Source: Halobacteriovorax marinus SJ (lineage in GTDB: Bacteria; Bdellovibrionota; Bacteriovoracia; Bacteriovoracales; Bacteriovoracaceae). From it: DNA of 64,000 nucleotides. The position numbers and the translations under genes are program-made. How positions within the stretch are numbered: the first letter of the stretch is position 1; each line of letters starts with the position of its first letter. Below, piece by piece: positions 1 to 64,000 of this stretch. The notes beneath the pieces are model-generated. The model saw only the letters and a program-made list of their open reading frames with translations, was not told where the DNA came from and made no database searches. The DNA is taken from the NCBI RefSeq assembly GCF_000210915.2, contig NC_016620.1:992001-1056000 (forward strand), in the 5' to 3' direction.

Positions 1-389
1 TCAAAGTTAAATGTGATGCTCGTATTTGTTTCATTGAGGATTGGAAACTTTGCTAAGAGAATTTGCGTCTTAACAGAGTCAGTAACAACCTTTCCACTTG
101 TAGATTCAAACATTCCAATAAAAGGTCCACTCTTTTTAAAGAAGATAACCTTGGAGGCCATTGGATTTCCTGTTGGAGCAGGAGGTGTATCGATGAGTGA
201 AGTCTTAAGTAAGAAGAAGTGCCCAAGGGCCTCTTTCTTAAGCGTTAAATTATAATTATCTTCAGTTGATAAATTCTTCTTAGCACTTTTTGTGCCTGCT
301 AGAAGAGGTGAGTTTGCACTATGAGTGAGTTGCGCCCCTGAGGTTGCACTCGCAATCAGCGCTAGTGTCGTAACGATTATCTTAATCAT
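1..389 (-). CDS. secreted protein, N-terminal part (possible DUF5117-type metalloprotease)
   Basis: The minus-strand frame opens at an ATG at 387-389 and stays open to the window edge, so about 129 residues are visible and the C-terminus is missing. It begins with a Sec signal peptide (MIKIIVTTLALIASATSGA). The mature part reads as alternating short beta strands (HFFLLKTSLID, KVIFFKKSGPFIGMFES, then QILLAKFPIL). That pattern resembles the N-terminal DUF5117 region of large secreted zinc metalloproteases, but the HExxH part lies outside the window, so this is only a guess. It is divergent from pyrE. The plus-strand reading frame over the same bases looks like a shadow. Confidence 0.6.
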   Translation of the reverse strand, partial: MIKIIVTTLALIASATSGAQLTHSANSPLLAGTKSAKKNLSTEDNYNLTLKKEALGHFFLLKTSLIDTPPAPTGNPMASKVIFFKKSGPFIGMFESTSGKVVTDSVKTQILLAKFPILNETNTSITFNF

Positions 390-502
390 AAAATTCCTTC
401 TTTGATTTATTGACCCTGTGATGGAGCGAAATGTATACTTTTGCTTGAAACATAGTCAATGAATTAGGTAGGGTCTTAACCTATTTACACAAGGGGTCAA
501 AA

Positions 503-1141
503 ATGAATTGTGAGTTGGAAGTTGCTGATATTCTATTAAAAAGTGGATGCTTACAACTTAGACCATCTGATCCTTTTCACTATGCATCTGGACTTCGAGG
601 GCCAATTTACTGTGATAATAGACAGTTACTAAGTCTCCCGGCCCACAGAAAGAAAATTGTGAAATATTTTATCGAAAAGCTGAACGAGAGTGGCTGGGGC
701 TTTGATCAATTGGCCGGACTCGCAACTGCGGGGATTCCTCACTGCTCTTTCATTGCTCACGAAATCGACTCCCCAATGATCTATATTCGCTCTAAAGCCA
801 AGGGTCACGGGAAACAGAATCAAGTAGAAGGTAAGTACTCAAGTGGACAGTCTATTGTTTTAATTGAGGACCTAATTAATCAAGGCAAGAGCTTACAAGA
901 TGCCCTTGAAGGGGCGATAGCTAGCGGGCTTAAGCCTGTTGGGGTCTTAAGTATTGTGAGCTACGAGATGGAGCAGGCCAAGAAGGTTATAGAGAAGTTC
1001 AACATTGAGTCGATTAGTCTAACAAATTTTTCTACAATTACATCTTTGGCCCTTGAGCAAAAACTGATTTCTGCCGAAGAGCATGTAATGTTAAATTCTT
1101 GGCAATCTGATCCAGTGGCCTGGTCTAGCTCTCTAAGCTAG
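503..1141 (+). CDS. pyrE: orotate phosphoribosyltransferase
   Basis: This 212-residue cytosolic enzyme would transfer ribose-5-phosphate from PRPP to orotate, giving OMP in pyrimidine synthesis. The PRPP-binding signature is clear (VLIEDLINQGKS, near residues 118-129). It is preceded by the family's FxYASGxxGPIYCDNR segment near residues 27-40, which contributes to orotate and pyrophosphate contacts. Length matches the family. An AAGGGG Shine-Dalgarno lies about 8 bases before the ATG. No other pyr gene is adjacent; gltA follows after 143 bp in the same direction and probably has its own promoter. Confidence 0.9.
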   Translation: MNCELEVADILLKSGCLQLRPSDPFHYASGLRGPIYCDNRQLLSLPAHRKKIVKYFIEKLNESGWGFDQLAGLATAGIPHCSFIAHEIDSPMIYIRSKAKGHGKQNQVEGKYSSGQSIVLIEDLINQGKSLQDALEGAIASGLKPVGVLSIVSYEMEQAKKVIEKFNIESISLTNFSTITSLALEQKLISAEEHVMLNSWQSDPVAWSSSLS

Positions 1142-1284
1142 ACAAATGCTCTTTGGACGCTTTGCGCTCGACATTATACCTACTTACGTGATAGTAAGAT
1201 GCAGTTAGAGCACTAGATTTCCTTGATTTTCATTCAAAATTCTTTGTATCTAATTTTTTAATTTATTTTTTTAAAGGAGTATAT

Positions 1285-2556
1285 ATGGCAGGTAATGCAA
1301 AACTTGATTTAGGGGATAAGACTATCGAACTTCCTGTAATAGAAGGGAGTGAGGGCGAAAAGGCGATTGATATTTCTAGACTTAGGGCCGAGACTGGCTT
1401 CATTACTTTAGATAATGGTTTTGTAAATACTGGTTCATGTACTTCTGCAGTAACTTTCTTAAATGGTGAGAAGGGGATTCTAAGATATAGAGGATATCCA
1501 ATCGAGCAATTAGCAGAAAAATCAAATTTCCTAGAAGTCTCTTGGCTACTTTACTACGGTGAGCTTCCAACTAAAGCGCAACTAGAGAACTTTGAAAAGA
1601 AAGTTGCTAGTTTCAATAAACTTCCTGAAGGGCTAGAGACAATTATCTCTACATTCCCAAAGACTGCTCATCCAATGGGTGTTCTATCAAGTGCAACGGC
1701 AGCTCTATCTGCTTACTACCAAGATCACTTAGGTCCAAACCCTACGGATAATGATAAGGAAGAGCTATTTGCCCAACTACTTGGTCAAGTTAAGTTAATT
1801 GTTGCGAGATCATATAGAAACTCTCAAGGACTAGATCCAATTGAATCAGATTCAAGTCTTTCTTATAGTAAAGATTTTTTAAATATGATGTTTGGAGAAG
1901 CAGATGATGAAGTTGCGAAAGCACTAGATGTTCTTCTTATTCTTCACGCTGATCACGAACAAAATTGTTCTGCTTCAACAGTGAGAGTAGTTGGTTCTTC
2001 TCACGCGAATATCTTTGCAACAATCTCTGGTGGAATTGATGCTCTTTGGGGTCAATTGCACGGTGGTGCTAATCAAGCAGTACTTGAGATGCTAGAAGAA
2101 ATTAAAAATGCTGGTGGAGATGCTGAGAAAGCTCTTGAAAAAGCGAAAGATAAAGAAGATCCATTCAAGCTAATGGGATTTGGACATAGAGTTTATAAGA
2201 ACTTTGATCCAAGAGCTAAGATCATCAAAGTTCAATGTGATAAAGTTTTAGAGAAGTTAAATGTTAATGACCCTCTTTTAACAATTGCAAAAGGACTTGA
2301 GAAGCAAGCACTAGAAGATGAGTACTTCGTAAAGAGAAAGCTCTATCCAAATGTAGACTTCTACTCAGGAATCATCTACAAGGCACTAGGTATCCCAACG
2401 AATATGTTCACAGCAATGTTCGTACTGGGAAGACTTCCTGGTTGGATGTCTCAGTGGAAAGAGCTGAGAGAGGATCCTGCGGCGAAGATTTGTCGTCCAA
2501 GACAGATTTATACAGGTGCAACTGAGCGTAATTACAAAGATTTAGGGGAGAGATAA
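1285..2556 (+). CDS. gltA: citrate synthase (type II)
   Basis: Cytosolic 423-residue enzyme condensing acetyl-CoA with oxaloacetate at the entry of the TCA cycle. Family motifs are intact: HADHEQNCSAST, the catalytic-His segment LWGQLHGGANQAVLEML, and GFGHRVYKNFDPRAKI, followed by the Asp-containing LYPNVDFYSGI. The N-terminal 45 residues carry the small beta extension typical of type II hexameric enzymes. A strong AAAGGAG ribosome-binding site sits 7-8 bases before the ATG. A hairpin plus T-run about 130 bp after the stop is its likely terminator. Nothing odd is seen. Confidence 0.97.
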   Translation: MAGNAKLDLGDKTIELPVIEGSEGEKAIDISRLRAETGFITLDNGFVNTGSCTSAVTFLNGEKGILRYRGYPIEQLAEKSNFLEVSWLLYYGELPTKAQLENFEKKVASFNKLPEGLETIISTFPKTAHPMGVLSSATAALSAYYQDHLGPNPTDNDKEELFAQLLGQVKLIVARSYRNSQGLDPIESDSSLSYSKDFLNMMFGEADDEVAKALDVLLILHADHEQNCSASTVRVVGSSHANIFATISGGIDALWGQLHGGANQAVLEMLEEIKNAGGDAEKALEKAKDKEDPFKLMGFGHRVYKNFDPRAKIIKVQCDKVLEKLNVNDPLLTIAKGLEKQALEDEYFVKRKLYPNVDFYSGIIYKALGIPTNMFTAMFVLGRLPGWMSQWKELREDPAAKICRPRQIYTGATERNYKDLGER

Positions 2557-2686
2557 TCCTTTAGTAAATCTTAAGTTAAAGTATTTTATATAGGGCCGAT
2601 AAGTTTAGTGAAAGTGGGAGAAATTCTATTTTCTGGGCTGGATTTAGACTTATTGGGCTTAGTCTGAAAATAGCTATCTTAATGCT

Positions 2687-2718
2687 GAGGTCGACATTGT
2701 CGGCCTCTTCTTTTTTTT
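2687..2718 (+). terminator. Rho-independent terminator after gltA
   Basis: GAGGTCGAC pairs with GTCGGCCTC (one G-T pair) around a 3-base loop, followed by TTCTTTTTTTTT. It lies 130 bp after the gltA stop and 28 bp before the next start codon, so it separates the two units. Confidence 0.8.
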
Positions 2719-2745
2719 AGAGAGAATTCCTGTAGTATAGATCTT

Positions 2746-3783
2746 ATGAAATTTACATTTAAAGAACTTCGAAGTTCACTTCTGGTTCCGTCTATCTCTG
2801 ATCACAGTGTTGTTCAAAATCTAACGGCGGTTTCAAAAGGCTTTACTTCACAGCGATCAAAAATAAAAGAGTATGTTATGGACCGAGAAATGGTTTCTGC
2901 CTACACGCTCTTTTACTTACCTTCGAATATACCAAAATTAGAATTTGTTTTTGATATGCTAAGCGATGACGTTAAAGAGAGTATCAAGTCGTCGACAATT
3001 GTTGATCTTGGGACAGGTCCTGGGACATTTGCTTTTGCTCTTGATGAGTACTTTGACGGAGACGTGGAAGTTGTAGGAGTAGATACAAGTGAGCTCATGG
3101 TAGAGCAGGCCCAAAAGATTAACGAATGTCTTTATAAGAACCAGAAGATCTCCTTTAGATCAACTATGCCTAAGAGCTTTAAAGGTGAAACTCTGCTTCT
3201 TGGTCACTCATTGAATGAGATGGGTATTGAGAAGTTAATGGATTTAGTTAAGCTTCATGCACCAGAGAATTTAATTATCATTGAGCCAGGAACAAGTGCT
3301 ATGTTCACTGAGGTGCTAAAGCTTAGAGAGCAAATGCGCGAGTTAGGATTTCAATGTGCATTTCCTTGTGCAAATATTGAGTCTAAGTGCCCTGTGCAAA
3401 AGAAGATTGAAGAAGGACAGGAAGATTGGTGCCATCAAGTTCTTCGGATGACTCATGAAGTAGATTTTGAAAGACTTTCACAGATTGCTAAGCTTGATCG
3501 CAAGACCATGCCTCTCATTGCTCATGTTTATACGAAGACAAACTTGAAAGGGCCTAAACGTGCTCGTATGGTTCGTTTTTTAAGAGAGTCTAAGTTCTCC
3601 TTTGATTGGGAAGTTTGCTTTGAGAGTGAAGGGGAGCTTAAGATGGCCACCTTCGAAGTTTTGAAGAAAACTCTGAGTAAGAAAGAAGTAAAATCTTTAC
3701 AGAAGATTTCTGTCGGAATTGATTTTGATTATGAGATAATGAAAGAAATTAACTCTGGTCACTTTAAAGTGAAATTACTCTAG
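2746..3783 (+). CDS. Rsm22-family small-subunit rRNA methyltransferase-like protein
   Basis: 345 residues related to mitochondrial Rsm22/METTL17 and their bacterial homologues, which act on the small ribosomal subunit. An SAM-binding Rossmann motif (VDLGTGPGTFAFALDEY) lies near residues 86-102, with the acidic end of strand 2 at VVGVDTS. The second half has the family's cysteine cluster (FPCANIESKCPV, then DWCH) that in homologues binds an iron-sulfur cluster. The C-terminal HVYTKTNLKGPKRARMVRF segment is also family-typical. It is followed after 10 bp by the LysR gene and is probably co-transcribed with it. The exact substrate cannot be read from sequence. Confidence 0.8.
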   Translation: MKFTFKELRSSLLVPSISDHSVVQNLTAVSKGFTSQRSKIKEYVMDREMVSAYTLFYLPSNIPKLEFVFDMLSDDVKESIKSSTIVDLGTGPGTFAFALDEYFDGDVEVVGVDTSELMVEQAQKINECLYKNQKISFRSTMPKSFKGETLLLGHSLNEMGIEKLMDLVKLHAPENLIIIEPGTSAMFTEVLKLREQMRELGFQCAFPCANIESKCPVQKKIEEGQEDWCHQVLRMTHEVDFERLSQIAKLDRKTMPLIAHVYTKTNLKGPKRARMVRFLRESKFSFDWEVCFESEGELKMATFEVLKKTLSKKEVKSLQKISVGIDFDYEIMKEINSGHFKVKLL

Positions 3784-3793
3784 TGGGGAAAAA

Positions 3794-4636
3794 GTGTTAC
3801 CTAGCTCTAATGACATACAATACTTTTTAGAAGTTGCAAAAACATTGAACTTAAGTCGATCGGCCGAAAGACTTGGAGTGACTCAACCAACGCTTACTCT
3901 TGCAATAAAGCGCTTAGAGAGCTCTCTTGGGGTTTCTCTCTTAGTTCGTTCAAAAACAGGAGTGACTCTTACAAGACATGGGGAGAGCTTTCAAAGAGAA
4001 TCAAAGAAGTTCCTTGAAGAGTGGTTTGAATTAAAGTCAAAAATTATTAAAGAGAAAGATGATATTAGGGGAATCTATTCAATTGGAGTTCACCCTTCCG
4101 TAGCTCTTTACACAGTTGGAGATTTCCTTCCTGATCTTTATCGTAAGCACCCTCATTTAGAAGTAAGTCTATTTCACGACTCGAGTCGCATTGTCACAGA
4201 GCAGGTGATTTCTCATCAATTAGATATGGGAATCGTTGTAAACCCTGTCAATCACCCGGATCTTGTTATCATAAAATTAATCAGTGATGAGGTGACTTTG
4301 TGGGAGAGTTTAAATAATAAAAATAATGATGTTCTCTTATGTGATCCAGACTTAACTCAAACATCTAGTCTTATGCAGAAAATTAAGAAGCAGAGAAATG
4401 ATTTTAAAAGAATTATTCACTCTGATAATTTAGAAGTTTTAAGAGATCTGGTTGAAAGTGGTGCCGGAGTTGGAATTCTTCCTGGTAAAGTAGTAGGAAC
4501 ATCCAATAAGAAATTAGTTAGTCTAGAAAATGCACCTGTGTTTAAAGATAATATCTGTCTTATATATAGAGCTGATAGAGTAAAGACTAGAGCAAGTGAA
4601 TTACTTATCTCGACGATAAAGAAATTAAAGCAATAA
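3794..4636 (+). CDS. LysR-family transcriptional regulator
   Basis: 280 residues. The N-terminal winged helix-turn-helix is standard (FLEVAKTLNLSRSAERLGVTQPTLTLAIKRLE, residues 10-42). A co-inducer-binding periplasmic-fold domain follows from about residue 90. The start is a GTG with GGGGAA upstream; no in-frame ATG lies near it, and the HTH begins immediately, so GTG is accepted. It lies 10 bp downstream of the Rsm22-like gene. No divergent target gene is present (rpmE is convergent), so the regulon is unknown. Confidence 0.88.
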   Translation: MLPSSNDIQYFLEVAKTLNLSRSAERLGVTQPTLTLAIKRLESSLGVSLLVRSKTGVTLTRHGESFQRESKKFLEEWFELKSKIIKEKDDIRGIYSIGVHPSVALYTVGDFLPDLYRKHPHLEVSLFHDSSRIVTEQVISHQLDMGIVVNPVNHPDLVIIKLISDEVTLWESLNNKNNDVLLCDPDLTQTSSLMQKIKKQRNDFKRIIHSDNLEVLRDLVESGAGVGILPGKVVGTSNKKLVSLENAPVFKDNICLIYRADRVKTRASELLISTIKKLKQ

Positions 4637-4660
4637 AAAAAGGGCCAAGTAATTGGCCCT
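4635..4660 (-). terminator. terminator between the LysR gene and rpmE, acting mainly on rpmE
   Basis: A perfect 8-bp stem (AGGGCCAA/TTGGCCCT, loop GTAA) is flanked on the plus strand by a run of seven A. Read on the minus strand this is a hairpin followed by a U-run just beyond the L31 stop. It lies only a few bases after the LysR stop, so the same hairpin may also end that transcript. Confidence 0.8.
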
Positions 4661-4688
4661 CTCATATTTAAGAAAATTAATTTTAAAA

Positions 4689-4952
4689 TTACTTCTTAAG
4701 TTTTGAAGCGTATGCTCCACCGAATTTCTTTCTGAATTTTTCGATACGTCCTTCAGAGTCAACGATTTTCTGAGTTCCAGTATAGAATGGGTGAGATTCA
4801 GAAGAGATATCTAGTTTTACTAGTGGATACTCTTGACCTTCAAAAGTTTCTGTTAAATCAGTCTGGATAGTAGACTTGATTACAAATTTCTTGTCGCATG
4901 ATACGTCAAAAAATAAAACGTCTCTGTACTCTGGGTGAATACCTGTTTTCAT
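4689..4952 (-). CDS. rpmE2: 50S ribosomal protein L31, type B
   Basis: 87 residues with the L31 pattern ([16 protein letters not shown], then [26 protein letters not shown]). The zinc-ribbon CxxC of type A L31 is absent; only one Cys remains, which marks the zinc-independent type B form. AAAGGAATAATT before the ATG is a good ribosome-binding site. L33 and L28 elsewhere in the window are also single-Cys forms. Confidence 0.95.
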
Positions 4953-5066
4953 AATTATTCCTTTGTTTTCCTTGCCTGCTACAAGGTACTTATTTAATTA
5001 TTTGAGGGTGTAATTTCGCTAATTTTGCCTTTCTTGTCAAGAGAGAGCGTCAAAATCACTATGTTT

Positions 5067-5348
5067 TTAGTGGGCGCTACAAGATGAGCAACCATCACTC
5101 TCTGGAGGATTCTCAGCATCGAAGATGCTCCAATGTCCATACCTTTTATTTATATCAGAGAGGGCATCTTCGAGCACACTGTGGGAGCTTTGAAAGATTT
5201 CCTGGTTCTCATTATCGGTAACAGTTACAAAGTATTGAATTTCTTGAGTTTTAGGAGAAGCTCCCATGGAAATGAAGGCCTTGTACTGCTGAGTCTTATA
5301 GTGTACAAATGTCCAGTTCTCTAGTGTTAATTCTTTGGCCGCTAACAT
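5067..5348 (-). CDS. small conserved-looking protein of unknown function
   Basis: 93 residues, no signal peptide or membrane segment. I do not recognise a family. It reads as a compact alpha/beta protein with a strand-rich middle (KAFISMGASPKTQEIQYFVTVTD) and a C-terminal CSSC that could bind metal or form a disulfide. The ribosome-binding site is weak (GGA 13 bases upstream). It lies upstream of, and in the same direction as, the L31 gene with about 115 bp between; rpmG is divergent. Confidence 0.55.
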   Translation of the reverse strand: MLAAKELTLENWTFVHYKTQQYKAFISMGASPKTQEIQYFVTVTDNENQEIFQSSHSVLEDALSDINKRYGHWSIFDAENPPESDGCSSCSAH

Positions 5349-5477
5349 ATAAATTGAATCCTTGGCGTTTTTACTGTTTTTATCAATTATAGGTTGTCAT
5401 GCCAATGAAAATCTAGTAGTTTTGGCATTCGAAAACTTTTAGAAACTGTATTTTGATATATTTATCCGGAGGAAAAC

Positions 5478-5654
5478 GTGGCTAAAGGACCAAGAGTAGT
5501 GATTACACTTGAGTGTACTGAGGCGAGAAAGCTTGGAAAATCTCCATCTCGTTACACAACAACAAAGAACAAGAAAACGACACCAGATCGTCTTGAAATT
5601 AAGAAGTATAACCCTTTCTTAAAAAGACACACGATCCACAAAGAAATCAAATAG
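5478..5654 (+). CDS. rpmG: 50S ribosomal protein L33
   Basis: 58 codons: starts [20 protein letters not shown], then [28 protein letters not shown], which is the L33 pattern over its whole length. The start is GTG behind a strong GGAGGAAAAC site. Only one Cys is present, so this is the zinc-free form. A strong terminator follows directly, so it is probably monocistronic. Confidence 0.93.
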
Positions 5655-5680
5655 TAAGTTATTAGAAATTCTTTATATTA

Positions 5681-5704
5681 AGCCCGCTTTTTAGTGGGCT
5701 TTTT
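5681..5704 (+). terminator. terminator of rpmG
   Basis: AGCCCGC pairs with GTGGGCT (one G-T pair) around TTTTTA, followed by TTTTATATTTT. It starts 26 bases after the L33 stop. Confidence 0.85.
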
Positions 5705-5816
5705 ATATTTTGTAATATCAAATAGTTAGCCTCAATTCTCTTCTTTTTTTCCTTAATTTTCCCATTCCAATTGCCGATGAGTTTTAAGCAGATTGATTAA
5801 TTGTTGCGAGGGAACT

Positions 5817-7265
5817 TTGGCCTTAAAAATACTACTAGCAGATCCAAACGAGACATGGCTTGAAAAAGCTTCAAAAGTTTTGAAGGAACAGTTCTATGAA
5901 GTGGTCGCCGTGAGTAGTGGTAAGGATGCGCAACTTGCTCTCTACAATGATAAATTCTTCGCAGTAGTTCTAAACTTTGACTTACAAAATCACAGTGGTC
6001 TTCAAGTTCTCAAATTTATCCAAAGAAATCATCCTAATCAAAGAGTGCTTGTTATCTTAGAGAGCCAAAGTATCTTAGATGAAGAACGAGTGACAGAGGA
6101 TCAGCTTAAGAAGTTTGCGACTGTTGAAATTCTGATTAAGCCATTTGAAGTTGAATATATAAAAGAAGTTCTAGAGGGGCATCAGTCACTCGGAGACTTC
6201 ATGAAAAACATTCAACGAAGAGAAGGACAGTCAGAAGAAGTTGAAGTTGATAACTCTGATGAAGAGTTCACAAAAGTAAGAATTGATGACTTCTACTCAG
6301 CAAAAGCTGTTCTCTTTGATGTCTATATAAAACTTAAGTCTAGTAAATATATAAAGATCCTTCACTCAGGAGATACATTCTCTAAGGAGAGAATTGATAA
6401 GTATAGAAATGAAAAGAATGTTGAGCATCTCTATTTTCACAACTCGGATAGAAGAAAGTTTATTCAGTATCATAATCAACTCGCAAGTAAGTTGATTGAT
6501 AATAAGAAAGTTCCAACAGACTTAAAAGTTAAGATGGTTCGAAATGTCGCTGATAAGTATATTCAAGAAGCATATACTCAGGGAATGAAGCCACAAGTGG
6601 TGGAGCAGGGGAAAGAAGTCTGTGAGAATATTTATAATCTCGTAGAACAAGAGAAAGACCTCTATAAAACTCTAAAGAGTTATCAAGAATTTGATCCAAC
6701 GGCATTCACTCATTCTTTTTTAGTGACGTTATTTTCAACGGCCATTATTAAACAATTTGAATGGCAATCGAAGACAACTATTCAAGCAACCGCTCTGGCC
6801 TGTTTATTTCACGATATTGGAAAAATGAAACTTCCAAAAGAGTTGATGGAGAAAAGACCTCTAGAGATGGATGATGATGAATATGCCCTCTATATGACAC
6901 ATCCACAAATTGGTGTTGAGATTATAGAAGAAAATAGAATGATTAATAACTCGGTAAAACAAATTATTCTTCAGCATCATGAGTATTATGATGGAACAGG
7001 TTTTCCATATAAGAAGAAAGGATCGAAAATTTTAACCCTCGCCAATATTGTTTGCCTTGCAAATGACTTTGTTCATATTATGATTGATGGTGAATTAGAT
7101 CCACCAGGTGCCCTTAAGAAAATTCTCTTAGACCAAGACCAGGTGACGAAGTACAACTCTATGATCATTGAGAACTTTATTAAAGTTTTTGTGGACCCAG
7201 CTAAGATTGTAAAAGAAACTTCTCTACCTTCAAACTCTAAAGTCGTTAGTAAAAAAGCTTCTTAA
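5817..7265 (+). CDS. HD-GYP domain protein with degenerate receiver domain
   Basis: About 482 residues. An N-terminal CheY-like domain (1-125) is followed by a linker and a C-terminal HD-GYP phosphodiesterase domain that in the family cleaves cyclic di-GMP. HD is at 332-333 in FHDIGK, and HHEYYDGTGFP is at 387-397 (GFP replaces GYP). In the receiver, the position of the phospho-accepting Asp is Asn53 (VVLNFDLQ) and the acidic pair is reduced to AD, while the Lys of IKPF is kept. It is therefore probably not phosphorylated in the usual way. The open frame extends to a TTG at 5793, but TTG 5817 directly follows GAGGGA and starts the receiver fold, so I prefer it. The 3' end overlaps the convergent DUF4340 gene by 20 bp. 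Confidence 0.88.
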   Translation: MALKILLADPNETWLEKASKVLKEQFYEVVAVSSGKDAQLALYNDKFFAVVLNFDLQNHSGLQVLKFIQRNHPNQRVLVILESQSILDEERVTEDQLKKFATVEILIKPFEVEYIKEVLEGHQSLGDFMKNIQRREGQSEEVEVDNSDEEFTKVRIDDFYSAKAVLFDVYIKLKSSKYIKILHSGDTFSKERIDKYRNEKNVEHLYFHNSDRRKFIQYHNQLASKLIDNKKVPTDLKVKMVRNVADKYIQEAYTQGMKPQVVEQGKEVCENIYNLVEQEKDLYKTLKSYQEFDPTAFTHSFLVTLFSTAIIKQFEWQSKTTIQATALACLFHDIGKMKLPKELMEKRPLEMDDDEYALYMTHPQIGVEIIEENRMINNSVKQIILQHHEYYDGTGFPYKKKGSKILTLANIVCLANDFVHIMIDGELDPPGALKKILLDQDQVTKYNSMIIENFIKVFVDPAKIVKETSLPSNSKVVSKKAS

Positions 7266-8277
7266 TTGAAAGCTTCTTAAATGATCTTTGTGACTTACTG
7301 AAAGAATTCAAGAATTGCTTTTCTATTACATAGGGATGAGGTCTATTAGAGGCCTTTACGATAAAGGTTTGTCTCTTCTCCATCTTTATGTCTGGTAGAG
7401 TGTTAATGAGATATGAGACTTCATAGAAAACTTTCTCACCGGACTTATCAAGAACTTCAACAGTGTAACTTGGGTTGGAGAAGTATCTTGTAAGAGCTTC
7501 ATCTAATTTTTCAGTTCTCTTATCTAAAATAAGTGAAGACTTTAATGAGAGAAGCTCCATGAGATAATCTTCTACGGCCTTTGGCTCTAGGGTGTTTCCA
7601 CTATTATCAATCCAACCATCTTTTTCACTACGAATAGAGAGTCTCTGATTTGTTGATGGAATTTTTCCTCTGTAGATTTTAAAATCTTGAATAGACTTAA
7701 GGTCTTGCGTAAAAATCTTTGGCTCAATAAAGTTAGAAAGACTGAGCCCCTCCATAGAGTTTTTTAGTGCATCCACATGGTAGATGGCATCTTTATTTGA
7801 AAAGGTTACATAAGTAGAGTTATCAATAGGATTTACCAATCCAATATTTAAATAATTCTCTTTCCCTCCAAAATATGAAATTTTTAACTTCATAAGAGGG
7901 GAGTCGAGTGAAAAGTTAGAAATATTAATTGTATCCTTTGGCAGGATTTGTCTTATTTTAATTTCTTTTAAGTTATCGAGGATAGACTTTACCGTTGAAC
8001 TATTACTTGGCAGGTTTCTAGGAGAAGTTAATGACCAAGATTGAGATTTGTCCTTATCAATTTTAAAAGTTCCAAGTCTATTCTCTAATTCAATGGAGTC
8101 AATTTGATCAACTTCTTCTGGTTTTAGTAGAAGCTGATATCTGCTTAGGGCAGTATTTTGATTTAAAGGAGCTTGAAAGAATTCACTGGCCAGCCCTCCG
8201 ATAAAGAGAACGAGAGCAAACATGATAATGAGAAAATTGGCCGACTTTGTGCGATCTGTCGAAATCTTAACAAGCAC
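7246..8277 (-). CDS. DUF4340 domain-containing membrane-anchored protein
   Basis: 343 residues with one N-terminal membrane helix (SANFLIIMFALVLFIGGLA, residues 12-31). A periplasmic region follows with the DUF4340 pattern of repeated beta hairpins: SIELENRLGTFKIDKD, WSLTSPRNLPSNSSTVKSILDNLK, and later IYHVD. DUF4340 proteins often accompany gliding or ABC-export genes. Here the divergent neighbours, 106 bp away, are ExbB/ExbD-type genes instead. Function unknown. Confidence 0.75.
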   Translation of the reverse strand: MLVKISTDRTKSANFLIIMFALVLFIGGLASEFFQAPLNQNTALSRYQLLLKPEEVDQIDSIELENRLGTFKIDKDKSQSWSLTSPRNLPSNSSTVKSILDNLKEIKIRQILPKDTINISNFSLDSPLMKLKISYFGGKENYLNIGLVNPIDNSTYVTFSNKDAIYHVDALKNSMEGLSLSNFIEPKIFTQDLKSIQDFKIYRGKIPSTNQRLSIRSEKDGWIDNSGNTLEPKAVEDYLMELLSLKSSLILDKRTEKLDEALTRYFSNPSYTVEVLDKSGEKVFYEVSYLINTLPDIKMEKRQTFIVKASNRPHPYVIEKQFLNSFSKSQRSFKKLSIKKLFY

Positions 8278-8383
8278 TTAAACCTCAAAGCTAGAGTATC
8301 CTTTTGAATTATTCTAACTTGATAAATTGAGTAAGTATAGAGATGATTAATGCCTTAAATAATAGATTTATCTAGGACACAAT

Positions 8384-8977
8384 ATGTTTGAATTATTTAA
8401 TGCTGGTGGTTTTATAATGTATCCACTACTGCTTTGTTCACTACTCGTTTGGTTTGTTACATTTGAAAAAATTCGCTTCTTAAATAATCTAAAAAAAGAT
8501 ATCGACCTGATGTTTATAAAGGGACAGGCGCTATTAAAAGAAAATAAAATTCATGAGGCCAAGGGGCTTTCTCATAGTATCCATCCGCTTCTTAGTACAC
8601 CATACTTAACTCTCTTTGAAAGCGAAGAACTTACGAGAGAACAATGGTCCATGAGACTTGGAAGAAGGCTCATAGAAACTCAACAAGGGCTCAAAAGATC
8701 TCTTTGGATAATAGGTACTATTGGATCATCTGCTCCATTCATTGGTTTGTTTGGAACTGTTGTGGGGATTATTAAATCTTTTCAATCGATTGCAGCTTCA
8801 GGAAAGAGTGGTTTTGCAGTAGTCGCCAGTGGTCTTTCGGAGGCGCTTATTGCTACAGCTGCTGGAATTATCGTCGCTGTTATGGCAGTGATTCTTTATA
8901 ATTACTTTCAAAATCGACTTACGAGTGTGAATACGGAAATTAAGAATAGAATGCAAGACTTAATGGATCTTATCTAG
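8384..8977 (+). CDS. MotA/TolQ/ExbB proton-channel family protein
   Basis: 197 residues with three membrane segments: near 9-28, then about 108-130 and 145-170. The pore-forming signature is IGSSAPFIGLFGTVVGIIKSF, followed by VASGLSEALIATAAGIIVAV. With its ExbD partner 9 bp downstream it would form an inner-membrane proton-motive-force motor. A TonB gene is not in the window, so the powered process is unknown. Confidence 0.9.
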   Translation: MFELFNAGGFIMYPLLLCSLLVWFVTFEKIRFLNNLKKDIDLMFIKGQALLKENKIHEAKGLSHSIHPLLSTPYLTLFESEELTREQWSMRLGRRLIETQQGLKRSLWIIGTIGSSAPFIGLFGTVVGIIKSFQSIAASGKSGFAVVASGLSEALIATAAGIIVAVMAVILYNYFQNRLTSVNTEIKNRMQDLMDLI

Positions 8978-8986
8978 GGAAGGAAT

Positions 8987-9406
8987 ATGTCTCTTAAATT
9001 TAATGAAGAGGATCAAGAAGAAATCATTGCTGATATTAATATGACTCCTCTTATCGATATCATGCTTGTTCTACTCATCATTTTTATGGTGACTTCATCT
9101 GTTTCGCTAGAGTCTGGACTTGATATTGATATTCCTAAGACTGTTTCTAAAACACAGAAGAAAGAAGGGGCCTCTGTACTTGTGTCCATGAGTGAAGGAG
9201 GGGAGATCTCTGTTCAAGGGAAGAAAGTATCTTGGAATGATTTACAGCAAGCTATTTCAGAATCACTTGCTAGTGAAAACTCTAAATTAGTTATCTTTGA
9301 AGGGGATAAGAGTTCTAAACTTGGAATGGCCGTTGAAGTTATGGATATTGCCAAGGCCGCTGGAGCTGAAGAGTTCGCAATTGCGGCCGAGTCGGTTAGT
9401 CATTAA
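8987..9406 (+). CDS. biopolymer transport protein ExbD/TolR family
   Basis: 139 residues. A short cytoplasmic N-terminus precedes a single membrane helix carrying the conserved Asp (INMTPLIDIMLVLLIIFMV, Asp near residue 25). A periplasmic ExbD/TolR domain follows. GGAAGGA precedes the ATG. It is translationally close to the ExbB gene and forms its partner. Its stop overlaps the stop of the convergent PilZ-like gene by 4 bp. Confidence 0.92.
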   Translation: MSLKFNEEDQEEIIADINMTPLIDIMLVLLIIFMVTSSVSLESGLDIDIPKTVSKTQKKEGASVLVSMSEGGEISVQGKKVSWNDLQQAISESLASENSKLVIFEGDKSSKLGMAVEVMDIAKAAGAEEFAIAAESVSH

Positions 9407-10164
9407 AGATCGAGATCGTCGAATTCGTCGAAATCTTCCTCATCTTCCTTAGGCTTAGCTTCTATAACAGGAGCTTCTTGAACTTCTGGCTCAATAGAAT
9501 GAATAAATTGTCTTAGAAGCGTTCTCTCTCCCTCTTTTAAGAAAGAGAAGTCAGCACCAATTCTATAAGGAAGTCTATTTTTAGAAATAATTCTACTTTT
9601 CATATTGTATTCACGACAGAAAACAATATTAGCATTCACTACGAACCTCTTAGGAATAACAAATTCGATTACAATACTTTGACCATTGAGAAATGGTTTA
9701 CTACTGAAGAAGTAGATTCTATCCATTCCTACTTCGGCCAGAATTGTCCTGCCGATAGAGATATCATCATCGCTTAATAGGGGAGTTCTTTGAATGACTT
9801 GGACTTCTTCTTGTGGCCCTGTTGAAGAATCATCCTCACTAGGCTGCTCTTCATTGGATTCTTCTTCGCTTGCTTCACCCTCAGATTCAGCTGCTGCAAG
9901 TGCTGCCGCCATCTCATCTTCACCCGTGTCGAGATCATCATCTGACTGGAGAGGGATAACATTATCTACAACATCTCTTTTAGTGCAGTATTCTTTCTTT
10001 AATTCTTCAATAGTGAGGTGATCATCTTGAGAGTTTTTTATTTTCTCTTGAATAACCGATTTAAGCTCATCTTTTAAAGACCATATCTTTAAGGAAATTT
10101 TTTTTATGAATACTGGATCAGTAGAATTGTTATAAATCATAACTAACATTTTCTCACATTTCAC
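9403..10164 (-). CDS. acidic protein with C-terminal PilZ-like domain
   Basis: 253 residues in three parts. There is an N-terminal region of about 75 residues, then a low-complexity Glu/Ser/Asp/Ala linker (about 75-125), then a beta-rich domain (about 130-225: FLNGQSIVIEFVIP, NANIVFCREYN, LPYRIGADFSFLKEGERTLLRQFI). That fits a PilZ-type barrel, but the canonical RxxxR and NxSxxG c-di-GMP motifs are not evident. The tail is again Glu/Asp-rich. Four in-frame starts exist near the N-terminus, so the exact start is uncertain. The long acidic linker explains the spurious opposite-strand frames. Confidence 0.65.
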   Translation of the reverse strand: MKCEKMLVMIYNNSTDPVFIKKISLKIWSLKDELKSVIQEKIKNSQDDHLTIEELKKEYCTKRDVVDNVIPLQSDDDLDTGEDEMAAALAAAESEGEASEEESNEEQPSEDDSSTGPQEEVQVIQRTPLLSDDDISIGRTILAEVGMDRIYFFSSKPFLNGQSIVIEFVIPKRFVVNANIVFCREYNMKSRIISKNRLPYRIGADFSFLKEGERTLLRQFIHSIEPEVQEAPVIEAKPKEDEEDFDEFDDLDL

Positions 10165-10184
10165 GATGGAATGGGAGGTTAGGG

Positions 10185-10203
10185 TATAATGGTAATTATT
10201 ACC
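10185..10203 (+). promoter_or_regulatory. possible promoter with operator-like palindrome upstream of the subtilase gene
   Basis: TATAAT at 10185-10190 is immediately followed by the perfect palindrome GGTAATTATTACC (10191-10203), which would overlap a transcription start. No good -35 is seen. The subtilase start codon lies 112 bases downstream. Low-confidence reading. Confidence 0.3.
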
Positions 10204-10314
10204 TCTAGTTTATTCTCAGAGAGCGACTTAATAATTAAATACGTTAATTTATTTAGTTGATAGCTATGTATTTTTGTCAGGTTTAGAAAGAACCTTATAC
10301 TCCAAGGAGGGAGA

Positions 10315-12006
10315 ATGAAAAAATCGCATATTATGTTAGGTGCAGCTGCATTTGCCATTACTGCTTCAGGTATGGCAGCAAAGTATGTTCCAGGTGAAAT
10401 GATTGTAAAAATGAAAGCTGGTTCTGAAAAGAGTGCTTTCACTTCTTTCAAGTCATTAGGTGTTGAGTTAGATAGAACAATTGATCTTACTAACGAAACT
10501 CTATTTGTTGTAAAGTTTGATGAAACTAAATCAATGAAGAGCATGACAACTCTTCTTGCTGATAATCCAAATATTGAATATGCAGAGCCTAACTTTATCT
10601 ATGAAATCGTTAAGCCTGTTTCAACATTTAACATCAACCCTTATATTGCTTCTCCACTAACTGTACAGTCAGATGCATATACTCCAATTGATCCTAAGTT
10701 TGGTCAACTTTGGGGATTAGCTAATACAGGTTCTAATGATCCTACAGGTGCAGCAGGTGTAGCTGGTGCAGATATTGATGTAATGAAAGCTTGGTCACTT
10801 ACTCAAGGTGATAAGAGAGTTAGAATTGCAGTTATTGATACTGGTATCGATTATAACCACCCTGACCTTAAAGATCAGATGTGGACAAACCTTGCTGAGC
10901 TAAATGGTGAAGAAGGTGTTGATGATGATGGAAATGGATATGTAGATGATATTCATGGATATGACTTTGCAAATAATGACGGAGATCCTAGAGATGGTCA
11001 CTCACACGGTACTCACTGTGCGGGAACAATTGGTGCTTCTCATAATGATATTGGTGTAGCTGGTGTAATGGCCGACGTAGAATTTGTTGCAATCAAGTTC
11101 TTAGCTGACAACGGTTCAGGTTCAACTGAAGGTGCAATTAAGTCGATTGATTATGCTACAAAAATGAATGTAGATATTATGTCAAACTCTTGGGGAGGGG
11201 GCGGACGCTCTCAAGCTCTAGAAGATGCAATCCAAAGAGCAGCTGACAAAGGAATTGTTTTCACTGCTGCAGCTGGAAACTCTTCAACTGATAATGATTC
11301 AAGACCACATTACCCATCAAACTATGATGTTAAGAACGTAATCTCTGTTGCGGCAACAACTTCTTCTGATTCTTTAGCAAGTTTTTCTTGTTACGGAAGA
11401 AATACTGTTCATATTGCAGCTCCAGGGCACAACATTCTTTCAACTGTTAAGAATGGTGGATATGCTTCTTACTCAGGAACTTCAATGGCAACTCCTCACG
11501 TTTCTGGTGCAATTGGTTTATTAATTGCTCAAAACGGTAGAATGGATGTTGAAGAGCTAAGAAATAGACTAATGGCAACTTCTGAGCCACTTTCTTCTCT
11601 TAGAGGTAAGACTATTAATGCTGGTAGATTAAATGCTTATAACCTACTAACAAATACTATTCCTGTAAGAAATATGCCAAATCCAAGTGAGTGGGAAACT
11701 GTATCTCTTGATGAAGTATGGGAATCAGAGCACCCATATGGTCACAACCTTACTGAGTCTAGAACTTATAACTTCCCAGGAGCTAAGTTCATTAGATTAA
11801 GAGTAAGAAAATTAGATCTTGAAAAAGGTTATGATGTTCTAGAAGTTTCTGATTCAAGTAGAGCAATCGCTGAAAAAGTTTCTGGAACAAAAGAAGATTA
11901 CACTTCTGAGTATGTTGAAGGTGAGACTATGACTGTTACATTTAAGTCAGATAGATCAGTTTCAAAATGGGGATTTGTAATCGACTCTGTAGACGTACAA
12001 TACTAA
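10315..12006 (+). CDS. secreted S8 (subtilisin-like) serine peptidase
   Basis: 563 residues, exported. The order is: signal peptide (1-22); inhibitor-I9-like propeptide (about 23-100: YVPGEMIVKMKAG, then NPNIEYAEPNFIYE); catalytic domain; and a C-terminal CUB-like beta domain from about 455. The triad is complete: Asp175 (VIDTGIDYNHPDL), His231 (HSHGTHCAG) and Ser390 (SGTSMATPHVSG), with the oxyanion Asn in AAAGNSS. CCAAGGAGG is a very strong ribosome-binding site and codon use is A/T-rich, suggesting high expression. It would digest protein outside the inner membrane, in a predator plausibly prey protein (inference). Confidence 0.95.
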   Translation: MKKSHIMLGAAAFAITASGMAAKYVPGEMIVKMKAGSEKSAFTSFKSLGVELDRTIDLTNETLFVVKFDETKSMKSMTTLLADNPNIEYAEPNFIYEIVKPVSTFNINPYIASPLTVQSDAYTPIDPKFGQLWGLANTGSNDPTGAAGVAGADIDVMKAWSLTQGDKRVRIAVIDTGIDYNHPDLKDQMWTNLAELNGEEGVDDDGNGYVDDIHGYDFANNDGDPRDGHSHGTHCAGTIGASHNDIGVAGVMADVEFVAIKFLADNGSGSTEGAIKSIDYATKMNVDIMSNSWGGGGRSQALEDAIQRAADKGIVFTAAAGNSSTDNDSRPHYPSNYDVKNVISVAATTSSDSLASFSCYGRNTVHIAAPGHNILSTVKNGGYASYSGTSMATPHVSGAIGLLIAQNGRMDVEELRNRLMATSEPLSSLRGKTINAGRLNAYNLLTNTIPVRNMPNPSEWETVSLDEVWESEHPYGHNLTESRTYNFPGAKFIRLRVRKLDLEKGYDVLEVSDSSRAIAEKVSGTKEDYTSEYVEGETMTVTFKSDRSVSKWGFVIDSVDVQY

Positions 12007-12044
12007 TTTGAATTAACTCCTATAATTTAAATTCCGCCCACAAA

Positions 12045-12066
12045 CCCCACGAAAGTGGGGTTTTTT
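12045..12066 (+). terminator. terminator of the subtilase gene
   Basis: CCCCAC/GTGGGG stem with GAAA tetraloop followed by TTTTTT, 38 bp after the stop. It also isolates the riboswitch leader that follows. Confidence 0.92.
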
Positions 12067-12068
12067 AA

Positions 12069-12097
12069 TTGTCTTTACTATCAAAACAAATTAAAGT
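12069..12097 (+). promoter_or_regulatory. candidate sigma-70 promoter for the riboswitch transcript
   Basis: TTGTCT and TAAAGT (each 4 of 6 consensus matches) are separated by 17 bases. A start near 12104 would begin the transcript just before the first riboswitch stem. The preceding terminator makes a promoter here necessary. Confidence 0.45.
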
Positions 12098-12106
12098 CTT
12101 GCCATC

Positions 12107-12190
12107 GATAGATGAAGTAGGTGTGATTCCTCGCTGTCCCGCAACGGTTATAGTCCGATCTCTATCAAAAACATTTTCCACCCGAGGAGG
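12107..12190 (+). promoter_or_regulatory. compact cobalamin riboswitch (class II/AdoCbl-variant type)
   Basis: The core reads GAAGTAGGTGTGATTCC, then CTGTCCCGCAACGGTTA, then TAGTCCGA. These are the conserved GGTGxxAxTCC, CCCGCAAC and ACGGTTATAxTCCGA blocks of the small cobalamin riboswitches. GATAGA (12107-12112) pairs with TCTATC (12161-12166) to close the receptor. No large P7-P12 extension is present. TTCCTCG (12127-12133) can pair with CGAGGAG (12183-12189), which is the ribosome-binding site of the following gene, so control is probably translational. The motif match is seen directly; the ligand and direction of control are inferred from the family. Confidence 0.8.
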
Positions 12191-12196
12191 TATGAG

Positions 12197-12589
12197 ATGA
12201 CTTCAAATTATGAAGAAAGAGCGCGTATGTCTCAAACGCGTGTTACCAAAGCAGTTTTTCCCAATACTACTAACCACTACGACACTCTCTTTGGCGGAAC
12301 GGCCATGCAGTGGATGGATGAGGTTGCCTTTATCACAGCAACTCGTTTTACTCGCTTAAAAGTTGTGACTGTTTCAACAGATAGACTGGACTTTAAAAAG
12401 CCAATTCCTGCTGGAACTATTGTAGAGTTAGTTGGAAATGTCGTTCAAGTTGGACGCACAAGTATCAAGGTTCAAGTTCAGGTCTTTGTTGAAGCAATGT
12501 TAGAAGACTCAAGAGAGCTGGCACTAGAGGGGAGTTTCTCTTTTGTTGCCCTAGGAGAGGACTCTAAACCTACAAAGATTCTTGTTTAG
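12197..12589 (+). CDS. acyl-CoA thioesterase, hotdog fold (YciA-like)
   Basis: 130 residues forming one hotdog domain. TRVTKAVFPNTTNHYDTLFGG, MQWMDEVAFITA (with the catalytic-type Asp), and the strand VVTVSTDRLDFKKPIPAGTIVEL match the acyl-CoA thioester hydrolase family, which cleaves cytosolic acyl-CoAs to free acid and CoA. The GAGGAGG site just before ATGAC is part of the predicted cobalamin switch. A weak hairpin (12597-12619) follows before the next gene. Chain-length specificity cannot be told. Confidence 0.87.
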   Translation: MTSNYEERARMSQTRVTKAVFPNTTNHYDTLFGGTAMQWMDEVAFITATRFTRLKVVTVSTDRLDFKKPIPAGTIVELVGNVVQVGRTSIKVQVQVFVEAMLEDSRELALEGSFSFVALGEDSKPTKILV

Positions 12590-12685
12590 TGATAAATGTG
12601 GGCCTATGTAAGGTCCACACTTAGTGAATTGGTAGACAGTGAAGTTTTGCTATTGATAAGATATTCCTATTAAATAGGAGTTTCT

Positions 12686-13957
12686 ATGCTGATAAGGAAG
12701 TTAGCTGTCATATCAATTTTGGTTGCTGTTTCAAGTTTTATTGCGAATGGTTGGCCATGGGTGCAAGATACGGTCTCTAAAGTAAGGCTGACATGGTCAG
12801 AAAACCCTTCGACAACCATGAAAATTATTTGGGATACCAAGTCTGAAAATGGAAAGGACCAGGTTCTCTTCTACGATACAATAGATCATGGTGATGATTT
12901 CTACGCTTATAGAAATAAAGTAAAAGTTCAAAAATTAACTCTCTATAAATCTATGTTCAATGCTGTTGTTCACCTAAGAGAGCTCACACCAAATACAAAG
13001 TACTATTTTATTATTAGAGCAACTGATGGAAAGCTCTCTAAGAGATATTGGTTTAAGACAATCGATGATCATGAAGAGACAAGGCTTTCAATTATTGCAG
13101 GTGGAGACTCTCGAAACAATCGAACGCCTAGAGTAGCGGCCAATAAATTAGTTTCTAAGCTTAGGGCCGACTTCGTTCTCTTTGGTGGAGATATGACCAG
13201 CTTAGACTTATCAGGTCAGTGGAAGAAGTGGTTTATAGATTGGGATCACACTATCGCAGCTGACGGAAGAATTACTCCAGTAATTGTGGCGAGAGGAAAT
13301 CACGAAGCTCGCAACGAGTCGATCTCTAAATTATTTGATACGGCCAGTGGAGTTTACTATTCCGTCTCCTTTGGAAATGATCTTCTAAAAGTCTTTGTTC
13401 TAAATTCAGAAATTTCAATTAACGGAGACCAGCTTGTGTGGCTTCGTGATGAGCTCTCTCAGAGTGAGAGTTCTATTTGGAAGTTTGCTCTCTATCACCG
13501 ACCAATGCGCCCACATACGGCCAAGAAGAGTGAGAATGATCGCATCTATCAAGCTTGGGCCCCGCTATTCTACGAGCATGGGATGAACTTAGTAGTTGAG
13601 TCCGACTCCCATACTGTTAAAACCACTTATCCTGTGAAGCCTAGCCACGAAGATGGACACGATGAAGGCTTTGTTAGAGATGATGAGAGAGGATCAGTCT
13701 ATACCGGAGAGGGGTGCTGGGGTGCTCCTTTGAGAGATAATAACGACGATAAGTCATGGACTAGGTCATCGGGAAGTTTTAATCAATTTAAGTGGATTCA
13801 TCTAGATAGAGATAGTGTAGAGATGCGAACTATTGCAGTAGATAATGCTTTTGAAGTGAGCTCTCTTAGTGATGATAACCGCTTTGCCATTCCTTCAAAT
13901 TTAAAAGTTTGGACTCCTAAAGAAGGAGCAGTCGTAACTCTTAAGAGTAGGAATTAA
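12686..13957 (+). CDS. purple-acid-phosphatase-like metallophosphoesterase, secreted
   Basis: 423 residues. The N-terminal hydrophobic segment (7-23) is a signal or anchor. A fibronectin-III-like domain (about 30-120; LRELTPNTKYYFIIRAT) precedes the calcineurin-like phosphoesterase domain. Metal-binding motifs are in order: GGDSR, FGGDMTS, RGNHE, YHRP, and DSH in place of the usual GHxH. This layout is that of purple acid phosphatases, which hydrolyse phosphate esters in the periplasm or outside. The downstream membrane gene starts 1 bp after its stop, so the two form an operon. Substrate unknown. Confidence 0.85.
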   Translation: MLIRKLAVISILVAVSSFIANGWPWVQDTVSKVRLTWSENPSTTMKIIWDTKSENGKDQVLFYDTIDHGDDFYAYRNKVKVQKLTLYKSMFNAVVHLRELTPNTKYYFIIRATDGKLSKRYWFKTIDDHEETRLSIIAGGDSRNNRTPRVAANKLVSKLRADFVLFGGDMTSLDLSGQWKKWFIDWDHTIAADGRITPVIVARGNHEARNESISKLFDTASGVYYSVSFGNDLLKVFVLNSEISINGDQLVWLRDELSQSESSIWKFALYHRPMRPHTAKKSENDRIYQAWAPLFYEHGMNLVVESDSHTVKTTYPVKPSHEDGHDEGFVRDDERGSVYTGEGCWGAPLRDNNDDKSWTRSSGSFNQFKWIHLDRDSVEMRTIAVDNAFEVSSLSDDNRFAIPSNLKVWTPKEGAVVTLKSRN

Positions 13958-13958
13958 A

Positions 13959-14813
13959 ATGTTAGAGCAAAGAAATATCCTAGAGACTCTTCTGCGCTTT
14001 AGTGCATTCTTTGTACTTATTGGTCGCGGCATTCAGCATCTCTTCTTTGATGTACCCATTCGAATTCTTCTTTGGAATGAATCACTTCTAAGTCCATTAT
14101 TTAATCTCTTTGGTTGGTCTTGGAGAAGTTATGTTACAAACCCTCTCACTGACTTCTTAATTAATCTCTTTGTTATATTAATTGGCTGCTTTCTTTGCGT
14201 TTGCTCTCTCTTTGCTATTTTAAATTTGAGAAAGGGAGAGAAGCTACTCTTACTGAGTGGAGTATATCTCGTCTTTTTGAGTGCTATTTATATGTCGGCA
14301 AAGTTCTTTATACCAGCGCAGTTTATTGAGTACTCTGCGCAGATGTTCTCTCCCTTTGCTCTACTTCTTTATTGGAGAAGAGGAGAGAGTGAAAGACTGA
14401 TACTCTTTATTCGTATAGCGGTGGCATTAACTTTTATCGGTCATGGAGCTTATGCTCTTGGTATCTTTCCTGTACCTGGAAACTTTATTGATATGGTTAT
14501 TAATATTCTTGGTTGTGATGAGAGCTTTGCGAGAAACTTCTTAAAAGTTATGGGAAGCCTAGACTTTCTTGCGGCCATATTGCTCTTTATTCCAATGCTC
14601 TCTCATTGGGCACTGGGGTTCTGTGCAATGTGGGGAGTTCTAACAAGCTTAGCAAGAGTTTCGGAGGCCTCTGTCTTTGGAGTCTCTCATATCTTATCGA
14701 GTATGGGTCATGAATTCATTATGCGTGGACCACACTTCATTCTTCCCGTGGTTCTCATTTATTGCGCCCATAAAAAAAGCCTTCAACGAGTGAAGGCTTT
14801 TCATATAAATTAA
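13959..14813 (+). CDS. multi-pass membrane protein, duplicated DoxX-like
   Basis: 284 residues with about eight hydrophobic segments. The two halves look related: LLRFSAFFVLIGRGIQHLFF at the start and FIRIAVALTFIGHGAYAL from about residue 150 both begin a four-helix DoxX-like unit, suggesting an internal duplication. It starts 1 bp after the phosphatase stop and so is translationally coupled. Its 3' end contains the hairpin that serves as terminator for both this gene and convergent rpmB. Function unknown. Confidence 0.65.
   Translation: MLEQRNILETLLRFSAFFVLIGRGIQHLFFDVPIRILLWNESLLSPLFNLFGWSWRSYVTNPLTDFLINLFVILIGCFLCVCSLFAILNLRKGEKLLLLSGVYLVFLSAIYMSAKFFIPAQFIEYSAQMFSPFALLLYWRRGESERLILFIRIAVALTFIGHGAYALGIFPVPGNFIDMVINILGCDESFARNFLKVMGSLDFLAAILLFIPMLSHWALGFCAMWGVLTSLARVSEASVFGVSHILSSMGHEFIMRGPHFILPVVLIYCAHKKSLQRVKAFHIN
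14772..14802 (-). terminator. bidirectional terminator between the DoxX-like gene and rpmB
   Basis: AAAAGCCTTCA/TGAAGGCTTTT (loop ACGAG) is flanked by a seven-A run on the left and a T-run on the right. It works in both directions. For the plus strand it lies inside the last codons of the membrane protein gene; for the minus strand it follows the L28 stop. Confidence 0.85.
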
Positions 14814-14828
14814 ATTTAAAATTTTAAT

Positions 14829-15059
14829 TTAGAACATGTGCTTATATTTCTTTAAGAACTTAGATAAAGATCCAACTTTATCAAGTGTTCTAATTGCACT
14901 TGTAGAAAGTCTTAGCTTAATAGTTTGCCCAGACTCAGGATCAAAAACTCTCTTCGTTTGAAGATTTGGCTTTTGAGTCATCTTAGTTCTATTTTTTGCG
15001 TGAGAAACTTTGTTCCCAACAAGTCTTCTTTTTCCAGTTAAATCACATACACGTGCCAT
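14829..15059 (-). CDS. rpmB: 50S ribosomal protein L28
   Basis: 76 residues starting MARVCDLTGKRRLVGNKVSH, the diagnostic L28 N-terminus, and ending in the basic KLRLSTSAIRTLDKVG segment. The open frame extends ten codons upstream, but the family start and the GAGGG site 8 bases before it fix the start here. Only one Cys is present, so it is the zinc-independent form. Confidence 0.95.
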   Translation of the reverse strand: MARVCDLTGKRRLVGNKVSHAKNRTKMTQKPNLQTKRVFDPESGQTIKLRLSTSAIRTLDKVGSLSKFLKKYKHMF

Positions 15060-15229
15060 ATTTAAACCCTCGTCTGTACGCCTCAGCATTCAGTTTTTAA
15101 TAATCATTCGTTACAGGTTCGCTAATATATACTTCAAATTATTAAAATTCAAGGGCCAAATTTAATCTCAGCTTATTTTTTCTAAGAAAAATACTGACCC
15201 TATATTGAATATTCAATAGTTTAGACTAT

Positions 15230-15763
15230 TTAATGGCTCCAGTTAGGTGCCACCAAGCTACACCAACCAGCGATAGTTCTCCGTGTTCCGGCCTTCACTC
15301 TGTTGACCTTATGCTCATAACCATCTCTACCAGTTAGGAAAATAATGAGAGTTTCCTTTGGGGGAGGAGTGAAAGTGGTGAGTTCCTCCTCGCTTGCTCC
15401 CTTTTTTCTAAAGAGGAGTTCACCACCTGCAAGATTTGAGTCGGTGTTGAGTGACCAGGTAAAAGCAATATCTCTGGATCCATCATCGTGCCAGATTCCA
15501 TTTTCATCTGTTTCACTCTCTCGAATGGCAATAATGTGCTCAGAATGAGAGAAGTCTTGATAGTAGGAAATAACTGAATTTAAAATGCCGCCACAGCATA
15601 AGTAGTTAGAAATTAACTGGTCGATTTTGTCCCAGTCTTTAAGTTCTAATGCCTTAGCAAGCTCGCTTGGAAATGGAAGATGAAATTTGAGATAACCGCG
15701 CTCTTCTAAGAGCCTTTTAGATGGGAGATTTTGCTCTAAATATGCCTTGTCTAACGTATCCAT
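15230..15763 (-). CDS. 2-oxoglutarate/Fe(II)-dependent oxygenase family protein
   Basis: 177 residues. The iron-binding triad is visible: HxD in WHDDGS (about residues 91-93) and the distal His in GYEHKVNRV, followed by the 2-oxoglutarate-binding Arg in RRTIAGW. The strand before the distal His (ETLIIFLTGRDG) fits the double-stranded beta-helix fold. Such small enzymes hydroxylate amino acids or protein side chains; the substrate is unknown. It is divergent from the large secreted protein gene at 15804, with a 40-bp gap. Confidence 0.8.
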   Translation of the reverse strand: MDTLDKAYLEQNLPSKRLLEERGYLKFHLPFPSELAKALELKDWDKIDQLISNYLCCGGILNSVISYYQDFSHSEHIIAIRESETDENGIWHDDGSRDIAFTWSLNTDSNLAGGELLFRKKGASEEELTTFTPPPKETLIIFLTGRDGYEHKVNRVKAGTRRTIAGWCSLVAPNWSH

Positions 15764-15803
15764 ATTGGGGATGATACCTCAAAATTTTATTAGGTAAATA
15801 TCG

Positions 15804-18188
15804 ATGAAAGTAATAATCTTGCTACTTCTTAGCATAAATATACATGCAAATCTCTCTGTTTCTGAAACTCTTTTAAAGGCCTATTCTCCACTGTGCCCAA
15901 GTATTACGACGGCCCATGTTCAAGGCTCATTAATGCACGCGCAGATTATGGGAAATATTGTTAGGGAGATTAATCAAAACTCTAATTGCTTCCAGGCCAT
16001 AGAGTTGGAGCGAATGTCTACAGACTATTCTAGGCTCTACGAAAATTATATGACCTATAGTGATGATCGCATGGAGAGATTGGAGCTTGAAAAGAAAATT
16101 GCACTTTATACTTCTCTCTCATCTAGCGGATCTTTGAGTCCTGACGAAGAACTCTTTTTGACTAATGAGATTTTGAATTCACAGGCCTCTCTTATTAATG
16201 CACAAGCTGGCCTTGGACGCTTTGGTGATTTTAGAAGTCGTTACGCAACAGGAGCGAGACAGGTCGTTAATAGTGTCGATGGTTTTCTGGGGACATGGTC
16301 TCAAAATCCACAATGTTTTCAATCTAAAGTTTCTTTAATTTCATCTCTACTTAGTAATTCTCTCTTGGCCACGTCGGCATTCGCTGCTCCTGGAACTAGT
16401 TTAGCGCTCTCTTCTGGAGCAATGGTGATTAGATCTCTAGGTCAATTCATCCAGCACTTTAAAGAGAATAATTTATTAGAGGATATTGATGAAGTTCAAA
16501 TGCCCGCAGCACTTCGTTGTGTATCAAAAGCGTTGAGTGATCAATTCTGCTCGGCCGTTGATACGGAAAAGCTTGTTGATAGTTATAGAAATGATCCTAT
16601 TACAGATGGCCCTAACTTCGAGGGGCTTACGCTTTTAAAGAATCATGTTTCAGAGTTAGCTCATTGGCTAGATGAAGTTTACGCTGGAAGTGCAATTACT
16701 TCTGAAGGGGATCTTGTAAATAGAGAGAAACCTATTTTACAGAGTGAACTTCTAAAGAAGATAAAGCGCTACTTACAAACATATGGAACTCTAAGAACAA
16801 AAGTCTTCTCTGAGATTTCAAATGATTCACAGAGAACAGATGCTATTGTTATTGGTATTGATCGTCTGGTTTCAATTATGGCCTCACCAACTCTTACGCC
16901 TGATCCAAGTGCTTGGGGAAGTAGTGGAGAGTCCTCGGTTGAGAACCCTATTTTTGTAACGAGAGATAAGTCCTTAATGCCTTTTCAAATTTTTGATCCG
17001 AGCATCACATCTATTCCTTATTGTGGAGATGATAAGTGCTCACTGATTGAATATGTGAGAAAGACAGGAGTTGAGCTAAGTATTTCAAAGTGGACTGAGT
17101 CTATTACAAATTCTCTTCTAATTGTTGAAGAAGTTTTAGAGTTAGTTAATCAAGAGCGTGCCCGTACAATATCTGTAGATGCCTACTCGGTACTAGTTGG
17201 GGCAACTCGAGACATTAGAGGAGAAACCAATGCTCTAGGTGGTCTCATTATGATTTCAGATAATGCTCAAAGAATTATTGAGTTTTTAACTGAGTTAGGA
17301 TGCCAAGGACGATCAAGAGGTTGTAGCAGAGACGGAAGTATTAGTATTCTTCACCGTTATTATCCGCAAATTACAAATATTCAAAAAACAAAGGCCTTAA
17401 CTGAAACGGTTATCTCTCTAGTTGAAGAAACATTTAGACCTAGAAGCTTATCTCAAGATCAACTTCCGGGTGAGTGCCGTACGGATGGGGGAAGGCCTGA
17501 GTTCTTCGGTTCTGATCCACAAGAAGAAAAGAGCTTTGAGATTACTTCTTGTATTACTAAGATCTTAAAATTGGCCGAGAGAGGGAATAATGTTTATTTC
17601 TCTAAAGTAAGAGATATGGTTAGTTATGAGCTTGAAGCTAGGTTGGCCAATAATCTCTTAGATCAGGATATTGAAGAAATTATTTTAAGTACTAAAGCTG
17701 ATTTAGTAACGACTCTCTTAAATACTTACTCGCCAAATAATGAGATCAATCTTTCAGAATTAGTTCTAGGACTTAAGTCTTCTCAAAATATTGTGAGAAA
17801 TACGGCCAAGAATTTCTTTGAGAACTTTGAGGACTATTTTATTTCGGCCATTACTGAAACTGAAATTTCTCAAATGGAGAGAAGTGCACTTTGCTTTAGA
17901 GTTCTACCATTTATCTACGACACTAAAGATCAGAGAAAGTTTATAACTAAAATTTATGATCGTTGTAAGAAGGCGAAGATGGCCTTCTATATAGATGGGC
18001 CAAGTATTGAATGGAAGAATTATTTAGTGCAAACAGATGATGGCAGTGGATTTGGAAAAGAGAAGTATAAATTGATGGGAAGTGCTGAAATTCGCAATTG
18101 CGCTTTTAGGAAGTATAATAGAAGAAATAAAATTTATGAGCAAAGAAGAGAGAAAGAATTAAATTCTTATGAAGAGAAACCTTTATAA
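15804..18188 (+). CDS. large secreted protein of unknown function
   Basis: 794 residues with a signal peptide (MKVIILLLLSINIHA). It is mostly helical, with one Ala/Ser/Leu-rich hydrophobic stretch (about 188-215, LLATSAFAAPGTSLALSSGA) that might insert into a membrane. Several paired Cys (for example CQGRSRGC) suggest periplasmic disulfides. I recognise no domain. Its last 20 bases overlap the start of the next gene, which encodes a membrane-anchored protein, so the two are probably partners. Confidence 0.75.
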   Translation: MKVIILLLLSINIHANLSVSETLLKAYSPLCPSITTAHVQGSLMHAQIMGNIVREINQNSNCFQAIELERMSTDYSRLYENYMTYSDDRMERLELEKKIALYTSLSSSGSLSPDEELFLTNEILNSQASLINAQAGLGRFGDFRSRYATGARQVVNSVDGFLGTWSQNPQCFQSKVSLISSLLSNSLLATSAFAAPGTSLALSSGAMVIRSLGQFIQHFKENNLLEDIDEVQMPAALRCVSKALSDQFCSAVDTEKLVDSYRNDPITDGPNFEGLTLLKNHVSELAHWLDEVYAGSAITSEGDLVNREKPILQSELLKKIKRYLQTYGTLRTKVFSEISNDSQRTDAIVIGIDRLVSIMASPTLTPDPSAWGSSGESSVENPIFVTRDKSLMPFQIFDPSITSIPYCGDDKCSLIEYVRKTGVELSISKWTESITNSLLIVEEVLELVNQERARTISVDAYSVLVGATRDIRGETNALGGLIMISDNAQRIIEFLTELGCQGRSRGCSRDGSISILHRYYPQITNIQKTKALTETVISLVEETFRPRSLSQDQLPGECRTDGGRPEFFGSDPQEEKSFEITSCITKILKLAERGNNVYFSKVRDMVSYELEARLANNLLDQDIEEIILSTKADLVTTLLNTYSPNNEINLSELVLGLKSSQNIVRNTAKNFFENFEDYFISAITETEISQMERSALCFRVLPFIYDTKDQRKFITKIYDRCKKAKMAFYIDGPSIEWKNYLVQTDDGSGFGKEKYKLMGSAEIRNCAFRKYNRRNKIYEQRREKELNSYEEKPL

Positions 18189-19092
18189 AATACTTTTTAT
18201 TTCATCGCTAATTATAATTGTTGCCTCAATTATATATTTCCGAAATGTTGTTAAGCCTACGAACTTAAGAGAGCATTACAATGAAATCGCTACTGAAAAC
18301 AGAGAGAAGGTAAGCGAGAGAAGGATAGAGATAGAAAAAGAGGAAGAACTCTATCCCAAGAAAGTTGCAGCCAAACCTATTTTTGATAAGCAAGTTAGTG
18401 AACTAAATTTTAAATTAAATAAACTAGAAGAACAGGTCCAAGTGCGTGAAGCATATTGCCTTAAGTCTCTCAATGAGACGATTCAAAACGAAAACTATAT
18501 TGATATCAAAGATTCTATGTATGAAGACTTAGATGATGTTAGATCAAAGTTTTCAACAGTTTTAAATGAGGCCATGTTTCGCCCGGAAGCCGATGAACTA
18601 TTTGCAGAAGTCTATAAAGCAGTTGAAAGCGATCCAAAGATCGATCCGAGACTTCTCTTTGCCAGACTAGAAAGAATAGATATTTGTAGAGACCCTAAGG
18701 CCCTAAACTTCATTGACTCTGTATTAGAGGCCTATAGACTTAGAAAGTGGCCAACAATTGTTCGAGACCAACTAGTAAGTGAAGTCTTTACTCTAGTTAA
18801 AGAAACTGTACCTAAGAATAGATCCGTAGAAAACTTACTCTATTTCACAAATGTTCTTCTTATTATGGCCGACAATGGACTTGTTCCACTAAATTTTAGC
18901 ACTGAGCTTGAAGATCTAAGTCGAAGACTAAATGAGAATCATAGTATGTTTAAAGAGGTCTTTGGTCCAAGGCAGGGTAGAGAGGCCAATTATATTTCAC
19001 TAAGTGATTACTTAAGAAGAAATGAAGAACTCGGTATTGAACTAAGACAAATATCAAGAGATATAGAAAATAACTTAACTCTTGGCTATTGA
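18169..19092 (+). CDS. membrane-anchored helical protein of unknown function
   Basis: 307 residues. One N-terminal membrane helix (ILFISSLIIIVASIIYF, about 8-24) is followed by a charged coiled-coil-like stretch (40-95) and an all-helical domain. No family is recognised. It overlaps the preceding secreted-protein gene by 20 bp (translational coupling) and the convergent radical-SAM gene by 18 bp. It may hold the 794-residue partner at the inner membrane (inference). Confidence 0.7.
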   Translation: MKRNLYKILFISSLIIIVASIIYFRNVVKPTNLREHYNEIATENREKVSERRIEIEKEEELYPKKVAAKPIFDKQVSELNFKLNKLEEQVQVREAYCLKSLNETIQNENYIDIKDSMYEDLDDVRSKFSTVLNEAMFRPEADELFAEVYKAVESDPKIDPRLLFARLERIDICRDPKALNFIDSVLEAYRLRKWPTIVRDQLVSEVFTLVKETVPKNRSVENLLYFTNVLLIMADNGLVPLNFSTELEDLSRRLNENHSMFKEVFGPRQGREANYISLSDYLRRNEELGIELRQISRDIENNLTLGY

Positions 19093-20112
19093 TTCTAAGT
19101 CGTCATCTTCCATGCAGAGATAGATTTTCTCTTGCTTTACTCCTGCCTCTAGGAGAAGTTCTTTAATCGCTGAGAGAATCCATAATCTCATTGGCCTATT
19201 ATATCGAATCTTTCCATCGAAGGATTTAATCAACTCACTTGAGAGTAGCTCACTTTCAGGATAATTCTTTCTTACTTGATGATAGACATCCTTAGTAAAA
19301 CGAATGACACCTACAGAGATATACTCTAATTTTTGCACAGGAAGAATTGAGAAGAGATCGTTAATTAAGTCCTGATACTTCTCCTTGAAATCATTGTCAT
19401 AAACGACTGGGTCAAAGTGTATTCCTACTTTGTGACCTGCTTCGACTAATTTCTTAATTGCCACTAGCCTGGCCTTCAACGAAGGTGTTTTAAGGTCATT
19501 TTTTTGAATTTTATCTGCGGGTGATAAAGAGAAACTAGTAATGATATTCTCTTTTGGTGGGAGCTTCAGTAGTTCTTTAACATTGGCAGACTTCGTTCGA
19601 AGCTCTAATTTTGCCTGTGGTAGCCTTGAGAAGAGTTCATGATAAATCTCAAGCTCTCCTGTAATATGAGTGAGGGCCAATGAATCAGAGAATTCACCAG
19701 CATGGAACCAAGGTGTAAGACCTTTTTTGTCACAATCAAGAGTCACTCTCTCAATCTCATCACAAATCTCTCTATGATTTAGAAAGACCACGATATCTGG
19801 AGAATTAAAGTAACCTTGGAGGTAGCAATAATTACACTCGTAAATGCAATTATAAGCGTGGATGAAATAGTAGTGAGGTTCTCCAGAGAGTCCATAGGCA
19901 TCGGGAGCCTCTTTAACTAATTGACCTTTTTTATTTCCAAGGAATAAGTTTAGAGATTCATTCTTTTGTAGATAAGGCTTTTTTACTCTATTGAAGATAT
20001 CTTCGATTTTATCAATATACTTTACTCTGGCACTTTTAAATGTGTCGATGATCTCAAGAGCACGCTTATTCTTTTTTAAATCAGTTTCAACAAAGATTGT
20101 ATCAAACATCAA
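19075..20112 (-). CDS. radical SAM protein of the spore-photoproduct-lyase family
   Basis: 345 residues. The iron-sulfur ligands form Cys89-x3-Cys93-x2-Cys96 (CIYECNYCY), the variant spacing of the family. Later family features are LELRTKSANVKELL, FSLSPADK and GHKVGIHFDPVVY. In spore-formers this enzyme reverses the UV spore photoproduct; here no sporulation is expected, so the target may be another DNA lesion or nucleic-acid substrate. The first bases overlap the upstream nucleoside-phosphorylase-like gene by 11 bp, so the two form an operon. Confidence 0.82.
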   Translation of the reverse strand: MMFDTIFVETDLKKNKRALEIIDTFKSARVKYIDKIEDIFNRVKKPYLQKNESLNLFLGNKKGQLVKEAPDAYGLSGEPHYYFIHAYNCIYECNYCYLQGYFNSPDIVVFLNHREICDEIERVTLDCDKKGLTPWFHAGEFSDSLALTHITGELEIYHELFSRLPQAKLELRTKSANVKELLKLPPKENIITSFSLSPADKIQKNDLKTPSLKARLVAIKKLVEAGHKVGIHFDPVVYDNDFKEKYQDLINDLFSILPVQKLEYISVGVIRFTKDVYHQVRKNYPESELLSSELIKSFDGKIRYNRPMRLWILSAIKELLLEAGVKQEKIYLCMEDDDLESIAKS

Positions 20113-21136
20113 TCTTTCCTCTCATTATAAGTTGGTAGTCCTTATAATTGAAATTCTTCAATGACTTTGAGATCTTCTGTAGTTCAACTTCATTATCAAT
20201 AGTGGCACTAATTTTAAATTGATCACTTTCTAAGTTTTTAGAGAGGGTAATTTTTAGACCACTTTGTTTTAAAGGGTGGAGAATCGCTTCGATTTGATTA
20301 TTCAACTTCGTATTAAAGGGCGTAAGTAGTTCTCTGAGCTTCTCTAATAAAAGAGCACTTCTTTGTTTTGGTAGTGCTTCTATATTTAGAAGGGAATCGA
20401 TATTAATTTCTCTAAGGATTTCTTCTTCTGTTTCAAATTTTGTAAGCAGCTGTGAAATAAGAGTTGTATAGTTTCTGTACTGAGAAACTGTAAAGTATAG
20501 CTCTTTATAGTTATTGATAATAAAGTTAGCTTTCTCGTTTTCTTTATATTCTATCTTTAAAAACTCTTTATAAAGCTGATCGCTATAGACCTCTGCTTTC
20601 TCTTTAACGATTTCACATATTCCCGCTTCATTTTCCTCTGCGTAGGGAAGATCTGAAATTAACTTTAAGGCCTTAAACTCTACAGAAAAATTACTTGCCG
20701 CCTTTGCTACGGCCCATAGCTCACGGTCTACTATGTGAGCAAAGCAAGATAATTTATCAGCTTCCTCTTTTGTAAGAGTTCTACTTGAACTTGTTATGCA
20801 ATCTATAGTGCTCGTTGAATTTGAGCTATATGATTTAAATTCTAATTTATCGTTGATGATAGAGTAGGCAGTTCTAATTTGATAAATAGCTCCCTTTTCA
20901 ACTCTTGAGTCTAGTCCTCCGGCCACACCTAGATTGATAACGGAATCAATATTGTCTAAACTTGCTAGGACCGTAGTAGCCCCCTCAAGGGCGTTAAATA
21001 TTCCCTCCTTTGTTATGAGGAGGTAGGAGTCTTCGTTTTGGTATAGACTTAGACCGTGTAAATCAATGGATTTATACTGTGCTTGTCTTAGAAATGTCTG
21101 CGCTTCGGCCCTATGGGCAAAGACGAGTAACTTCAT
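20102..21136 (-). CDS. nucleoside-phosphorylase-like protein with extra C-terminal domain
   Basis: 344 residues. The N-terminal about 190 residues follow the purine nucleoside phosphorylase/MTA-SAH nucleosidase fold: KLLVFAHRAEAQTFL, the GIFNALEGATTVLASL segment, VINLGVAGGLD, and VDRELWAVAKAA in place of the family's substrate-binding VEMEGAA segment. A helical region of about 150 residues follows, ending in a small beta-alpha motif. It overlaps the photolyase-like gene downstream. Together they may process a nucleoside product of radical-SAM chemistry, such as SAM-derived by-products or a damaged nucleoside (inference). Confidence 0.7.
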   Translation of the reverse strand: MKLLVFAHRAEAQTFLRQAQYKSIDLHGLSLYQNEDSYLLITKEGIFNALEGATTVLASLDNIDSVINLGVAGGLDSRVEKGAIYQIRTAYSIINDKLEFKSYSSNSTSTIDCITSSSRTLTKEEADKLSCFAHIVDRELWAVAKAASNFSVEFKALKLISDLPYAEENEAGICEIVKEKAEVYSDQLYKEFLKIEYKENEKANFIINNYKELYFTVSQYRNYTTLISQLLTKFETEEEILREINIDSLLNIEALPKQRSALLLEKLRELLTPFNTKLNNQIEAILHPLKQSGLKITLSKNLESDQFKISATIDNEVELQKISKSLKNFNYKDYQLIMRGKIDV

Positions 21137-21229
21137 ATTAAACCTTGATTTTGATTATGGGCGACTTTATAGTGGGCCTTGTATTTTGTCTAGCATTAGG
21201 GTAATGCTTTTAGGGCTCTTGGTGGTGAA

Positions 21230-22168
21230 ATGGAACGTATTTTAAATAGTTTAGGTGATATTCCTCTCGGTTTTGGAGGGGCTTCTATAAGCGGCGAAGG
21301 TGCAGGTTATGGCTTTGGAGATATTTCTAAGGACAATGCTATTGCTCTTTTAAACTACGCTTTTGATAGAGGAGTCCGACTCTTTGATACTGCGCCTATC
21401 TATGGCTTTGGTGAGTCAGAGCGAAGAATTGGTGAAGCATTTAAATCAAATCGCGACGAAGTTTTCATTATATCTAAGTGTGGAGTTAGTTGGCATCCGT
21501 CTATGAGGGTTAATATGACTAATGATCCAAAGACTTCACTTGAGATGCTTCACGCTTCACTAAAGAGATTAAATACAGATTATATTGATCACTATATGAT
21601 CCATTGGCCAGATGAGAGTGTCGATATTAGAAAGACGATGGAAGTACTCGCTAAGGCCAAGCTTCAAGGGAAGATTAAATCAATTGGTCTTTGTAATACT
21701 TTTGAAGAAGATTATATGAAAGCGAGAGAGGTCGACGAGATCACTTCTCTGCAATCAGAATTGAATCTCTTTTCCAGAGAGAGTTTAGAAGGGCCTGTGT
21801 CCATTGCTAAGAGAAATAATATTAGTTTTATGAGTTGGGGAACTTTAGATAAGGGAATCCTTACTGGAAGAGTGAATAGCAAGAGAAAGTTTGATAAGAG
21901 TGATTGTAGATCGTGGGCTCCATGGTGGAAGGCCATTGACAAAGATTCACGCTATCAAAGAGTAGAAAAGCTAAAAGAGATCTTGAAAGATTATCAATTA
22001 TCAACTCTAGAGCTTGCCCTAGCTTTTAACTTATCCTTTGATAATGTTGATAAACTTCTTTGTGGTGGACGCTCTATTGAGCAATGGGATGATTTAATTT
22101 CCGCAGCTAAAAAAAATATTGATAAGAATACCCTTAGTGAGATCTTAGAGAAATTTGATGAAAATTAG
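21230..22168 (+). CDS. aldo/keto reductase
   Basis: 312 residues, cytosolic NADPH-dependent oxidoreductase of the (beta/alpha)8 AKR family. The catalytic tetrad is present: Asp in RLFDTAPIYG, Tyr in the same segment, Lys in ISKCG, and His in MIHWPD. The cofactor-binding end (LLCGGRSIEQWDDL) is partly divergent. The 3' end overlaps the following glycosyltransferase gene by 11 bp, suggesting an operon that modifies a sugar or lipid. Substrate unknown. Confidence 0.87.
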   Translation: MERILNSLGDIPLGFGGASISGEGAGYGFGDISKDNAIALLNYAFDRGVRLFDTAPIYGFGESERRIGEAFKSNRDEVFIISKCGVSWHPSMRVNMTNDPKTSLEMLHASLKRLNTDYIDHYMIHWPDESVDIRKTMEVLAKAKLQGKIKSIGLCNTFEEDYMKAREVDEITSLQSELNLFSRESLEGPVSIAKRNNISFMSWGTLDKGILTGRVNSKRKFDKSDCRSWAPWWKAIDKDSRYQRVEKLKEILKDYQLSTLELALAFNLSFDNVDKLLCGGRSIEQWDDLISAAKKNIDKNTLSEILEKFDEN

Positions 22169-22985
22169 TGTCATCATTCCGACATTTAACCGAGAAAAAT
22201 TTCTAAGTAGATCGCTTGAGTCAGTTCTTTCACAGTCCTATACAGAGTTTGAAATCATTATTGTTGATGATGGTTCAACAGATCGCACTTATCACGAAGT
22301 TAAGAAGTATCTCAAAGATTCGAGAGTTCGCTATCTTTATCAAAGTAATCAAGGTGTAAGTAGTGCCAGGAATCTGGGAGTATTCGTTAGTTCTGGAGAG
22401 TGGGTTAGTTTCTTAGACTCTGATGATGAGTGGGATTCTAGAAAATTAGAAGAACAGCTCAGCTTTATCAATGAGCATAGTGAATACTCAATTATTCATT
22501 GTCAGGAAAATTGGTTTAGAAATAGTAAGAGAGTGAATCTTCCAAAACAGTATATTAAAAAGGGTGGAGATATTTTTAGAGATTGCCTTTATCTCTGCGC
22601 TATTTCTCCTTCTACTGTAATGATTAAAAGGGACTTATTTGAGAGGCTCGGAGGTTTCTCAAAGGACTTCATTGTCTGTGAGGATTATGAGTTGTGGTTG
22701 AGAATTTGTGTCGAGCATAGAGTGGGACTTGTTGATAAGGCCCTCGTTAATAAATATGCTGGTCATGGAGATCAATTGAGTGTTACGACGACGGCGATGG
22801 ACTTATACAGAGTACGAGCACTTGCTCAAATGCTTATGAGTAGAGAATTTGAGTTGAATTTAAAAAATGAAATAATAAGTGTCTTAGTGAAGAAGTGTAA
22901 GATCTTACTAAATGGGTTTGAGAAGTATGGTAACTTTAAAAACTATGAAGAGGTGAGGGATTTACTCTCTAGATTCGAGCCTTAA
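22158..22985 (+). CDS. family 2 glycosyltransferase
   Basis: 275 residues of GT-A fold: ISVIIPTFNREKFLSRSLES at the N-terminus, IIIVDDGSTDRT, SSARNLGV, and the metal-binding LDSDDEW near residue 90. ED in VCEDYELW is the probable catalytic base. No membrane segment is seen. The ATG at 22158 gives the canonical family N-terminus; a TTG one codon earlier is less likely. It overlaps the aldo/keto reductase gene. It probably adds a sugar to a surface polysaccharide; acceptor unknown. Confidence 0.9.
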   Translation: MKISVIIPTFNREKFLSRSLESVLSQSYTEFEIIIVDDGSTDRTYHEVKKYLKDSRVRYLYQSNQGVSSARNLGVFVSSGEWVSFLDSDDEWDSRKLEEQLSFINEHSEYSIIHCQENWFRNSKRVNLPKQYIKKGGDIFRDCLYLCAISPSTVMIKRDLFERLGGFSKDFIVCEDYELWLRICVEHRVGLVDKALVNKYAGHGDQLSVTTTAMDLYRVRALAQMLMSREFELNLKNEIISVLVKKCKILLNGFEKYGNFKNYEEVRDLLSRFEP

Positions 22986-23756
22986 TAAACCATCTTTTTC
23001 ATAACTATCCCCTCTCTTTATAAAGTGTGCCCCTTGAACACCATAGTTATAAAAATCTTCTTTAACTAAGAGTACAATAAACCTATTGAGAGAGATTCTG
23101 GTCACAATATAATTTGGAAATTTAGGATTCTTTAAAAAGTTAAGTGGCATACCATCAACTTTCATAGAGTCACTAATTTTATCGATTTCATAGTAGTCTA
23201 CTTTTGAAACACCAACATAAGAATTCTTCTCTAGCTTGAATTGATTATCAATTTCAACTAGGATACGAAGACCGCTATTTTTATTTCCAATAAATTTATA
23301 ATTCCCATTAAATTTCTCAAAGGATTTATCTTTAGTGAGTATGGGAAGTGCTTCTTTTAGAAAATCTGAGAGATTGAATTTCTCAAGTGGCACTCTCTTA
23401 TTCGTTAATTCTTTCTTGATCTTAGGTTTCTCTGTGACTTCTTCTTTATTTGATTGCTCTAAGTAAACAACTTTTTCAACAACCTTCTCAATCACTTCTG
23501 GCCTTGAGTTCTCTCTATCATTACTTAGCTTTATATTTATTTTCTGCTCAATATCTCTTAAATCAATGGCAAAGTAGGCAAAGAGAAGTTGAAAGACTTT
23601 TGCGTTAATTTCTTCAATGCTTAAATTCTGATCAAAGATTTGATCAATATCTTTTTGAAAACTCGTCTTTCTCTCTACGATCTGATGATTAAAAGCAAAG
23701 TAGCTTGCACCAACTCCGATGAGAAAGAATGTTAGAGGAATAAGTATTTTCTTCAT
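22962..23756 (-). CDS. membrane-anchored protein of unknown function
   Basis: 264 residues. A single N-terminal hydrophobic helix (LIPLTFFLIGVGASYFAF) is followed by a helical stretch, a Lys/Glu/Val-rich linker (95-125) and a beta-rich C-terminal domain. No family is recognised. It starts at the stop of the saccharopine dehydrogenase gene (1-bp overlap), so the two are co-translated, although no functional link is apparent. It overlaps the convergent glycosyltransferase gene by 24 bp. Confidence 0.6.
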   Translation of the reverse strand: MKKILIPLTFFLIGVGASYFAFNHQIVERKTSFQKDIDQIFDQNLSIEEINAKVFQLLFAYFAIDLRDIEQKINIKLSNDRENSRPEVIEKVVEKVVYLEQSNKEEVTEKPKIKKELTNKRVPLEKFNLSDFLKEALPILTKDKSFEKFNGNYKFIGNKNSGLRILVEIDNQFKLEKNSYVGVSKVDYYEIDKISDSMKVDGMPLNFLKNPKFPNYIVTRISLNRFIVLLVKEDFYNYGVQGAHFIKRGDSYEKDGLLRLESRE

Positions 23757-24871
23757 TACATTAGTATCTTAGCACTACTTTCTTCATCTGCAATAGATTC
23801 ATCTAACTCAATATTGTGAGTCTTAGTGTAAAATACTTCAAGGGCCTTATCCCATGGTGTGTCCTCAATATTTCCTTCTAGAAATTCTTTAAAATGAGGT
23901 AGTAGTTGAGAGCAGAAGTCTTCACTACTTTCTCTTGGCAGTAGAGAAGGTAAGTGATCAATTGCAGTTAAGTGTAGGTCATCCAGAATTTTAATCGATG
24001 GCATATCCATAGTTGTACAATCTTTATAAATTGGAAGTGGGTTGCAAGGACCATTTGGGTCGCAACCTACATCACTTATCACAGTGAGGTTTCTCTGCTT
24101 CTTTATAGTTTCAAGATCAAGAAATGGAGCTCTTGGCTCTTTAATGAGAGCACAGTTGATTAAGATATCATAGCCAAGGATATCCTCAATTGGATGCTCA
24201 CTAGCTGTGTCGGCAGAACCCCATTGAGTTGGTTCTATTCCAAGTGCGCGTAGAAATTTAACAGCGCCTTTTCCCGACCTTCCCTTTGCTCCAATAATAA
24301 GGACTCGTGGGCGAGAGATAATCTTATTCAGTCTATCCTGTACATCATTAATTAAATGCATTTGATTTTCGTAAGGAAGAAGTGGTGCCCTACTATTGTA
24401 ATTCATTCCTAGCTGCGTATGAACCCAGAGGTCTAGACCAAGTGCTGCTCCAGCAAATCCGGCCCAAACGCCAAAGGCAGCAATTCGTTTCTCATCTTTA
24501 TTTACAAGGTACTCAAGATCAAAGAGCAGTCCATCTCCAGCGACGAACCTTGAAAGCGTCTTTTCAAATCCGTGTTGGTTTTTAAAAACATGTGCGAAGT
24601 GAATATGCCTATGGCTTAGAGGAAAGTTTGCATCTTCTAATTCTTTTAGACCGACAATGATCGCGTTAAGAGGAGCGTTCACCCAAGAGTTCGTTTCAAC
24701 TATTTTACAACCAACTTCACTGTACTCACTGTCTTCATAGACTCTAGTCGCAGAGCTCTCAACAACAACGTCATGACCTAATTCAAGAAGTTCTTTACAA
24801 GCACTCGGTGTTAAACAACATCTTTGTTCAAAAGCTTTTGTTTCGTGCCTAAGCCAGATAAGTCGTTGCAT
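23756..24871 (-). CDS. saccharopine dehydrogenase (L-lysine-forming type, LYS1-like)
   Basis: 371 residues of the alanine-dehydrogenase/LYS1 superfamily. The N-terminal RHETKAFEQRCCLTP matches the family's RxExKxxExRxxLTP lysine/saccharopine-binding segment. The Rossmann motif is VLIIGAKGRSGKGAVKFL. ISDVGCDPNGPCNPLPIY is the characteristic family segment near the active site. In fungi this enzyme oxidises saccharopine to lysine and 2-oxoglutarate. No other gene of a lysine pathway is nearby. It is co-translated with the anchored protein downstream. Confidence 0.82.
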   Translation of the reverse strand: MQRLIWLRHETKAFEQRCCLTPSACKELLELGHDVVVESSATRVYEDSEYSEVGCKIVETNSWVNAPLNAIIVGLKELEDANFPLSHRHIHFAHVFKNQHGFEKTLSRFVAGDGLLFDLEYLVNKDEKRIAAFGVWAGFAGAALGLDLWVHTQLGMNYNSRAPLLPYENQMHLINDVQDRLNKIISRPRVLIIGAKGRSGKGAVKFLRALGIEPTQWGSADTASEHPIEDILGYDILINCALIKEPRAPFLDLETIKKQRNLTVISDVGCDPNGPCNPLPIYKDCTTMDMPSIKILDDLHLTAIDHLPSLLPRESSEDFCSQLLPHFKEFLEGNIEDTPWDKALEVFYTKTHNIELDESIADEESSAKILM

Positions 24872-24989
24872 GGATTCCCTTTGTCAGTCTTATATTGTTT
24901 GATGTCAAAACAAATCATGTTTTTATGCTTTTGGCCATAGGTTGTGCGTAATTTATAGACTCTTAAATTAGTAAGTGCTTGTTTTTACA

Positions 24990-26045
24990 TTAGAAGTGTA
25001 GACCTAAATTAAAGGAATGAATCGTTGATGCCCAAATATCATCGTGGGGATTATTGTAAGCGGCCCTCATCTTATAGTTAAAGTAGAAGTGATTCATGCG
25101 AAATTCGGGAATGAAAGTTATAAATTGGCTGTTCAGACTTAGAGAAGATCTAAAGGGAAGGTCTCTAAACTTAAGCCATGTTCCAACATAAATTCCATCA
25201 AAGAAAGAGTATCTCTTTCTCATATGTGCACCCGCATAGGGCTCTAGCCAAAACTTCTCTCCTTTTGATTTCCACTGGTGAAAGAAATGAAAGAGTGGAA
25301 AATTATCATAAGAGTAATCAGCCTTGTCTTTTAGAGTAAAAATCTTGGCCTCTAGAACCTCTGCCTTCCAGAGTCTCTTCTCGCTTTCTCTTTTCCAAAT
25401 AAAGTCAAAACTCAAGGTTTCATTAGACTGATCTAAATCTTTAAAGTTAAAGATTTTTGAACTTTGTGCCAATTCGGTTTTAGTCTTAGTGATATCTTGG
25501 TCAGCACGATCAAACTTATAGAGATTAAACTTTATATGAGTGTCGATGTGTCCAGACTTAGTAATAATTGTACTTGCTCCAATTTTACTTTCTTTCTTTA
25601 TATAAACACTTACCGACGGGTCCACACTGCTACTTTGATTGTAGATTGTGAAGAGTGTTCCCATATTCATATTGTAAAAAAGTGAAGGAGTGAGTCGATA
25701 TCTGTAGAGATCAAAGCTTGGAAAGGGAATTCCAATTGTCGCATCTAGATCTACATACCTTTCAGAATTCATATTCTTATTTAAAATTTCTAAAATACTT
25801 AATTCTTTCTGGGTTTGTGTAGCACCTGACTGGTTGGCCTTATTCTTTACATCGGAAACTAAGTCTTTGACTCCAGAACTAATTTGTAAGTCTACATCGA
25901 AGTACTGCTCGTAGAGCTTATGAGTTAATCTCTTATTGATCAGGGTATGGTCTCTAAGGATAGTATAACGTTTTAAGTTATTTCTAAGTCCTGCTGCATA
26001 GACCGAATTGGCCAAAAGTAATGATACTATGATAATTTTCTTCAT
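24990..26045 (-). CDS. predicted outer-membrane beta-barrel protein
   Basis: 351 residues with a signal peptide (MKKIIIVSLLLANSVYA). The mature part starts with a helical region (about 18-90) and then has many alternating strands ending in a terminal Phe (SFNLGLHF), the usual signal for outer-membrane insertion. No family is recognised. The HDAC-like gene is divergent with a 39-bp gap, so promoters overlap. Confidence 0.65.
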   Translation of the reverse strand: MKKIIIVSLLLANSVYAAGLRNNLKRYTILRDHTLINKRLTHKLYEQYFDVDLQISSGVKDLVSDVKNKANQSGATQTQKELSILEILNKNMNSERYVDLDATIGIPFPSFDLYRYRLTPSLFYNMNMGTLFTIYNQSSSVDPSVSVYIKKESKIGASTIITKSGHIDTHIKFNLYKFDRADQDITKTKTELAQSSKIFNFKDLDQSNETLSFDFIWKRESEKRLWKAEVLEAKIFTLKDKADYSYDNFPLFHFFHQWKSKGEKFWLEPYAGAHMRKRYSFFDGIYVGTWLKFRDLPFRSSLSLNSQFITFIPEFRMNHFYFNYKMRAAYNNPHDDIWASTIHSFNLGLHF

Positions 26046-26084
26046 ACTTTAATTATAAACAAAAAAGCAATAAATAGAATAGAA

Positions 26085-27056
26085 ATGATTATTTATAATA
26101 AAGAATTTGATTTAAGTTTAGATAAGTTTGGAATTGAAGTACCAATTCTAGACGATCGCTCTAGTCGTTGTTTTTTTGAATTACAGAAATTAGTTCCAAA
26201 TCTAAAAGAAGTAGAATTAAGTTCCCTAAAAGAAATTACCAAAGAAGATCTCTTGCGCGTCCATACCCGAGAGTTAGTAGATAGGTTATTTACTAGAGAT
26301 AGAGCGCAGGCAATAATAGATTGTTATGAGCTTATTGATGACGCCGGCGAGTATCATCGATATGATCCAAATAAATCTGAACTAGAACTTGGAAATTTAG
26401 TCGATAAATTTATTCTTCAAACAAAAGGGACCTACGCTACACTAGAGGGAGCATTCTCAAATGGTTTTGCCTTTGGGCTATGTGGTGGAATGCACCATGG
26501 AATGAGTGATCGCTCAAGAGGCTTCTGTTTAATAAATGATATTATTATCTGCGCTCGTAAGTTTCAGTCCTTAGAAAAGAATTTAAAATTTTCAATTATA
26601 GATATCGATGCACATAAAGGATGCGGAAGTGCTGAGCTGACTCACAATGATCCAAGCATAGAGACATTGAGCATTCACATGAAAGATGGATGGCCTCTAA
26701 GTGAAGAGTGCGGTGATGGTCCATGGCGAATCCCTTCTACTATCGATATTGGAATCTCGGCGGGTGAAGAGAATTCATACTTAGAGAAACTCCAAGAAGG
26801 ACTAGAGCAGCTGAAGAATTTAGAAATTGCGATTGTTGTTGCTGGGGCTGACCCTTATGACGGTGATGTTCTTGAAAGTGCTAGGGGAATTCAATTATCA
26901 AAAGAGCAAATGCTAGAGAGGGATCTCTTAGTTTATGAATTTCTTAAGAGTCGAAATATTCCCCAAGCCTGGGTTATGGCCGGTGGTTACGGGCCAAAGA
27001 CTTGGGAGATATATTATCAATTTCTTAAATCAATTCGTGAGGAAGAACTCTCTTAA
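26085..27056 (+). CDS. histone-deacetylase-family hydrolase
   Basis: 323 residues of the arginase/deacetylase fold. The active-site His pair is at 137-138 (GGMHHGMSD). Zinc ligands are Asp175 and His177 in IDIDAHKG and Asp256 in GADPYDGD. GGYGP near the C-terminus is the usual GGYxx segment, although the catalytic Tyr context should be checked. Bacterial members remove acetyl groups from small amines or lysines. The 3' end overlaps the convergent 5'-nucleotidase gene by 32 bp. Substrate unknown. Confidence 0.85.
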   Translation: MIIYNKEFDLSLDKFGIEVPILDDRSSRCFFELQKLVPNLKEVELSSLKEITKEDLLRVHTRELVDRLFTRDRAQAIIDCYELIDDAGEYHRYDPNKSELELGNLVDKFILQTKGTYATLEGAFSNGFAFGLCGGMHHGMSDRSRGFCLINDIIICARKFQSLEKNLKFSIIDIDAHKGCGSAELTHNDPSIETLSIHMKDGWPLSEECGDGPWRIPSTIDIGISAGEENSYLEKLQEGLEQLKNLEIAIVVAGADPYDGDVLESARGIQLSKEQMLERDLLVYEFLKSRNIPQAWVMAGGYGPKTWEIYYQFLKSIREEELS

Positions 27057-28386
27057 TTGGTCTAAAGTATGTTCTTGGTGAGTTTTCTAAGAGATCAGAA
27101 ACTCTACCCATGTAAACACAGGCGTACTTCTCAATTTGATCTGCAAAGCGGCTCTCTTCTTGACCTGCTCTCATCAATTCTCCCCAGTGAGGATTAAAGC
27201 ACTTTCTATAGTTTTCTAATTCTTTTGAAATCGAATTATTTACCTTATCAATTTTCGCATAGATTTTACTTACTTCATCTTTATCGTAAGATTCGCCTCT
27301 ATACTTACTCATCTCTAAGTCATCAAGATTGTCTTCTAGAACTTCCTTCTCTTGCATTAGAGAGTCAATCTTCTTTTGAGTAGGCTCACTCTTTTTTATG
27401 GCCTCAATCTCGTCTTCAAGTGGTTCAACCACGAGCGCAGTTCTCCATCCAAAAGTTTTCTTTAATGAGAGAACATCTCCATAAATATGGTCACCAAGAT
27501 AGAGAATCTCAGAGCCTTTAAGACCTAAATCTTCTTGAAGCTTTCCAGCGTTTCCACCTTGATAAACCCCTGGAGTAATTGGTCCTTCATGATTCGTCAT
27601 AAGGGCCGTCTCAGGATCAATTCTTAGGTAGTGATTCTTAAAGTGGAAGAAGCGTGGCTTACTAGAGAGAGTAATTGTAATTTCAAATAAATCTCTCCAG
27701 CTTTTGTGCTCTTTTAGGAAAGGATCAATTGTATACTCAAGTAAGTCTTTGCAGTAATAGTACTCAGAGTTGGTAATAATAATTAATTTCTTACCACACT
27801 TCTTATACATCTCAAGCTGGGCTACAAGCTTCTCGTCTTGAATAATATACTCACTCATATTGGCCTTTACTTGGCTCTTTAGAGAACCGTCTGAGTGACA
27901 AATATCAATGGCCTCTTTGATATGATCTGCTAGGAGGTCATATCTTGGAACTTCAACACCTTTTTCTTTTAGGTCAACAATTTGAGCGTAGAGAATACCA
28001 TTTGATACAGAGAATGCTGTATCGAGAGATTGAAAACTCTCATCGCTTAGATCAATGACTCTATTGGCGTAAGCTTCATTTTGCTCTTCAAAGGAAATTG
28101 GACCAAGTCCGTGTTGCGCTTTTTTAACTTTTCCAAATCTAGAAACATGAAGAAGGTTACCACGTAGTTTATCAATCACTAGACCTTGTTGAACAAGTTG
28201 AAAGTCAAATTCTAGATCTAGAATTTCTTTTGGGTAACCTAAGACTTTAACCAAATTCTCTTTTACGAGAGAGTAGGTAAGCCTTTCAAAATTTTCTGTA
28301 TTATAGCGAACTAATGTATAGTCCATATCAAAACCAATGGCCTTGATCTTTTTCATATTTAATATTCTGTTAACATAAACACTCAT
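27025..28386 (-). CDS. HAD superfamily IG 5'-nucleotidase
   Basis: About 453 residues. HAD motif I is GFDMDYTLVRY, motif II is IIITNSEY, and motif III/IV is ILYLGDHIYGDVLSLKK; the large cap and the C-terminal helical region match the HAD-IG purine 5'-nucleotidase family (cytosolic dephosphorylation of IMP/GMP). The open frame extends ten codons upstream, but AAAGGAG eight bases before this ATG fixes the start. A long charged coiled coil (about 335-390, EKEVLEDNLDDLE) lies in the second half. Confidence 0.88.
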   Translation of the reverse strand: MSVYVNRILNMKKIKAIGFDMDYTLVRYNTENFERLTYSLVKENLVKVLGYPKEILDLEFDFQLVQQGLVIDKLRGNLLHVSRFGKVKKAQHGLGPISFEEQNEAYANRVIDLSDESFQSLDTAFSVSNGILYAQIVDLKEKGVEVPRYDLLADHIKEAIDICHSDGSLKSQVKANMSEYIIQDEKLVAQLEMYKKCGKKLIIITNSEYYYCKDLLEYTIDPFLKEHKSWRDLFEITITLSSKPRFFHFKNHYLRIDPETALMTNHEGPITPGVYQGGNAGKLQEDLGLKGSEILYLGDHIYGDVLSLKKTFGWRTALVVEPLEDEIEAIKKSEPTQKKIDSLMQEKEVLEDNLDDLEMSKYRGESYDKDEVSKIYAKIDKVNNSISKELENYRKCFNPHWGELMRAGQEESRFADQIEKYACVYMGRVSDLLENSPRTYFRPIKRVLPHELI

Positions 28387-28577
28387 CTGTATGACTCCTT
28401 TAGTCAAATGAATCATTCTCCCAAGCTAGGGAACTTAAAAGACTATCAAAATGCTTGGAAGTCAGTCAATGATTACCGACTAAACAGCGAATTTGACGAC
28501 TTTAGCTAGACCAAATAGGCCATAGCCCCTAACATAGATAGGGTAATTTATTTATTTTCAATTAAAAAGGTGAGTCC

Positions 28578-29369
28578 ATGAGTTCTGTATTTAAATTCTG
28601 TTTGATTCTTATTTTATCTTTAGGTGCGAGCCATTCTTTAGCTGAAACAACTGAGGAAAAGGGTTTGCGTATCGCTAAAGAAGCTGAAGCAAGAAATAAT
28701 GGCTTCATTGGTGATGAATCAGATTTAGAGATGATTCTTATTGATGCTTATGGCTCAAAAATTATTAGAAAAATGCAGGGCAAAGTTTTAGAAGTAGAAA
28801 ATGATGGTGATAAGTCTCTAAATATTTTTCTTAACCCTAAAGATGTTAAGGGAACTAAAATGCTTACTTGGTCACATAAGAAAGATGATGACAATCAATG
28901 GCTCTATCTTCCTTCTCTTAAGAGAGTGAAAAAAATCTCATCAAGAAATAAGTCTTCTTCATTTATGGGAAGTGAATTCTCTTATGAAGATATTGGATCT
29001 CAAGAAATTGAAAAGTATAAATTTAACTTCATCAAAGATGGTAAATCAGCAGATGGTGAAGACGTTCATATTATTGAAAGAGTACCAGTTGCTAATAGTG
29101 GATATTCAAAGCAAGTCGTTCAGATCTCTAAGAAGCATTTAAATGCAGTTCATGTTTCTTATTACGATAGAAAAAATGAACTTTTAAAGACTGCTGATAT
29201 GAGTGACTTTAAGAAGTACACAGTTGCTGGAAAAGAATTGTGGAGAGCTTCAAATATTCACATGAAGAATGTTCAGACAAAGAAAGAGTCTATCTTTAAG
29301 TGGAATAATAGAAAGCTTGGCGTAAAGTTTAAAGAGAACCTCTTCACTAAGAGGGCACTTAAGCGATGA
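28578..29369 (+). CDS. outer membrane lipoprotein-sorting family protein (LolA-like)
   Basis: 263 residues, exported (signal peptide ending SHSLAE). The mature part matches the LolA-like family that often sits beside RND/MMPL exporters: MILIDAYGSKIIRKMQGK, WLYLPSLKRVKKISSRNKSSSF, MGSEFSYEDI and ADMSDFKKY. LolA-like proteins bind lipid acyl chains in the periplasm. The stop overlaps the next gene (ATGA), which encodes a barrel, so the pair probably forms an envelope lipid-transport unit. No RND gene is in the window. Confidence 0.85.
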   Translation: MSSVFKFCLILILSLGASHSLAETTEEKGLRIAKEAEARNNGFIGDESDLEMILIDAYGSKIIRKMQGKVLEVENDGDKSLNIFLNPKDVKGTKMLTWSHKKDDDNQWLYLPSLKRVKKISSRNKSSSFMGSEFSYEDIGSQEIEKYKFNFIKDGKSADGEDVHIIERVPVANSGYSKQVVQISKKHLNAVHVSYYDRKNELLKTADMSDFKKYTVAGKELWRASNIHMKNVQTKKESIFKWNNRKLGVKFKENLFTKRALKR

Positions 29370-30667
29370 TTAAAATTGTTCTACCTGTTTTCTTGTCACT
29401 AGGTCTTGCTCTGCCTACTTTTGGGGCCGTTTCTGATCAAGGCGAAATCACTTTTGAAAATAGAACTTTTGAAAGTGATAATAATAATCTTACATACGAC
29501 GATAACTTCGCTCTCTTCACTAGAGGGCAAGTTAAGTTTATTGAAGGAAACTTCACCGGTGCTCTAAGGGCCTATGCTCGAGCAGATTCTAAAGATAGAG
29601 AGAGAAATCACTATGTGATTGAAGATGCCTATGGATCATATCTCTTTGGTGAAGAGGGAAGTTTTAAAATCCTAGCGGGATGGAAGCTATTTAATTGGTC
29701 TGCCCTTGAGGCCTTTCACCCAGCGGATGTTGTTAACTCCAAAAACTTTGATGGTGAAATTGAGAACCTTGAGAAGAAAGGGGAGCTGACTCTTGAGACA
29801 GAATTTGTCGTAGGAGATGGAACATTAAACTTCTACTATTGGGCAAGAGTTGAAAATCCGATCTATCCATCAACGCGAGCGAGAACTGGTGTCAATTTTG
29901 GGATTGAATTTCGCGACCCTGTTTGGGTTAATGGCAAAGATGCGGGAACTAATTCTAAGTGGCAACCTCAGTGGGGGATTCGCTTCAATCAAACTCTTGG
30001 GGATATGGACTTTGCTCTTCAATTCCTAGATCACTTTGATAGAGCACACCCTCTTATTGGTTATACTTTTGGAACTTCCGTAGGAGGTACGGAGTTTCCA
30101 TCAAATCAAAATGACTTAAGGCCTCACTTCTACCGTGTAAGAGAATTGGGTGGAACTCTAAGCTATGCTCTCGGTGATTATTTAATAAAAGTAGAGGGTG
30201 GCTATAGAAAGTTTGAGGATGAGTTCAAGACATTAGTTCCTATTACGACAACAACTTTTGAGCGCGCAAATCAAGAAGATCATGGTGAGTTGGCCTTAGG
30301 ACTAGAGAATACTTTCTCGATTGATTCACTTGATCACGAAGTGACGCTGATCTTTGAGGCCACAAGTATATTTGGTGCAAATAAGGTGGCCAGAAGAAGA
30401 TTGAGTACTTTTCAGCGCGATGCACTTGTTGCATTGAGATATAACTTCAATGACCTCATGGGTGCTGAGCTTTTCTTTAGTTTTATTCAGGACTTAGAGT
30501 ATACGGATGAGCGTCTATATAATCTCTCATTCACTAGAAGGCTCTCTGATAATTGGAAGTATAAAGTTGGTGTGAGAGCATACCAGGCCAAGGAGCGTGG
30601 GTTCTACGGTCTCCAAGTTTATAAGGGTGACGGACAGGGTTATTTAAATATTTCTAGGTTCTTCTAG
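29366..30667 (+). CDS. predicted outer-membrane beta-barrel, partner of LolA-like protein
   Basis: 433 residues with a signal peptide (ending PTFGA). Regular amphipathic strands run throughout (for example YLFGEEGSFKILAGWKLFNW) and the last residues are ISRFF, a typical barrel-assembly signal. Its coupling to a LolA-like gene matches the DUF1302-type barrels found in such loci; I base this on context as much as on sequence. It overlaps the upstream gene by 4 bp. Confidence 0.72.
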   Translation: MIKIVLPVFLSLGLALPTFGAVSDQGEITFENRTFESDNNNLTYDDNFALFTRGQVKFIEGNFTGALRAYARADSKDRERNHYVIEDAYGSYLFGEEGSFKILAGWKLFNWSALEAFHPADVVNSKNFDGEIENLEKKGELTLETEFVVGDGTLNFYYWARVENPIYPSTRARTGVNFGIEFRDPVWVNGKDAGTNSKWQPQWGIRFNQTLGDMDFALQFLDHFDRAHPLIGYTFGTSVGGTEFPSNQNDLRPHFYRVRELGGTLSYALGDYLIKVEGGYRKFEDEFKTLVPITTTTFERANQEDHGELALGLENTFSIDSLDHEVTLIFEATSIFGANKVARRRLSTFQRDALVALRYNFNDLMGAELFFSFIQDLEYTDERLYNLSFTRRLSDNWKYKVGVRAYQAKERGFYGLQVYKGDGQGYLNISRFF

Positions 30668-30676
30668 CAGACTTTC

Positions 30677-30707
30677 TATGGCAAGATCCATCTTTTATCT
30701 TGCCATA
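30677..30707 (+). terminator. strong hairpin after the barrel gene
   Basis: A perfect 11-bp stem (TATGGCAAGAT/ATCTTGCCATA, 9-base loop) starts 9 bp after the stop. No U-run follows, so it is either a Rho-independent terminator of weak type or a transcript-stabilising stem. Confidence 0.5.
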
Positions 30708-30745
30708 AACCTCTAAAAACCTTATCTTTTATTCACAATTTCTAT

Positions 30746-30821
30746 GGGCCCTTAGCTCAGCTGGGAGAGCGCTTCGCTGGCAGCGAAGAGGTCAGCGGTT
30801 CGATCCCGCTAGGGTCCACCA
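30746..30821 (+). tRNA. tRNA-Ala (anticodon GGC)
   Basis: Full cloverleaf: acceptor GGGCCCT/AGGGTCC (one G-T pair), D-arm GCTC-GAGC, anticodon stem CTTCG/CGAAG with loop CTGGCAG (anticodon GGC), T-arm AGCGG-TTCGATC-CCGCT. The 3' CCA is encoded. It lies at the left border of the small genomic island. Confidence 0.96.
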
Positions 30822-30826
30822 GAAAC

Positions 30827-30858
30827 AAAAAAGCCTCGACATCGTTCGAGGCTTTTTT
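30827..30858 (+). terminator. terminator of tRNA-Ala
   Basis: AAAAAAGCCTCGA pairs with TCGAGGCTTTTTT around a 6-base loop. Directly after the tRNA, with U-run in both directions. Confidence 0.9.
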
Positions 30859-30863
30859 GTTTC

Positions 30864-30903
30864 TTATGTACACTTATTGGATTCAAGCACCTAGTTCATG
30901 CGG
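30864..30903 (+). repeat. direct repeat, left copy (candidate attachment site)
   Basis: Begins TTATGTACACTTATTGGATT; differs from the copy at 35961-36000 at 2 of 40 positions. The repeats have the same orientation and flank the recombinase remnants and cargo genes. Confidence 0.8.
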
Positions 30904-30926
30904 AATGCATATTTCATAATCTTGGC

Positions 30927-31391
30927 TTACTCATCATCTAATATTATTTTCTTCTCTTTGAGACGGTCATCATATGAGTTCCTATATCCAAAAGGGGCTT
31001 TGCCTTGTGCCATACTTCTCGCGGCAGAATTATACATCGCTGATATAACTCTATTTACTAAATCCTTAGAATATTTATTCAGTTTTAAGTCATAAGTAAT
31101 GAAGTGAAGCTGCATTCCATAATCTTCCACAAGGTTGTTAAGTATTTCCTTCTTATCAACTTTAAGTGCTGGTTCGACTGCTTTATATACTCGTCGAATC
31201 TTTAGTCTTTTACTTCTTGCCTACTCTCTTATGGCTTTCTCTTGTTCTTCCAAAGAAGTCCCTCTATCCCCTTGTTTCTGACTTGATACTCTGATCATTA
31301 CTAAAGTATAACCCGTAGATACAGACTCAGTTTTGAGTTCTCTCTTAACTTTTAACCTCTTAATAATTTTCCTATTCTTGATTAGTAACAT
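30927..31391 (-). pseudogene. decayed serine site-specific recombinase
   Basis: Minus-strand translation from the ATG at 31391 gives the resolvase N-terminus with the catalytic-Ser region (YTLVMIRVSSQKQGDRGTSL, then EEQEKAIRE). An in-frame TAG follows at 31221-31223. The same frame continues with ARSKRLKIRRVYKAVEP, then KEILNNLVEDYGMQLHFITY, LKLNKYSKD and the recombinase-domain signature GKAPFGYRNSYDD, ending at a TAA at 30927. Most of the catalytic core between the N-terminus and KEILNN is missing, and the C-terminal half is lost. It is therefore both stopped and deleted. It was probably the integrase that used the flanking repeats. Confidence 0.8.
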
Positions 31392-31475
31392 CGTTTATTT
31401 CCTCAATTACTTTTAAAAAGTGTAGAAAAGTCGTCCTTAACAATTCTAGGTCTTCTGAATCAAATTTGGACTCAC

Positions 31476-31637
31476 ATGGGAAAGATGGCGCTTGCAATGA
31501 TATCTGTTGTAGCAGAGTTAGAAGTATCTATTACAGAAGAAAGACTGGCAGTGACTGGAGATGTGGTCGGCCTCCAATTAAGAAGTTATTTTCTCATTGG
31601 TCTAAGTCCGCTGCAAAAATCAAGAAATATTGATTAA
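31476..31637 (+). pseudogene. fragment of a second, invertase-type serine recombinase
   Basis: The plus-strand frame reads MGKMALAMISVVAELE, then VSITEERLAV, matching the G-K-M-x3-M-x-AVAExER-x3-ERxxAG helix of Hin/Pin-type invertases. It then degenerates and stops. The open frame runs back to about 31400 without a recognisable upstream domain. It lies on the opposite strand to the other remnant, so it comes from a different gene or from a local inversion. Confidence 0.6.
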
Positions 31638-31701
31638 AAAAGGTGCTTTAGTTTATTGACGCTTGGTGACTAAATATGAGAACTATAGTTATGAGGTTAA
31701 T

Positions 31702-33114
31702 ATGAGTAAATTTCACATTATTTCAGTAGGTTTTACCATCCCATTTAGTGATTATGACTATCTAAGGTTTAGTGATCAAAAGTCATTGTCCGATGCAGAT
31801 ATCGTTGTTTTAAGCCCTGCTATAAATGAATTTAATAATAATGAATACTTTATCGGCTCAACTTGTTTTCAAGGGCTAGATAGTTTGTCAAATAATCAAA
31901 GCTTTAATCTAAAAAGAGATACTAAGTTTTGGCAAAGAGAAGTTATCGAATATTTAAACTCTGGGAAAACGATCTTTATGGTAATGGATAAGCCTCAAGG
32001 TTTATATGTAGCAACAGGTGAGAAAAGAACTTCTGGAACAGGCAGAAATCAGAAAGTAATTAATATCGTTGACTCCTATAAGCAATTTCAAGTTATTCCT
32101 GATGAGGTTGGAAGTTTAAGAAGTTCGTCTGGGAATAAAATTATTTTAGATGATAAAAAATCGATTTATAGAAGCTTTTTTGAGAAGTTTAAAGGCTTTA
32201 TGGATTATGAAGTAATTCTTGAAGACTTTCCTGGAGAGAAGGTTTTCCTCCAGAATACTACAAAGAAGTGTCTTGGTGGTCATTTGAAAGTTGGAAGCGG
32301 AAACTTAGTTATTTTACCTAGAGTTTATTTTGATGAAGAAGAATTTACAACATATGAAGGAGTTAATGAACGTTGGTCGGATGATGGAGAAAAGTTATCA
32401 AAGATATTCATCAAAGAGCTTATCGGGATTCATAAAACTCTAATTGGAGAAGAGGATCAAGGATCGATACCAGAGTGGTTGTCAAAAAGTCAGTTCTCTT
32501 TATCTACAATAGAAAAGACTGAAGATAAGATATCAGTTATAAATAAAAAAATTGAAGAACTCCAAGAAGAGAAAGAACTTCATATGGCTGAATTACACCA
32601 ACTGAGGCTTCCACAGTTGTTATTATATGGGAAAGGTAAGCTATTAGAGGAAGCTGTGAGAACATCTCTAAGGAGTATGGAGTTTGATGTAACAAATTAT
32701 GATAATGGGGATTCTGAGTTTGATATTGTGATAGAATCTTCTGAAGGTAGAGCGATTGGGGAAGTTGAGGGGAGAGATAATAAGCAAATTGCAGTAAAGA
32801 AATACTCTCAGCTACTTAGAAACATAGGTGAAGACTTCGAACGTGATGAAGTTGAGGTCATGGCTAAAGGAGTATTATTCGGTAATGCTTTTAGAATTAC
32901 TACACCAGAAGAAAGAGGTATTCAATTTACTGAGAAATGCTTGTCGGGTGCTAAAAGTAAAGATATCGCATTAATAAATACCTCTGACCTATTTTTGATT
33001 TATCAATACTTAAGTAATAAAAAAGACAAGGCATTTGCTGCAAAATGTAGAAAAGCCATACTTAATGGAAAAGGATTAGTAAGTTTTCCTAACATCCCCA
33101 ATAAGAAAAAATGA
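31702..33114 (+). CDS. predicted nuclease of a two-gene defense-like operon
   Basis: About 470 residues. The N-terminal about 260 residues form an alpha/beta domain I do not recognise (FHIISVGFTIPFSDYDYLRF, DADIVVLSPAINEF). A coiled coil (about 269-303) leads to a C-terminal restriction-endonuclease-like domain: GKLLEEAVRTSLRSMEFDV, Asp341 in EFDIVIESS, then Glu354 and Glu356 in IGEVEGRDN, a D-ExE variant of the PD-(D/E)xK site. The start is the ATG after GAGG; an upstream TTG (31663) has no site. The stop overlaps the SIR2-like gene start (ATGA), so the two are translated together. An RNA or DNA target cannot be told. Confidence 0.75.
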   Translation: MSKFHIISVGFTIPFSDYDYLRFSDQKSLSDADIVVLSPAINEFNNNEYFIGSTCFQGLDSLSNNQSFNLKRDTKFWQREVIEYLNSGKTIFMVMDKPQGLYVATGEKRTSGTGRNQKVINIVDSYKQFQVIPDEVGSLRSSSGNKIILDDKKSIYRSFFEKFKGFMDYEVILEDFPGEKVFLQNTTKKCLGGHLKVGSGNLVILPRVYFDEEEFTTYEGVNERWSDDGEKLSKIFIKELIGIHKTLIGEEDQGSIPEWLSKSQFSLSTIEKTEDKISVINKKIEELQEEKELHMAELHQLRLPQLLLYGKGKLLEEAVRTSLRSMEFDVTNYDNGDSEFDIVIESSEGRAIGEVEGRDNKQIAVKKYSQLLRNIGEDFERDEVEVMAKGVLFGNAFRITTPEERGIQFTEKCLSGAKSKDIALINTSDLFLIYQYLSNKKDKAFAAKCRKAILNGKGLVSFPNIPNKKK

Positions 33115-34115
33115 AGTTAAATGATGTTTTATTAGTTATTGGAGCAGGTGCACATGTTCCTTATGGATTCCCTACTGGTGCACAATTGAGAGAAGATATC
33201 TTAGAGCTAGAAGAAGCTGGCTTCAATTATCACACTCGTACAATATCTCATTATGCAGATGATATTAGGAAAGGATACGAATTATTTAATTCTGTAGGAA
33301 TGATAGTTTATAAAGATGATGAATTCTTTAAAGATGCTGAGCAGAATAGCTCTAACTGGAAAGAAATTTACATCACAAAGCAAGTAAGGGAGTTCGTAAA
33401 AGTTTTTAGAGAGTCACAGAATCCATCAATTGACTCTTATCTAGCAACGTTTACAGAAGGTACAGAAGTACTCCCTGAGTACCGGTTGCACATTAAAATT
33501 GGAAAAATAATTATTGAAGGTATTATTAAACATTATCTTGGAAAAATCTCAGTTGGACGAAAATATGAATGGATTCAACACTTATTTAACACACACTATC
33601 CAGAGTGGACAAATGTAGAATATCATAGCTCTGCACCGTTAAATATTATTACCTTCAATTACGATACCTTTTTTGAAAGTTGCTTAGAGCAATACCTCAA
33701 ACACAACTTTTTAAAAAACTACAGAAACTTGAAAACTGAACTTGTTAACATAGAGCATGTGTATGGCTCGGTTAAACAAATCGATACCTTAAAGGTAATT
33801 GGTGAAGATAGATATGCTGAGAGTTTAGAAGTATCTAATAAATTAGCTAACATCATTAATAGAGTAAAGAAAATTTACTTTCTAGGGTTTGGATTTGATA
33901 AATCTAACTTAGAACTTCTTTTTTCAAAAGCTAATCAAAGGCATTTACAAAATATATCTATGTTCTCAACAAACATTGGACTTAATGAGTTTGATACTGT
34001 TGATATTGAAAAGATTTGTGATGGAAAGTTTAGTATCGATTTTTATGAGAATGAACTTGATAAGGTTTGTAGCTTCTCATTGATTAAAGACAGAGAACCC
34101 CTGTTAAATGAATAA
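33111..34115 (+). CDS. SIR2-like domain protein, partner of the nuclease
   Basis: 334 residues. SIR2-type NAD-binding motifs are present: VLLVIGAGAHVPYGFPTG (residues 7-24), LNIITFNYDTFFES (about 178-191), EHVYGSV (about 215) and YFLGFGFDKSNLELL (about 257-271), with a helical insert between the first two. SIR2 domains in phage defense (ThsA, DSR, SIR2-HerA, SIR2-pAgo) degrade NAD+ after infection is sensed. The 4-bp overlap with the nuclease gene implies a joint system. It has no membrane segment or signal peptide. Confidence 0.8.
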   Translation: MKLNDVLLVIGAGAHVPYGFPTGAQLREDILELEEAGFNYHTRTISHYADDIRKGYELFNSVGMIVYKDDEFFKDAEQNSSNWKEIYITKQVREFVKVFRESQNPSIDSYLATFTEGTEVLPEYRLHIKIGKIIIEGIIKHYLGKISVGRKYEWIQHLFNTHYPEWTNVEYHSSAPLNIITFNYDTFFESCLEQYLKHNFLKNYRNLKTELVNIEHVYGSVKQIDTLKVIGEDRYAESLEVSNKLANIINRVKKIYFLGFGFDKSNLELLFSKANQRHLQNISMFSTNIGLNEFDTVDIEKICDGKFSIDFYENELDKVCSFSLIKDREPLLNE

Positions 34116-34176
34116 ACTTTCAGAAATACTGTATATTCAGTCCCAGAGGCGCTGATTAAGATTTAGAGGAAGAATT

Positions 34177-34968
34177 ATGAAGTTAGGCCTTAATCATCAT
34201 GATTTACAGATTCTTGGAGAGATTGACTGGGCAGAAGGTGCTTTTGCTTTTGTTAAAACTCTAAAAGGTGTCATTGGACTTAAATATGAGGCAAACTTGC
34301 TTGGAAAAGAGATTTCAAGTAATGAACTTCAAAAAATTAAAGCTACTTTTAGCCAAGAGCTAATTGATACTAAAAAAAGAATAAGTGAGAATGGCGTCCC
34401 TAATGTCTTCATCGAGTTATTTGAGTTAACTAGAAAAAGAGACGTAAAAAAATACTGTAAAGAATTAAAGATCACTGAAAGAGACCTGTTTTTATTGATT
34501 ATGAACTCTGAACAGATAGGATTTTCTCATTCTTCAAAGCATAATAGTTTTGTTCCAGAGCATCATATTTATGATAAAGACGAAATGAATAAGTTATCTG
34601 ACAAAGAATCCTGCTCTAAGACTAGAAAGAAAGTGATGAGTAAAATTTCCGGAACATTTCGAGAAAGAAGAAATGTTAGTTGTCACCTCTTTCATAATGG
34701 AGCAATGTGGCATTGTTTTTACTTCAGTTATGAAGACTCTCAAAATATGCCAAATAAAAAGCAACATTGGAAACATGGAACACATATTCATTATATCTCA
34801 TACATTTGGAATGATGCCAAAGATGATTTATGGCAAGCTCTAGATAAAAGAAAGATTTCTTCCACAAACTTTCATATTAGCTTTGATGGGTCCTTGAATG
34901 AGCCTCTACATATTGCATATATATATGGTAGAGCTGTAATACAAATAACTAGAGAAAGGAAGATTTAG
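34177..34968 (+). CDS. uncharacterised island protein
   Basis: 263 residues, no signal peptide or membrane segment, and no family recognised. The N-terminal 130 residues are helical (KATFSQELIDTKKRISENG). The C-terminal half is rich in His, Trp and aromatic residues (CHLFHNGAMWHCFYFSYED, KKQHWKHGTHIHYISYIW), which could form a metal or nucleic-acid-binding site. GAGGAAG precedes the ATG. It follows the SIR2-like gene by 61 bp in the same direction and may be a third member of that operon. Confidence 0.6.
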   Translation: MKLGLNHHDLQILGEIDWAEGAFAFVKTLKGVIGLKYEANLLGKEISSNELQKIKATFSQELIDTKKRISENGVPNVFIELFELTRKRDVKKYCKELKITERDLFLLIMNSEQIGFSHSSKHNSFVPEHHIYDKDEMNKLSDKESCSKTRKKVMSKISGTFRERRNVSCHLFHNGAMWHCFYFSYEDSQNMPNKKQHWKHGTHIHYISYIWNDAKDDLWQALDKRKISSTNFHISFDGSLNEPLHIAYIYGRAVIQITRERKI

Positions 34969-35187
34969 TAACGATGGATAACAAGTCATATATTTCGATA
35001 TATGGAAGGTAAGGTCCACTATTCTTTTTTATCTTCATTTTCATTAACTTGAGTAAGTAAATCGAATGGCTTTTTCCAATGATATCCGATAGCGCGATTA
35101 TCTTATGCTGAGTTCGATGACATTGATTCAACCAATGTGTGGTTTTAGTAGATTATTCCTTAGTTAAAAGAGATTTTTTTCTTATGG
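34969..35187. other. intergenic stretch inside the island
   Basis: No gene is supported here. It holds one 7-bp stem with a TTCG tetraloop (CATATATTTCGATATATG, 34987-35004) 19 bases after the upstream stop, a possible transcript end without a U-run. A T-rich stretch near 35173-35180 precedes the channel stop. Confidence 0.4.
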
Positions 35188-35889
35188 TTAATTTTTGCTG
35201 GGTACTTTATTTTTAAAAATAAGGTTCAGCAATTCAGTTATTAATAAACTAATAAGAGAAACGAGTAGCCCAATCAATATGAGACTAAAAATTACTTGGT
35301 TTTTAATTAAAAGTCTTACTTCATTAGTTATTGGAGTAATGTCACCGTAACCAGTGGTCGTTGAAGTAACTACACTAAAGTACTCAAAGTCTGAAAGGTT
35401 TAGAAGTAGGCCTTTTTTCTCCCTGGAATGTGTTCTATATTTACTAGTGATTATAGTAAGTTTTCGAGCTGTCTCTTCCGCATCTTTTTTCGCTATTGCG
35501 TGGAGTTGATTAATATCTCCTGTGATCTTTTCATTATTCAAAATTGTTTTTTTTACACCTTCTATAAATTCTGGAGACGTGGAGTTTTTATGTCGGTCTA
35601 GAGCTTTAACTTCTTTCGTTTTTATTGCATGTCTAAGGTCTGAAAGCAGGGATGAGGCAGCTGTCTGGTTCGTGAAGTTGCCCTGTAGCTCTATGACTGT
35701 ATTTCTTAAAGTAAGTAGTTTGTTTTCGTATTGTAATTTTTTAGCGTTAATTATTGAATCACTAATACTAAAGCCAGATATATCATCAAGGTAGAGGTTG
35801 TGGTACTTCTTTGCATAATGACCAATTTGATAGTAATAAGCAGCTGAGAAAATAATGATCAAAAAAGTAATGGAAGAGATTTTTTTCAT
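35188..35889 (-). CDS. two-TM potassium channel family protein with long extracellular insert
   Basis: 233 residues. TM1 is about residues 7-23. The pore helix and selectivity filter are clear (FEYFSVVTSTTTGYGDITP; GYGD at 180-183). TM2 is about 196-222. The roughly 130 residues between TM1 and the pore are mostly helical and charged, far longer than the short turret of KcsA-type channels, and there is no cytoplasmic RCK domain. It would form a tetrameric inner-membrane K+ pore. It lies at the right end of the island on the opposite strand to the SIR2 operon and could be a separate effector or passenger. Confidence 0.78.
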   Translation of the reverse strand: MKKISSITFLIIIFSAAYYYQIGHYAKKYHNLYLDDISGFSISDSIINAKKLQYENKLLTLRNTVIELQGNFTNQTAASSLLSDLRHAIKTKEVKALDRHKNSTSPEFIEGVKKTILNNEKITGDINQLHAIAKKDAEETARKLTIITSKYRTHSREKKGLLLNLSDFEYFSVVTSTTTGYGDITPITNEVRLLIKNQVIFSLILIGLLVSLISLLITELLNLIFKNKVPSKN

Positions 35890-35960
35890 TTATTTATATT
35901 AAGTGAAAATTGTGGAGTTGTCACTTCATGCTTAATTGCACTGGTGAGCGATCAGTTTTT

Positions 35961-36000
35961 TTATGTACACTTATTGGATTCAAACACCTAGTTGATGCGG
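35961..36000 (+). repeat. direct repeat, right copy (candidate attachment site)
   Basis: Begins TTATGTACACTTATTGGATT; 38 of 40 positions match the left copy at 30864-30903 (differences G/A and C/G). It marks the right border of the island. Confidence 0.8.
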
Positions 36001-36278
36001 TTGCCTACAGGATGAAGATATGTCAATGGCTGTAGAAGAGAAGCAGATCAATATTCGAGATGCTGATGTGAAAATCCATTACATGGAAATGAACTTAGAG
36101 GCATAATTTTATTCGAAAAACGCTTAATCCTTTTCGAGTCGTTAATTAGTTTCACTTATTATGTATAAAAATTATTAATTTATGTAATTATTCCCAGTAA
36201 GTTAAAGTAGTACCAAAGATTGTATCTATTATAAGCACCAATTTTGAACTGTAATGGATCTTAAAAAAGGAACCCAAA
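36001..36278. other. non-coding stretch right of the island
   Basis: A short frame (36019-36105, MSMAVEEKQINIRDADVK...) without ribosome-binding site might be a gene remnant disrupted at the island border, but I recognise nothing in it. The rest is AT-rich and probably holds the promoter of the PaiB-like gene. Confidence 0.35.
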
Positions 36279-36887
36279 ATGTTTAGACCAAAACACTTTA
36301 AAGAAGATGAAGAGGGAAAACTATTGAACTTCATTGAAGAATATCCTTTGGGGCTCTTAGTTACAGGTGACTTTGAAGCTAATTTAATTCCGATAACTAT
36401 TACGAGAGAATCTGGGGATTTATATTTAAATTGTCACGTTGCTAGAGTAAATACTCAGCTTAAAAGCCTTATAAGTAGTAATAATGTCCTTATCGTATTT
36501 AGAGGTCCTGAGGGTTATGTTACACCCAACGTATATCAAACGAAGAAAGAACATGGTAAAGCAGTTCCAACTTGGAATTATTCGATGGTCCAAGCTCACG
36601 GACAGGCAACGGTTATAGATGAGAAGGACTGGATCTTAGATCAAATTAATAGCTTAACTAATAAAATGGAAGAGGGAGAAGAGCAACCGTGGAAGGTTTC
36701 TGATGCTCCTGACGATTACATAGATAAATTAGTGAAAATAGTGGTTGGAATTAAAATTAAAGTTGAAAGATTAGAGGGTGTTTTCAAAACTAGTCAGAAT
36801 CAACCCATTGAAAATCGTATTGGGGTCAAGAAATACTTTAGTGAACAGGGTAATCTCGCAATGGCCGATCTCGTCTCGATAGACTAA
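36279..36887 (+). CDS. PaiB-like FMN-binding protein
   Basis: 202 residues of the split-barrel flavin-binding family named after Bacillus PaiB (negative regulator of sporulation and protease genes). Diagnostic segments: MFRPKHFKEDE at the start, FRGPEGYVTPNVYQTKKEHGK, then VPTWNYSMVQAHGQA. A regulator role is known only in Bacillus; here it may be an FMN-dependent enzyme. It is the first gene right of the island. AAAAAAGGA precedes the ATG. Confidence 0.88.
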   Translation: MFRPKHFKEDEEGKLLNFIEEYPLGLLVTGDFEANLIPITITRESGDLYLNCHVARVNTQLKSLISSNNVLIVFRGPEGYVTPNVYQTKKEHGKAVPTWNYSMVQAHGQATVIDEKDWILDQINSLTNKMEEGEEQPWKVSDAPDDYIDKLVKIVVGIKIKVERLEGVFKTSQNQPIENRIGVKKYFSEQGNLAMADLVSID

Positions 36888-36956
36888 GACCTATACTGTA
36901 TAAACTATACAAGTCTTATTGTATTTGCATATAGAGTGCTATAGAAAACTCTCTAT

Positions 36957-38288
36957 ATGAAAAACTTCTTAACTACATTATTTATATTAATGTCAACTTA
37001 CGTTAATGGGAAAGTCTTTAATGTAATGGCACCACTAACTGTCGATAATTTCGATCATTTTGCTTATGAGCTAAGGGAGATGAAGAAGCTTGGGGCAACA
37101 GGCGTGAGTACTGATGTTTGGTGGGGACTTGTTGAAAAGCAAGATCAACAATTTGATTGGAGCTATTACGATAAGCTAAGTTCATTAATAATTGATAGTG
37201 GTCTTAAGTGGGTTCCAATTCTATCATTTCATCAGTGCGGAGGAAATGTCGGCGATACTTGTAATATTCCGATTCCAAGTTGGCTTTGGAGTAAATACGG
37301 TCAAGGCGCAATGACAAAGAGTGAACAGGGAAATTTTTCAAAGGAGTTTCTCTCTGTATGGACAACGAAGAAGGCCATCTCTGATTATAGTGATTTTATG
37401 TCAGCCTTTAAGAATCACTTCCATAATAAGAAAAATGATATTTATGAAATTAATATAAGTCTAGGTCCAGCTGGTGAGCTACGTTATCCTTCATATAATT
37501 CTCACGATCAAAATACAGGGTACCCAACAAGAGGGGCCATACAAGCATATTCATCTTCTGCAATTCAAAGTTTCAAACAATATATAAAAGAGAAGTATAA
37601 GACCGTTGGAGCACTTAATAACTCTTGGGGATTTAATTTGAATTCATTTGAATTAGTCATGCCTCCAACACCGTCATTATTTTATAGTAAAGAAGAGCAG
37701 GAAACAAAGTACGGACAAGACTTCTATGAGTGGTATTCTAAGAGTCTAAGAGATCATGGTAGAGAATTACTTTCTCTTGCAGTTGATACTTTTAGAAATT
37801 ATGGAAATGCTCAACTAGGAGTAAAGGTTCCTGGTATACATTGGAGAGTCGCTCCTGGTGGGGATAGGATGGCCGAGTTGAATGCAGGGCTTATCTCTAC
37901 AGATCAAAATATTTATAGTGATAAAACTGGTCATGGTTATAATCGAATTATTTCTATGATTAGTGATCTAAAGAAAGAGAAAGGTTTTGATTTGATTAAC
38001 CTTCACTTCACTTGTCTTGAGATGGATAATAACGAAGGGCCAGAGTACGCACAGAGCTACGCTAAGGCACTTGTTTTTTGGGTTGCTCAAGAGGCACAGA
38101 GGCAAGGAGTAAGAATTCTTGGTGAAAATGCTCTTGCTGGAACACTTTACTCTCAAAGGGCCTGGGATAATATTGAAAATGCATTACTCTTCGGTGGCTA
38201 TGATGGAGTTACTTTTTTGAGAATGGGTAATGTACTAGGTAGTTCAACGGGGCGATCTAACTTTAGAAACTTAGTAGAAACTTTCTAG
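36957..38288 (+). CDS. secreted beta-amylase (glycoside hydrolase family 14)
   Basis: 443 residues with a signal peptide (MKNFLTTLFILMSTYVNG). GH14 features run through the whole barrel: GVSTDVWWGLVEKQ, ILSFHQCGGNVGDTCNIPIP, Glu174 in GPAGELRYPSY (catalytic acid), GVKVPGIHWRV, FTCLEMDN, and Glu390 in GENAL (catalytic base). Such enzymes release maltose from alpha-1,4-glucans. Export suggests use on external or prey glycogen/starch (inference). The gene starts 69 bp after PaiB. Confidence 0.92.
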   Translation: MKNFLTTLFILMSTYVNGKVFNVMAPLTVDNFDHFAYELREMKKLGATGVSTDVWWGLVEKQDQQFDWSYYDKLSSLIIDSGLKWVPILSFHQCGGNVGDTCNIPIPSWLWSKYGQGAMTKSEQGNFSKEFLSVWTTKKAISDYSDFMSAFKNHFHNKKNDIYEINISLGPAGELRYPSYNSHDQNTGYPTRGAIQAYSSSAIQSFKQYIKEKYKTVGALNNSWGFNLNSFELVMPPTPSLFYSKEEQETKYGQDFYEWYSKSLRDHGRELLSLAVDTFRNYGNAQLGVKVPGIHWRVAPGGDRMAELNAGLISTDQNIYSDKTGHGYNRIISMISDLKKEKGFDLINLHFTCLEMDNNEGPEYAQSYAKALVFWVAQEAQRQGVRILGENALAGTLYSQRAWDNIENALLFGGYDGVTFLRMGNVLGSSTGRSNFRNLVETF

Positions 38289-38336
38289 CGCTTTTTTGTA
38301 TAGCGGTTAAATAGAAAAAATTGTAAGCTCTTTCCC

Positions 38337-38996
38337 ATGGTTAGAGAAAAATTAATTACTGAAATTTGTAAAAAAATTATAAGTCTAAAATTAGATCATC
38401 CTATAAAGGTGGCCATCGACGGAGTTACTGCATCTGGCAAGACGACATTCGCTGATGATATCGCTCATGCTCTCACTCAAATGGGCGAAGAAGTACACAG
38501 AACTTCTCTTGATGGTTTTCACAATTATCGTAGGATTAGATATCAAAAAGGAAGAAGCTCTCCTGAAGGGTACTATTTCGACGCCTACAACTACACTGCA
38601 ATTATAGAGCACTTATTAAATCCTCTTGTAGGTAAAGAGGAATTCTTTTTTAGAACACAAGTTTTAGATTTAAAAGAAGATAAAGAGTCACTCTCGCCGA
38701 AAGTTAAGATTTCAAAAGATGGTATACTCATTGTAGATGGTTCTTTCTCTCTTAGAGAGGAGCTATTCTCTCATTGGGATTATACTATATATCTTCGAGT
38801 TGAAATGAAGTGTGCACAGAAAAGGGCAGGGCAAAGAGATAAAGCTCTCTTTGGTTCTAATGAATTAGCAGAGCAAACAACACGAGACAGGTATCATGCA
38901 GCTCACCGTATTCATAATGAACTAGAAAAGCCTTGGGAGAAAGCAGATATTGTAGTGGATAATAATGAACCGAAAAAGGCCTACCTTATCGAGTAA
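38337..38996 (+). CDS. uridine-kinase-like P-loop kinase
   Basis: 219 residues. Walker A is GVTASGKTTFAD, LDGFHNYRRIRY is the substrate-loop segment of the uridine kinase/PRK-like family, and ILIVDGSFSLREEL follows. RDRYHAAHRIHNE is a lid-like region. It probably phosphorylates a nucleoside or related small molecule. It lies 48 bp after the amylase gene, so co-transcription is possible, but no functional tie is seen. Confidence 0.8.
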   Translation: MVREKLITEICKKIISLKLDHPIKVAIDGVTASGKTTFADDIAHALTQMGEEVHRTSLDGFHNYRRIRYQKGRSSPEGYYFDAYNYTAIIEHLLNPLVGKEEFFFRTQVLDLKEDKESLSPKVKISKDGILIVDGSFSLREELFSHWDYTIYLRVEMKCAQKRAGQRDKALFGSNELAEQTTRDRYHAAHRIHNELEKPWEKADIVVDNNEPKKAYLIE

Positions 38997-39038
38997 GAAA
39001 AAAGTTACATTTTGATGAAACTAAAATATAATTAAGAA

Positions 39039-39419
39039 ATGATTATGATTAAGTTTGTAAAAGTATTTTTTATACTTTTAATTTCGACAGTATTCTTAAC
39101 TAGTTCTCCTCAGTTATCTGAGATAGGGCAAGTTATCGATTTGCACTTAACTGAGTACTCGGAATTTAACTTATATCATCATGATAATATCGACGACATG
39201 CCACATACTCATACACATAAGCATAGTGAAGATGGTGAAGAGCATGAACATGGTCATAATCACTCTAAGGTCACACAGACAGAAGTCAAATTGCTAGTAA
39301 ATTCAGCTAATATTTCACCAAAAGTAAAATACTTAAGAATTAAGAGATCTTTTCTTGAAAAGAATCTTTTCTCTAAAGCTTATCCTAATGACATCCTTCG
39401 TCCTCCAATAGCTTCATAG
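39039..39419 (+). CDS. small exported His-rich protein
   Basis: 126 residues. A signal peptide or anchor (VKVFFILLISTVFLTSS) is followed by a dense His cluster (HHDNIDDMPHTHTHKH, then EEHEHGHNH; about residues 47-78), suited to binding Zn, Ni or Cu in the periplasm. The start could also be the ATG two codons downstream. It heads a run of four genes (HupE-like, DUF6488-like, small membrane protein) with similar His-rich character, so metal handling is likely. Confidence 0.7.
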   Translation: MIMIKFVKVFFILLISTVFLTSSPQLSEIGQVIDLHLTEYSEFNLYHHDNIDDMPHTHTHKHSEDGEEHEHGHNHSKVTQTEVKLLVNSANISPKVKYLRIKRSFLEKNLFSKAYPNDILRPPIAS

Positions 39420-39461
39420 TTTTTTATTAAAGATTAAATTTAAAATTAACTAGGAGGAACT

Positions 39462-40238
39462 ATGTTTAAATTTTTCATAGGCGCTCTTACTTTTTTCTAT
39501 AGTGTAAGTTCTATTGCACACGGAATTAGTGAAGACGCAAAACGTGCGATGATTGAAGGGGGATATTTAAAGTATATTATTCTCGGTGTAGAGCACATGA
39601 TTACTGGATATGACCATTTATTATTTTTATTTGGAGTTATATTCTTTTTAAAAACTTTTAAAGATATCATTAAGTTCATAAGTGTTTTTACGCTTGGACA
39701 TAGTATCACGTTGATATTTGCTACGTTTATGGGAATCACCGCAAATTATTGGTTGATTGATGCTGTAATTGCCACATCTGTAATCTATAAAGGGTTCGAT
39801 AATAACAATGGATTTCAAAAATACTTTGGATTAGAAAAATCTCCAAATCTAATTTGGATGGTTTTTATTTTTGGTCTTATTCATGGTTTTGGTCTCTCAA
39901 CAAGACTTCAGCAGTTGCCACTAGGGGAGAAGGGGTTCTCTATGCTTGTGCGTATTCTTTCATTTAATGTTGGTGTTGAGTTAGGCCAAATAGCTGGACT
40001 AATTGTTATGCTCTTAATTATTACTCAGCTTCGAAAGTTGAGTAACTTTAAAGTATTTTCCAGAGTTTTCAATGATGGAATTATTTTTGCCGGCTTTATG
40101 CTTCTTTTGATGCAACTACATGGATATCTCCATACATCTAAACCTGATGAGTTTGGATTTAGTGAAGATTATCACATACATCATCACATGAAGATAGAAG
40201 AGAAGAATCAACAAGACTATACACACGATAATTTATAG
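39462..40238 (+). CDS. HupE/UreJ-family membrane protein
   Basis: 258 residues with a signal-like first helix and six further membrane segments. The family signature is conserved: GVEHMITGYDHLLFLFGVIFF, then FTLGHSITL and GLIHGFGLSTRL, rich in conserved His and Asp expected to move Ni2+ or Co2+. The C-terminus adds an extra His stretch (DYHIHHHMK). HupE/UreJ proteins are secondary transporters for nickel or cobalt. AGGAGG precedes the start; the next gene follows by 9 bp. Confidence 0.85.
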   Translation: MFKFFIGALTFFYSVSSIAHGISEDAKRAMIEGGYLKYIILGVEHMITGYDHLLFLFGVIFFLKTFKDIIKFISVFTLGHSITLIFATFMGITANYWLIDAVIATSVIYKGFDNNNGFQKYFGLEKSPNLIWMVFIFGLIHGFGLSTRLQQLPLGEKGFSMLVRILSFNVGVELGQIAGLIVMLLIITQLRKLSNFKVFSRVFNDGIIFAGFMLLLMQLHGYLHTSKPDEFGFSEDYHIHHHMKIEEKNQQDYTHDNL

Positions 40239-40247
40239 GAGAATTTT

Positions 40248-40589
40248 ATGAAGAATATATTTTTAATAATAACGGTTTGCTTTAGCTTTTCTGTTCTGGC
40301 AGGACCTGGACATGGTCACGGGCATTCTCATTCCCATTCTAAGAACGAAGTTTCAAAAGAACGTACTGGAGAATTTGGTCGCCAGCATATACAAAGGCTT
40401 GTAAAGAAAGGAAAGCTAGACTCTAGTTGGTTAAAATCTACTTTTAACAAATCAGAGAAGAAAGTATTTGGTAAAAATACAGAATGGGTTGTTACTTTTA
40501 ATAATAAAAATGGGCTGAAGGGAAAGACATTGTTCATCTTTTTAAGATTAAACGGTGACTTTATTGCGGCTAATTTTACAGGAAAGTAA
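40248..40589 (+). CDS. small periplasmic His-rich protein (DUF6488-like)
   Basis: 113 residues. The signal peptide ends at VLAGPGHGHGHSHSHSK, so the mature protein begins with a His-rich metal-binding tail. A compact domain follows (WLKSTFNKSEKKVFGKNTEW, then LFIFLRLNGDFIAANFTG). The family name is from memory of similar small proteins beside HupE-type genes. It is 9 bp after the HupE-like gene and overlaps the next start by 1 bp. Confidence 0.7.
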   Translation: MKNIFLIITVCFSFSVLAGPGHGHGHSHSHSKNEVSKERTGEFGRQHIQRLVKKGKLDSSWLKSTFNKSEKKVFGKNTEWVVTFNNKNGLKGKTLFIFLRLNGDFIAANFTGK

Positions 40590-40930
40590 TGATGTGGTTA
40601 GCGATAGGTAAAGTAGTTGTCGCGGCAACACTTATAAGTTTTGTTTCGTGGCTTTCTGGAAAGAAAACTAGCTTGGCAGGGTTTATAACGGCTCTGCCTC
40701 TTACTACATTACTTGCTTTGGCCTTTTCTCATTTAGAGTGGGGAGACTCAAAGCAATCTGTGGAATATGCAAAGAGTGTATTTGTTGCGATACCTGTATC
40801 CTTATTATTTTTTGTACCTTTCCTATTTGCTCAAAAACTAAATTTGAGCTTTTGGGCTTGTTACTCAAGCGGAATTTTTTTGTTGGGGGTGGGTTATTTT
40901 GCCCACTCATTTATAACTAAGTTAGTATAG
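40589..40930 (+). CDS. small integral membrane protein (DUF3147-like)
   Basis: 113 residues with four membrane helices. A conserved-looking SGKKTSLAGFITALPLTTLL segment follows TM1, as in DUF3147/GlpM-type proteins. It is coupled to the preceding gene (TAATG overlap), and a strong terminator closes the operon after it. Role presumed auxiliary to the metal transport operon. Confidence 0.65.
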   Translation: MMWLAIGKVVVAATLISFVSWLSGKKTSLAGFITALPLTTLLALAFSHLEWGDSKQSVEYAKSVFVAIPVSLLFFVPFLFAQKLNLSFWACYSSGIFLLGVGYFAHSFITKLV

Positions 40931-40945
40931 ATTAATTAGAAATGG

Positions 40946-40976
40946 AGAAGTCCTTTCTTTTGAAAGGGCTTCTTTT
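40946..40976 (+). terminator. terminator of the His-rich/HupE operon
   Basis: GAAGTCCTTTC pairs with GAAAGGGCTTC (11 bp, one G-T) around TTTT, followed by TTTTATT. Confidence 0.9.
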
Positions 40977-41008
40977 ATTCAATACAAAAAGTAGAAAAGG
41001 TGAGAGGA

Positions 41009-41470
41009 ATGAGTGATTTAACAATTGAATACTTTCTATATGATCAGATTAGTTCCGATATTGTTAAGGAGATTGTATCAATGGAGCGAGAAATTTTTCC
41101 CAGTCCAATGAAGGAAGAAAAAATAGCTCGTGAATTAAGCTCTAAATTCAATATCACTATTTTGATTGCATATGAAGAAGGAAACCCTATTGGTTATAAA
41201 GTTGGCTTTGAGAGGTCTAAGAGAATTTATTATAGCTGGATAGGAGGAGTGATCCCAATCCATCGAGGAAAGGGGATTGCTAGTGAGTTAATGAGGAGAC
41301 AGCATCAAATAATTACTGAGATGGGTTATAGAGTAGTTTGTACTCAAACAAGTAATTCTTTTAAGCCTATGGTTATCCTAAATTTAAATTCTGGTTTTGA
41401 TATTAAAGGAGTTATTCAAAGTACAGGTGATGATTATTTAACTATCGTTATGGAAAAGGCACTCTCGTAA
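41009..41470 (+). CDS. GNAT-family N-acetyltransferase
   Basis: 153 residues. The acetyl-CoA-binding segment is IPIHRGKGIASELMRRQHQ, followed by the strand VVCTQTSN and a family-typical FDIKG near the end. The ATG at 41009 is chosen over the GTG at 41000 because AAAAGGTGAG lies just upstream of it. Acceptor substrate unknown. It stands alone between the HupE-operon terminator and the convergent metalloprotease gene. Confidence 0.82.
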   Translation: MSDLTIEYFLYDQISSDIVKEIVSMEREIFPSPMKEEKIARELSSKFNITILIAYEEGNPIGYKVGFERSKRIYYSWIGGVIPIHRGKGIASELMRRQHQIITEMGYRVVCTQTSNSFKPMVILNLNSGFDIKGVIQSTGDDYLTIVMEKALS

Positions 41471-41481
41471 TAAAGAAGAAA

Positions 41482-42789
41482 TCATAGACAACTTTGTGTT
41501 GGAAGAGGCGTGCAGTTAAATACATTTCTTAACTGAGGAGAGGATAGAAAGATTGTATTAAAATCTAGCTCCTTAGTACTCCAGTTGTTTGCGTTTTTAC
41601 CTTTAATAGAGGCCATACTTACTTCCATTAATGCAAGCTTTTGAGAAGTTGAAATGGGAGGATATTGTTCAACGTACCTGCCGGTTACTTTAGCAGACCA
41701 TATTTGAGCACCCCTTTCCGAGAAAGTCGTATCCGCGCACATCTCACTTATAGTTGAAGGTATGGGGGATTGGTGAAAGTTTTCTTCTAAGCATTTTTGA
41801 GCGCTTGTTAGAGGACTCCTTTCTACAGGTATACCTTGATCAATTTCGTTTACAACACCTTTAGACTTTAGTCCTTCTAAATAGTTTTCAAACGCTTGGA
41901 TATTTACTCCACCTCTGGAATTGGGAAGGAAGTCTAATTCGTGTCCTCTTGAGTTAGAGCTGAAGAATTCATTTAAACTTAATTGAAAGTTACTAAACGT
42001 AGAGTCGACCCTGCTCTGAGATAGATTAGGGTTATCTCTCATAAATTGTTCTCTAATTGTATTTTGTTCCTGTGAGGTAAGTTCTACTTTAGAGTTATGA
42101 GTATGGCCGATACATTTGGAGGACATTCCACAAAAATCAACACTATGACCAAGTTCATGTGCGAGTAGTGGAATCATAGCATGTTCAGGTAGTTTTAAAA
42201 TAGCTGAGCATGCGTTTATATTATAAGTTAGGTTTTCAAAGGCTGCCCACACACCACCTTCACAGAATTCATCATTAATATTAAATTGAACTTTGCTGAT
42301 CCTCTCAACAAGTAGCTTTTGATCTTCGCTCAATGAATCAGGCTCTGCTCCATTAGTAATTTCTTCTATAAATAATGATCTCACTCTTTCAAAAGTATCG
42401 ATAGCAGTTTGAGGGGCTCTACCAGAAGTTTTCTTCATTAAGTCTAGGACTTTCATTGTTTCTTTTGTCTCTGGTGAGTAATTACTTTGTCCGCTAAAGA
42501 AAACATTCTTTAGTACACTTCCATCTGGAAAGTGAATATATTCTTGATCCTCTGGGAATAGATCTTGATGTTTTCCTAGAATTTCTCTCGTGTTACAAAC
42601 TGGTCTTTGAACACTTGCTTCCCTAAGTTCAGTACATTCCTGGTTTATATTTGACAGTGGTCCACCTGTTGTGAAGTTGTTTTCACTCATGAAGTTTATG
42701 AAGTCTGTATATGGGTTAGCTCTCTTCTTACCTTTTGCGGCCATTGGAGAGTTAATTAATAGAGTGAATAGAAGAATGAATATATTCAT
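41482..42789 (-). CDS. secreted HExxH zinc metalloprotease-like protein
   Basis: 435 residues with a signal peptide (MNIFILLFTLLINSPMAA). The zinc-binding helix IPLLAHELGHSVDF lies near residue 210, with Cys-rich flanks (CGMSSKC, CEENFH, CADTTF) suggesting disulfides and an extracytoplasmic location. A downstream acidic zinc ligand cannot be named with certainty. No assigned peptidase family is recognised. It lies 11 bp from the convergent acetyltransferase gene. Confidence 0.72.
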   Translation of the reverse strand: MNIFILLFTLLINSPMAAKGKKRANPYTDFINFMSENNFTTGGPLSNINQECTELREASVQRPVCNTREILGKHQDLFPEDQEYIHFPDGSVLKNVFFSGQSNYSPETKETMKVLDLMKKTSGRAPQTAIDTFERVRSLFIEEITNGAEPDSLSEDQKLLVERISKVQFNINDEFCEGGVWAAFENLTYNINACSAILKLPEHAMIPLLAHELGHSVDFCGMSSKCIGHTHNSKVELTSQEQNTIREQFMRDNPNLSQSRVDSTFSNFQLSLNEFFSSNSRGHELDFLPNSRGGVNIQAFENYLEGLKSKGVVNEIDQGIPVERSPLTSAQKCLEENFHQSPIPSTISEMCADTTFSERGAQIWSAKVTGRYVEQYPPISTSQKLALMEVSMASIKGKNANNWSTKELDFNTIFLSSPQLRNVFNCTPLPTQSCL

Positions 42790-42953
42790 AAATTTTCCTC
42801 AATTATATAAATAATATCTGAGGTTTTAATTTAAGGATATGAAGAAAAAATAGCTCTAAATTAATATCGAGATTTCAGTAGCTTAGGGTGGTGATGTTAA
42901 GAGAAAAGTGTTGCGTCCTTTGCCTTTAAAAGGACGCAGATGATAGGGGGGAC

Positions 42954-43436
42954 TTATTCAACTTCGAAATATGTACAATATGAGTCTTTACTCCAGCTAT
43001 CGCCTAGAAATTCTCTATAGGATCTATGCATATCTATTTGAAGTCTAATTCCCTCAAATTCAAGCGCCAATCTATTAAATGACTTAGATGTTCCTAGTCT
43101 TCCAAACTTTATAGTCTTTTCAACAAAGAACTTATTCAGTCTACTAACTGCTACGTATTCTGTTTTAGATGTCGTTCCATGTGAAGTATTTCTACTTTCT
43201 ATTACTTGTTCACCTTGATCTATATTCTCAATAAGTAAATCCCCAGCACTTGAGTCTTTATTGAAATAGGCACCAATTTCGCTTGATAGATTCATTCTAA
43301 TTTCAGTCTCGTTTTCAATAACAGTTATATTTTGTGGACACTCATTATTGTCAGAGTTTGTTAGCTTATAATCAGTAATATAAGTTTGTGCGCTTGCAGA
43401 TGATGTCATAAGAATTAGTAGAATTAATTTCTTCAT
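42954..43436 (-). CDS. small secreted protein of unknown function
   Basis: 160 residues; the signal peptide is MKKLILLILMTSSASA. The mature part is strand-rich with two Cys (near residues 33 and 155), which could form one disulfide. No family is recognised. It is divergent from another small secreted protein gene at 43566 (129-bp gap), and the two may share control. Confidence 0.62.
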   Translation of the reverse strand: MKKLILLILMTSSASAQTYITDYKLTNSDNNECPQNITVIENETEIRMNLSSEIGAYFNKDSSAGDLLIENIDQGEQVIESRNTSHGTTSKTEYVAVSRLNKFFVEKTIKFGRLGTSKSFNRLALEFEGIRLQIDMHRSYREFLGDSWSKDSYCTYFEVE

Positions 43437-43565
43437 TGTTTGTCTCCATGCTGTTTTAGCTTTTCTATCACAACTAACTTCTTCGCTGGAAAAGTATGTA
43501 AAAATAACTCGTCTGCTATTCTTTATAAAATCAAAGTGTTATCTAGAGTGAAAACGAGGGGTCTT

Positions 43566-43949
43566 ATGAAGAATTTATTATGTGGCATTTTATGTATATT
43601 CTCTTTTTCATCATCTGCAGTGATTTTATCACCAGGGCAAGTCGTAGGCTTTTCTGATTCAAGCTTTAGATACAACTCTAGTGAACAAGCACAAAGCGCA
43701 AGGTTTTGTTTTTGGAATGAGTTTAGTTCTATTTGTAATGAGATTAAGGCCGCTGCACAAAATATGAATGGTGGATATGCTGGCGGTAATCACGATAAAA
43801 TTGAAATTTTAAGTTGTACTCTTAATTATGGTGATTCTCACTATGGAGAAGATAAGGCCGTTGTCTCATATATTCTAAGTGATGATTATGGTAGCGAATA
43901 TAAGGTTAAAAGAGTTATCAAAAGCTGCGCTGTTAGTTCTCACCTTTAA
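43566..43949 (+). CDS. small secreted protein of unknown function
   Basis: 127 residues from an ATG preceded by GAGGGG; the longer open frame from 43440 lacks a site and a signal peptide. The signal peptide MKNLLCGILCIFSFSSS is followed by a short strand-rich domain with Cys residues (RFCFWNEFSSICNE, SCTLNYGDSHYGED, SCAVSS). No family is recognised. A bidirectional hairpin separates it from the convergent TauE/SafE gene. Confidence 0.65.
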   Translation: MKNLLCGILCIFSFSSSAVILSPGQVVGFSDSSFRYNSSEQAQSARFCFWNEFSSICNEIKAAAQNMNGGYAGGNHDKIEILSCTLNYGDSHYGEDKAVVSYILSDDYGSEYKVKRVIKSCAVSSHL

Positions 43950-43957
43950 TTTTTAAA

Positions 43958-43989
43958 ACCCAATTAAGATTCTTTCTCTAATTGGGTTA
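43958..43989. terminator. bidirectional terminator-like hairpin
   Basis: AACCCAATTA pairs with TAATTGGGTT around a 12-base loop, between the small secreted-protein gene and the 3' end of the TauE/SafE gene; a short T-stretch lies on its left side. Confidence 0.6.
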
Positions 43990-44709
43990 AACGAAACCTT
44001 TATAAAGCATAACTCCGCTAAAGAAAATCATAGTCGTTTTGGCAACCACAAGAAAAGATTGATCGCTAAATCTTGTGAGGATTTTCTTACCAAAGAGGCC
44101 TCCTAGGAGTGGAGTGATAAGTGCTATAGAGTATAACTCAATAGAAATGTCACTATATTCGAAATTAAATAACTTAATAAAATAGACTGTCTTTAGTGCG
44201 TGACCGAAGGCTTGTGTAAATGCTTTTGTGGAGACAATAGAGAACCTTCCAATAGAGCTTGATAGATAAAATAAGTCTAGAACACTTCCAGAAACACCAG
44301 CTACCACTTGAGTAGCACTTACAAAAATTCCACATAGAAAAGATCTACCTTTTTTCTCGATATCAAAAAATGATGACGTTCTCTTCATTATTCCAAGTAA
44401 TGGCATCAGACCAAGAAGGATAAAGATCACTTTCTTATTGGGTTGAAGTTGGAGTAGTTCAAAGACTCCATAAGAGATGATTGCTCCAAGGGCATAGGGA
44501 AGTATGATAGAGAAGTTTAAATGTTCTCTATTGATATAGGCCCTAAAGCCATTGGAACTAAATTGAGTAAGTCCGTGAAGAATGAGCGCAATTGGTAACG
44601 GAAAGACAAGTAAGAATATGGCCAGGAGAATTGCTCCACCGGCCATCCCAAGGGCACCTGAAAGAGTGCTCGTTAAAAGTATATAAATAAAAGCAGCTAT
44701 TAAACTCAT
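43987..44709 (-). CDS. sulfite exporter TauE/SafE family permease
   Basis: 240 residues with about seven to eight membrane helices. Typical features: the Gly-rich first repeat (SGALGMAGGAILLAIF), a second glycine-rich segment (VSATQVVAGVSGSVLD), and a C-terminal LLGGLFGKKILTRF. The family exports sulfite or organosulfonates, but substrates vary widely. The divergent LysR gene 82 bp away is its probable regulator. Confidence 0.82.
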   Translation of the reverse strand: MSLIAAFIYILLTSTLSGALGMAGGAILLAIFLLVFPLPIALILHGLTQFSSNGFRAYINREHLNFSIILPYALGAIISYGVFELLQLQPNKKVIFILLGLMPLLGIMKRTSSFFDIEKKGRSFLCGIFVSATQVVAGVSGSVLDLFYLSSSIGRFSIVSTKAFTQAFGHALKTVYFIKLFNFEYSDISIELYSIALITPLLGGLFGKKILTRFSDQSFLVVAKTTMIFFSGVMLYKGFV

Positions 44710-44757
44710 AAAATCTCCTATTTGTATTATCGTTATAATTGATAGATAATTAAATAG

Positions 44758-44781
44758 AATAGATGGAATAGAATCTATTCG
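44758..44781. promoter_or_regulatory. candidate LysR operator between TauE/SafE and LysR genes
   Basis: GAATAGAT and ATCTATTC form a perfect 8-8-8 inverted repeat in the 82-bp divergent intergenic region. It ends just before the LysR gene's GGGAGG site. Consistent with autoregulatory LysR binding; unproven. Confidence 0.4.
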
Positions 44782-44791
44782 CGGGAGGAAT

Positions 44792-45604
44792 ATGTTAGAT
44801 GAGTTAGAAACACTTAGTGCTTTGGCTAAACATAAAACGATGGGCAGAGCTGCGACTTCTCTTCGAATTACTCAATCTAGTGTGAGTAAGAGAATTCAGT
44901 CTCTAGAACAAATTTCTCATAAAGAATTAATTGTTAAGAATGGTCGATTTGTAGAGCTTACACCGGCCGCATTTGAGCTTTTAGATAAGGCACTGCCTCT
45001 TCTTTCTGAGTTGAAGGAAACTGTCCAAGGTGAAGAAGGTTTACATACTCTTAGAATCTCAATTGGATTTTCAGAGTCGATACTTTCTTCTTGGGGGGCA
45101 CATTTAATAAGTAAGCTCTCTCGAAAATTTCCTGAGAATATATTTGAACCTCATGCTCATAGAACACCTGTGATTGTCGATAAGGTTGTATCCGGAGACT
45201 ACAATATTGCTATTGTTGGAGGGGAGCCAAAGAATTTTCCAGGGCTTTATTTTGAGAGGATTGGAGAAGAGGAGATGGTTGTTGTTGGAGAGACAGGCGA
45301 TCTCTTCTGTGCTGAGGTTACAAGTGGCACATGGGCTTCAATTGCAAACGAAACCGCTAAACAAGGTTTGAGAATAGATGAGAGAAGTGAATTTCTCTCT
45401 CCCATAGCTAAGATGGCCAAACATGGATTTTGTAGAGGATTAGTTCCATTTGCTGTTGCAAAGAATGCAGGTTTCTCTAAAAGAGAAATGATTTCTACTG
45501 GAATCAAACGACCTATATATGCAGTGGGAAGAAAAAGAGCATTTCTAAGAAGTGATATTCTCAAGATTTTAGAATACACAAGCCAGTTTTTAGAGAAGAT
45601 TTAA
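44792..45604 (+). CDS. LysR-family transcriptional regulator
   Basis: 270 residues. The helix-turn-helix is near residues 9-42 (ALAKHKTMGRAATSL, ITQSSVSKRIQSLE). The effector domain is shorter and more divergent than usual but retains the two-lobe pattern. GGGAGG precedes the ATG. It is divergent from the TauE/SafE permease gene and followed after 14 bp by the LtrA gene, so it probably controls transport in one or both directions. Confidence 0.85.
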   Translation: MLDELETLSALAKHKTMGRAATSLRITQSSVSKRIQSLEQISHKELIVKNGRFVELTPAAFELLDKALPLLSELKETVQGEEGLHTLRISIGFSESILSSWGAHLISKLSRKFPENIFEPHAHRTPVIVDKVVSGDYNIAIVGGEPKNFPGLYFERIGEEEMVVVGETGDLFCAEVTSGTWASIANETAKQGLRIDERSEFLSPIAKMAKHGFCRGLVPFAVAKNAGFSKREMISTGIKRPIYAVGRKRAFLRSDILKILEYTSQFLEKI

Positions 45605-45618
45605 GCTAGGAATAGAGA

Positions 45619-46791
45619 ATGAAGAAAAGATTATTACAAAAGCCTGTCTTTCACTTTAGTGGTATTGGAGTAGAGAAAAAAGTTGGATGGCTGGAGCTTT
45701 TTTACGATCTAATGTATGTGGCATCGTTTATTCAGCTTGGGAATATTTTTTCTAGGGATATTTCATTATATGGATTTATTAAGATAAGTTTAATTTTTAT
45801 AACTTTCTGGGTTTCTTGGTCTGGATTTTCTCTTTTTTCAAACCGCTACACTATAGATGATTTTCTACATAGAGTATTAGTCTTCCTTCATATGTTTACT
45901 GTTGCTTCTTTAACAGTGTTAGCACCTCGGGTCTTTAATGGTGATTATTCTTATTTTACAATTATTTTTGGTATATCACAGCTACTAGTGGCCTTGCTCT
46001 ATTTAAGGGCCTCTATTCAAACAGAATTTGGTTCAAAGTATACTAAGTTTTGGTTTGGAGCATTCTCCCTTTCTGGTTTTACATGGTTGAGTGCACCTTT
46101 TTTTCCAAATAACTTAACCCCTCTTGTTTGGGCAGTAGGGGTTGCGATTATTCTCATAACGCCAATTCTTAATAAAGCTCGTAATTTATTTAATGAATTC
46201 CCATTTGACTATGAGCATTTGTCAGAACGCTATAGCCTTTTAACTATTATAGTAATTGGTGAATCTTTTGTGAAAGTTCTAACAGAGTTAGTTGAAAGAG
46301 ACTCAGGTATGAATTTAGTTATACAAGCTTGTTTCTCTCTTCTCATAGCATGTTCAATTTGGTGGATTTACTTTGATGATGTTGCCGAGTCGAAGTTAAA
46401 GAAAAGTCTTTTAGCTTTTCCTGTGTGGCTTGTTTCCCATTTACCATTGCAAATGGGAATTGTTCTTATGGGTGTTGGAATAAAGAAAGTTGTTAGCTCC
46501 AACATGGCCCATTCTCTTCAGTTAAATGATGCTTATCTCTTAAGTTTTTCAATTGCCCTTATATTGGCATTTGTTGGTTTGATTGATCTTGTTACCGTTG
46601 GTAAAAGTGGTGAAGAGAATTCTTTTATTAGAGTACAATTGAGATTTTTTATTTCTTTTATTTGTGTGTTACTTGGTATTTTCTCTCAGTCTATGAGTGC
46701 TCTTTTATTTGTATCAAGTATTCTAACATTAGGGCTTATTCAAATTATTATTAATATTATTCTAGATCTAAGAGCTAAAGCTGCACAATAG
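45619..46791 (+). CDS. LtrA-family (low-temperature requirement) membrane protein
   Basis: 390 residues and about ten membrane helices. Diagnostic LtrA segments: GWLELFYDLMYVASFIQLG at the N-terminus and HLSERYSLLTIIVIGES in the middle. The family name comes from a Listeria cold-growth mutant; its biochemical function is not known. It follows the LysR gene closely and may share its transcript. Confidence 0.88.
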   Translation: MKKRLLQKPVFHFSGIGVEKKVGWLELFYDLMYVASFIQLGNIFSRDISLYGFIKISLIFITFWVSWSGFSLFSNRYTIDDFLHRVLVFLHMFTVASLTVLAPRVFNGDYSYFTIIFGISQLLVALLYLRASIQTEFGSKYTKFWFGAFSLSGFTWLSAPFFPNNLTPLVWAVGVAIILITPILNKARNLFNEFPFDYEHLSERYSLLTIIVIGESFVKVLTELVERDSGMNLVIQACFSLLIACSIWWIYFDDVAESKLKKSLLAFPVWLVSHLPLQMGIVLMGVGIKKVVSSNMAHSLQLNDAYLLSFSIALILAFVGLIDLVTVGKSGEENSFIRVQLRFFISFICVLLGIFSQSMSALLFVSSILTLGLIQIIINIILDLRAKAAQ

Positions 46792-46801
46792 TATTGGAGT
46801 A

Positions 46802-48046
46802 CTATTTTTTTCTTAAGTATTTTAGGAAAAATAGTGCTCTCTTATGTTTTTTTGAAAAGTATCTCTGAGATTGGTAGATACCATTGTGTCCTGAAAAGTA
46901 GAAACTACTATAACAAGCAATAAAGGCGTACGGAGCAATTTGTATACCAAATGTTTCGATGGCCATAATAATACATGCAATCGGTGCGTTGGATGCTCCT
47001 GCAAAAACGGCTACAAAGCCAAGAGCTGCAACAAGTTCAAAAGGGATTGGGCCAAAACCTCCTAGAAAGCTTCCTAGAGTTGCTCCAATAAAAACTAGAG
47101 GCGTGAATTCTCCTCCTTTAAATCCAAAAGAGAGAGTAAGGGCAGTAAATATCAATTTTAAAAGAGGTACACTCCAATGCATTGGTTGAACTAGTGATGT
47201 TTGAATTGTCTCTAAGCCAAGTCCTGCGTAGAGAAAAGAGCCTTCAATGTTATAAAGGACAATAATAAGCAGTCCTCCTAGAAACGGTCTTAGTGGAGGA
47301 TATTGAATAAATCTCTTTATAGCTTTAGTTAAAAGGTGAGTAGTTTTAGAGAATAGATTTGCACTGACTCCAAATGCAATTCCAAAGAGAATTAGATAAA
47401 TTAAGTACTGGAAATGGAAGGTTGGTATTTCAACAGATGGATAAAGTGTGTGGGGAACTTTGAGTAGGTGAGTTGTCTGATAGCCTATGAAAGAAGCAAT
47501 TAAGCATTGGAAGAAAGCGTAGAGTCTTAACTTTCCAACAGTGATAATTTCCATTCCAAAAATTACACCTGCCCAAGGAGCTGAGACGGCAGCGCCAAGT
47601 CCTGCTCCCGAGCCCGCAATTAATAATACTCTTCTTTCATATTTAGAGAGCTTGAAGAAGTGTGAGATTCGATCAGAGAGAGCGCCACTCATTTGTACTG
47701 CTGTTCCTTCTCGCCCAGCTGATCCTCCAAATAAGTGAGTCAATATTGTTCCAAAGAGTACAAAGGGAACCATTCGCAGAGGCAGGACTTTCTTTGGAGA
47801 GTGAATTTCATCAAGGATTAAATTATTCCCTTTCTCTGCCTCACCAGCGAATTTATAATAGATTAGACCAATAAAGAATCCTGCTATTGGAAGAAAATAG
47901 ATTAGCTCATGATGATCTTTTCTATAAGCAGTTGCAAGAGATAATAAAGTTAAGAATAGTGCTGAACTTAAACCCGCCATTAATCCTGATAGAGTACTTA
48001 AGAATACCCATCTTGAAACTTTATATAAATTAAACTTATTAAACAT
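46802..48046 (-). CDS. ClC-family chloride channel/antiporter
   Basis: About 414 residues and ten or more membrane helices. Selectivity-filter motifs are GGSAGREGTAVQ, GAGLGAAVSAPWAGVIFGME and GFKGGEFTPLVFIG. The helix-terminal GREGP motif appears as GREGT. The proton-pathway Glu (GREG) is kept, so antiport is possible. The open frame extends 16 codons further to an ATG at 48094 that lacks a site; the ATG at 48046 has AAGG 8 bases upstream. It is convergent with LtrA (10-bp gap). Confidence 0.9.
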   Translation of the reverse strand: MFNKFNLYKVSRWVFLSTLSGLMAGLSSALFLTLLSLATAYRKDHHELIYFLPIAGFFIGLIYYKFAGEAEKGNNLILDEIHSPKKVLPLRMVPFVLFGTILTHLFGGSAGREGTAVQMSGALSDRISHFFKLSKYERRVLLIAGSGAGLGAAVSAPWAGVIFGMEIITVGKLRLYAFFQCLIASFIGYQTTHLLKVPHTLYPSVEIPTFHFQYLIYLILFGIAFGVSANLFSKTTHLLTKAIKRFIQYPPLRPFLGGLLIIVLYNIEGSFLYAGLGLETIQTSLVQPMHWSVPLLKLIFTALTLSFGFKGGEFTPLVFIGATLGSFLGGFGPIPFELVAALGFVAVFAGASNAPIACIIMAIETFGIQIAPYAFIACYSSFYFSGHNGIYQSQRYFSKKHKRALFFLKYLRKK

Positions 48047-48121
48047 TCTCTTAGCCTTTTTTCTATTATAAGGGCTAAAATAATAATTCGTCATTTATTG
48101 AATAGGATTATTATTAAAAGT

Positions 48122-48643
48122 ATGAAAAGAATTTTGATTATAGGAATTAGTTGTAGTGGTAAAACTACTGTAGGGATGAAGCTCTCTAAAAAATTAAATA
48201 TTCCTTTCCATGATTTGGACGATCTCTACTGGAATCCCGGGTGGATAGAGACTGATAAAGAAAAATTTAAAAATAGTGTGACATCTTTATGTAAAGAAGA
48301 GTCATGGATAATTGTAGGCAATTATAATTCAGTACAGAGTTTAGTCTTAGAGGAATGTGATACTGTTATTTGGCTTAACCTTTCAAGGGCGAGGGTGTGG
48401 TATCAGGCAATAGTGAGGTCAATGAGAAGAATTCTCTTTAGTGAAAGGTGTTGTAATGGAAATATTGAAAGCTTTCAAAGAACATTTCTTACTAAGGATT
48501 CAATCCTACTTTGGGTTTTAAAAGACTATAAACGCAAATATATTAAATACTCTAATATGAGGGATGATGGGGAGTTTTCTAAGAAAGAGTATATTGAGCT
48601 TAGAAATACAACTCAAATCAATAATCTACTAATCAAAGAATAA
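48122..48643 (+). CDS. P-loop kinase, adenylate-kinase/FlaR-like
   Basis: 173 residues. Walker A is GISCSGKTTVGMKL, followed by IPFHDLDDLYWNPGW and an Arg-rich lid region (RARVWYQAIVRSMRR). This resembles the small nucleotide kinases annotated as DNA topology modulation protein FlaR. A TTG at 48098 would add eight residues without a better site, so the ATG is preferred. The divergent ClC gene lies 75 bp away. Confidence 0.75.
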   Translation: MKRILIIGISCSGKTTVGMKLSKKLNIPFHDLDDLYWNPGWIETDKEKFKNSVTSLCKEESWIIVGNYNSVQSLVLEECDTVIWLNLSRARVWYQAIVRSMRRILFSERCCNGNIESFQRTFLTKDSILLWVLKDYKRKYIKYSNMRDDGEFSKKEYIELRNTTQINNLLIKE

Positions 48644-48741
48644 AGTATTTCTCGAAGCTGTAGTAAAATACTCGGGCAAATCTTTTAAATTAAATTTCTT
48701 TTGTATATTTCCGTTAAGTAAGTAATTCATTTGGAGGTTTC

Positions 48742-49629
48742 ATGAAGTATTTATTTTCAATATTTGTTCTACTTTTAGTGAGCTGCAGTTTCTCATTTAA
48801 GAATAGAGAATTAGATTGGGAAGAGATTGCTAGAATGAATGGACATCACTACGATGATGATACTCACCATGAAATTAGAACTAGTTCGAGATGGCCATCG
48901 GCAACTAAAGAATCTAAAGAAATTGATAAGTGCTTAGATCAAACAGATGAAGAGTTAGAGAATCTAGATGAAATGATTTTGAGATTTGATGGAAAAATAA
49001 ATTCTCCAGATGATTATGAGCACTCCATGGCAGGGCTTCAGAGATTTATTGAAGATAGTGGTTTGACAAGATATTTCAGTGCAAAAGAGATGGTTTCTCC
49101 AAATAACTCTGCTGTGGCGAAGGGCTGTGGATATGAAAAATTACTTCCAAGTCGCTGTCGTTGGAAGTCAGCTGTGGCCCAAGGACTTTTAGCTGTTGAG
49201 CTGAGATCTGAAATAAATAGAGGAAAGAAAACTTCTTCGGGTATTAAGATTAGAAATTGGTGGAGACCGTCTTGCTATAACTCAAAAGTCGGAGGAGCGA
49301 AGTCTAGTGATCATATGCAAGCGCGTGGTTTTGATTTAGATTTTAATACACCAAAGCAAAGGGCCGTAGCTCAAGCCTATCTCTGTAAGATGTATAAAGA
49401 AGGCAAGCCATTGAGTCTGCAGGTCGGAATCGGCTGTCAAACACTTCATATTGGAGTGGGTTCACCAAAGAGGCTTTCAAATTACCCAAAAGATGGTTCA
49501 AGGTTCTGGAAATATGGCTCATTAAGCAGGTGTTCGATTAAGAGAATTAGTGAGGATGACTGTTGGAAGCAGGGGCGAGATGGAAAGCTCTATATTCACA
49601 CTGAAGATGGTGGTTCAGGCGTCCTCTAA
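48742..49629 (+). CDS. lipoprotein with M15-type peptidoglycan peptidase domain
   Basis: 295 residues. The lipobox LLVSC puts the acylated Cys at residue 15. The C-terminal domain has WWRPSCYNSK, SSDHMQARGFDLDF (the HxxGxxxD zinc motif of M15 D-Ala-D-Ala carboxypeptidases and endopeptidases) and TLHIGVG with a second His. Several Cys pairs suggest periplasmic disulfides. It is probably an envelope-anchored wall-cutting enzyme. The downstream NlpC/P60-like gene is 75 bp away with a translationally masked site. Confidence 0.8.
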   Translation: MKYLFSIFVLLLVSCSFSFKNRELDWEEIARMNGHHYDDDTHHEIRTSSRWPSATKESKEIDKCLDQTDEELENLDEMILRFDGKINSPDDYEHSMAGLQRFIEDSGLTRYFSAKEMVSPNNSAVAKGCGYEKLLPSRCRWKSAVAQGLLAVELRSEINRGKKTSSGIKIRNWWRPSCYNSKVGGAKSSDHMQARGFDLDFNTPKQRAVAQAYLCKMYKEGKPLSLQVGIGCQTLHIGVGSPKRLSNYPKDGSRFWKYGSLSRCSIKRISEDDCWKQGRDGKLYIHTEDGGSGVL

Positions 49630-49658
49630 ACGGATATTTTTTACAACTCTATTTTAAA

Positions 49659-49703
49659 ACTCCCTATAAATTAGTATTTCTTACTTATATTTATAGGGGG
49701 AGT
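49659..49703 (+). promoter_or_regulatory. ribosome-binding-site-masking hairpin
   Basis: ACTCCCTATAAAT (49659-49671) pairs with ATTTATAGGGGGAGT (49689-49703), a 13-bp stem with a two-G bulge and a 17-base loop. The 3' arm contains the whole GGGGGAG site that lies 2-8 bases before the ATG at 49705. Translation of the next gene should be blocked unless the stem melts or is unpaired. Confidence 0.6.
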
Positions 49704-49704
49704 C

Positions 49705-51411
49705 ATGAATTCAATACATGGAGCAGTAGCTGCTTTACTCATTATCTTAGCGCCAATTTCAACTATCGCATCAGGCAAGAAATCGACTAGCTGGGTAATT
49801 TCTAATCCAGAATGGACTCCAAGTTTTGAAAAGCAGTACTCTGAATTTATAGCTGGAATTGGTAAAGCTAAAAAGAGTGGAGACTGTTCAACAACAGATC
49901 AGTGTCTACGCAGTAGAGTGGCCAATCCTCGCTTTTACAATCTTAATCCTTCAAATTTAAAATCTATTTTTGCAGACTGTGCAGATTTACCTTATGTGCT
50001 AAGGGCCTACTTTAGTTGGATGAACGGTTTGCCGTTTTCATTTCCTAATGCCTTATTGCCAGCGAAATGGTTCTCTGAAGAGAATCAATTAATATTAGCT
50101 GAAATCCAAGAGCTTCAAAGAGAGTTGGCCGATGCTGGCTTCTTTAGACGAAGAATAATTAATTCTAAAATTAAGAAACTAAGAAGACAGCTAAACGGTG
50201 GTAGCCGAAAAGTTCCTGACCTTCGCTATAATGCAGATGGAAACGTTATCAAATCTAAGAGAATGATAAAGAATGGGGATGATATTAACGAAGTTTTAAC
50301 AAGTGTTGTGGGAAGTATTTCAACAGCGTCTTTTAGAACTAATGCATCTGCAAATGGTGAAGGGGAAAAGTTTAGAGATACTTATCCTGTTAAAGTCGAT
50401 CGCGATGCAATAGTACCTGGAACTATTCTCTATGATCCAAATGGCCATATTGCTGTCGTTTACGAAGTTACAAAGAATGGCAAAATTCACCTTATTGATG
50501 CACATCCTGATAATTCTCTTACAGCGATTACTTACGGAGAAAAATTTTCTAGAACTTCAGTGAAGATTGGTGGAGGCTTCTCTAACTGGCGACCTTTCAC
50601 TTACCAAGATTCAAAGGTAAGATTTAAAAAGAATGAAGAGCTAGATAACTATAGCCTAGAGCAGTTTCAAAAGAGTCAGGACTTTTCTTTTGAAGGTCGT
50701 CAAATGAGCTTCTATGAGTTTGTTAGAAATAGACTCTCTCTAGGAAATCTCGTTTACAACCCTGTGCTTGAGTTAAGAGAGTTACTTGGAGAGCTCTGCT
50801 ATGATTTTAGAGAGAGAAAGCTCTCTGTTGATAAGGCCCTTGATAGTCGAATCAACTTAAAAGATCATCCTGAAAAGCTTCCTGAGAATATCTATGGAAC
50901 TGATGGAGAATGGGAAACATATTCAACACCATCTAGAGATGCGAGGTTAAAGGCCTCTATTAGAGAGGGGAGAGACTTAGTTAAAAAGATGCTACGTTTG
51001 AATTCTGAAGGAAGTTCTTCAGTGGAGTATAGTGGGAGTAATTTAAAGTCCGATCTTCTTTCTGTGTATGAAGAGGAAGTGGCGAAGTGTCGTATTCCAT
51101 TAACATTATCCGATAACTCAAACCTTGTTTTAGATCTTGATCAAATGCTTGGCAAAATCTATAAGCTTTCTTTCGATCCATATCACTGTGTAGAACTTAG
51201 ATGGGGTATAGAGGATGAGAGTAGTGCCTATAGATGCCAAGATTCTGAGGAGAAGTTGGAGTGGTACCTTCAAGAGCAAGGACTTAGAAATACAATTGAT
51301 AGGGATTATTCTCTAAAGATGGACTTTGGTCTTGGTGAGTTAGAAAATGCTGAAATTTCAGATGTTTACCAAGAAGATATCTCAATCTTAGGGGTACTTA
51401 GAACAGAGTAA
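49705..51411 (+). CDS. exported NlpC/P60-like cysteine peptidase-type protein
   Basis: 568 residues with a signal peptide ending near STIASG. Active-site-like residues in NlpC/P60 order: Cys92 (DCADLPYVLRAY), His248 (NGHIAVVYEV) and a polar third residue around Asp265/His267 (DAHPDN). A basic coiled-coil-like insert (about 130-175) and a C-terminal domain of about 270 residues of unknown fold complete it. It is probably a peptidoglycan or amide hydrolase. The start sits behind a masking hairpin. Confidence 0.7.
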   Translation: MNSIHGAVAALLIILAPISTIASGKKSTSWVISNPEWTPSFEKQYSEFIAGIGKAKKSGDCSTTDQCLRSRVANPRFYNLNPSNLKSIFADCADLPYVLRAYFSWMNGLPFSFPNALLPAKWFSEENQLILAEIQELQRELADAGFFRRRIINSKIKKLRRQLNGGSRKVPDLRYNADGNVIKSKRMIKNGDDINEVLTSVVGSISTASFRTNASANGEGEKFRDTYPVKVDRDAIVPGTILYDPNGHIAVVYEVTKNGKIHLIDAHPDNSLTAITYGEKFSRTSVKIGGGFSNWRPFTYQDSKVRFKKNEELDNYSLEQFQKSQDFSFEGRQMSFYEFVRNRLSLGNLVYNPVLELRELLGELCYDFRERKLSVDKALDSRINLKDHPEKLPENIYGTDGEWETYSTPSRDARLKASIREGRDLVKKMLRLNSEGSSSVEYSGSNLKSDLLSVYEEEVAKCRIPLTLSDNSNLVLDLDQMLGKIYKLSFDPYHCVELRWGIEDESSAYRCQDSEEKLEWYLQEQGLRNTIDRDYSLKMDFGLGELENAEISDVYQEDISILGVLRTE

Positions 51412-51449
51412 AATCTTTACTTTGGTCTCAATATAATTTATCGTATGGT

Positions 51450-52580
51450 ATGCGAAAAATTATAGTGCTTTCTATTCTATTTATGTTAAATCAATCTTTG
51501 GCAACTGAGCTGAAGATTGCTGTGTCAGACACTAATCTTGGCGGTGTTAATCAATCGCATTTGAAGTCTATTCTCTCTTGTACAACGGGAATTTTGGAAG
51601 AAAATATCACAATAAAATCTTTCCCAAGTCTAAGGGGAAGGCAAGAATTTCTAAATCGAACTGTCGATGGTTACTATCCAGTAGTCTTTACTTCTGAACT
51701 TAAAAATAATGGGCTCTTTCCTCTATATATAGATGAAGTACTAATGATAAAGCTCAAAGATATTCCCGACAAAAATATAAGTCTTGGCCTAGTGAAAGGA
51801 GACCACTCTCAATACTTGAAGAAGTTTAAGGATTATACTCTTTCATTTTCTGTTCTTAATTCAAAGACTCTATTTAGAGGGCTAGTGGAAAAAAGAGCGG
51901 AGGCCATCATTGTTAAAAGATCTGAAATACCAAATGATTTTTTATTGGATAACTTTGATCTGAAATCTCTAGAGTACGTAGAGTCCGGAATAGAACTCAA
52001 CACAAGCTTCTATAAGAAAGCTGCTATGGGAAAAATTGAAGTTCGTAAGCGCTATAGTGAATGCTTGGAAAAAGTGAACTTTCTACTTGATCACGATAGA
52101 AGAGAGTCCATTGTAAATAAGATCAGAAAAGATATTGAACATATTCAGTCCATTTTTACTATTGAGAGAAAGAACGTAAGTAATATCGCTAAGAAAGAGA
52201 AGATGTGGAAAGATGGTTCGAGGGGTTTAGACTTCATCCAGAAAATTCTAAAAAGTGAAGAGAGTATAAAGCTTAAAGAAGTTCTTTCTGGATATAACTT
52301 TGTTTCTGAAGCCTTTATCTTTAATCATCAAGGTGCAACTCTAGGTGAAACGATTAAATCTAGCGACTTTGATCAATCTGATGAGCGCAAATATAGTTTA
52401 GTAAAAAGCCAGAAAGAATTTAATGAAAATAATATCACTGACCTCTACTATGATGCCTCTTCAGGTGTCTTTCAAATTGGTATTATGATTCGTCTGCAAG
52501 ATAGAAAAGGAGACTTTTCTGGGGGTATTTATATTGGGGCCAATATTAATAAGATATTGACCCATTATAAAATTAATTAG
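51450..52580 (+). CDS. exported sensor-like protein: binding-protein domain plus Cache-like domain
   Basis: 376 residues; signal peptide (MRKIIVLSILFMLNQSLA). Residues about 20-215 resemble a periplasmic solute-binding domain (ELKIAVSDTNLGGVN, ISLGLVKGDHSQYL). After a helical linker the last 100 residues resemble a Cache/PDC ligand domain (AFIFNHQGATLGETIKSSDF, GGIYIGANINKIL). No membrane helix after the signal and no kinase or receptor domain follow, so it is a soluble periplasmic protein. Its 3' end overlaps the convergent small gene by 8 bp. Confidence 0.6.
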   Translation: MRKIIVLSILFMLNQSLATELKIAVSDTNLGGVNQSHLKSILSCTTGILEENITIKSFPSLRGRQEFLNRTVDGYYPVVFTSELKNNGLFPLYIDEVLMIKLKDIPDKNISLGLVKGDHSQYLKKFKDYTLSFSVLNSKTLFRGLVEKRAEAIIVKRSEIPNDFLLDNFDLKSLEYVESGIELNTSFYKKAAMGKIEVRKRYSECLEKVNFLLDHDRRESIVNKIRKDIEHIQSIFTIERKNVSNIAKKEKMWKDGSRGLDFIQKILKSEESIKLKEVLSGYNFVSEAFIFNHQGATLGETIKSSDFDQSDERKYSLVKSQKEFNENNITDLYYDASSGVFQIGIMIRLQDRKGDFSGGIYIGANINKILTHYKIN

Positions 52581-52968
52581 CGTCTTTACACGACCAGTTT
52601 ACTGAATGTACTTCGTGTGAAGGGATTCTTGCAAATGCCCAAAAATTTCCATCTGTAGCATTTCTTACTCGGTCAACTCTGATTCTAAAGTTTCCAGTGG
52701 TAAATTCTTGAACTCTATCTTGGTACTTTGAGATAAGATTCACTTTCTTGTAGTAGTGAACTGGTCTTCCGTCTTTAAGTGAATTGACTCTTATCTCGTA
52801 GAAAACATTCTTACTGCCTAATTTGGACTGGTAGATAATGGCATCGTCCACATTCGCATCGTCTGCTAGGTCTACGCAGCGATATAGCTCTGTTCTCTTA
52901 GGAGTTAAGCCAGCATGTGCACTCAAGCTTAAAAGTGTTATTAGACTACTTACAATTAAAGTTTTGAT
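52573..52968 (-). CDS. small secreted protein with apparent ATC start codon
   Basis: 131 residues if translation begins at the ATC complementary to 52966-52968. AGGAG lies 7 bases upstream, and the translation then is a perfect signal peptide (KTLIVSSLITLLSLSAHA followed by GLTPKR). The nearest ordinary start (TTG at 52926) would remove nearly all of the signal peptide and has no site. The mature part is a strand-rich domain with Cys near both ends. No family is recognised. Either a non-AUG start or a recent mutation (ATG to ATC) is implied. Confidence 0.6.
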   Translation of the reverse strand: MKTLIVSSLITLLSLSAHAGLTPKRTELYRCVDLADDANVDDAIIYQSKLGSKNVFYEIRVNSLKDGRPVHYYKKVNLISKYQDRVQEFTTGNFRIRVDRVRNATDGNFWAFARIPSHEVHSVNWSCKDAN

Positions 52969-53111
52969 AGGACGCTCCTTTTTTCTTTAATTATACCAGC
53001 TTTCCCTATCTCTTTAGGGCAATGAAAAATATGCTCTAATGCAGCTTGTCTTTTACTTAAATTGTTGTTTGCATTTATAAATAAGAACTTTAAAATGGTG
53101 AAAAGCTATAT

Positions 53112-56100
53112 ATGGAGTTCAAATTGAATTATTTGCTTAAAGTCACTCTAGTACTCGTACTTTCTCTCAATATTCATGCAACTAATAAATGTATAAAAAG
53201 TGAAGTCCTGTCTCTTAACGATACGGTTGTAGGAAATATAGAGCACAGAATTGTTGGAATTAAAAATGTTCTCAGTGGTAAAGGGGGAGATAGCTCTCTA
53301 ATCTGGAATGTCTTTGGAAATGACTTCGACTTTAATAGGTCTGATGAATATATATCTAAACTAGAGACAATAAACTCAAAGTCTAGGGGAATATCTGAGG
53401 AGTATGAGTATCTATCAAATTGCTTAAAGGAATTAAAGTTAACTAAGAGAATGGCCCAGCTTGAAAAACTCTCTATAGAATATAATAACTTTAAAGTACA
53501 ACTCTTTAAAAAGAATAAGGCCCTTAATAATTCAATAAAGCTAAATATTGATTCAAATAGCTCTATTCCTTCATTGGCCAAAGAGATCGATGAAGAGTTT
53601 ATTGTTCTGGAGAAGAGTAAGAGAGATATAGAAAAGGAGTTGGCACAAAATGAGTCAAAAACCTTAATAGATTCTAACTCAAAAGAAGTCGTATTCTATC
53701 AAAACTCTCTGCTTAAATTTAAGTTAGATTTAATTAAGACGAGGATACTCTTTAATAGAAACCTACAACAGAAAATTGAATACTTTAATTTGAAAAGTTT
53801 AAAGCTATCAAATCTTTCTTCAAATTATGAAGAAAGAGATACTGAAACTATTGAGGCACAATTTGTTGAAGTTGAAAAGATTTGGAAAGAGGTCACTAAG
53901 CAAAACTTCTATGATTTAATTAAAGGATCTTTATTCTTTGATATTCCAAGAGTACCAGGGGTTTTTACTTCAAAAAGAAATGTTGAAAGTGAGATTAGAG
54001 CGACCTTAGAGACCGAGAGAAGTAAAGTTAGTACTTTTAGAAAGGAGTCTATCTCTGATCTAACTAAGAAGAAAGAAGAAGAACTAAAGCTATTAAATAA
54101 TTTATTAATTCAAATAAACTCCCTTCGAAGTAATTATTATAATAAGTTAAGTTTTAGCTTTTTATCTGGTCGATTTTTTACTTCATCTTACTTAAGTTCT
54201 TTAAAGAATGAAATATATGCATCTCCTTATCGTTTACTGAACTATGTTTATTCTAAGTATCTCTTCGTGAATGAAAAACTCTCTTTAGGGAGGGATGGAA
54301 TAACGGATTTAAGTTTATTGCTCTTTAAATATATGATGATCATCTTAGGTGTCTTTAGCTTTAAATTGGTTCTTCATAAAATTTATGATTTCTTAGAGAA
54401 AAAGAATAGAGGACTTGTTTCAAAGAGAAAGCGCTCGGAGTTCTTTAGCTACTTAACGACAATTTGGAATAAGCATAGTGATAACTTCTACAGTATTTCA
54501 TGGCTATTTTTGTTATTTGTACTATCTCATTTTGAACTATTAAATAATATATCAATTATATTGAATATCTTTATAATTCTAATTGTTGCCAAGATCATAA
54601 GGTCCCTTGTCATTCTCTTCCTTAGTACAGTTTCATCAATAGACTCTAGAAATTATAGAAGCTTTAAATTGAAGGCCGAGGGAACAGCTGGACGATTCGC
54701 AAATATTTACCTTGTATATTCCTTAATCATGGTTCTTTTAAATCTTACAGTTGGTAAGGTTTATATTTATTCAATCGTAAAGTTTGTTGCAATCATCTAC
54801 TCACTATATCAAGTCATCGAAACATCTTCTGTATGGTCAAAGGAATTTAGTACTTATACGGAAAAGAAGTTTTCTGGAGTCATTGTAGATAAGATTGAGC
54901 GCTTTTATAAATTCTTACCATCGAAGATTCAGGGGATCTTTAGTTTTCTCTTTATCTCCATTTTAACAATCGTGAATATTTTTATAAGAATGACGGAAGA
55001 CTTCGCAATTTCTAAGAAGATTTCTGCAAATCTATTTAGAAAGCAAGTGGAGAGTGTAGAAGTTGAAGAGGGAGCGAGTGAGCAGATTCCTAATGAATAT
55101 AAGGAGAAGTTTACTTTTAACTCTCTCGATGTAGAAGAGCACTATGTAAATCACACATCTGAAATTGAAGAGTCAATCTGTAATGAGATTGTAGAGTGGA
55201 TAGATGAGAAGTCCGAGGAGCACTCTGTCGTTGTCTATGGAGACAAGGGAATAGGGAAGACGACGCTTCTTAAAAAAGTTATTAGGGATATGGAGGGGAG
55301 ATATACTGACGAGTTAAGTTGTGTGTACACCAAAGTTCCTGCTAAAACCATTGATAGAGAGAAGGCCCATACTTTTATCGTTAACGCTCTCGGATTGGAG
55401 GAGAATGGCTCCTTTGATCTCTATAAGCTAGATAAGATGCTAGAGAAGAAAACAGTTCTTGTTATAGATGAAGCTCAGAACTTATTTCTATCCCATACGA
55501 AGGGTTTCTCTGCCTATAATGGACTTCTTAATATGATTAATCTGAGTACTGAGAATATCTTTTGGGTCCTATCATTTAATAAGTATAGTTGGCTCTATTT
55601 AGATCGAGCATTTGGTCGCAGCCAGTTCTTTAGAAATATTTTTCCTCTTAAGGGATGGGATGATACAGCTATAAAAGAACTTATTTTTAAAAGGCATCAC
55701 AGTTCAGAGTACAAACTCTCATATGATCTTTTAATTAATGCAACGAGATCTCAAGATGAGATGGATCGCTACACAACAGTAGAGTCGAAGTTCTTTAAGC
55801 TACTGTGGGAGCTCTCAAGAGGAAATCCTAGGGCAGCTCTCTATCTCTGGTTAACATCACTTTCTAGAAGAAATAGTAAGACATTTAATGTGCATATACC
55901 TAAGGATGCTGACTTAGATAGTTTGGACAAATTAGCTGACGATATATTCTTTGTGATTGCCTCTGTTTTAAAACATGAAAATCTTTCTCCCAATGAAATA
56001 GAGAGTACTACAAACTTACCGAAGGGAATTGTTAGAAACGCAATCAAGGTTGGACAAGAGAGAAACTTCTTTTTTAAAGATAAACATGGAAGATATATGA

Positions 56101-56168
56101 TTGAGATATCTTCCCAATACGGACTTATTAAGTACTTAAAGTCGAAGAATTTTATATATGGATACTAA
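53112..56168 (+). CDS. membrane protein with MscK-like N-terminal half and C-terminal P-loop ATPase
   Basis: 1018 residues. A signal peptide (1-23) is followed by a long periplasmic helical/coiled-coil region to about 390, then about six membrane helices (402-425, 462-476, 480-508, 529-548, 549-570, 607-626). From about 660 a cytoplasmic AAA/STAND-type ATPase follows: Walker A GDKGIGKTTLL near 709, Walker B TVLVIDEAQNLF near 780, Arg-rich helices, and a winged-helix-like tail (LSPNEIESTTNLPKGIV). The N-terminal half resembles the coiled-coil sensors of large MscS-type channels, but the MscS pore is encoded by the next gene, which overlaps by 11 bp. TTG 53124 with GGAG upstream is an alternative start. 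Confidence 0.75.
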   Translation: MEFKLNYLLKVTLVLVLSLNIHATNKCIKSEVLSLNDTVVGNIEHRIVGIKNVLSGKGGDSSLIWNVFGNDFDFNRSDEYISKLETINSKSRGISEEYEYLSNCLKELKLTKRMAQLEKLSIEYNNFKVQLFKKNKALNNSIKLNIDSNSSIPSLAKEIDEEFIVLEKSKRDIEKELAQNESKTLIDSNSKEVVFYQNSLLKFKLDLIKTRILFNRNLQQKIEYFNLKSLKLSNLSSNYEERDTETIEAQFVEVEKIWKEVTKQNFYDLIKGSLFFDIPRVPGVFTSKRNVESEIRATLETERSKVSTFRKESISDLTKKKEEELKLLNNLLIQINSLRSNYYNKLSFSFLSGRFFTSSYLSSLKNEIYASPYRLLNYVYSKYLFVNEKLSLGRDGITDLSLLLFKYMMIILGVFSFKLVLHKIYDFLEKKNRGLVSKRKRSEFFSYLTTIWNKHSDNFYSISWLFLLFVLSHFELLNNISIILNIFIILIVAKIIRSLVILFLSTVSSIDSRNYRSFKLKAEGTAGRFANIYLVYSLIMVLLNLTVGKVYIYSIVKFVAIIYSLYQVIETSSVWSKEFSTYTEKKFSGVIVDKIERFYKFLPSKIQGIFSFLFISILTIVNIFIRMTEDFAISKKISANLFRKQVESVEVEEGASEQIPNEYKEKFTFNSLDVEEHYVNHTSEIEESICNEIVEWIDEKSEEHSVVVYGDKGIGKTTLLKKVIRDMEGRYTDELSCVYTKVPAKTIDREKAHTFIVNALGLEENGSFDLYKLDKMLEKKTVLVIDEAQNLFLSHTKGFSAYNGLLNMINLSTENIFWVLSFNKYSWLYLDRAFGRSQFFRNIFPLKGWDDTAIKELIFKRHHSSEYKLSYDLLINATRSQDEMDRYTTVESKFFKLLWELSRGNPRAALYLWLTSLSRRNSKTFNVHIPKDADLDSLDKLADDIFFVIASVLKHENLSPNEIESTTNLPKGIVRNAIKVGQERNFFFKDKHGRYMIEISSQYGLIKYLKSKNFIYGY

Positions 56169-56979
56169 TATTGGAAATTTGATTTTTACCTTCTTTAAAG
56201 TAGATAAGATCTTCTTATTCATTTTTTTGATCGTTCTCATTGTAGTCTTTATCAGAGTTGTAAATCTCTGGTCTGAAAAGTTTCAAGAAAAACTATCTGG
56301 AAAGAGACTTCTTATCTTACAAGTGACAACAGTCTTTTCTTTTGCAACTTATCTCTTAGGAACTTTAGGGGCATTTTATTTTGTTTTCAGACCTTCTAAA
56401 GAATTACTTCTAACTGTTGGTGGATCTGCTGCTGTTGCTTTTGGTTTCGCTCTAAAGGACTTAGTTGGTTCTGTAATCGCTGGCTTTATTCTTCTCTTTG
56501 ATCGTCCGTTTCAAGTTGGAGACAGAGTGAGCTATGGCGATAGTTATGGAGAAATTAAGAGCATTGGTCTTAGGTCAGTGAAGTTACAAACACTCAATGA
56601 TGATACAGTAACCATTCCAAATTCTAAGTTTCTCACAGATACTGTCGCTAGTGGAAATAGTGGGGCTTTAGATATGATGATTGTAACGACTTTCTATGTC
56701 TCTATTCATGAAGATCTTGAGCGAGTAAAGAAGCTTCTCCATGAAGTTGTTATAACGAGTCGATTCGTTTTCTTAGAAAAACCTGTAACAATTATTTTTG
56801 AAGAAGTTCCACTGTCAAATGACTTTGTCGTAAAAGTAAATGTAAAGGCCTATGTTTTAGATGTTAAATTTGAAAAATTATTTCTAACTGATATCACGAT
56901 TAGAGGGAATAAAATCCTTAAAGAGAATCATATTCTTAGACCTGGCTCTACTCATATTAATGAAGTAAAAACCACATAA
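56158..56979 (+). CDS. MscS-family mechanosensitive channel
   Basis: 273 residues. Two N-terminal helices precede the pore helix (GGSAAVAFGFALKDLVGSVIAGFILL) and the MscS beta domain (RPFQVGDRVSYG, IKSIGLRSVKLQTLNDDTVTIPNSKFL). The C-terminal alpha/beta cage is present. It would form a heptameric inner-membrane channel that opens under tension. It is translationally coupled to the ATPase protein, so it probably forms the pore of a joint complex. Confidence 0.92.
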   Translation: MDTNIGNLIFTFFKVDKIFLFIFLIVLIVVFIRVVNLWSEKFQEKLSGKRLLILQVTTVFSFATYLLGTLGAFYFVFRPSKELLLTVGGSAAVAFGFALKDLVGSVIAGFILLFDRPFQVGDRVSYGDSYGEIKSIGLRSVKLQTLNDDTVTIPNSKFLTDTVASGNSGALDMMIVTTFYVSIHEDLERVKKLLHEVVITSRFVFLEKPVTIIFEEVPLSNDFVVKVNVKAYVLDVKFEKLFLTDITIRGNKILKENHILRPGSTHINEVKTT

Positions 56980-57025
56980 GTGTGGCAAAAAATGAAAATA
57001 TATTCATAATATCCCTTACCATAAG

Positions 57026-57107
57026 GCAACCTTAAGTCAGCCTCAATGGATCCTCATGATGGTTTCTCTCCATGATTTAAGAAGGTTGCACACTCTATAT
57101 TAAGAGT
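57026..57107 (+). ncRNA. structured leader or small RNA upstream of the receptor gene
   Basis: GCAACCTT (57026-57033) pairs with AAGGTTGC (57082-57089) across a 48-base interior that itself can fold (ATGG/CCAT). A second stem, ACTCT/AGAGT (57092-57107), follows. It lies 115 bp before the receptor ATG and 46 bp after the MscS stop. No known riboswitch consensus was matched; it may be an extended terminator of the channel operon. The remainder of the 242-bp gap is AT-rich with an AGGAG site before the receptor start. Confidence 0.3.
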
Positions 57108-57221
57108 TATTTAATTTAGTTAATTTTCTTAATTTTTTAACCTCAGATTCTTAATTATTCCCCTTAGTATATCCGAAGATTTATTGAGATCAATTCTGAT
57201 AATTTTATTTAGGAGTTAAAA

Positions 57222-59837
57222 ATGAGTGCTGCCCTCAAAAGCGTTGATGAATATAAGAGTAATTTAAGTGGAGATTTAGTTTCTGCCTTTGACGCTGTAA
57301 ATAGAGTTCTTGCTGTTGTTGAATTTTTACCAAATGGGGAAATACTTAGTGCAAACGAAAACTTCTTAAACCTCTTAGGTTTTGAGAAGGTTGAAGATTT
57401 AATAGGAAAACATCATAGAGTTCTTTGCGAAGATGATTATGTGAGTTCTGAAGTTTATAAGAACTTTTGGGCAGACTTAAGAAGAGGTGAGCCATTTGTT
57501 GGAGATGCTCTTTATAAAGGTAGAAATAATAAAGATAAATGGGTTAAGTGTACGTATAGCCCAATCTGTGATGAAAATGGTGAAGTGATAAAAATTCTTT
57601 CTTTTGCTAGAGATATTACTAGGGAAAAAGGAATTGTTTCTGAGCTTGAAGGTAAGATGACTGCGATCTCAAAAGCACAAGCAGTTATTGAATTCAACCT
57701 TGATGGCACAATTATTAAGGCCAATGATAACTTCTTAAATACTGTAGGTTATTCAATGGATGAAATAGAGGGAAAACATCACAGAATGTTCTGTGTTCCT
57801 GATTATATAAATAGTTTTGAGTACGAAGAATTTTGGGCAAAGCTTAGAAGAGGTGAGTTTGATACTGGTGAATACAAGCGTATCGGAAATAATGGAAAAG
57901 AGGTTTGGATTCAAGCTTCATATAATCCAATTTTTGGTCATGATGGAAAGCCATATAAAGTCGTAAAGTTTGCGACTGATATTACTGAATCTAAACTAAA
58001 GAATTCTGAGTTTGAAGGGAAGATGAATGCTATCTCTAAAGCTCAAGCTGTAATTGAATTTAACTTAGATGGTACTATCATTACTGCGAATGAAAACTTT
58101 TTAAAGACACTTAATTATGATTTAGGCGAGATTGAAGGTAACCACCACAGTATGTTCTGTGAGAGTGAATACTCAAGTTCTCCTGAGTATAAGGCATTTT
58201 GGGAGAATTTACGAAAAGGTGAGTTCCAGTCTGGTGAATATAAAAGACTTGGGAAAGGTGGAAAAGAAGTCTGGATTCAGGCCTCATATAATCCAATCTT
58301 TGATTCTGAAGGAAATCCATTTAAGGTCGTAAAATTTGCTTCAGATACTACAAGTGTAAAGCTTAGAAATGCTGAAACTGAAGGAAAGCTTAATGCCATT
58401 TCTAAAGCTCAGGCGGTAATTGAGTTTAATCTTGATGGAACAATTATCACTGCAAATGATAACTTTCTTCAAACGCTTGGTTATGACATGTCTGAAATTG
58501 AGGGAAAGCATCACCGAATTTTCTGTGAAGGGAATTATTCTTCAAGTGCTGAATATGCAGCATTTTGGGATAAGTTAAATAGAGGAGAGTTCGAATCTGG
58601 TGAGTATAAGCGTGTAGCGAAAGGTGGAAGAGAAGTTTGGATTCAAGCCTCTTACAATCCAATCTTAGATATGGATGGCAGACCATTTAAAGTCGTTAAG
58701 TATGCTTCAAATATTACGTCAGAAAAATTAAAAGCCGAGGCGATTAGTAAGTCACAGGCCGTAATTGAATTCGATCTAAATGGAAATATTAAATATGCTA
58801 ATGAAAATTTCTTAAAAACTGTAGGTTACTCTCTTGATGAAATCGTAGGTAAGCATCATAGAATTTTCTGTGACGGTGACTATGTTAAAACTTCTGAATA
58901 TGAGAATTTCTGGGCAGATCTTAGAAAAGGAAATCCATGTAGTGGTAGATTTAAAAGATTTGATAAAGATCATAACACTATTTGGTTACAAGCAACATAT
59001 AATCCAAATTTCGATAATATGGGTGTTCCTTGTGGTGTAACAAAATTTGGTGCAGATATTAGTACTCAGGTTGAAGTTGAGGAAACAGTAACGAAGCTCT
59101 CTGAGGAGTTTACAAATAATACTAGAGATATATCTTCTAAGGCCACAGATGTTGCGACAGGAGCTCAGGCCCTAGGTGCTACAACAGAGGAGATGAATGC
59201 TTCTATCGAAGAGTTGACTGCTTCAATTAACGCTATTGCCGAAAACTCTAAGAATACAGATGCTGTAGCAAAGACGACACATCATGAAGCTGAAACTGGC
59301 GCTCAAGCAATTGCTAAGGCCATTGAGTCAATGGATTTAATTAGTAAATCTTCAGAAGATATTAGCGAAATTGTAAAAGTTATAAGTGAGATTGCTAATC
59401 AAACGAACTTACTCGCATTCAATGCTGCAATTGAGGCGGCGAGAGCTGGGGAGCATGGTTTAGGTTTTTCAGTTGTTGCGGATGAGGTGAGAAAGCTTGC
59501 TGAGAGATCTTCACAAGCTACAAAGGAAATATCAAAACTAATTAACGAAAGTGTTAAAAGAATATCTCAGGGGAGTGAAATCTCTAAGCAAGCAGGTGTT
59601 GCTTTTGGAAAAATTGTTGAAGGTGTTAATAAGACAACTCAGGCCATCTCAGAAGTATCTTGTGCCGCTGAGGAGCAATTGGTTGCGGCCAGAGAGATAA
59701 GCTCTGCAATTCAAGAAGTTGCTGAACAGACTGAAACATCAGCCTCGGCATCAGATTCAATTGCAAGTGCTACAAGAGAGCTCTCAGAAGGTGCTATTGA
59801 GTTGAAGAGAACTGTAGATAAGTTCAAGGTTGCGTAA
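57222..59837 (+). CDS. cytoplasmic methyl-accepting chemotaxis protein with five PAS domains
   Basis: 871 residues with no membrane helix. Five PAS units occupy about residues 12-635, each with the core GxIxxANENFL, GKHHRxxC, FWxxLRRGE, W-x-QASYNP and VVKFAxDIT; units 2-5 are very alike. Each has a conserved Cys after HHR. The signalling hairpin is standard ([21 protein letters not shown], then [12 protein letters not shown]). In this family cytoplasmic PAS receptors sense redox, oxygen or small ligands and control CheA. AGGAG precedes the start. It heads the operon with cheR, cheD and a triple CheW. Confidence 0.93.
57657..58733 (+). repeat. tandem repeat units encoding PAS domains 2-4
   Basis: Units begin at 57657, 58023 and 58389, the first two spaced exactly 366 bp (122 codons). 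They share long near-identical protein stretches ([34 protein letters not shown]). The fifth PAS unit, from about 58734, is more diverged, and the first unit most of all. Recent duplication within the gene is implied. Confidence 0.85.
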
Positions 59838-59839
59838 GT

Positions 59840-60670
59840 ATGATGTCTTTACCGATAGAAGACCTCACTGATTCCAATTTAAAGAGTGTCATCTCCTTCG
59901 TTCATAGTGCTACTGGGATTACTATCCCAGAGCACAAAAAGACAATGATACAAAGAAGATTATCTCCTAGATTAAAGTTTCATTCTTTAACAAGTTATAG
60001 TGATTACTTAAAGCTTGTTAAATCTGATTCTGAAGAAATGGTTCAATTTATTAATATGGTTACAACAAACGAGACAAACTTCTTTAGAACTGAAAGAGTT
60101 TGGGAATATTTTGAATGTACCTTTCTTCCTAGCTTTCTTGAAATGAATCCCGGAAAGACTTTAAAAGTTTGGTCTGCAGCCGCTTCTACGGGCGAAGAAG
60201 GGTATAGTATTGGTATGTGCTGCGAGGACTTTAAAAGGAGACAGTCAACTTCATTTGATTACTCTGTTCTTGGAACTGATATTTCTAGTCGTGTGATTGA
60301 TTTGGCCACTAGTGGTCGCTATAGTGGTCGAAATATTGATAATATTAAAAAGAAGTCTATAGACCGCTTTAATCGGTTTTTTAATAAAGTCGGAGATCAA
60401 CACATTGTATCTTCGATATTAAGATCTAAGGTTTCTTTTGCTACTCATAATTTATTCAATACTCTAAAGAGTGATGAGTTATTTGATATCGTCTTTTTAA
60501 GAAATGTATTAATTTATTTTTCTACTGAAGACCAAAAGAAAGTTATCCATCATCTGATTAAAAAGATGGCACCTGGTGCGATCCTAGTTGTTGGAGAGTC
60601 TGAATCATTATCAAACTTAAATACCGAACTTGAGTTCATTTCACCTCTTATTTATAGGAAGAGAGTTTAA
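59840..60670 (+). CDS. cheR: chemotaxis protein methyltransferase CheR
   Basis: 276 residues. The N-terminal helical domain (FVHSATGITIPEHKKTMIQRRLSPRL) recognises the receptor. The SAM-binding domain has TTNETNFFRTE, KVWSAAASTGEEGYSIGM, VLGTDISSRVIDLA and FDIVFLRNVLIYFS. It methylates receptor glutamates for adaptation. The gene starts 2 bp after the receptor stop; the next ATG one codon later is equally possible. It is followed immediately by cheD. Confidence 0.96.
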   Translation: MMSLPIEDLTDSNLKSVISFVHSATGITIPEHKKTMIQRRLSPRLKFHSLTSYSDYLKLVKSDSEEMVQFINMVTTNETNFFRTERVWEYFECTFLPSFLEMNPGKTLKVWSAAASTGEEGYSIGMCCEDFKRRQSTSFDYSVLGTDISSRVIDLATSGRYSGRNIDNIKKKSIDRFNRFFNKVGDQHIVSSILRSKVSFATHNLFNTLKSDELFDIVFLRNVLIYFSTEDQKKVIHHLIKKMAPGAILVVGESESLSNLNTELEFISPLIYRKRV

Positions 60671-60671
60671 T

Positions 60672-61139
60672 TTGGCACTGAAGATTGTACACGTGAAAAT
60701 TGGAGAAGTTAAAGTCGCGAGAGGTGAAGAGCTTCTCAAGGCAACGCTTGGTTCTTGCGTAGGAATCTCATTCTTCGATACGAAGACTTCAAGATGTGCA
60801 TTGGCCCATTGTTTACTTCCAACTTCAAATGGGGGCTACGGCATTGGTGCAAAGTATGTAAATCAAGCGATGGATTCATTAGTGGCGTTAATGAAAGTGA
60901 GAGGCAGAGAGCAGAGTGACTTTATTGTTTCATATGCTGGTGGTGCCAATATGATGAACCAAATTGCTCACAATAGAGATAATGAAATTGGTTATAAGAA
61001 TTTAATGAAATTAAAAGAAATATTGTCTAGCTATGATTTTAAAGTGAAAGAGCTTGATTGTGGAGATCATTGTGGAAGACAGATGAGTATATTAAGTCCA
61101 ACTGGTGAAGTTCAGGTTATGAGACTTGACGAGGGTTAA
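60672..61139 (+). CDS. cheD: chemotaxis receptor glutamine deamidase CheD
   Basis: 155 residues from a TTG that follows AGGAAGAGAG and gives the family N-terminus (KIVHVKIGEVKVARGEELLK). The nucleophile is Cys in LGSCVGISFFD and the His in ALAHCLLP, as in the deamidase family. It converts receptor Gln to Glu and can be regulated by CheC. It starts 1 bp after the cheR stop. The longer open frame back to 60630 would overlap cheR and is less likely. Confidence 0.93.
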   Translation: MALKIVHVKIGEVKVARGEELLKATLGSCVGISFFDTKTSRCALAHCLLPTSNGGYGIGAKYVNQAMDSLVALMKVRGREQSDFIVSYAGGANMMNQIAHNRDNEIGYKNLMKLKEILSSYDFKVKELDCGDHCGRQMSILSPTGEVQVMRLDEG

Positions 61140-61142
61140 GCT

Positions 61143-62636
61143 ATGGAAGCTCTTAGTAGTAATGAAATAATTGAAAACTATATTGAAAAATTAATTTACG
61201 GCTCATTTAAAGTTGGCTCGATGGAAGTTGCTCTAGATGTAAAATTAGTTCAAGAAGTCGTTAATTATCCTGAGACTGTGACTAAGATGCCTCTGCCAAC
61301 ACCATATCTAGAAGGTATTTTTAATTTAAGAGGGGCGATTATTCCTATCGTTAATTTAAGAGAACTCTTAGGTCTTGGGGAAATTGAAATTACAGGAACA
61401 GAGAAAGTTGCCATCGTTGAATGTCAAGGTGCGAAGATAGGTCTAGTCTTTGATTCTACAAGTGAAATCTTACGAATTTCAAAAGAAGATATAGTTCCTC
61501 ACTCAAAAGAGAATGCTCAAGATGCATTTATGTCTGGCTGTATAAAGTTACATGAAGACTCGAGAATGTTGCATGTTCTGAATATAGATTCACTTGTCAA
61601 AATTTCAAATATTTCTGACTTACTAACAAAGCAAAAAATAAGCACAGGAGTTCTAACACATAAGGATTTCCAGAGAAATATGAAGAAATGTATTTCTTTC
61701 TCTGTTGGAAGCTTGCAAATGAGTTTTGAGATAACTGGAATTAATGAAGTCATTAAAGTTACTGAGTTAAAAGAGAGCCATGTCCAGTGTGATTTATGTC
61801 TTGGGGTGGTTGAGTTAAGAGGCCTAGTGATACCTATTATAGATATTAACTTCTATCTCGAAGGGACGGGTTATAGATTATCAGATGTTGTAGATCAAAA
61901 AATCATTATTTTAAGAAATCAAGAGATTTGCATTGGTCTTCTTGTAGACTCTGTGGAGAGCATTCTCTCTTTTTCAGAAAACGATCTTATGCCAATCCCT
62001 ATTTTTAGAGAGAAATATAAAGAGCTATTTGCTGGATGTATTTCCAAAGAAGGCGAAGGGGATATTGTCTTATTAGATCATCGAGTTATTCTAGATAATC
62101 CTGAAATTATAGAAATCTCTAAAGGTCATGATCTTATCTATAATAAAGATTATAAAGATGAAAACTCACAGAGAAAGCAAGTTATCAATCAGTCTTTCAT
62201 TTCATTTACTCTGGGTGATATGTATGGATTTGAAATAGGAGATATTAGAGAGATCATTAGTTATCCCAAAGAAATTTCTCCAAGCCCTGGGGCATCCTCT
62301 TACATAAAAGGCGTTTTAAATCTTCGAGGAGATGCCGTTACTATTGTAGATACTAGAAAGCTATACTCTATGAATAGTGTTGAAATTGACTACGAAAAAT
62401 CTAAGATTTTAATTTTTGAGGCCGGCGAGAAATTAGTAGGGCTTATTGTTGATTCTCTAGAGAGTATTGTAACGATAGATATAAACTCTAAAATTATTTT
62501 GCCAAAGATTGTAACTAGGGATCTTGAATCTAAGTTTGGAAAAGACCTTAAAGAAGTGATTACTTACAACGCCGGGGAAGAGAAGGACCGTGTGTTAACA
62601 GTTTTAAATGTCGAAAATATTGCTTTGCGTTTTTAG
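61143..62636 (+). CDS. protein with three tandem CheW domains
   Basis: 497 residues with three CheW-like units: about 15-150 (VQEVVNYPETVTKM, GIFNLRGAIIPIVNLRELL), 180-315 (INEVIKVTELKES, GVVELRGLVIPIIDI) and 345-490 (IREIISYPKEISPS, GVLNLRGDAVTIVDTRKL). The second is the most diverged. CheW domains couple receptors to CheA; three in one chain could bridge several receptors or kinases. It follows cheD by 3 bp. No CheA is in the window. Confidence 0.92.
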   Translation: MEALSSNEIIENYIEKLIYGSFKVGSMEVALDVKLVQEVVNYPETVTKMPLPTPYLEGIFNLRGAIIPIVNLRELLGLGEIEITGTEKVAIVECQGAKIGLVFDSTSEILRISKEDIVPHSKENAQDAFMSGCIKLHEDSRMLHVLNIDSLVKISNISDLLTKQKISTGVLTHKDFQRNMKKCISFSVGSLQMSFEITGINEVIKVTELKESHVQCDLCLGVVELRGLVIPIIDINFYLEGTGYRLSDVVDQKIIILRNQEICIGLLVDSVESILSFSENDLMPIPIFREKYKELFAGCISKEGEGDIVLLDHRVILDNPEIIEISKGHDLIYNKDYKDENSQRKQVINQSFISFTLGDMYGFEIGDIREIISYPKEISPSPGASSYIKGVLNLRGDAVTIVDTRKLYSMNSVEIDYEKSKILIFEAGEKLVGLIVDSLESIVTIDINSKIILPKIVTRDLESKFGKDLKEVITYNAGEEKDRVLTVLNVENIALRF

Positions 62637-62656
62637 TTTGATGTATCAAACTTTAT
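62635..62656 (+). terminator. weak terminator-like hairpin after the chemotaxis operon
   Basis: AGTTTGAT and ATCAAACT form a palindrome straddling the stop region of the CheW gene, followed by TTATT. With a minimum loop the stem is about six pairs. Confidence 0.35.
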
Positions 62657-62696
62657 TAACTCTATGATATGAACTCTCTAATTAGAGGAGAGTTCA

Positions 62697-63551
62697 ATGT
62701 CTAAATTTCTATACCTATTATTATTAATACCATCTTTAATAAATGCTGCGGCGATTCCTGAGAATGGCCTCTTAAGACCTGTAAGTGCAAAATCTAACAG
62801 CGAAGAGAAAATCTTCAATACTTTAATTGATAAAGTAGAGAAGGCCTATAGACCCTATATAGAATCTTACTCCAAGGAATTTAATGTAGAGAGATATTGG
62901 GATGACCCTAAGGTTAATGCTGCTGCTTGGATTAAGGGAGATTCCTACAACTTTAAAATCTATGGTGGCCTATTTAGGTTTGAGACTATTTCTCATGATG
63001 CCTTTCTCTTAGTTGCTTGCCATGAAGTAGGGCATCTGATTGGAGGAGCCCCTACGTATAAACCTTTTAATGATGGGAGTTCAGAAGGACAGGCCGATTA
63101 TTTTTCTATTACTAAATGCTTTAGAAAAGTGGTCAGAGGAGAAGACCACAAGAAGACTTTAAGAGGGAAGAGTTTAGAACCTCTTGCTATAAAGGAGTGC
63201 GAGTTAAGTTTTTCTAAGAAGAGTGAAGACTATCAAATATGTCTAAGATCATCTGTTGCAATAAAAGATATGGCAAAAACGCTAAAGGCCATTTCAAATA
63301 TATCTGAAGTGCCAAGTATCAATACTCCAGATCCTTATGAGAGAATGTTTATTATTTTCAATGGCTACCCAAATCCACAGTGCCGTATCGACACACTCTT
63401 TGCTGGAAGTTTATGTAATGTTTCAGAGGAAGAGGAGAACGATTTCTATTTAAAACTCTATAATAAAGGAAATTGTGCAGTGGCCAATGGGGATCAGAGA
63501 GGACTGCGTCCGAAGTGTTGGTACGTACCTAGAGAGGAAGATAAGGTTTGA
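62697..63551 (+). CDS. secreted HExxH zinc metalloprotease-like protein
   Basis: 284 residues with a signal peptide (MSKFLYLLLLIPSLINAA). The zinc helix is LVACHEVGHLIGG (His109, Glu110, His113) and SSEGQADYF (Glu near 130) fits the third ligand, the gluzincin arrangement. Cys residues across the C-terminal half suggest disulfides. No named peptidase family is assigned. GAGGAG precedes the ATG. Confidence 0.78.
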   Translation: MSKFLYLLLLIPSLINAAAIPENGLLRPVSAKSNSEEKIFNTLIDKVEKAYRPYIESYSKEFNVERYWDDPKVNAAAWIKGDSYNFKIYGGLFRFETISHDAFLLVACHEVGHLIGGAPTYKPFNDGSSEGQADYFSITKCFRKVVRGEDHKKTLRGKSLEPLAIKECELSFSKKSEDYQICLRSSVAIKDMAKTLKAISNISEVPSINTPDPYERMFIIFNGYPNPQCRIDTLFAGSLCNVSEEEENDFYLKLYNKGNCAVANGDQRGLRPKCWYVPREEDKV

Positions 63552-63679
63552 AAGCGTATTTGACGCGTTAGGTTGGTCTATAATCTAGGCTTTTCTGTAA
63601 GTTTTAGCGTGGCTTCCTTGGCATTATTACTTAAGTTGTGGGAGAATTTTAGTAATATTAATTGATTAAAGGATTAACA

Positions 63680-64000
63680 ATGGCAGAAGAAAAAGGATTA
63701 AAGAAACCTGTAAAGTTAAAAGCTGATCTTGCAGCAATGCTTAATGCTACAGAGTTACCAAGAACTGAAATTACAAAGAAGTTATGGGACTATATTAAAG
63801 CTAATAAATTACAAACTAAAACTGAAAATGGTGCTCCAGAGAATGCTGGAAAGTTCATTGTAGCTGATGCAACTCTTCTACCAATTTTCAAAAATACTAA
63901 GTCTACAAGTAAGTCAGGGAAGTTAACTGATTTAACAAATATGAAAGAAGGCGAGACAATCAACATGATGCAAATGGCTGCTGTTGTTGGTGCCAATATC
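63680..64000 (+). CDS. SWIB/MDM2-domain protein (partial, cut by window end)
   Basis: At least 107 residues. The N-terminus carries a Lys-rich lead (MAEEKGLKKPVKLKADLAAM) followed by a SWIB-type domain (LPRTEITKKLWDYIKANKLQ, then FIVADATLLPIF). SWIB domains in bacteria accompany DNA-binding or topoisomerase-linked proteins; the function is not established. AAAGGA precedes the ATG. The stop lies outside the window, and a long hydrophobic-poor C-terminal part continues beyond. Confidence 0.82.
   Translation, partial: MAEEKGLKKPVKLKADLAAMLNATELPRTEITKKLWDYIKANKLQTKTENGAPENAGKFIVADATLLPIFKNTKSTSKSGKLTDLTNMKEGETINMMQMAAVVGANI

Follow-up and report, generated by a model that had tools for sequence, protein, structure and literature searches.

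A class-II cobalamin riboswitch before a hotdog thioesterase gene of Halobacteriovorax marinus, and the recurrence of this thioesterase in B12 operons of two phyla

Results

The window, that is, the whole stretch of 64,000 nucleotides of the Halobacteriovorax marinus SJ chromosome analysed here, carries a gene for a hotdog acyl-CoA thioesterase of the 4HBT type (TE; PF03061, 130 residues) at 12197-12589, preceded by an AdoCbl-II type cobalamin aptamer at 12096-12171. Both, as well as the elements of the leader described below, lie on the forward strand. The intrinsic terminator of the upstream subtilase (protease) gene (12042-12063, forward strand) separates that gene from the riboswitch transcript. 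A scan for sigma-70 promoters upstream of the leader found none, and the free-energy folding of the isolated leader gave no signal (z 0.80). Directly after the TE stop codon stands an inverted repeat, TGTGGGCCTATGTAAGGTCCACAC (12598-12622), which has no run of T and is a possible transcript end or processing site.

In a cmscan search the aptamer aligns with positions 1-81 of the 81 positions of the RF01689 model, with a score of 34.2 bits and an E-value of 3.8e-6 over the whole 3.44-Mb genome. The conserved core blocks GGTG, CTGTCCCGCAACGGT and AGTCCGA are present and sit where an earlier note on this DNA had placed them, the closing stem is present as well, and the class-I peripheral domain is absent. 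The P3 closing stem pairs GATAGA (12107-12112) with TCTATC (12161-12166), as that note had claimed, and covaries across the relatives, in which the two partners form 3.24 of five pairs versus 2.36 when they are swapped, none of 5000 permutations giving so high a value. The P4 hairpin, placed at 12119-12131 by the Rfam alignment, has AGG/CCT arms and the conserved loop TGTGATT, and its arms covary in the relatives (CTAG/CTAG, TTGG/CCAA and CTGG/CCAG). The L5 kissing-loop segment, UCCCG (12137-12141), is complementary to L13 and identical to the published L5 consensus, UCCCG (PMC10653944). The element has the core, the P3-P6 layout, the L5 sequence and the lack of a large peripheral domain of the class-II or AdoCbl-II cobalamin riboswitches (RF01689, clan CL00101), and it differs from the class by its score and by its thioesterase target. 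RF00174 gives just 18.4 bits on the leader, which assigns the element to the small type; the full-length RF01689 match and this low score together bear out the small class-II cobalamin riboswitch proposed from the letters of the window.

The covariance-model check leaves one point against the element: its E-value is significant genome-wide, but its 34.2 bits fall under the gathering score of 36.5 bits, and for this reason it does not appear in default-threshold output. Such a score could be that of a degenerate, non-functional relic; however, the complete core and the kissing loop are kept in all the members of the genus, and of the orthologous TE leaders, which range from 30 to 43 bits with RF01689, those of G003 (42.0 bits), G004 (38.9 bits) and G015 (43.2 bits) score higher and exceed the gathering score. 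A relic is extremely improbable, and we are nearly certain that the riboswitch is present and attached to the TE gene.

The genome of H. marinus (G000, 3,435,933 + 1,973 bp) holds only two comparable RF01689 elements, the second of which (34.3 bits, C1:304311-304385) precedes a gene for a btuB-type TonB-dependent receptor, and the search of the same genome with RF00174 yielded no good element. Among the 59 genomes searched with RF01689 (this one and its relatives), 23 have matches. In all five genomes of the genus there are two elements, which precede TE and btuB, respectively, and G015, a genome of a different genus, likewise has an element ahead of TE, so that the motif expected upstream of orthologues in close relatives was found there. 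Close orthologues of TE (more than 190 bits) are carried by eight genomes of the family, and a cobalamin riboswitch precedes seven of them: a class-II leader in six and a class-I riboswitch (RF00174, 55 bits) in G013. The orthologue of G019 has no riboswitch upstream. That one gene can be preceded by B12 riboswitches of either class argues that the control is selected.

Three observations concern other elements of the family. The class-I aptamer of G013 (L048 1971-2340, minus strand) is split, apparently within the peripheral P6 region, by the insertion of a tandem array of 4.2 copies of an 89-nt unit (95% matches). Elsewhere, AdoCbl-II elements lie before an NrdB-like gene (L018, in G012) and before a gene for a DUF6580-like membrane protein (L033, in G031), as judged by eye from the translation.

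Downstream of the aptamer, the P13-L13 hairpin ACC-CGAGGA-GGT (12180-12191) has a loop complementary to L5 with one A bulged, and the Shine-Dalgarno sequence AGGAGG (12185-12190) lies within L13 and the 3' strand of P13. The repressing env8 riboswitch, which responds to hydroxocobalamin and acts on translation, is built on the same plan, its P13 hairpin bearing the ribosome-binding site and kissing L5 with a bulge of 1-2 nt (PMC10907184). The TE leader shares with env8 the P13 that carries the ribosome-binding site and the bulged L5-L13 contact; unlike env8, its natural target is TE, and the contact is predicted here from sequence complementarity and compensating changes. In a sample of 24 AdoCbl-II leaders, a P13 of at least three pairs whose loop is complementary to all five L5 bases was found in 22, the chance of such a combination being about 9% per leader according to dinucleotide shuffles, and the arrangement is kept in the six TE leaders out of six. 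L5 and L13 change in compensation (UCCCG:CGaGGA, UGCCG:CGaGCA, UCGCG:CGCGA and UCCAG:CUgaGGA), P13 alternates between ACC/GGU and UCC/GGA, and the same expression platform recurs ahead of btuB in the genus genomes.

From this env8-like layout, in which P13 and L5 cover the ribosome-binding site, and from the platform shared with btuB, we infer translational repression by B12: the leader very probably acts as an OFF switch operated by the kissing loop. Upon binding of cobalamin, the CGAGGA loop of P13 would kiss UCCCG of L5 and hide the AGGAGG ribosome-binding site, and TE would not be made; under B12 scarcity the site would be free and TE would be produced. The opposite direction is the one implied by a switching pair that the earlier note had drawn between TTCCTCG of the core and CGAGGAG of the ribosome-binding site: in the apo form the core TCCTCG would pair with CGAGGA, and the ligand would free the site, turning the gene on with B12. 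The six-nucleotide complementarity does exist in the window copy taken alone, and one activating corrinoid riboswitch is known, a transcriptional one (PMC10653944). However, this pairing is not conserved and we rejected it, since the TE leaders L021, L022 and L030, all of which keep P13-L13:L5, lack CCTCG, and the longest complementarity in L013 and L031 is a different one. As the layout that masks the ribosome-binding site equals that of env8, activation by B12 is very unlikely.

TE scores 63.3 bits against PF03061 (gathering cut-off 20.6), and a hotdog thioesterase as the riboswitch target is supported. Its nearest solved structures are 2gvh and 2eis, and it can be aligned with the acyl-CoA hydrolases 5egl and 5hz4, residues N26, D41 and T58 aligning with the same residues of 5egl. 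Like the YciA and ACOT7-12 hotdog thioesterases (2gvh, 2eis, 5egl), it consists of a single hotdog domain. It is unlike YciA in its score of 52.5 bits against the YciA equivalog NF007970, far below the cut-off of 162, and the YciA identity was not given to it; in a tree built on few columns, TE branches apart from the other Bdellovibrionota thioesterases that were found, in a subfamily of its own.

When GTDB genome contigs were scanned for sequences related to the TE alignment, 80 close loci were obtained, comprising 52 from Bacteroidota, 25 from Pseudomonas or Pantoea and three others. With cmscan, by which the class-I elements of Bacteroidota were detected after a regular-expression scan for the core had overlooked them, 13 of the 52 Bacteroidota loci proved to have a cobalamin riboswitch no more than 2.5 kb upstream of TE and on its strand; no riboswitch was found downstream of TE or on the opposite strand. 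Twelve Bacteroidota genomes in which TE lies inside a longer operon were searched as a whole with RF00174, and in nine of them (L124, L113, L143, L133, L099, L080, L105, L131 and L141) a riboswitch immediately precedes the operon to which TE belongs, a metE or btuB operon. No riboswitch was detected at the operon head in Larkinella L092 (a metE operon) and L069 (a DUF6580 operon), and the contig of L117 is too short to judge. A cobalamin riboswitch is therefore found ahead of at least 22 of the 52 Bacteroidota homologues (13 close and nine at operon heads).

The arrangements are varied. The riboswitch precedes TE alone in Fluviicola, Chryseobacterium, Tenacibaculum and Pontibacter, and DUF71-TE in Flavobacterium; further riboswitch operons have the orders btuB-TE-DUF6580, DUF6580-CWC-BtuF-like-TE and CWC-TE. 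TE follows metE directly in Mucilaginibacter and some Pedobacter, whereas it comes after metE-fabH in other Pedobacter and after nrdA in further Bacteroidota loci. In several Pedobacter the gene that intervenes after metE (L095 1479-2492, also in L105, L110 and L131) encodes a FabH-type ketoacyl-ACP synthase III (NF006829, 392 bits). Several Bacteroidota genomes have only two cobalamin riboswitches, one of them at TE. In an independent sample of six further TE-bearing Bacteroidota genomes, drawn regardless of riboswitches, three have a riboswitch upstream (one being an AdoCbl-II element before nrdB-TE), one has metE upstream and one nrdA; the sixth genome has a divergent TE without a riboswitch and lacks methylmalonyl-CoA mutase. 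None of the eight Pseudomonas and Pantoea homologues tested has a riboswitch, and together with G019 they imply that not all members of the subfamily are under B12 control. As a side observation, proteins with DUF6580 (PF20221; L139 686-1664), Cys_rich_CWC (PF14375; L083 3123-3689) and DUF5522 (L084 2154-2402) recur in the cobalamin-riboswitch operons and look like further members of the B12 regulon.

Discussion

The mark of a B12-regulon member, a recurrent placement behind cobalamin riboswitches and in their operons in several lineages, is seen for TE in both Bdellovibrionota and Bacteroidota. A comparable case is the DUF71/COG2102-B12 subgroup, whose unproven role was likewise assigned to B12 metabolism from the gene context in a paper that does not mention TE (PMC3541065); DUF71 adjoins TE in Flavobacterium, and its protein family is a different one.

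The model we propose draws on the B12 enzymes encoded by the genome of H. marinus: methylmalonyl-CoA mutase (MCM) with MeaB, IcmF and MetH. The presence of MCM with MeaB and of IcmF renders plausible the link between B12 and acyl-CoA metabolism at which the earlier note had hinted. PrpD, of the methylcitrate route, was found neither in this genome nor in any other TE-bearing relative, and propionyl-CoA therefore probably depends on MCM. The correlation of TE with MCM across the relatives was dropped as uninformative, because mutases are almost universal (53 of the 59 genomes of the set and 45 of 48 Bacteroidota genomes), and their co-occurrence with TE says little. When B12 is low, MCM and IcmF would be left without cofactor and their acyl-CoAs would accumulate; TE would then hydrolyse short or branched acyl-CoAs (of the propionyl-, methylmalonyl- and isobutyryl-type), releasing the acids and CoA, and would thereby free CoA and limit the toxicity of the acyl-CoAs. 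It would thus act as a "third backup" beside the B12-independent MetE and NrdAB (class-I ribonucleotide reductase), the riboswitch-repressed isozymes with which its homologues share operons and riboswitches in Bacteroidota. Unlike them, TE is no isozyme of a B12 enzyme, and it would relieve the consequence of the failure of that enzyme. As a whole, the reading of a class-II OFF switch governing a thioesterase that relieves the blocked mutase pathways is the one we consider rather probable; for the part played by TE, whose substrate and physiology we infer from context, we see an even chance.

The neighbourhoods also lend themselves to another role. With the riboswitch and the OFF control equally real, TE could serve the uptake or salvage of corrinoids, or some other step that has no connection with the mutase substrates, such as a CoA-thioester step in the remodelling of lipids or of the envelope under B12 limitation; btuB, BtuF-like, DUF71, DUF6580 and T9SS surface proteins are indeed its neighbours in several Bacteroidota operons. 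However, many copies of TE sit with metE or nrdA/B, neither of which is a salvage gene, and we know of no corrinoid salvage step that uses an acyl-CoA thioester, so that we hold a role of this kind possible but rather unlikely. The Pedobacter order metE-fabH-TE counts in favour of an acyl-CoA role, since FabH consumes acyl-CoA, and it suggests that TE, with FabH in some operons, might tune the fatty-acid precursors by removing or channelling propionyl- or branched acyl-CoA primers, the odd- and branched-chain membrane lipids being thereby controlled at low B12. Most TE operons, like the locus of the window, nevertheless lack FabH, and such tuning, which we judge unlikely, would be a sub-case of the relief of the mutase block rather than its opposite. 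Outside the window, the same genome encodes a MerR-like regulator with a weak match to a B12-binding domain (L040, G000:C1:980172-980351; 24 bits), possibly a CarH-like photoreceptor.

Known targets of cobalamin riboswitches are B12 uptake, B12 synthesis and B12-independent isozymes, according to a large regulon survey whose main text mentions no thioesterase (PMC3766115). In the open-access papers we found no report of a thioesterase under a cobalamin riboswitch; a prior listing in RegPrecise, in the supplements of that survey or in subscription papers is possible. The riboswitch belongs to a known class, and what appears unreported is its target gene together with the recurrence of that gene in the B12 operons of two phyla.

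In conclusion, the recurrence of TE in B12 operons across two phyla suggests a backup for B12-dependent acyl-CoA metabolism. The acyl-CoA mutases are the third class of B12 enzymes common in these bacteria, and no riboswitch-controlled replacement for them is known to us; a thioesterase that shares the regulation of metE, nrdAB and btuB would close this gap. Could this hotdog subfamily belong, so far unrecognised, to the B12-repressed regulon of Bacteroidota and predatory Bdellovibrionota, serving as a backup for the AdoCbl-dependent acyl-CoA mutases? The arguments for and against seem to us evenly balanced. If so, TE would drain propionyl- and methylmalonyl-CoA during B12 starvation, a situation that recalls the methylmalonic aciduria seen in animals deficient in B12, and a physiological role would be assigned to a sporadic hotdog family of many environmental Bacteroidota. 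A low-scoring class-II element here points to a regulon common to two phyla, and the co-regulated thioesterase would provide a simple, testable model of how bacteria survive the scarcity of B12 without poisoning their CoA pool.

What the first reader, a model, noticed from the sequence alone, without database searches (positions are those of the whole stretch)
31702..34968. Candidate undescribed defense module: EVEG nuclease + SIR2-like + third gene
A gene for a protein with unknown N-terminal domain, coiled coil and a D-ExE nuclease domain overlaps (ATGA) a SIR2-like gene with clear NAD-binding motifs, and a third gene with a His/aromatic-rich domain follows. SIR2 effectors that deplete NAD+ are established in several anti-phage systems (Thoeris, DSR, SIR2-HerA, SIR2-pAgo). 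I know of none with this nuclease partner. Its place on a small island supports a defense role. Whether the nuclease senses, regulates or acts is unknown.
Basis: partly seen in the sequence, partly recalled or inferred. Interest (0 to 1): 0.85.

Follow-up and report, generated by a model that had tools for sequence, protein, structure and literature searches.

The report
Solo nuclease beside SIR2 on island
A small mobile DNA island carries an uncharacterised DNA-cutting protein next to an NAD-destroying-type protein; relatives show the DNA-cutting gene normally travels alone between bacteria and archaea, so this is most likely a cluster of separate candidate virus-defence genes and not a dedicated three-gene machine.

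Summary
The genes exist as described: A (31702-33114), overlapped ATGA by B (33111-34115), then C (34177-34968). They lie on a ~5.1 kb segment next to tRNA-Ala, bounded by a 44-bp repeat found only twice in the genome, with a decayed serine recombinase. B is a SIR2_2 protein with both catalytic residues. A, which matches no known protein family, is confidently modelled as a glutamine-amidotransferase-like N-domain, a long helix and a PD-(D/E)xK nuclease domain (FokI/NucS/HindIII-like) with a complete E-D-ExE active site.

The 'module' reading fails its own test. About 60 relatives of A in many phyla, phages and plasmids almost never sit beside SIR2 (1 case, a different SIR2 type) and never beside C. 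Close relatives in unrelated hosts (e.g. Algoriphagus and Adhaeribacter, 93% identical DNA) share nothing beyond the A gene: A moves as a one-gene cassette. B and C relatives also occur elsewhere with other neighbours.

Best reading: A is an undescribed single-gene nuclease family, probably anti-phage/anti-plasmid (some relatives adjoin Thoeris, SIR2 or retron genes), here collected with a SIR2 NADase-type gene and an unknown gene. A specific A-B partnership in this lineage is not excluded.

The parts
30746..30821 (+). tRNA-Ala (GGC), left flank of the island
   Evidence: ARAGORN; same tRNA and upstream outer-membrane-protein gene in sister species, followed by different genes in each (in G059 the tRNA was not called cleanly)
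30860..30903 (.). left copy of 44-bp direct repeat (att-like)
   Evidence: only two copies in the whole genome
30911..31330 (-). decayed serine recombinase: N-terminal piece (MIRVSSQKQGDRGTSLEEQEKAIRE, stop inside) and later piece (AQGKAPFGYRN)
   Evidence: reading of the frames; no library match for the 67-aa piece, so assignment is by eye
31702..33114 (+). gene A, 470 aa: GATase1-like N domain + long helix + PD-(D/E)xK nuclease; undescribed family
31702..32454 (+). A residues 1-251: degenerate class-I glutamine-amidotransferase-like / ThuA-like domain with hairpin 100-127 carrying SGTGRNQK
   Evidence: VIA-align Z about 10 to 2gk3, 3rht, 1t0b, 5fmr
32503..32628 (+). A residues 268-309: long (coiled-coil-like) helix
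   Evidence: model secondary structure
32632..33087 (+). A residues 311-462: PD-(D/E)xK nuclease domain; E316, D341, E354, E356, Q370
33111..34115 (+). gene B, 334 aa SIR2-like (SIR2_2), N183 and H216 conserved
   Evidence: Pfam PF13289 E 9.4e-9; alignment; profile finds KomC and 7uxt in PDB
34177..34968 (+). gene C, 263 aa, unknown, conserved Arg/His cluster
   Evidence: no family match
35188..35889 (-). ion-channel-like membrane protein inside the island
   Evidence: Pfam Ion_trans_2 E 3.1e-10
35957..36000 (.). right copy of 44-bp direct repeat

Best explanation
The locus is a small relic mobile island whose cargo is a set of separate, independently moving candidate defence genes. A is a single-gene nuclease system: its GATase-like N domain (no conserved catalytic cysteine) acts as sensor or regulator, the long helix joins two subunits, and the paired PD-(D/E)xK domains cut invading (or, in abortive infection, any) DNA. 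B is a SIR2-type NADase effector that depletes NAD+ on infection. C is an unknown His-rich protein. A and B share a transcript through the ATGA overlap but neither needs the other. Shown: gene boundaries, A's modelled fold and active-site residues, B's SIR2 signature, the island repeats, A's one-gene mobility, absence of recurrent partners. Inferred: defence role, dimer, sensor role of the N domain, NAD+ depletion, shared transcript, independence of A and B in this strain.
For: A's relatives (53 genome loci; 8 viral contigs; Enterobacter plasmids, mostly conjugative) have no recurring neighbour. In ten comparisons of related A genes in different contexts, the shared DNA reaches no further than about 90 bp outside the A reading frame, including Algoriphagus against Adhaeribacter at 93% identity over 1451 bp. 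Nuclease core. Defence setting: A directly downstream of ThsB-like TIR genes (L004), of a ThsA-like SIR2 gene (L014), of a type VII retron RT and DUF3800 gene (L032); Mrr-like nuclease neighbours; carried on phages and plasmids. Sporadic: 1 of 369 genomes of one class at full length, 1 of 291 of the window's own phylum. B. Island.
Against: No functional assay. The ATGA overlap of A and B is tighter than expected for unrelated cargo. A is most often beside ordinary genes, and PADLOC hits were also found 6-10 kb away, so a defence role rests on few adjacencies. A nuclease of a mobile element could instead serve replication, repair or element exclusion. The family set was partly found through the SGTGRNQK pattern, so that motif's invariance is partly circular.
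Confidence: 0.68

Rival explanations
1. A and B are a dedicated two-gene system in this lineage: A senses invading DNA and triggers, or is backed up by, B's NAD+ depletion; translation is coupled by the ATGA overlap.
For: ATGA overlap; B is a bare SIR2 domain without a recognised sensor of its own; A relatives adjoin a ThsA-like SIR2 gene in Marinomonas and ThsB-like TIR genes in Desulfonatronospira, against about 0.04 such adjacencies expected from the genome-wide density of SIR2_2 and ThsB_TIR genes (60 matches in about 244 Mb); a phage carries a distant A relative and a B relative 3.8 kb apart. A of the window sits on a long branch of its own, so its lineage could have acquired a partner.
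Against: About 60 A loci lack B; A moves alone; the neighbouring NADase genes are of different types and positions; clustering of unrelated defence genes in islands explains occasional adjacency. B's relatives are not next to A.
Confidence: 0.17
2. The A family is not for defence but is a selfish or housekeeping nuclease cassette of mobile elements (exclusion, repair or homing).
For: One-gene mobility with gene-length boundaries; present in phages, plasmids and islands; many neighbours are ordinary genes.
Against: No integrase or homing-type domain in A; adjacency to Thoeris, SIR2, retron and Mrr-type genes in several loci; sporadic distribution typical of defence genes.
Confidence: 0.13
3. 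All three genes form the conserved three-gene defence module proposed by the first reader.
For: Same strand, tight spacing, one island.
Against: C was not found near A or B elsewhere; its 50%-identical relative follows other genes, and those two genes occur without C in a sister species.
Confidence: 0.02

Closest known systems
FokI / HindIII / NucS-EndoMS PD-(D/E)xK nucleases (and AF1548, 1y88)
   Same: Fold of A residues 311-462 and E-D-ExE/K active-site order; FokI cleavage domain also acts as a dimer (general knowledge).
   Different: No detectable sequence similarity; A has a GATase-like N domain instead of a known DNA-recognition domain; ExE instead of ExK in most members.
Shedu (SduA), single-gene PD-(D/E)xK defence
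   Same: One gene, variable N-terminal part, C-terminal PD-(D/E)xK nuclease (works-like analogy, from general knowledge).
   Different: None of 51 A members matches a Shedu family in Pfam at E<=0.1.
Class-I glutamine amidotransferase-like / ThuA-like / IFT52 N-terminal domains
   Same: Fold of A residues 1-251 (Z about 10).
   Different: No conserved Cys, so no GATase chemistry; extra hairpin with SGTGRNQK.
SIR2-type defence NADases (ThsA of Thoeris, KomC, DSR2, Nezha)
   Same: B has the SIR2_2 domain and catalytic Asn/His; its profile finds KomC and 7uxt in the PDB.
   Different: B is 334 aa with no recognised SLOG, HerA, Argonaute, TIR or long C-terminal partner in the island.

Membership tests
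PD-(D/E)xK nuclease superfamily (protein A) | alpha-beta core with acidic triad order E...D...(E/D)x(K/E) and conserved fold | tested here: met
   Model pLDDT 92; FokI Z 12.6, HindIII 9.3; E316, D341, E354, Q370 in 50/50, E356 46 E/4 K
Class-I glutamine amidotransferase (protein A, N domain) | GATase1 fold | tested here: met
   Z about 10 to several GATase1-like chains, about 160-177 residues aligned
Class-I glutamine amidotransferase (protein A, N domain) | Catalytic Cys of the Cys-His-Glu triad | tested here: not met
   No conserved Cys in residues 1-251 of 50 members
Shedu (SduA) | Match to the curated SduA/DUF4263 nuclease family | tested here: not met
   No such Pfam match for A or its 50 relatives at E<=0.1, no PADLOC match for the window A at E<=1; distant relation not excluded
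SIR2-like NADase family (protein B) | SIR2_2 profile above curated cut-off | tested here: met
   35.9 bits against 24.5
SIR2-like NADase family (protein B) | Catalytic Asn and His | tested here: met
   N183 in FNYD and H216 in HxYG invariant with relatives
SIR2-like NADase family (protein B) | NAD+ hydrolysis on infection | not testable with these tools
   needs assay
Thoeris | ThsB TIR gene beside a ThsA effector | tested here: not met
   No TIR match among the island genes
Nezha / SIR2-HerA | HerA-type ATPase partner | tested here: not met
   No ATPase domain in A or C; A's fold is GATase-like plus nuclease
DSR1/DSR2 | SIR2 fused to a long C-terminal region (about 1000 aa protein) | tested here: not met
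   B is 334 aa
SIR2-pAgo (SPARSA) | Short Argonaute partner | tested here: not met
   No Argonaute/PIWI match in the island genes
Kongming (KomABC) | KomA/KomB partners of a KomC SIR2 | tested here: inconclusive
   B profile matches KomC weakly (E 0.004); A and C match no Pfam family
Conserved three-gene A-B-C module | Recurrent co-occurrence of the three genes | tested here: not met

The most novel reading that the evidence does not exclude
The GATase-like/PD-(D/E)xK nuclease is a partner for NAD+-consuming enzymes: its N domain senses an NAD-derived signal or invading DNA and links a DNA-cutting arm to a SIR2 or TIR arm, giving a two-armed (DNA and NAD+) defence that recurs loosely in this island, beside ThsA-like SIR2 in Marinomonas, beside ThsB-like TIRs in Desulfonatronospira and in a phage.
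Probability: 0.13. Interest if true: 0.8.

Novelty: new variant of a known kind. Interest (0 to 1): 0.5.

Why it matters
If the best reading holds, A defines an undescribed single-gene nuclease family spread through bacteria, archaea, phages and plasmids, missing from Pfam, NCBIfam, PADLOC and PHROGs as searched here, with a domain pairing (degenerate amidotransferase-like domain plus PD-(D/E)xK nuclease) not known to me in defence. It moves as a one-gene cassette, so it can be tested by cloning one gene. It also shows that tight spacing on a small island is not evidence of a functional module.

Tried and rejected
Three-gene module: rejected by neighbourhoods. First genome scan with A alone found nothing because it used unconserved peptides; repeating with a two-row alignment gave 53 loci. 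Viral scans with B or C alone and with the C pair alignment found no relatives; the six-row C alignment was too divergent to search. Structure of C from a single sequence was unusable (pLDDT 36) and was not searched. The profile of A finds nothing credible in PDB sequences, and Foldseek alone gave no match at E<=0.001 in PDB or viral models; the domain assignments rest on VIA-align. PADLOC scans of near and far neighbours both showed defence genes, so near enrichment over the wider island was not shown. Literature searches found no described system with this architecture, within an open-access library only.

Full report
What is there. The region holds three + strand genes: A 31702-33114, B 33111-34115 (ATGA overlap with A) and C 34177-34968. 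Upstream is tRNA-Ala (GGC) at 30746-30821. A 44-bp direct repeat lies just after the tRNA (30860-30903) and again at 35957-36000, 93% identical; its 40-bp core occurs nowhere else in the 3.44-Mb genome with up to 3 mismatches. Between the left repeat and A the minus strand carries pieces of a serine recombinase with a stop inside (read by eye). So A, B, C and a minus-strand ion-channel gene (35188-35889; Pfam Ion_trans_2) lie on a ~5.1-kb relic mobile segment. Four sister species share the upstream outer-membrane-protein gene and, in three, a cleanly called tRNA-Ala, but each has different genes downstream: the site is variable in the genus.

Protein B. Pfam SIR2_2 at E 9.4e-9, above its cut-off. 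Relatives share GAGA, FNYD and HxYG, with N183 and H216 in the catalytic positions known from SIR2 enzymes (assignment of function from general knowledge). A small profile finds KomC, a SIR2 NADase, and 7uxt in the PDB with weak E-values (0.002-0.007). B is only 334 aa with no second domain recognised.

Protein A. No match above a curated cut-off in Pfam, and none of note in NCBIfam, PADLOC or PHROGs. A tblastn search found 37% identical full-length relatives on Enterobacter plasmids, annotated as hypothetical. An alignment of the two found 53 loci in bacterial and archaeal genomes and, over two scans, 8 viral contigs. Members span Pseudomonadota, Bacteroidota, Spirochaetota, Thermodesulfobacteriota, Campylobacterota, a Methanosarcina, and distant Actinomycetota and Bacillota forms; the window's A is on a long branch of its own, at most 38% identical to any other. 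The structure model (50-row alignment, mean pLDDT 92, pTM 0.59, so the arrangement of the domains is uncertain) shows: residues 1-251 like class-I glutamine amidotransferases and ThuA/IFT52-type domains (Z about 10); one long helix 268-309; residues 311-462 a PD-(D/E)xK nuclease like FokI (Z 12.6), AF1548 (12.5), EndoMS/NucS (10.5) and HindIII (9.3). No Cys is conserved in the N domain, so amidotransferase chemistry is unlikely. The hairpin at 100-127 carries SGTGRNQK in nearly all members, but this peptide was one of the search patterns, so its invariance is partly circular; independently found members (Enterobacter plasmid L002, viral L057 and L059) also have it, and L058 has SGTGKNQK.

Is it a module? 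An all-frame search of the A loci with profiles for SIR2 and for C finds one SIR2 gene besides the window's (L014 Marinomonas, 506 aa, ThsA-like, 66 bp upstream) and no C. No neighbour family recurs. The strongest test is: pairs of related A genes in different hosts share DNA only over the A gene. Algoriphagus and Adhaeribacter (different families) are 93% identical over 1451 bp that begin 18 bp before and end 17 bp after the reading frame; Pseudomonas, gammaproteobacterial MAG, viral-contig, rhizobial and Chryseobacterium pairs behave likewise (one viral pair shares a further 137-bp stretch elsewhere; two Pedobacter genomes, 99.9% identical over the whole 21 kb, are simply near-identical and uninformative). 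A therefore moves as a one-gene cassette. B relatives lie in prophage-like contigs or on plasmids beside unrelated genes, and its best relative stands between oppositely oriented genes. C's 50%-identical relative in a related genus follows two small genes that recur at the tRNA-Ala site of a sister species without C.

Why a defence role is still likely. A relatives directly follow ThsB-like TIR genes (L004), the ThsA-like SIR2 gene (L014), and a type VII retron RT/DUF3800 pair (L032), and others are near Mrr-like nucleases. SIR2_2 and ThsB_TIR genes together number 60 in about 244 Mb of these genomes, so about 0.04 immediate adjacencies (within 1.5 kb on either side) would be expected at random over the A loci against 2 seen; clustering in defence islands can explain that, and control genes 6-10 kb away also include defence genes. 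The family is sporadic (one full-length member in 369 genomes of one class, the query genome itself; only the window in 291 genomes of its phylum) and is carried by phages and plasmids.

How it most likely works. Inferred: A is a self-sufficient nuclease; the GATase-like domain regulates it, the long helix pairs subunits, and the PD-(D/E)xK domains cut DNA. B depletes NAD+. They are neighbours because both are defence cargo, possibly expressed together. A two-gene partnership limited to this lineage remains possible (about 0.17).

Novelty. I found no described system with this architecture (open-access papers only). As a kind it is a single-gene nuclease defence candidate, so a new variant of a known kind.

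Noticed in passing
G000:C1 about 778,540-779,640 (L104 8539-9636 -), outside the window: A second SIR2-like gene in the same genome, next to a phage-type integrase and near a nucleoside-deoxyribosyltransferase/TIR-like gene.
   Followed up: partly
L109 2159-7024 (sister species G050): Same tRNA-Ala site holds a transposase gene, a tyrosine-recombinase fragment and a 134-aa + 188-aa gene pair; the same pair precedes the C relative in L074, with a different third gene each time.
   Followed up: partly
L102 3243-9860 (viral contig): Phage carrying a B-like SIR2, a membrane protein, a DNA methyltransferase and a 610-aa distant A relative with ExK instead of ExE (hhalign probability 98%).
   Followed up: partly
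L004 2109-5311: Two ThsB-like TIR genes and a 157-aa gene directly before A, with no SIR2-type ThsA in the locus.
   Followed up: partly
L002 8001-9392 (Enterobacter plasmid): The A reading frame ends about 18 codons early; similarity to the window's C-terminal tail continues past the stop, over the same span in all seven plasmid records listed.
   Followed up: no
L046 10001-11448: A gene split into two adjacent ORFs, apparently disrupted.
   Followed up: no
window 53112-56168: 1018-aa membrane-anchored protein with long helical regions and a C-terminal AAA/NB-ARC-like ATPase (Pfam AAA_22 E 4e-10), no PADLOC match.
   Followed up: partly
window 35188-35889 -: Ion-channel-like gene inside the island, opposite strand to A-B-C.
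   Followed up: no

Follow-up and report, generated by a model that had tools for sequence, protein, structure and literature searches.

Channels of the MscS type are valves opened by membrane tension. The closest described systems share different parts of their design with the gene pair studied here. MscK (KefA) of Escherichia coli depends on K+ and assembles as a heptamer that has 11 membrane helices and a ring in the periplasm (PMC9653487). The Kef system has a nucleotide-binding KTN domain and an ancillary subunit (PMC10224563). Resemblance of other kinds is seen to the short MscS channel of E. coli, to the AAA+ proteins ORC/Cdc6 and TnsC, and to the STAND NTPases (NB-ARC, NACHT and nSTAND). 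A split design, in which an MscS pore is accompanied by a separate AAA+ subunit, was not found described in searches of openly available journal papers, in agreement with the earlier note on this DNA, which knew of no such system.

The pair lies on the forward strand of the window (the whole stretch of 64,000 nucleotides from Halobacteriovorax marinus SJ that was analysed), as do all features given below. The gene at 53112-56168 encodes a protein of 1018 residues (AAA_22, E 4.3e-10; predicted model with pLDDT 82.5) that consists of a helical N-terminal domain, a membrane domain, an ATPase and a winged helix, and the gene at 56158-56979 encodes an MscS channel of 273 residues (PF00924 beta-domain, E 2.4e-19, 69.7 bits against a cut-off of 20.2). 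The two reading frames overlap by 11 bp (56158-56168), just as had been read from the sequence before. We propose, with a probability of about 0.6, that both genes form one putative hetero-oligomeric ion channel made of an MscS-type pore and a dedicated AAA+-fold subunit. As in MscK, a large N-terminal domain built of helices comes first, then numerous membrane helices and then an MscS core; MscK, however, is one chain, whereas here the sensor-like part is followed by an AAA+ ATPase and the pore is separate.

Relatives of the 1018-residue protein reach 74% identity at most, and 29 of the first 30 have the same MscS neighbour, the exception (L017) being cut by a contig end; chance adjacency is thereby ruled out. 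An ATPase-only search over five phyla gave 181 matches unaffected by contig ends, and for 177 of them the gene immediately adjoining that of the ATPase, with the same orientation, encoded an MscS protein (Bdellovibrionota 53/53, Bacteroidota 40/40, Pseudomonadota 16/16, Myxococcota 58/61 and Cyanobacteriota 10/11). Only a Gemmatimonadota fusion (L063/L132) and four other members were without such a neighbour, so the ATPase is not regularly found alone; the earlier note had named regular occurrence of the ATPase gene without an MscS neighbour as a finding that would speak against its proposal. The MscS gene lay upstream instead of downstream in five of the 177 pairs, all from Bacteroidota. Partners were assigned by an iterated MscS profile, with E values of 1e-10 or lower for 176 of the 177 and 9e-5 for the remaining one (L171), and the same profile matched 6 of the 1183 other reading frames of at least 150 residues at these loci. 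Among 97 genomes of the order to which the window belongs, the 35 that encode the ATPase are identical with the 35 that encode the partner MscS subfamily, so that the co-occurrence proposed earlier as a check is complete in presence and absence alike. The protein distances of ATPase and MscS correlated with an overall r of 0.76, and where a genome has two or three pairs, swap tests favoured the true partner in 39 of 42 cases. In at least five phyla, then, the ATPase and a dedicated MscS subfamily are conserved together as a unit of two genes that co-evolve, and the split design with its own MscS partner, as first suspected, stands. This wide and nearly invariable pairing suggests a type of channel, so far undescribed, that has a control subunit of its own.

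The partner MscS is also distinct from other channels of its type. MscS genes are few (113 across 15 genomes, and seven in H. marinus), and a partner-profile search ranked 56158-56979 best of the seven with 7e-142, the next reaching 3.5e-28. The partner shares with E. coli MscS the beta-domain and a short three-helix pore, but differs from it in its tie to the ATPase, in lacking the IPFPQ-type C-terminal segment and in having a signature of its own, which in the window reads KAYVLDVKFE in the C-terminal domain (56845-56874). The pattern K-x-Y-x-x-D-x-x-x-E was present in 135 of 177 partner MscS versus 0 of 35 others, and an IPFPQ-like C-terminal motif in 0 of 177 versus 16 of 35, the controls being the best-scoring PF00924 matches and not a random sample, and the partners being mutually related, so that these counts are not independent events.

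With regard to the ATPase module (residues 656-1014, 55077-56153), VIA-align superposed 289 residues within 659-1005 on 2qby (Z 16.7, rmsd 7.0) and gave a Z of 15.1 for TnsC (9g0f), where a family missing from the VIA list does not count as excluded. The module thus shares with ORC/Cdc6 and TnsC an AAA+ core with a winged helix (Z 15-17); in contrast to these, the subunit is membrane-tethered or channel-linked, its P-loop is often lost in relatives, and no link to replication or transposition was seen. By sequence, AAA_22 was the best Pfam match (residues 702-820), NB-ARC, NACHT and ATPase_2 profiles matching more weakly; NB-ARC scored 27.3 bits against a cut-off of 23.5, while the NACHT and nSTAND models remained below their own cut-offs. 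When the ATPase profile was run against PDB sequences, nothing closely related came up, the best match being ClpB (E 0.0012), and MscK was not among the best 60 of its 74 matches. The likeness to STAND NTPases lies in such weak profile matches, in variable N-terminal modules and in a GNP-type motif; the differences are the ion-channel partner, the frequent loss of hydrolysis residues and the fact that no repeat sensor region was seen. Of the "AAA/STAND-like" ATPase previously proposed, the AAA+ fold is borne out, but the structural alignments place the module closer to ORC/Cdc6/TnsC than to a typical STAND protein.

Walker A (GDKGIGKT, residues 710-717, 55239-55262) and Walker B (VLVIDE, residues 782-787, 55455-55472) both read as intact, and the winged helix recurs in the predicted model and in VIA-align, as expected from the first reading. 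G710, G713, G715, K716 and D786 are invariant in A1, and E787 is conserved at 90% or more. Among 183 relatives, however, the P-loop motif was present in 105 and absent in 78 (some of them fragments), and the catalytic Glu, which the window protein has, was retained in only 34; therefore ATP hydrolysis is not the general mechanism. Nucleotide control, as in the idea of an ATP-controlled channel, is likely for the window protein with its intact P-loop, but does not hold as a rule for the family.

The N-terminal half begins with a hydrophobic, signal-like helix (residues 3-19, 53118-53168; hydropathy and model), putatively for export, followed by about 370 residues of long helices (residues 25-393, 53184-54290) that are probably periplasmic. 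The membrane domain (residues 394-627, 54291-54992) contains six candidate helices, as judged by the model and hydropathy. If the N-terminal domain is exported and all six helices span the membrane, the ATPase would end up outside. Positive charge is concentrated in the loops that follow the first, third and fifth helices (mean K+R 8.7, 4.9 and 6.4, versus 0.2 and 1.0), which indicates that the hydrophobic stretch 608-627 may not span the membrane or that the topology is otherwise unusual. A periplasmic coiled-coil region with about six helices had been described earlier; the long helices and six candidates are found, but "periplasmic" and "six helices" cannot both hold at face value. That six candidate helices do not put the ATPase in the cytoplasm is an observation that counts against the channel proposed above.

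The same half had also been likened to the MscK sensor. In hhalign, a joint alignment of the membrane domain matched MscK columns 562-723 with a probability of 92% (E 6.1e-7), compared with 5-9% (E 0.004-0.008) for reversed controls; the setting -sc 4 was discarded since the reversed control there also reached 96%. MscK further ranked first when the N-terminal half was compared with all PDB chains by Foldseek, with a non-significant E of 0.68. This E value and the variation among sub-alignments (13-94%) weaken the comparison, and the resemblance to the MscK sensor is moderately supported.

The N-terminal input module differs among family members and may be MscK-like, membrane-free, absent, or a fusion to a CPA2 antiporter or an SLC12/K-Cl-type cotransporter; of 16 long family proteins tested, eight contained PF00999 and four SLC12/AA_permease. 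The membrane domain of L063 gave nothing in the PDB search and no Pfam or NCBIfam match, so its "CPA-like" label reflects motifs spotted by eye. Minimal members consist only of an ATPase-like protein of about 400 residues adjoining MscS, which indicates that the ATPase-like module itself is the MscS partner; no separate upstream gene for an N-terminal domain was found for the short Bacteroidota ATPases. What stays constant in the family would be an MscS-channel subunit with an AAA+ fold, nucleotide control not being universal. The CPA2 fusions also recall Kef, in which an ion efflux protein is in principle likewise controlled by a nucleotide-binding cytoplasmic module; the KTN domain is nevertheless Rossmann-type, not AAA+, and Kef has no MscS pore.

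In the proposed channel, the ATPase-winged-helix module would dock on the MscS pore from the cytoplasmic side, at the place where the partner MscS lack the usual C-terminal IPFPQ segment, and the N-terminal module, MscK-like here, would provide the input from a position surrounding the pore or above it. In this lineage, with Walker A and B intact, bound nucleotide may set how easily the pore opens, and release of ions or solutes would then answer to the state of the membrane or envelope as well as to the energy or nucleotide state; where the P-loop is missing, the protein may be a nucleotide-independent gating or assembly subunit. The role of such a channel would be osmotic and ion homeostasis. 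More tentatively, the pair may represent a widespread and undescribed class of nucleotide-switched ion channels in which ORC/TnsC-clade AAA+ proteins dock on MscS as a general regulatory subunit with interchangeable inputs (MscK-like tension or envelope sensors, CPA2 antiporters, K-Cl-type cotransporters) and let one complex match the release of solutes to the transport of ions and the energy state of the cell, a bacterial counterpart in design to ATPase-regulated channels such as K-ATP. If the channel reading is true, many bacteria control an MscS valve by another protein, probably by nucleotide in lineages like this one; the origin of sensor parts in large MscS-family channels, and the way in which bacteria couple the release of turgor to energy and the transport of ions, become directly testable; and numerous proteins, among them one whose sole annotation is "ATP-binding protein", obtain a function.

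The transporter fusions also bear on a STAND-like immune or cell-death unit, in which the ATPase would sense infection or envelope damage, the MscS pore would open and the cell would be depolarised. Such a unit would suit the AAA_22, NB-ARC and NACHT matches, the patchy spread (35 of 97 genomes of the order, and one plasmid-borne copy) and the frequency of the pair in Myxococcota (39 of 112 genomes), which are rich in STAND-like immune and cell-death systems. PADLOC, on the other hand, gave only a weak P-loop match for the ATPase (mad8, E 0.0012) and none for the five window neighbours and ClC gene tested, no match came up in 50,697 phage records, and close relatives retain the neighbouring genes, those for chemotaxis included, though more distant ones do not. 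As the CPA2 and SLC12 fusions favour osmotic or ion homeostasis over immunity, and many members have lost the P-loop, we regard an immune unit as quite improbable, and the STAND-type signalling pore once offered as an option is not favoured.

The strict one-to-one pairing, the co-evolution and the tolerated loss of the P-loop would fit an AAA+ protein that, as a chaperone, helps its MscS partner to assemble or insert and does not gate it; the ATPase site would then be expected to be kept, and the large MscK-like and transporter modules would have no explanation, which makes a chaperone unlikely. Still harder to credit is the reverse arrangement, with MscS as sensor and the ATPase as output relaying membrane tension through the ATPase and winged helix to a cytoplasmic target such as DNA or chemotaxis proteins. 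The winged helix, the closeness to DNA-binding ORC/TnsC folds and the chemotaxis operon (PAS-MCP/CheR/CheD/CheW) adjoining the pair in the window speak for it, whereas the transporter fusions suggest transport as the output, and of the other members of the order examined, G007 alone has chemotaxis genes adjoining the pair. A chemotaxis link was rejected: these genes follow the pair only in that nearest relative and do not adjoin it in five other members, although in two of the five a weak PAS-MCP-like match lies at another place less than 20 kb away.

The pair lies in a 3.44 Mb genome of two contigs and consists of an ATPase gene (53112-56168, + strand, ORF of 1018 aa) and an MscS channel gene (56158-56979, + strand, ORF of 273 aa; PF00924, E 2.4e-19), so that the 11 bp overlap described in the earlier note was borne out. 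Its description of an ATPase with intact Walker motifs and a winged-helix tail also held: both motifs are intact, the domain profiles gave an AAA_22 match (E 4.3e-10) and weaker matches to NB-ARC, NACHT and ATPase_2, and residues 656-1014 appear as ATPase plus winged helix in an AlphaFold model of the protein (19-sequence alignment, pLDDT 82.5 for the model). The best structural match of this part was ORC/Cdc6 2qby (Z 16.7, 289 residues, rmsd 7.0), with TnsC 9g0f also among the best (Z 15.1, 261 residues, rmsd 4.5). As judged by hydropathy and charge, positive loops follow helices 1, 3 and 5 of the membrane region, which would be compatible with an N-terminal domain on the outside; if, given such a domain, residues 608-627 span the membrane, the ATPase would end up on the wrong side.

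Genomes were searched with the ATPase only, and neighbours were inspected afterwards. Within the window's order, 35 of 97 genomes carry the ATPase; by phylum, the counts were 51/290 genomes in the Bdellovibrionota sample, 39/198 in Bacteroidota, 16/398 in Pseudomonadota, 39/112 in Myxococcota and 11/117 in Cyanobacteriota. The four other phylum samples were centred on genomes whose record titles supplied the phylum names. The matches totalled 183 (one Bdellovibrionota gene, split across contigs in G048, was counted twice); two were cut by a contig end, leaving 181 scored for neighbours. For 177 of these 181, an MscS gene lies at most 300 bp from the ATPase and shares its strand; in five Bacteroidota matches it is upstream rather than downstream. 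The four remaining loci are L212 (wider stretch L264), L234, L226 (wider stretch L265) and L262. In L234, highly repetitive frames (repeat type GSLALTDLVRWRSPIWF) lie downstream of the ATPase where MscS is expected, and in L262 (1753-4254, - strand) the ATPase frame continues into the C-terminal part of a pore-less MscS, reflecting either a deletion or an assembly error. A separate scan of GTDB species, in which some loci duplicate genomes of the other search sets, gave the ATPase-MscS arrangement in 34 of 36 loci, including named strains of Alcanivorax, Aquimarina, Polaribacter, Gracilimonas, Rhodohalobacter and Thalassotalea. The sole plasmid match was in Caulobacter sp. NIBR2454, where genes annotated 'ATP-binding protein' and then 'mechanosensitive ion channel' overlap by 4 bp. 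Several loci, the Caulobacter plasmid among them, carry a second MscS-type gene after the partner (L032, L035, L049, L050, and L360 at 7844-8782). In L239 the ATPase is followed by a divergent MscS and then, as second downstream gene, by an antiporter gene that stands alone and looks CPA2-type by eye, with 13 predicted helices.

In the reverse direction, partner-type MscS, called by profile A2 at E 1e-40 or better, occurred in 35 of the order's 97 genomes, exactly those having the ATPase, and in none of its 62 ATPase-free genomes. The refuting condition of the earlier note, an ATPase gene regularly found without MscS beside it, was borne out neither by adjacency nor by these genome sets. The other six MscS genes of the window genome reached at best 3.5e-28 with A2, against 7e-142 for the partner, and none has an ATPase neighbour within the stretches examined. 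Across the 177 pairs, pairwise distances of ATPase and MscS correlated, with r 0.76 for the whole set and 0.74-0.98 inside single phyla. Where a Myxococcota genome has two or three pairs, the own ATPase fitted the MscS row better than that of a paralogue in 39 of 42 comparisons, a result that species history by itself does not explain. These results show a conserved two-gene unit of dedicated subfamilies in which both proteins co-evolve.

The partner channels also have features of their own. In E. coli MscS, the IPFPQ segment forms the beta-barrel that closes the cytoplasmic cage. An IPFPQ-like C-terminal motif was found in 0/177 partner MscS versus 16/35 others, whereas K-x-Y-x-x-D-x-x-x-E (first position K or R) occurred in the last domain of 135/177 partners and 0/35 others, these controls (from 37 loci, minus two holding the ATPase) being partly the best-scoring of 113 MscS and therefore no random sample.

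On the ATPase side, the P-loop pattern [GA]xxxxGK[ST] was present in 49/54 Bdellovibrionota, 27/40 Bacteroidota, 4/16 Pseudomonadota, 25/62 Myxococcota and 0/11 Cyanobacteriota, and Glu followed the Walker B Asp in 34 of 183 relatives, among which divergent members align poorly. The window protein has both. What stays constant is thus the link to MscS, not catalysis.

The N-terminal module varies as well. By hydropathy, and with N-termini partly cut in many loci, 3-8 membrane helices precede the ATPase in 50/54 Bdellovibrionota and 14/16 Pseudomonadota, 0-2 in 36/40 Bacteroidota, and nine or more in 26 matches; the 11 cyanobacterial proteins measure only 378-427 aa. Among 16 long proteins, Pfam assigned PF00999 (Na/H exchanger) to eight, AA_permease/SLC12 to four and neither to four; two match the K-Cl cotransporter model (E 1.9e-120 and 1.3e-98), yet under its curated cut-off. 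One of the four with neither, the Gemmatimonadota fusion L063/L132, is CPA-like by eye and without an MscS neighbour. Short Bacteroidota ATPases (L145 1240-2583, L174 4291-5685) start about 90-100 residues ahead of the ATPase domain, and L145 has no ATG/GTG/TTG among its first 140 codons.

The resemblance of the N-terminal half to MscK, proposed in the earlier note, stood in part. Two E. coli MscK structures ranked 1 and 2 in Foldseek, but with E 0.68 and 1.0, and comparison of the N-terminal model with MscK by VIA gave Z 8.2 (234 residues, rmsd 9.0), a level that chance matches between helical bundles also reach. Profile-profile alignment against 31 MscK-type sequences gave a probability of 92% (E 6.1e-7, 156 columns), with 4.8% and 8.6% for reversed controls and at most 0.7% for three other membrane families (CPA, SLC12, MscS). 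Sub-alignments matched the same MscK region at 13% (Bdellovibrionota), 33% (Pseudomonadota) and 94% (Myxococcota; reversed control 44%). Remote homology is thus probable on these alignments, short of proof.

Read most simply, the pair would form a hetero-oligomeric channel: the AAA+/winged-helix module would contact the cytoplasmic part of MscS, and the variable N-terminal module would supply the input; subunit contact, gating, nucleotide control and physiological role are what we infer. A literature search, subscription journals and preprints excepted, found no description of such an ATPase-MscS system. No match was obtained in 50,697 phage records, and PADLOC (defence families) gave weak P-loop matches and nothing stronger.

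The flanking genes are common to the nearest relative (G007) and in part to G009, and four other members keep only the pair itself, bar one weak PAS-MCP-like match. Window 57222-62636 encodes a chemoreceptor-like protein whose profile matches are five PAS domains plus an MCP signalling domain, then genes that resemble CheR, CheD and CheW by eye; this stretch adjoins the pair in G007 only, of six relatives. A gene at 46802-48094 (- strand), 5 kb away from the pair, looks by eye like a ClC-type chloride channel/antiporter; of the six, only G007 and G009 share it.
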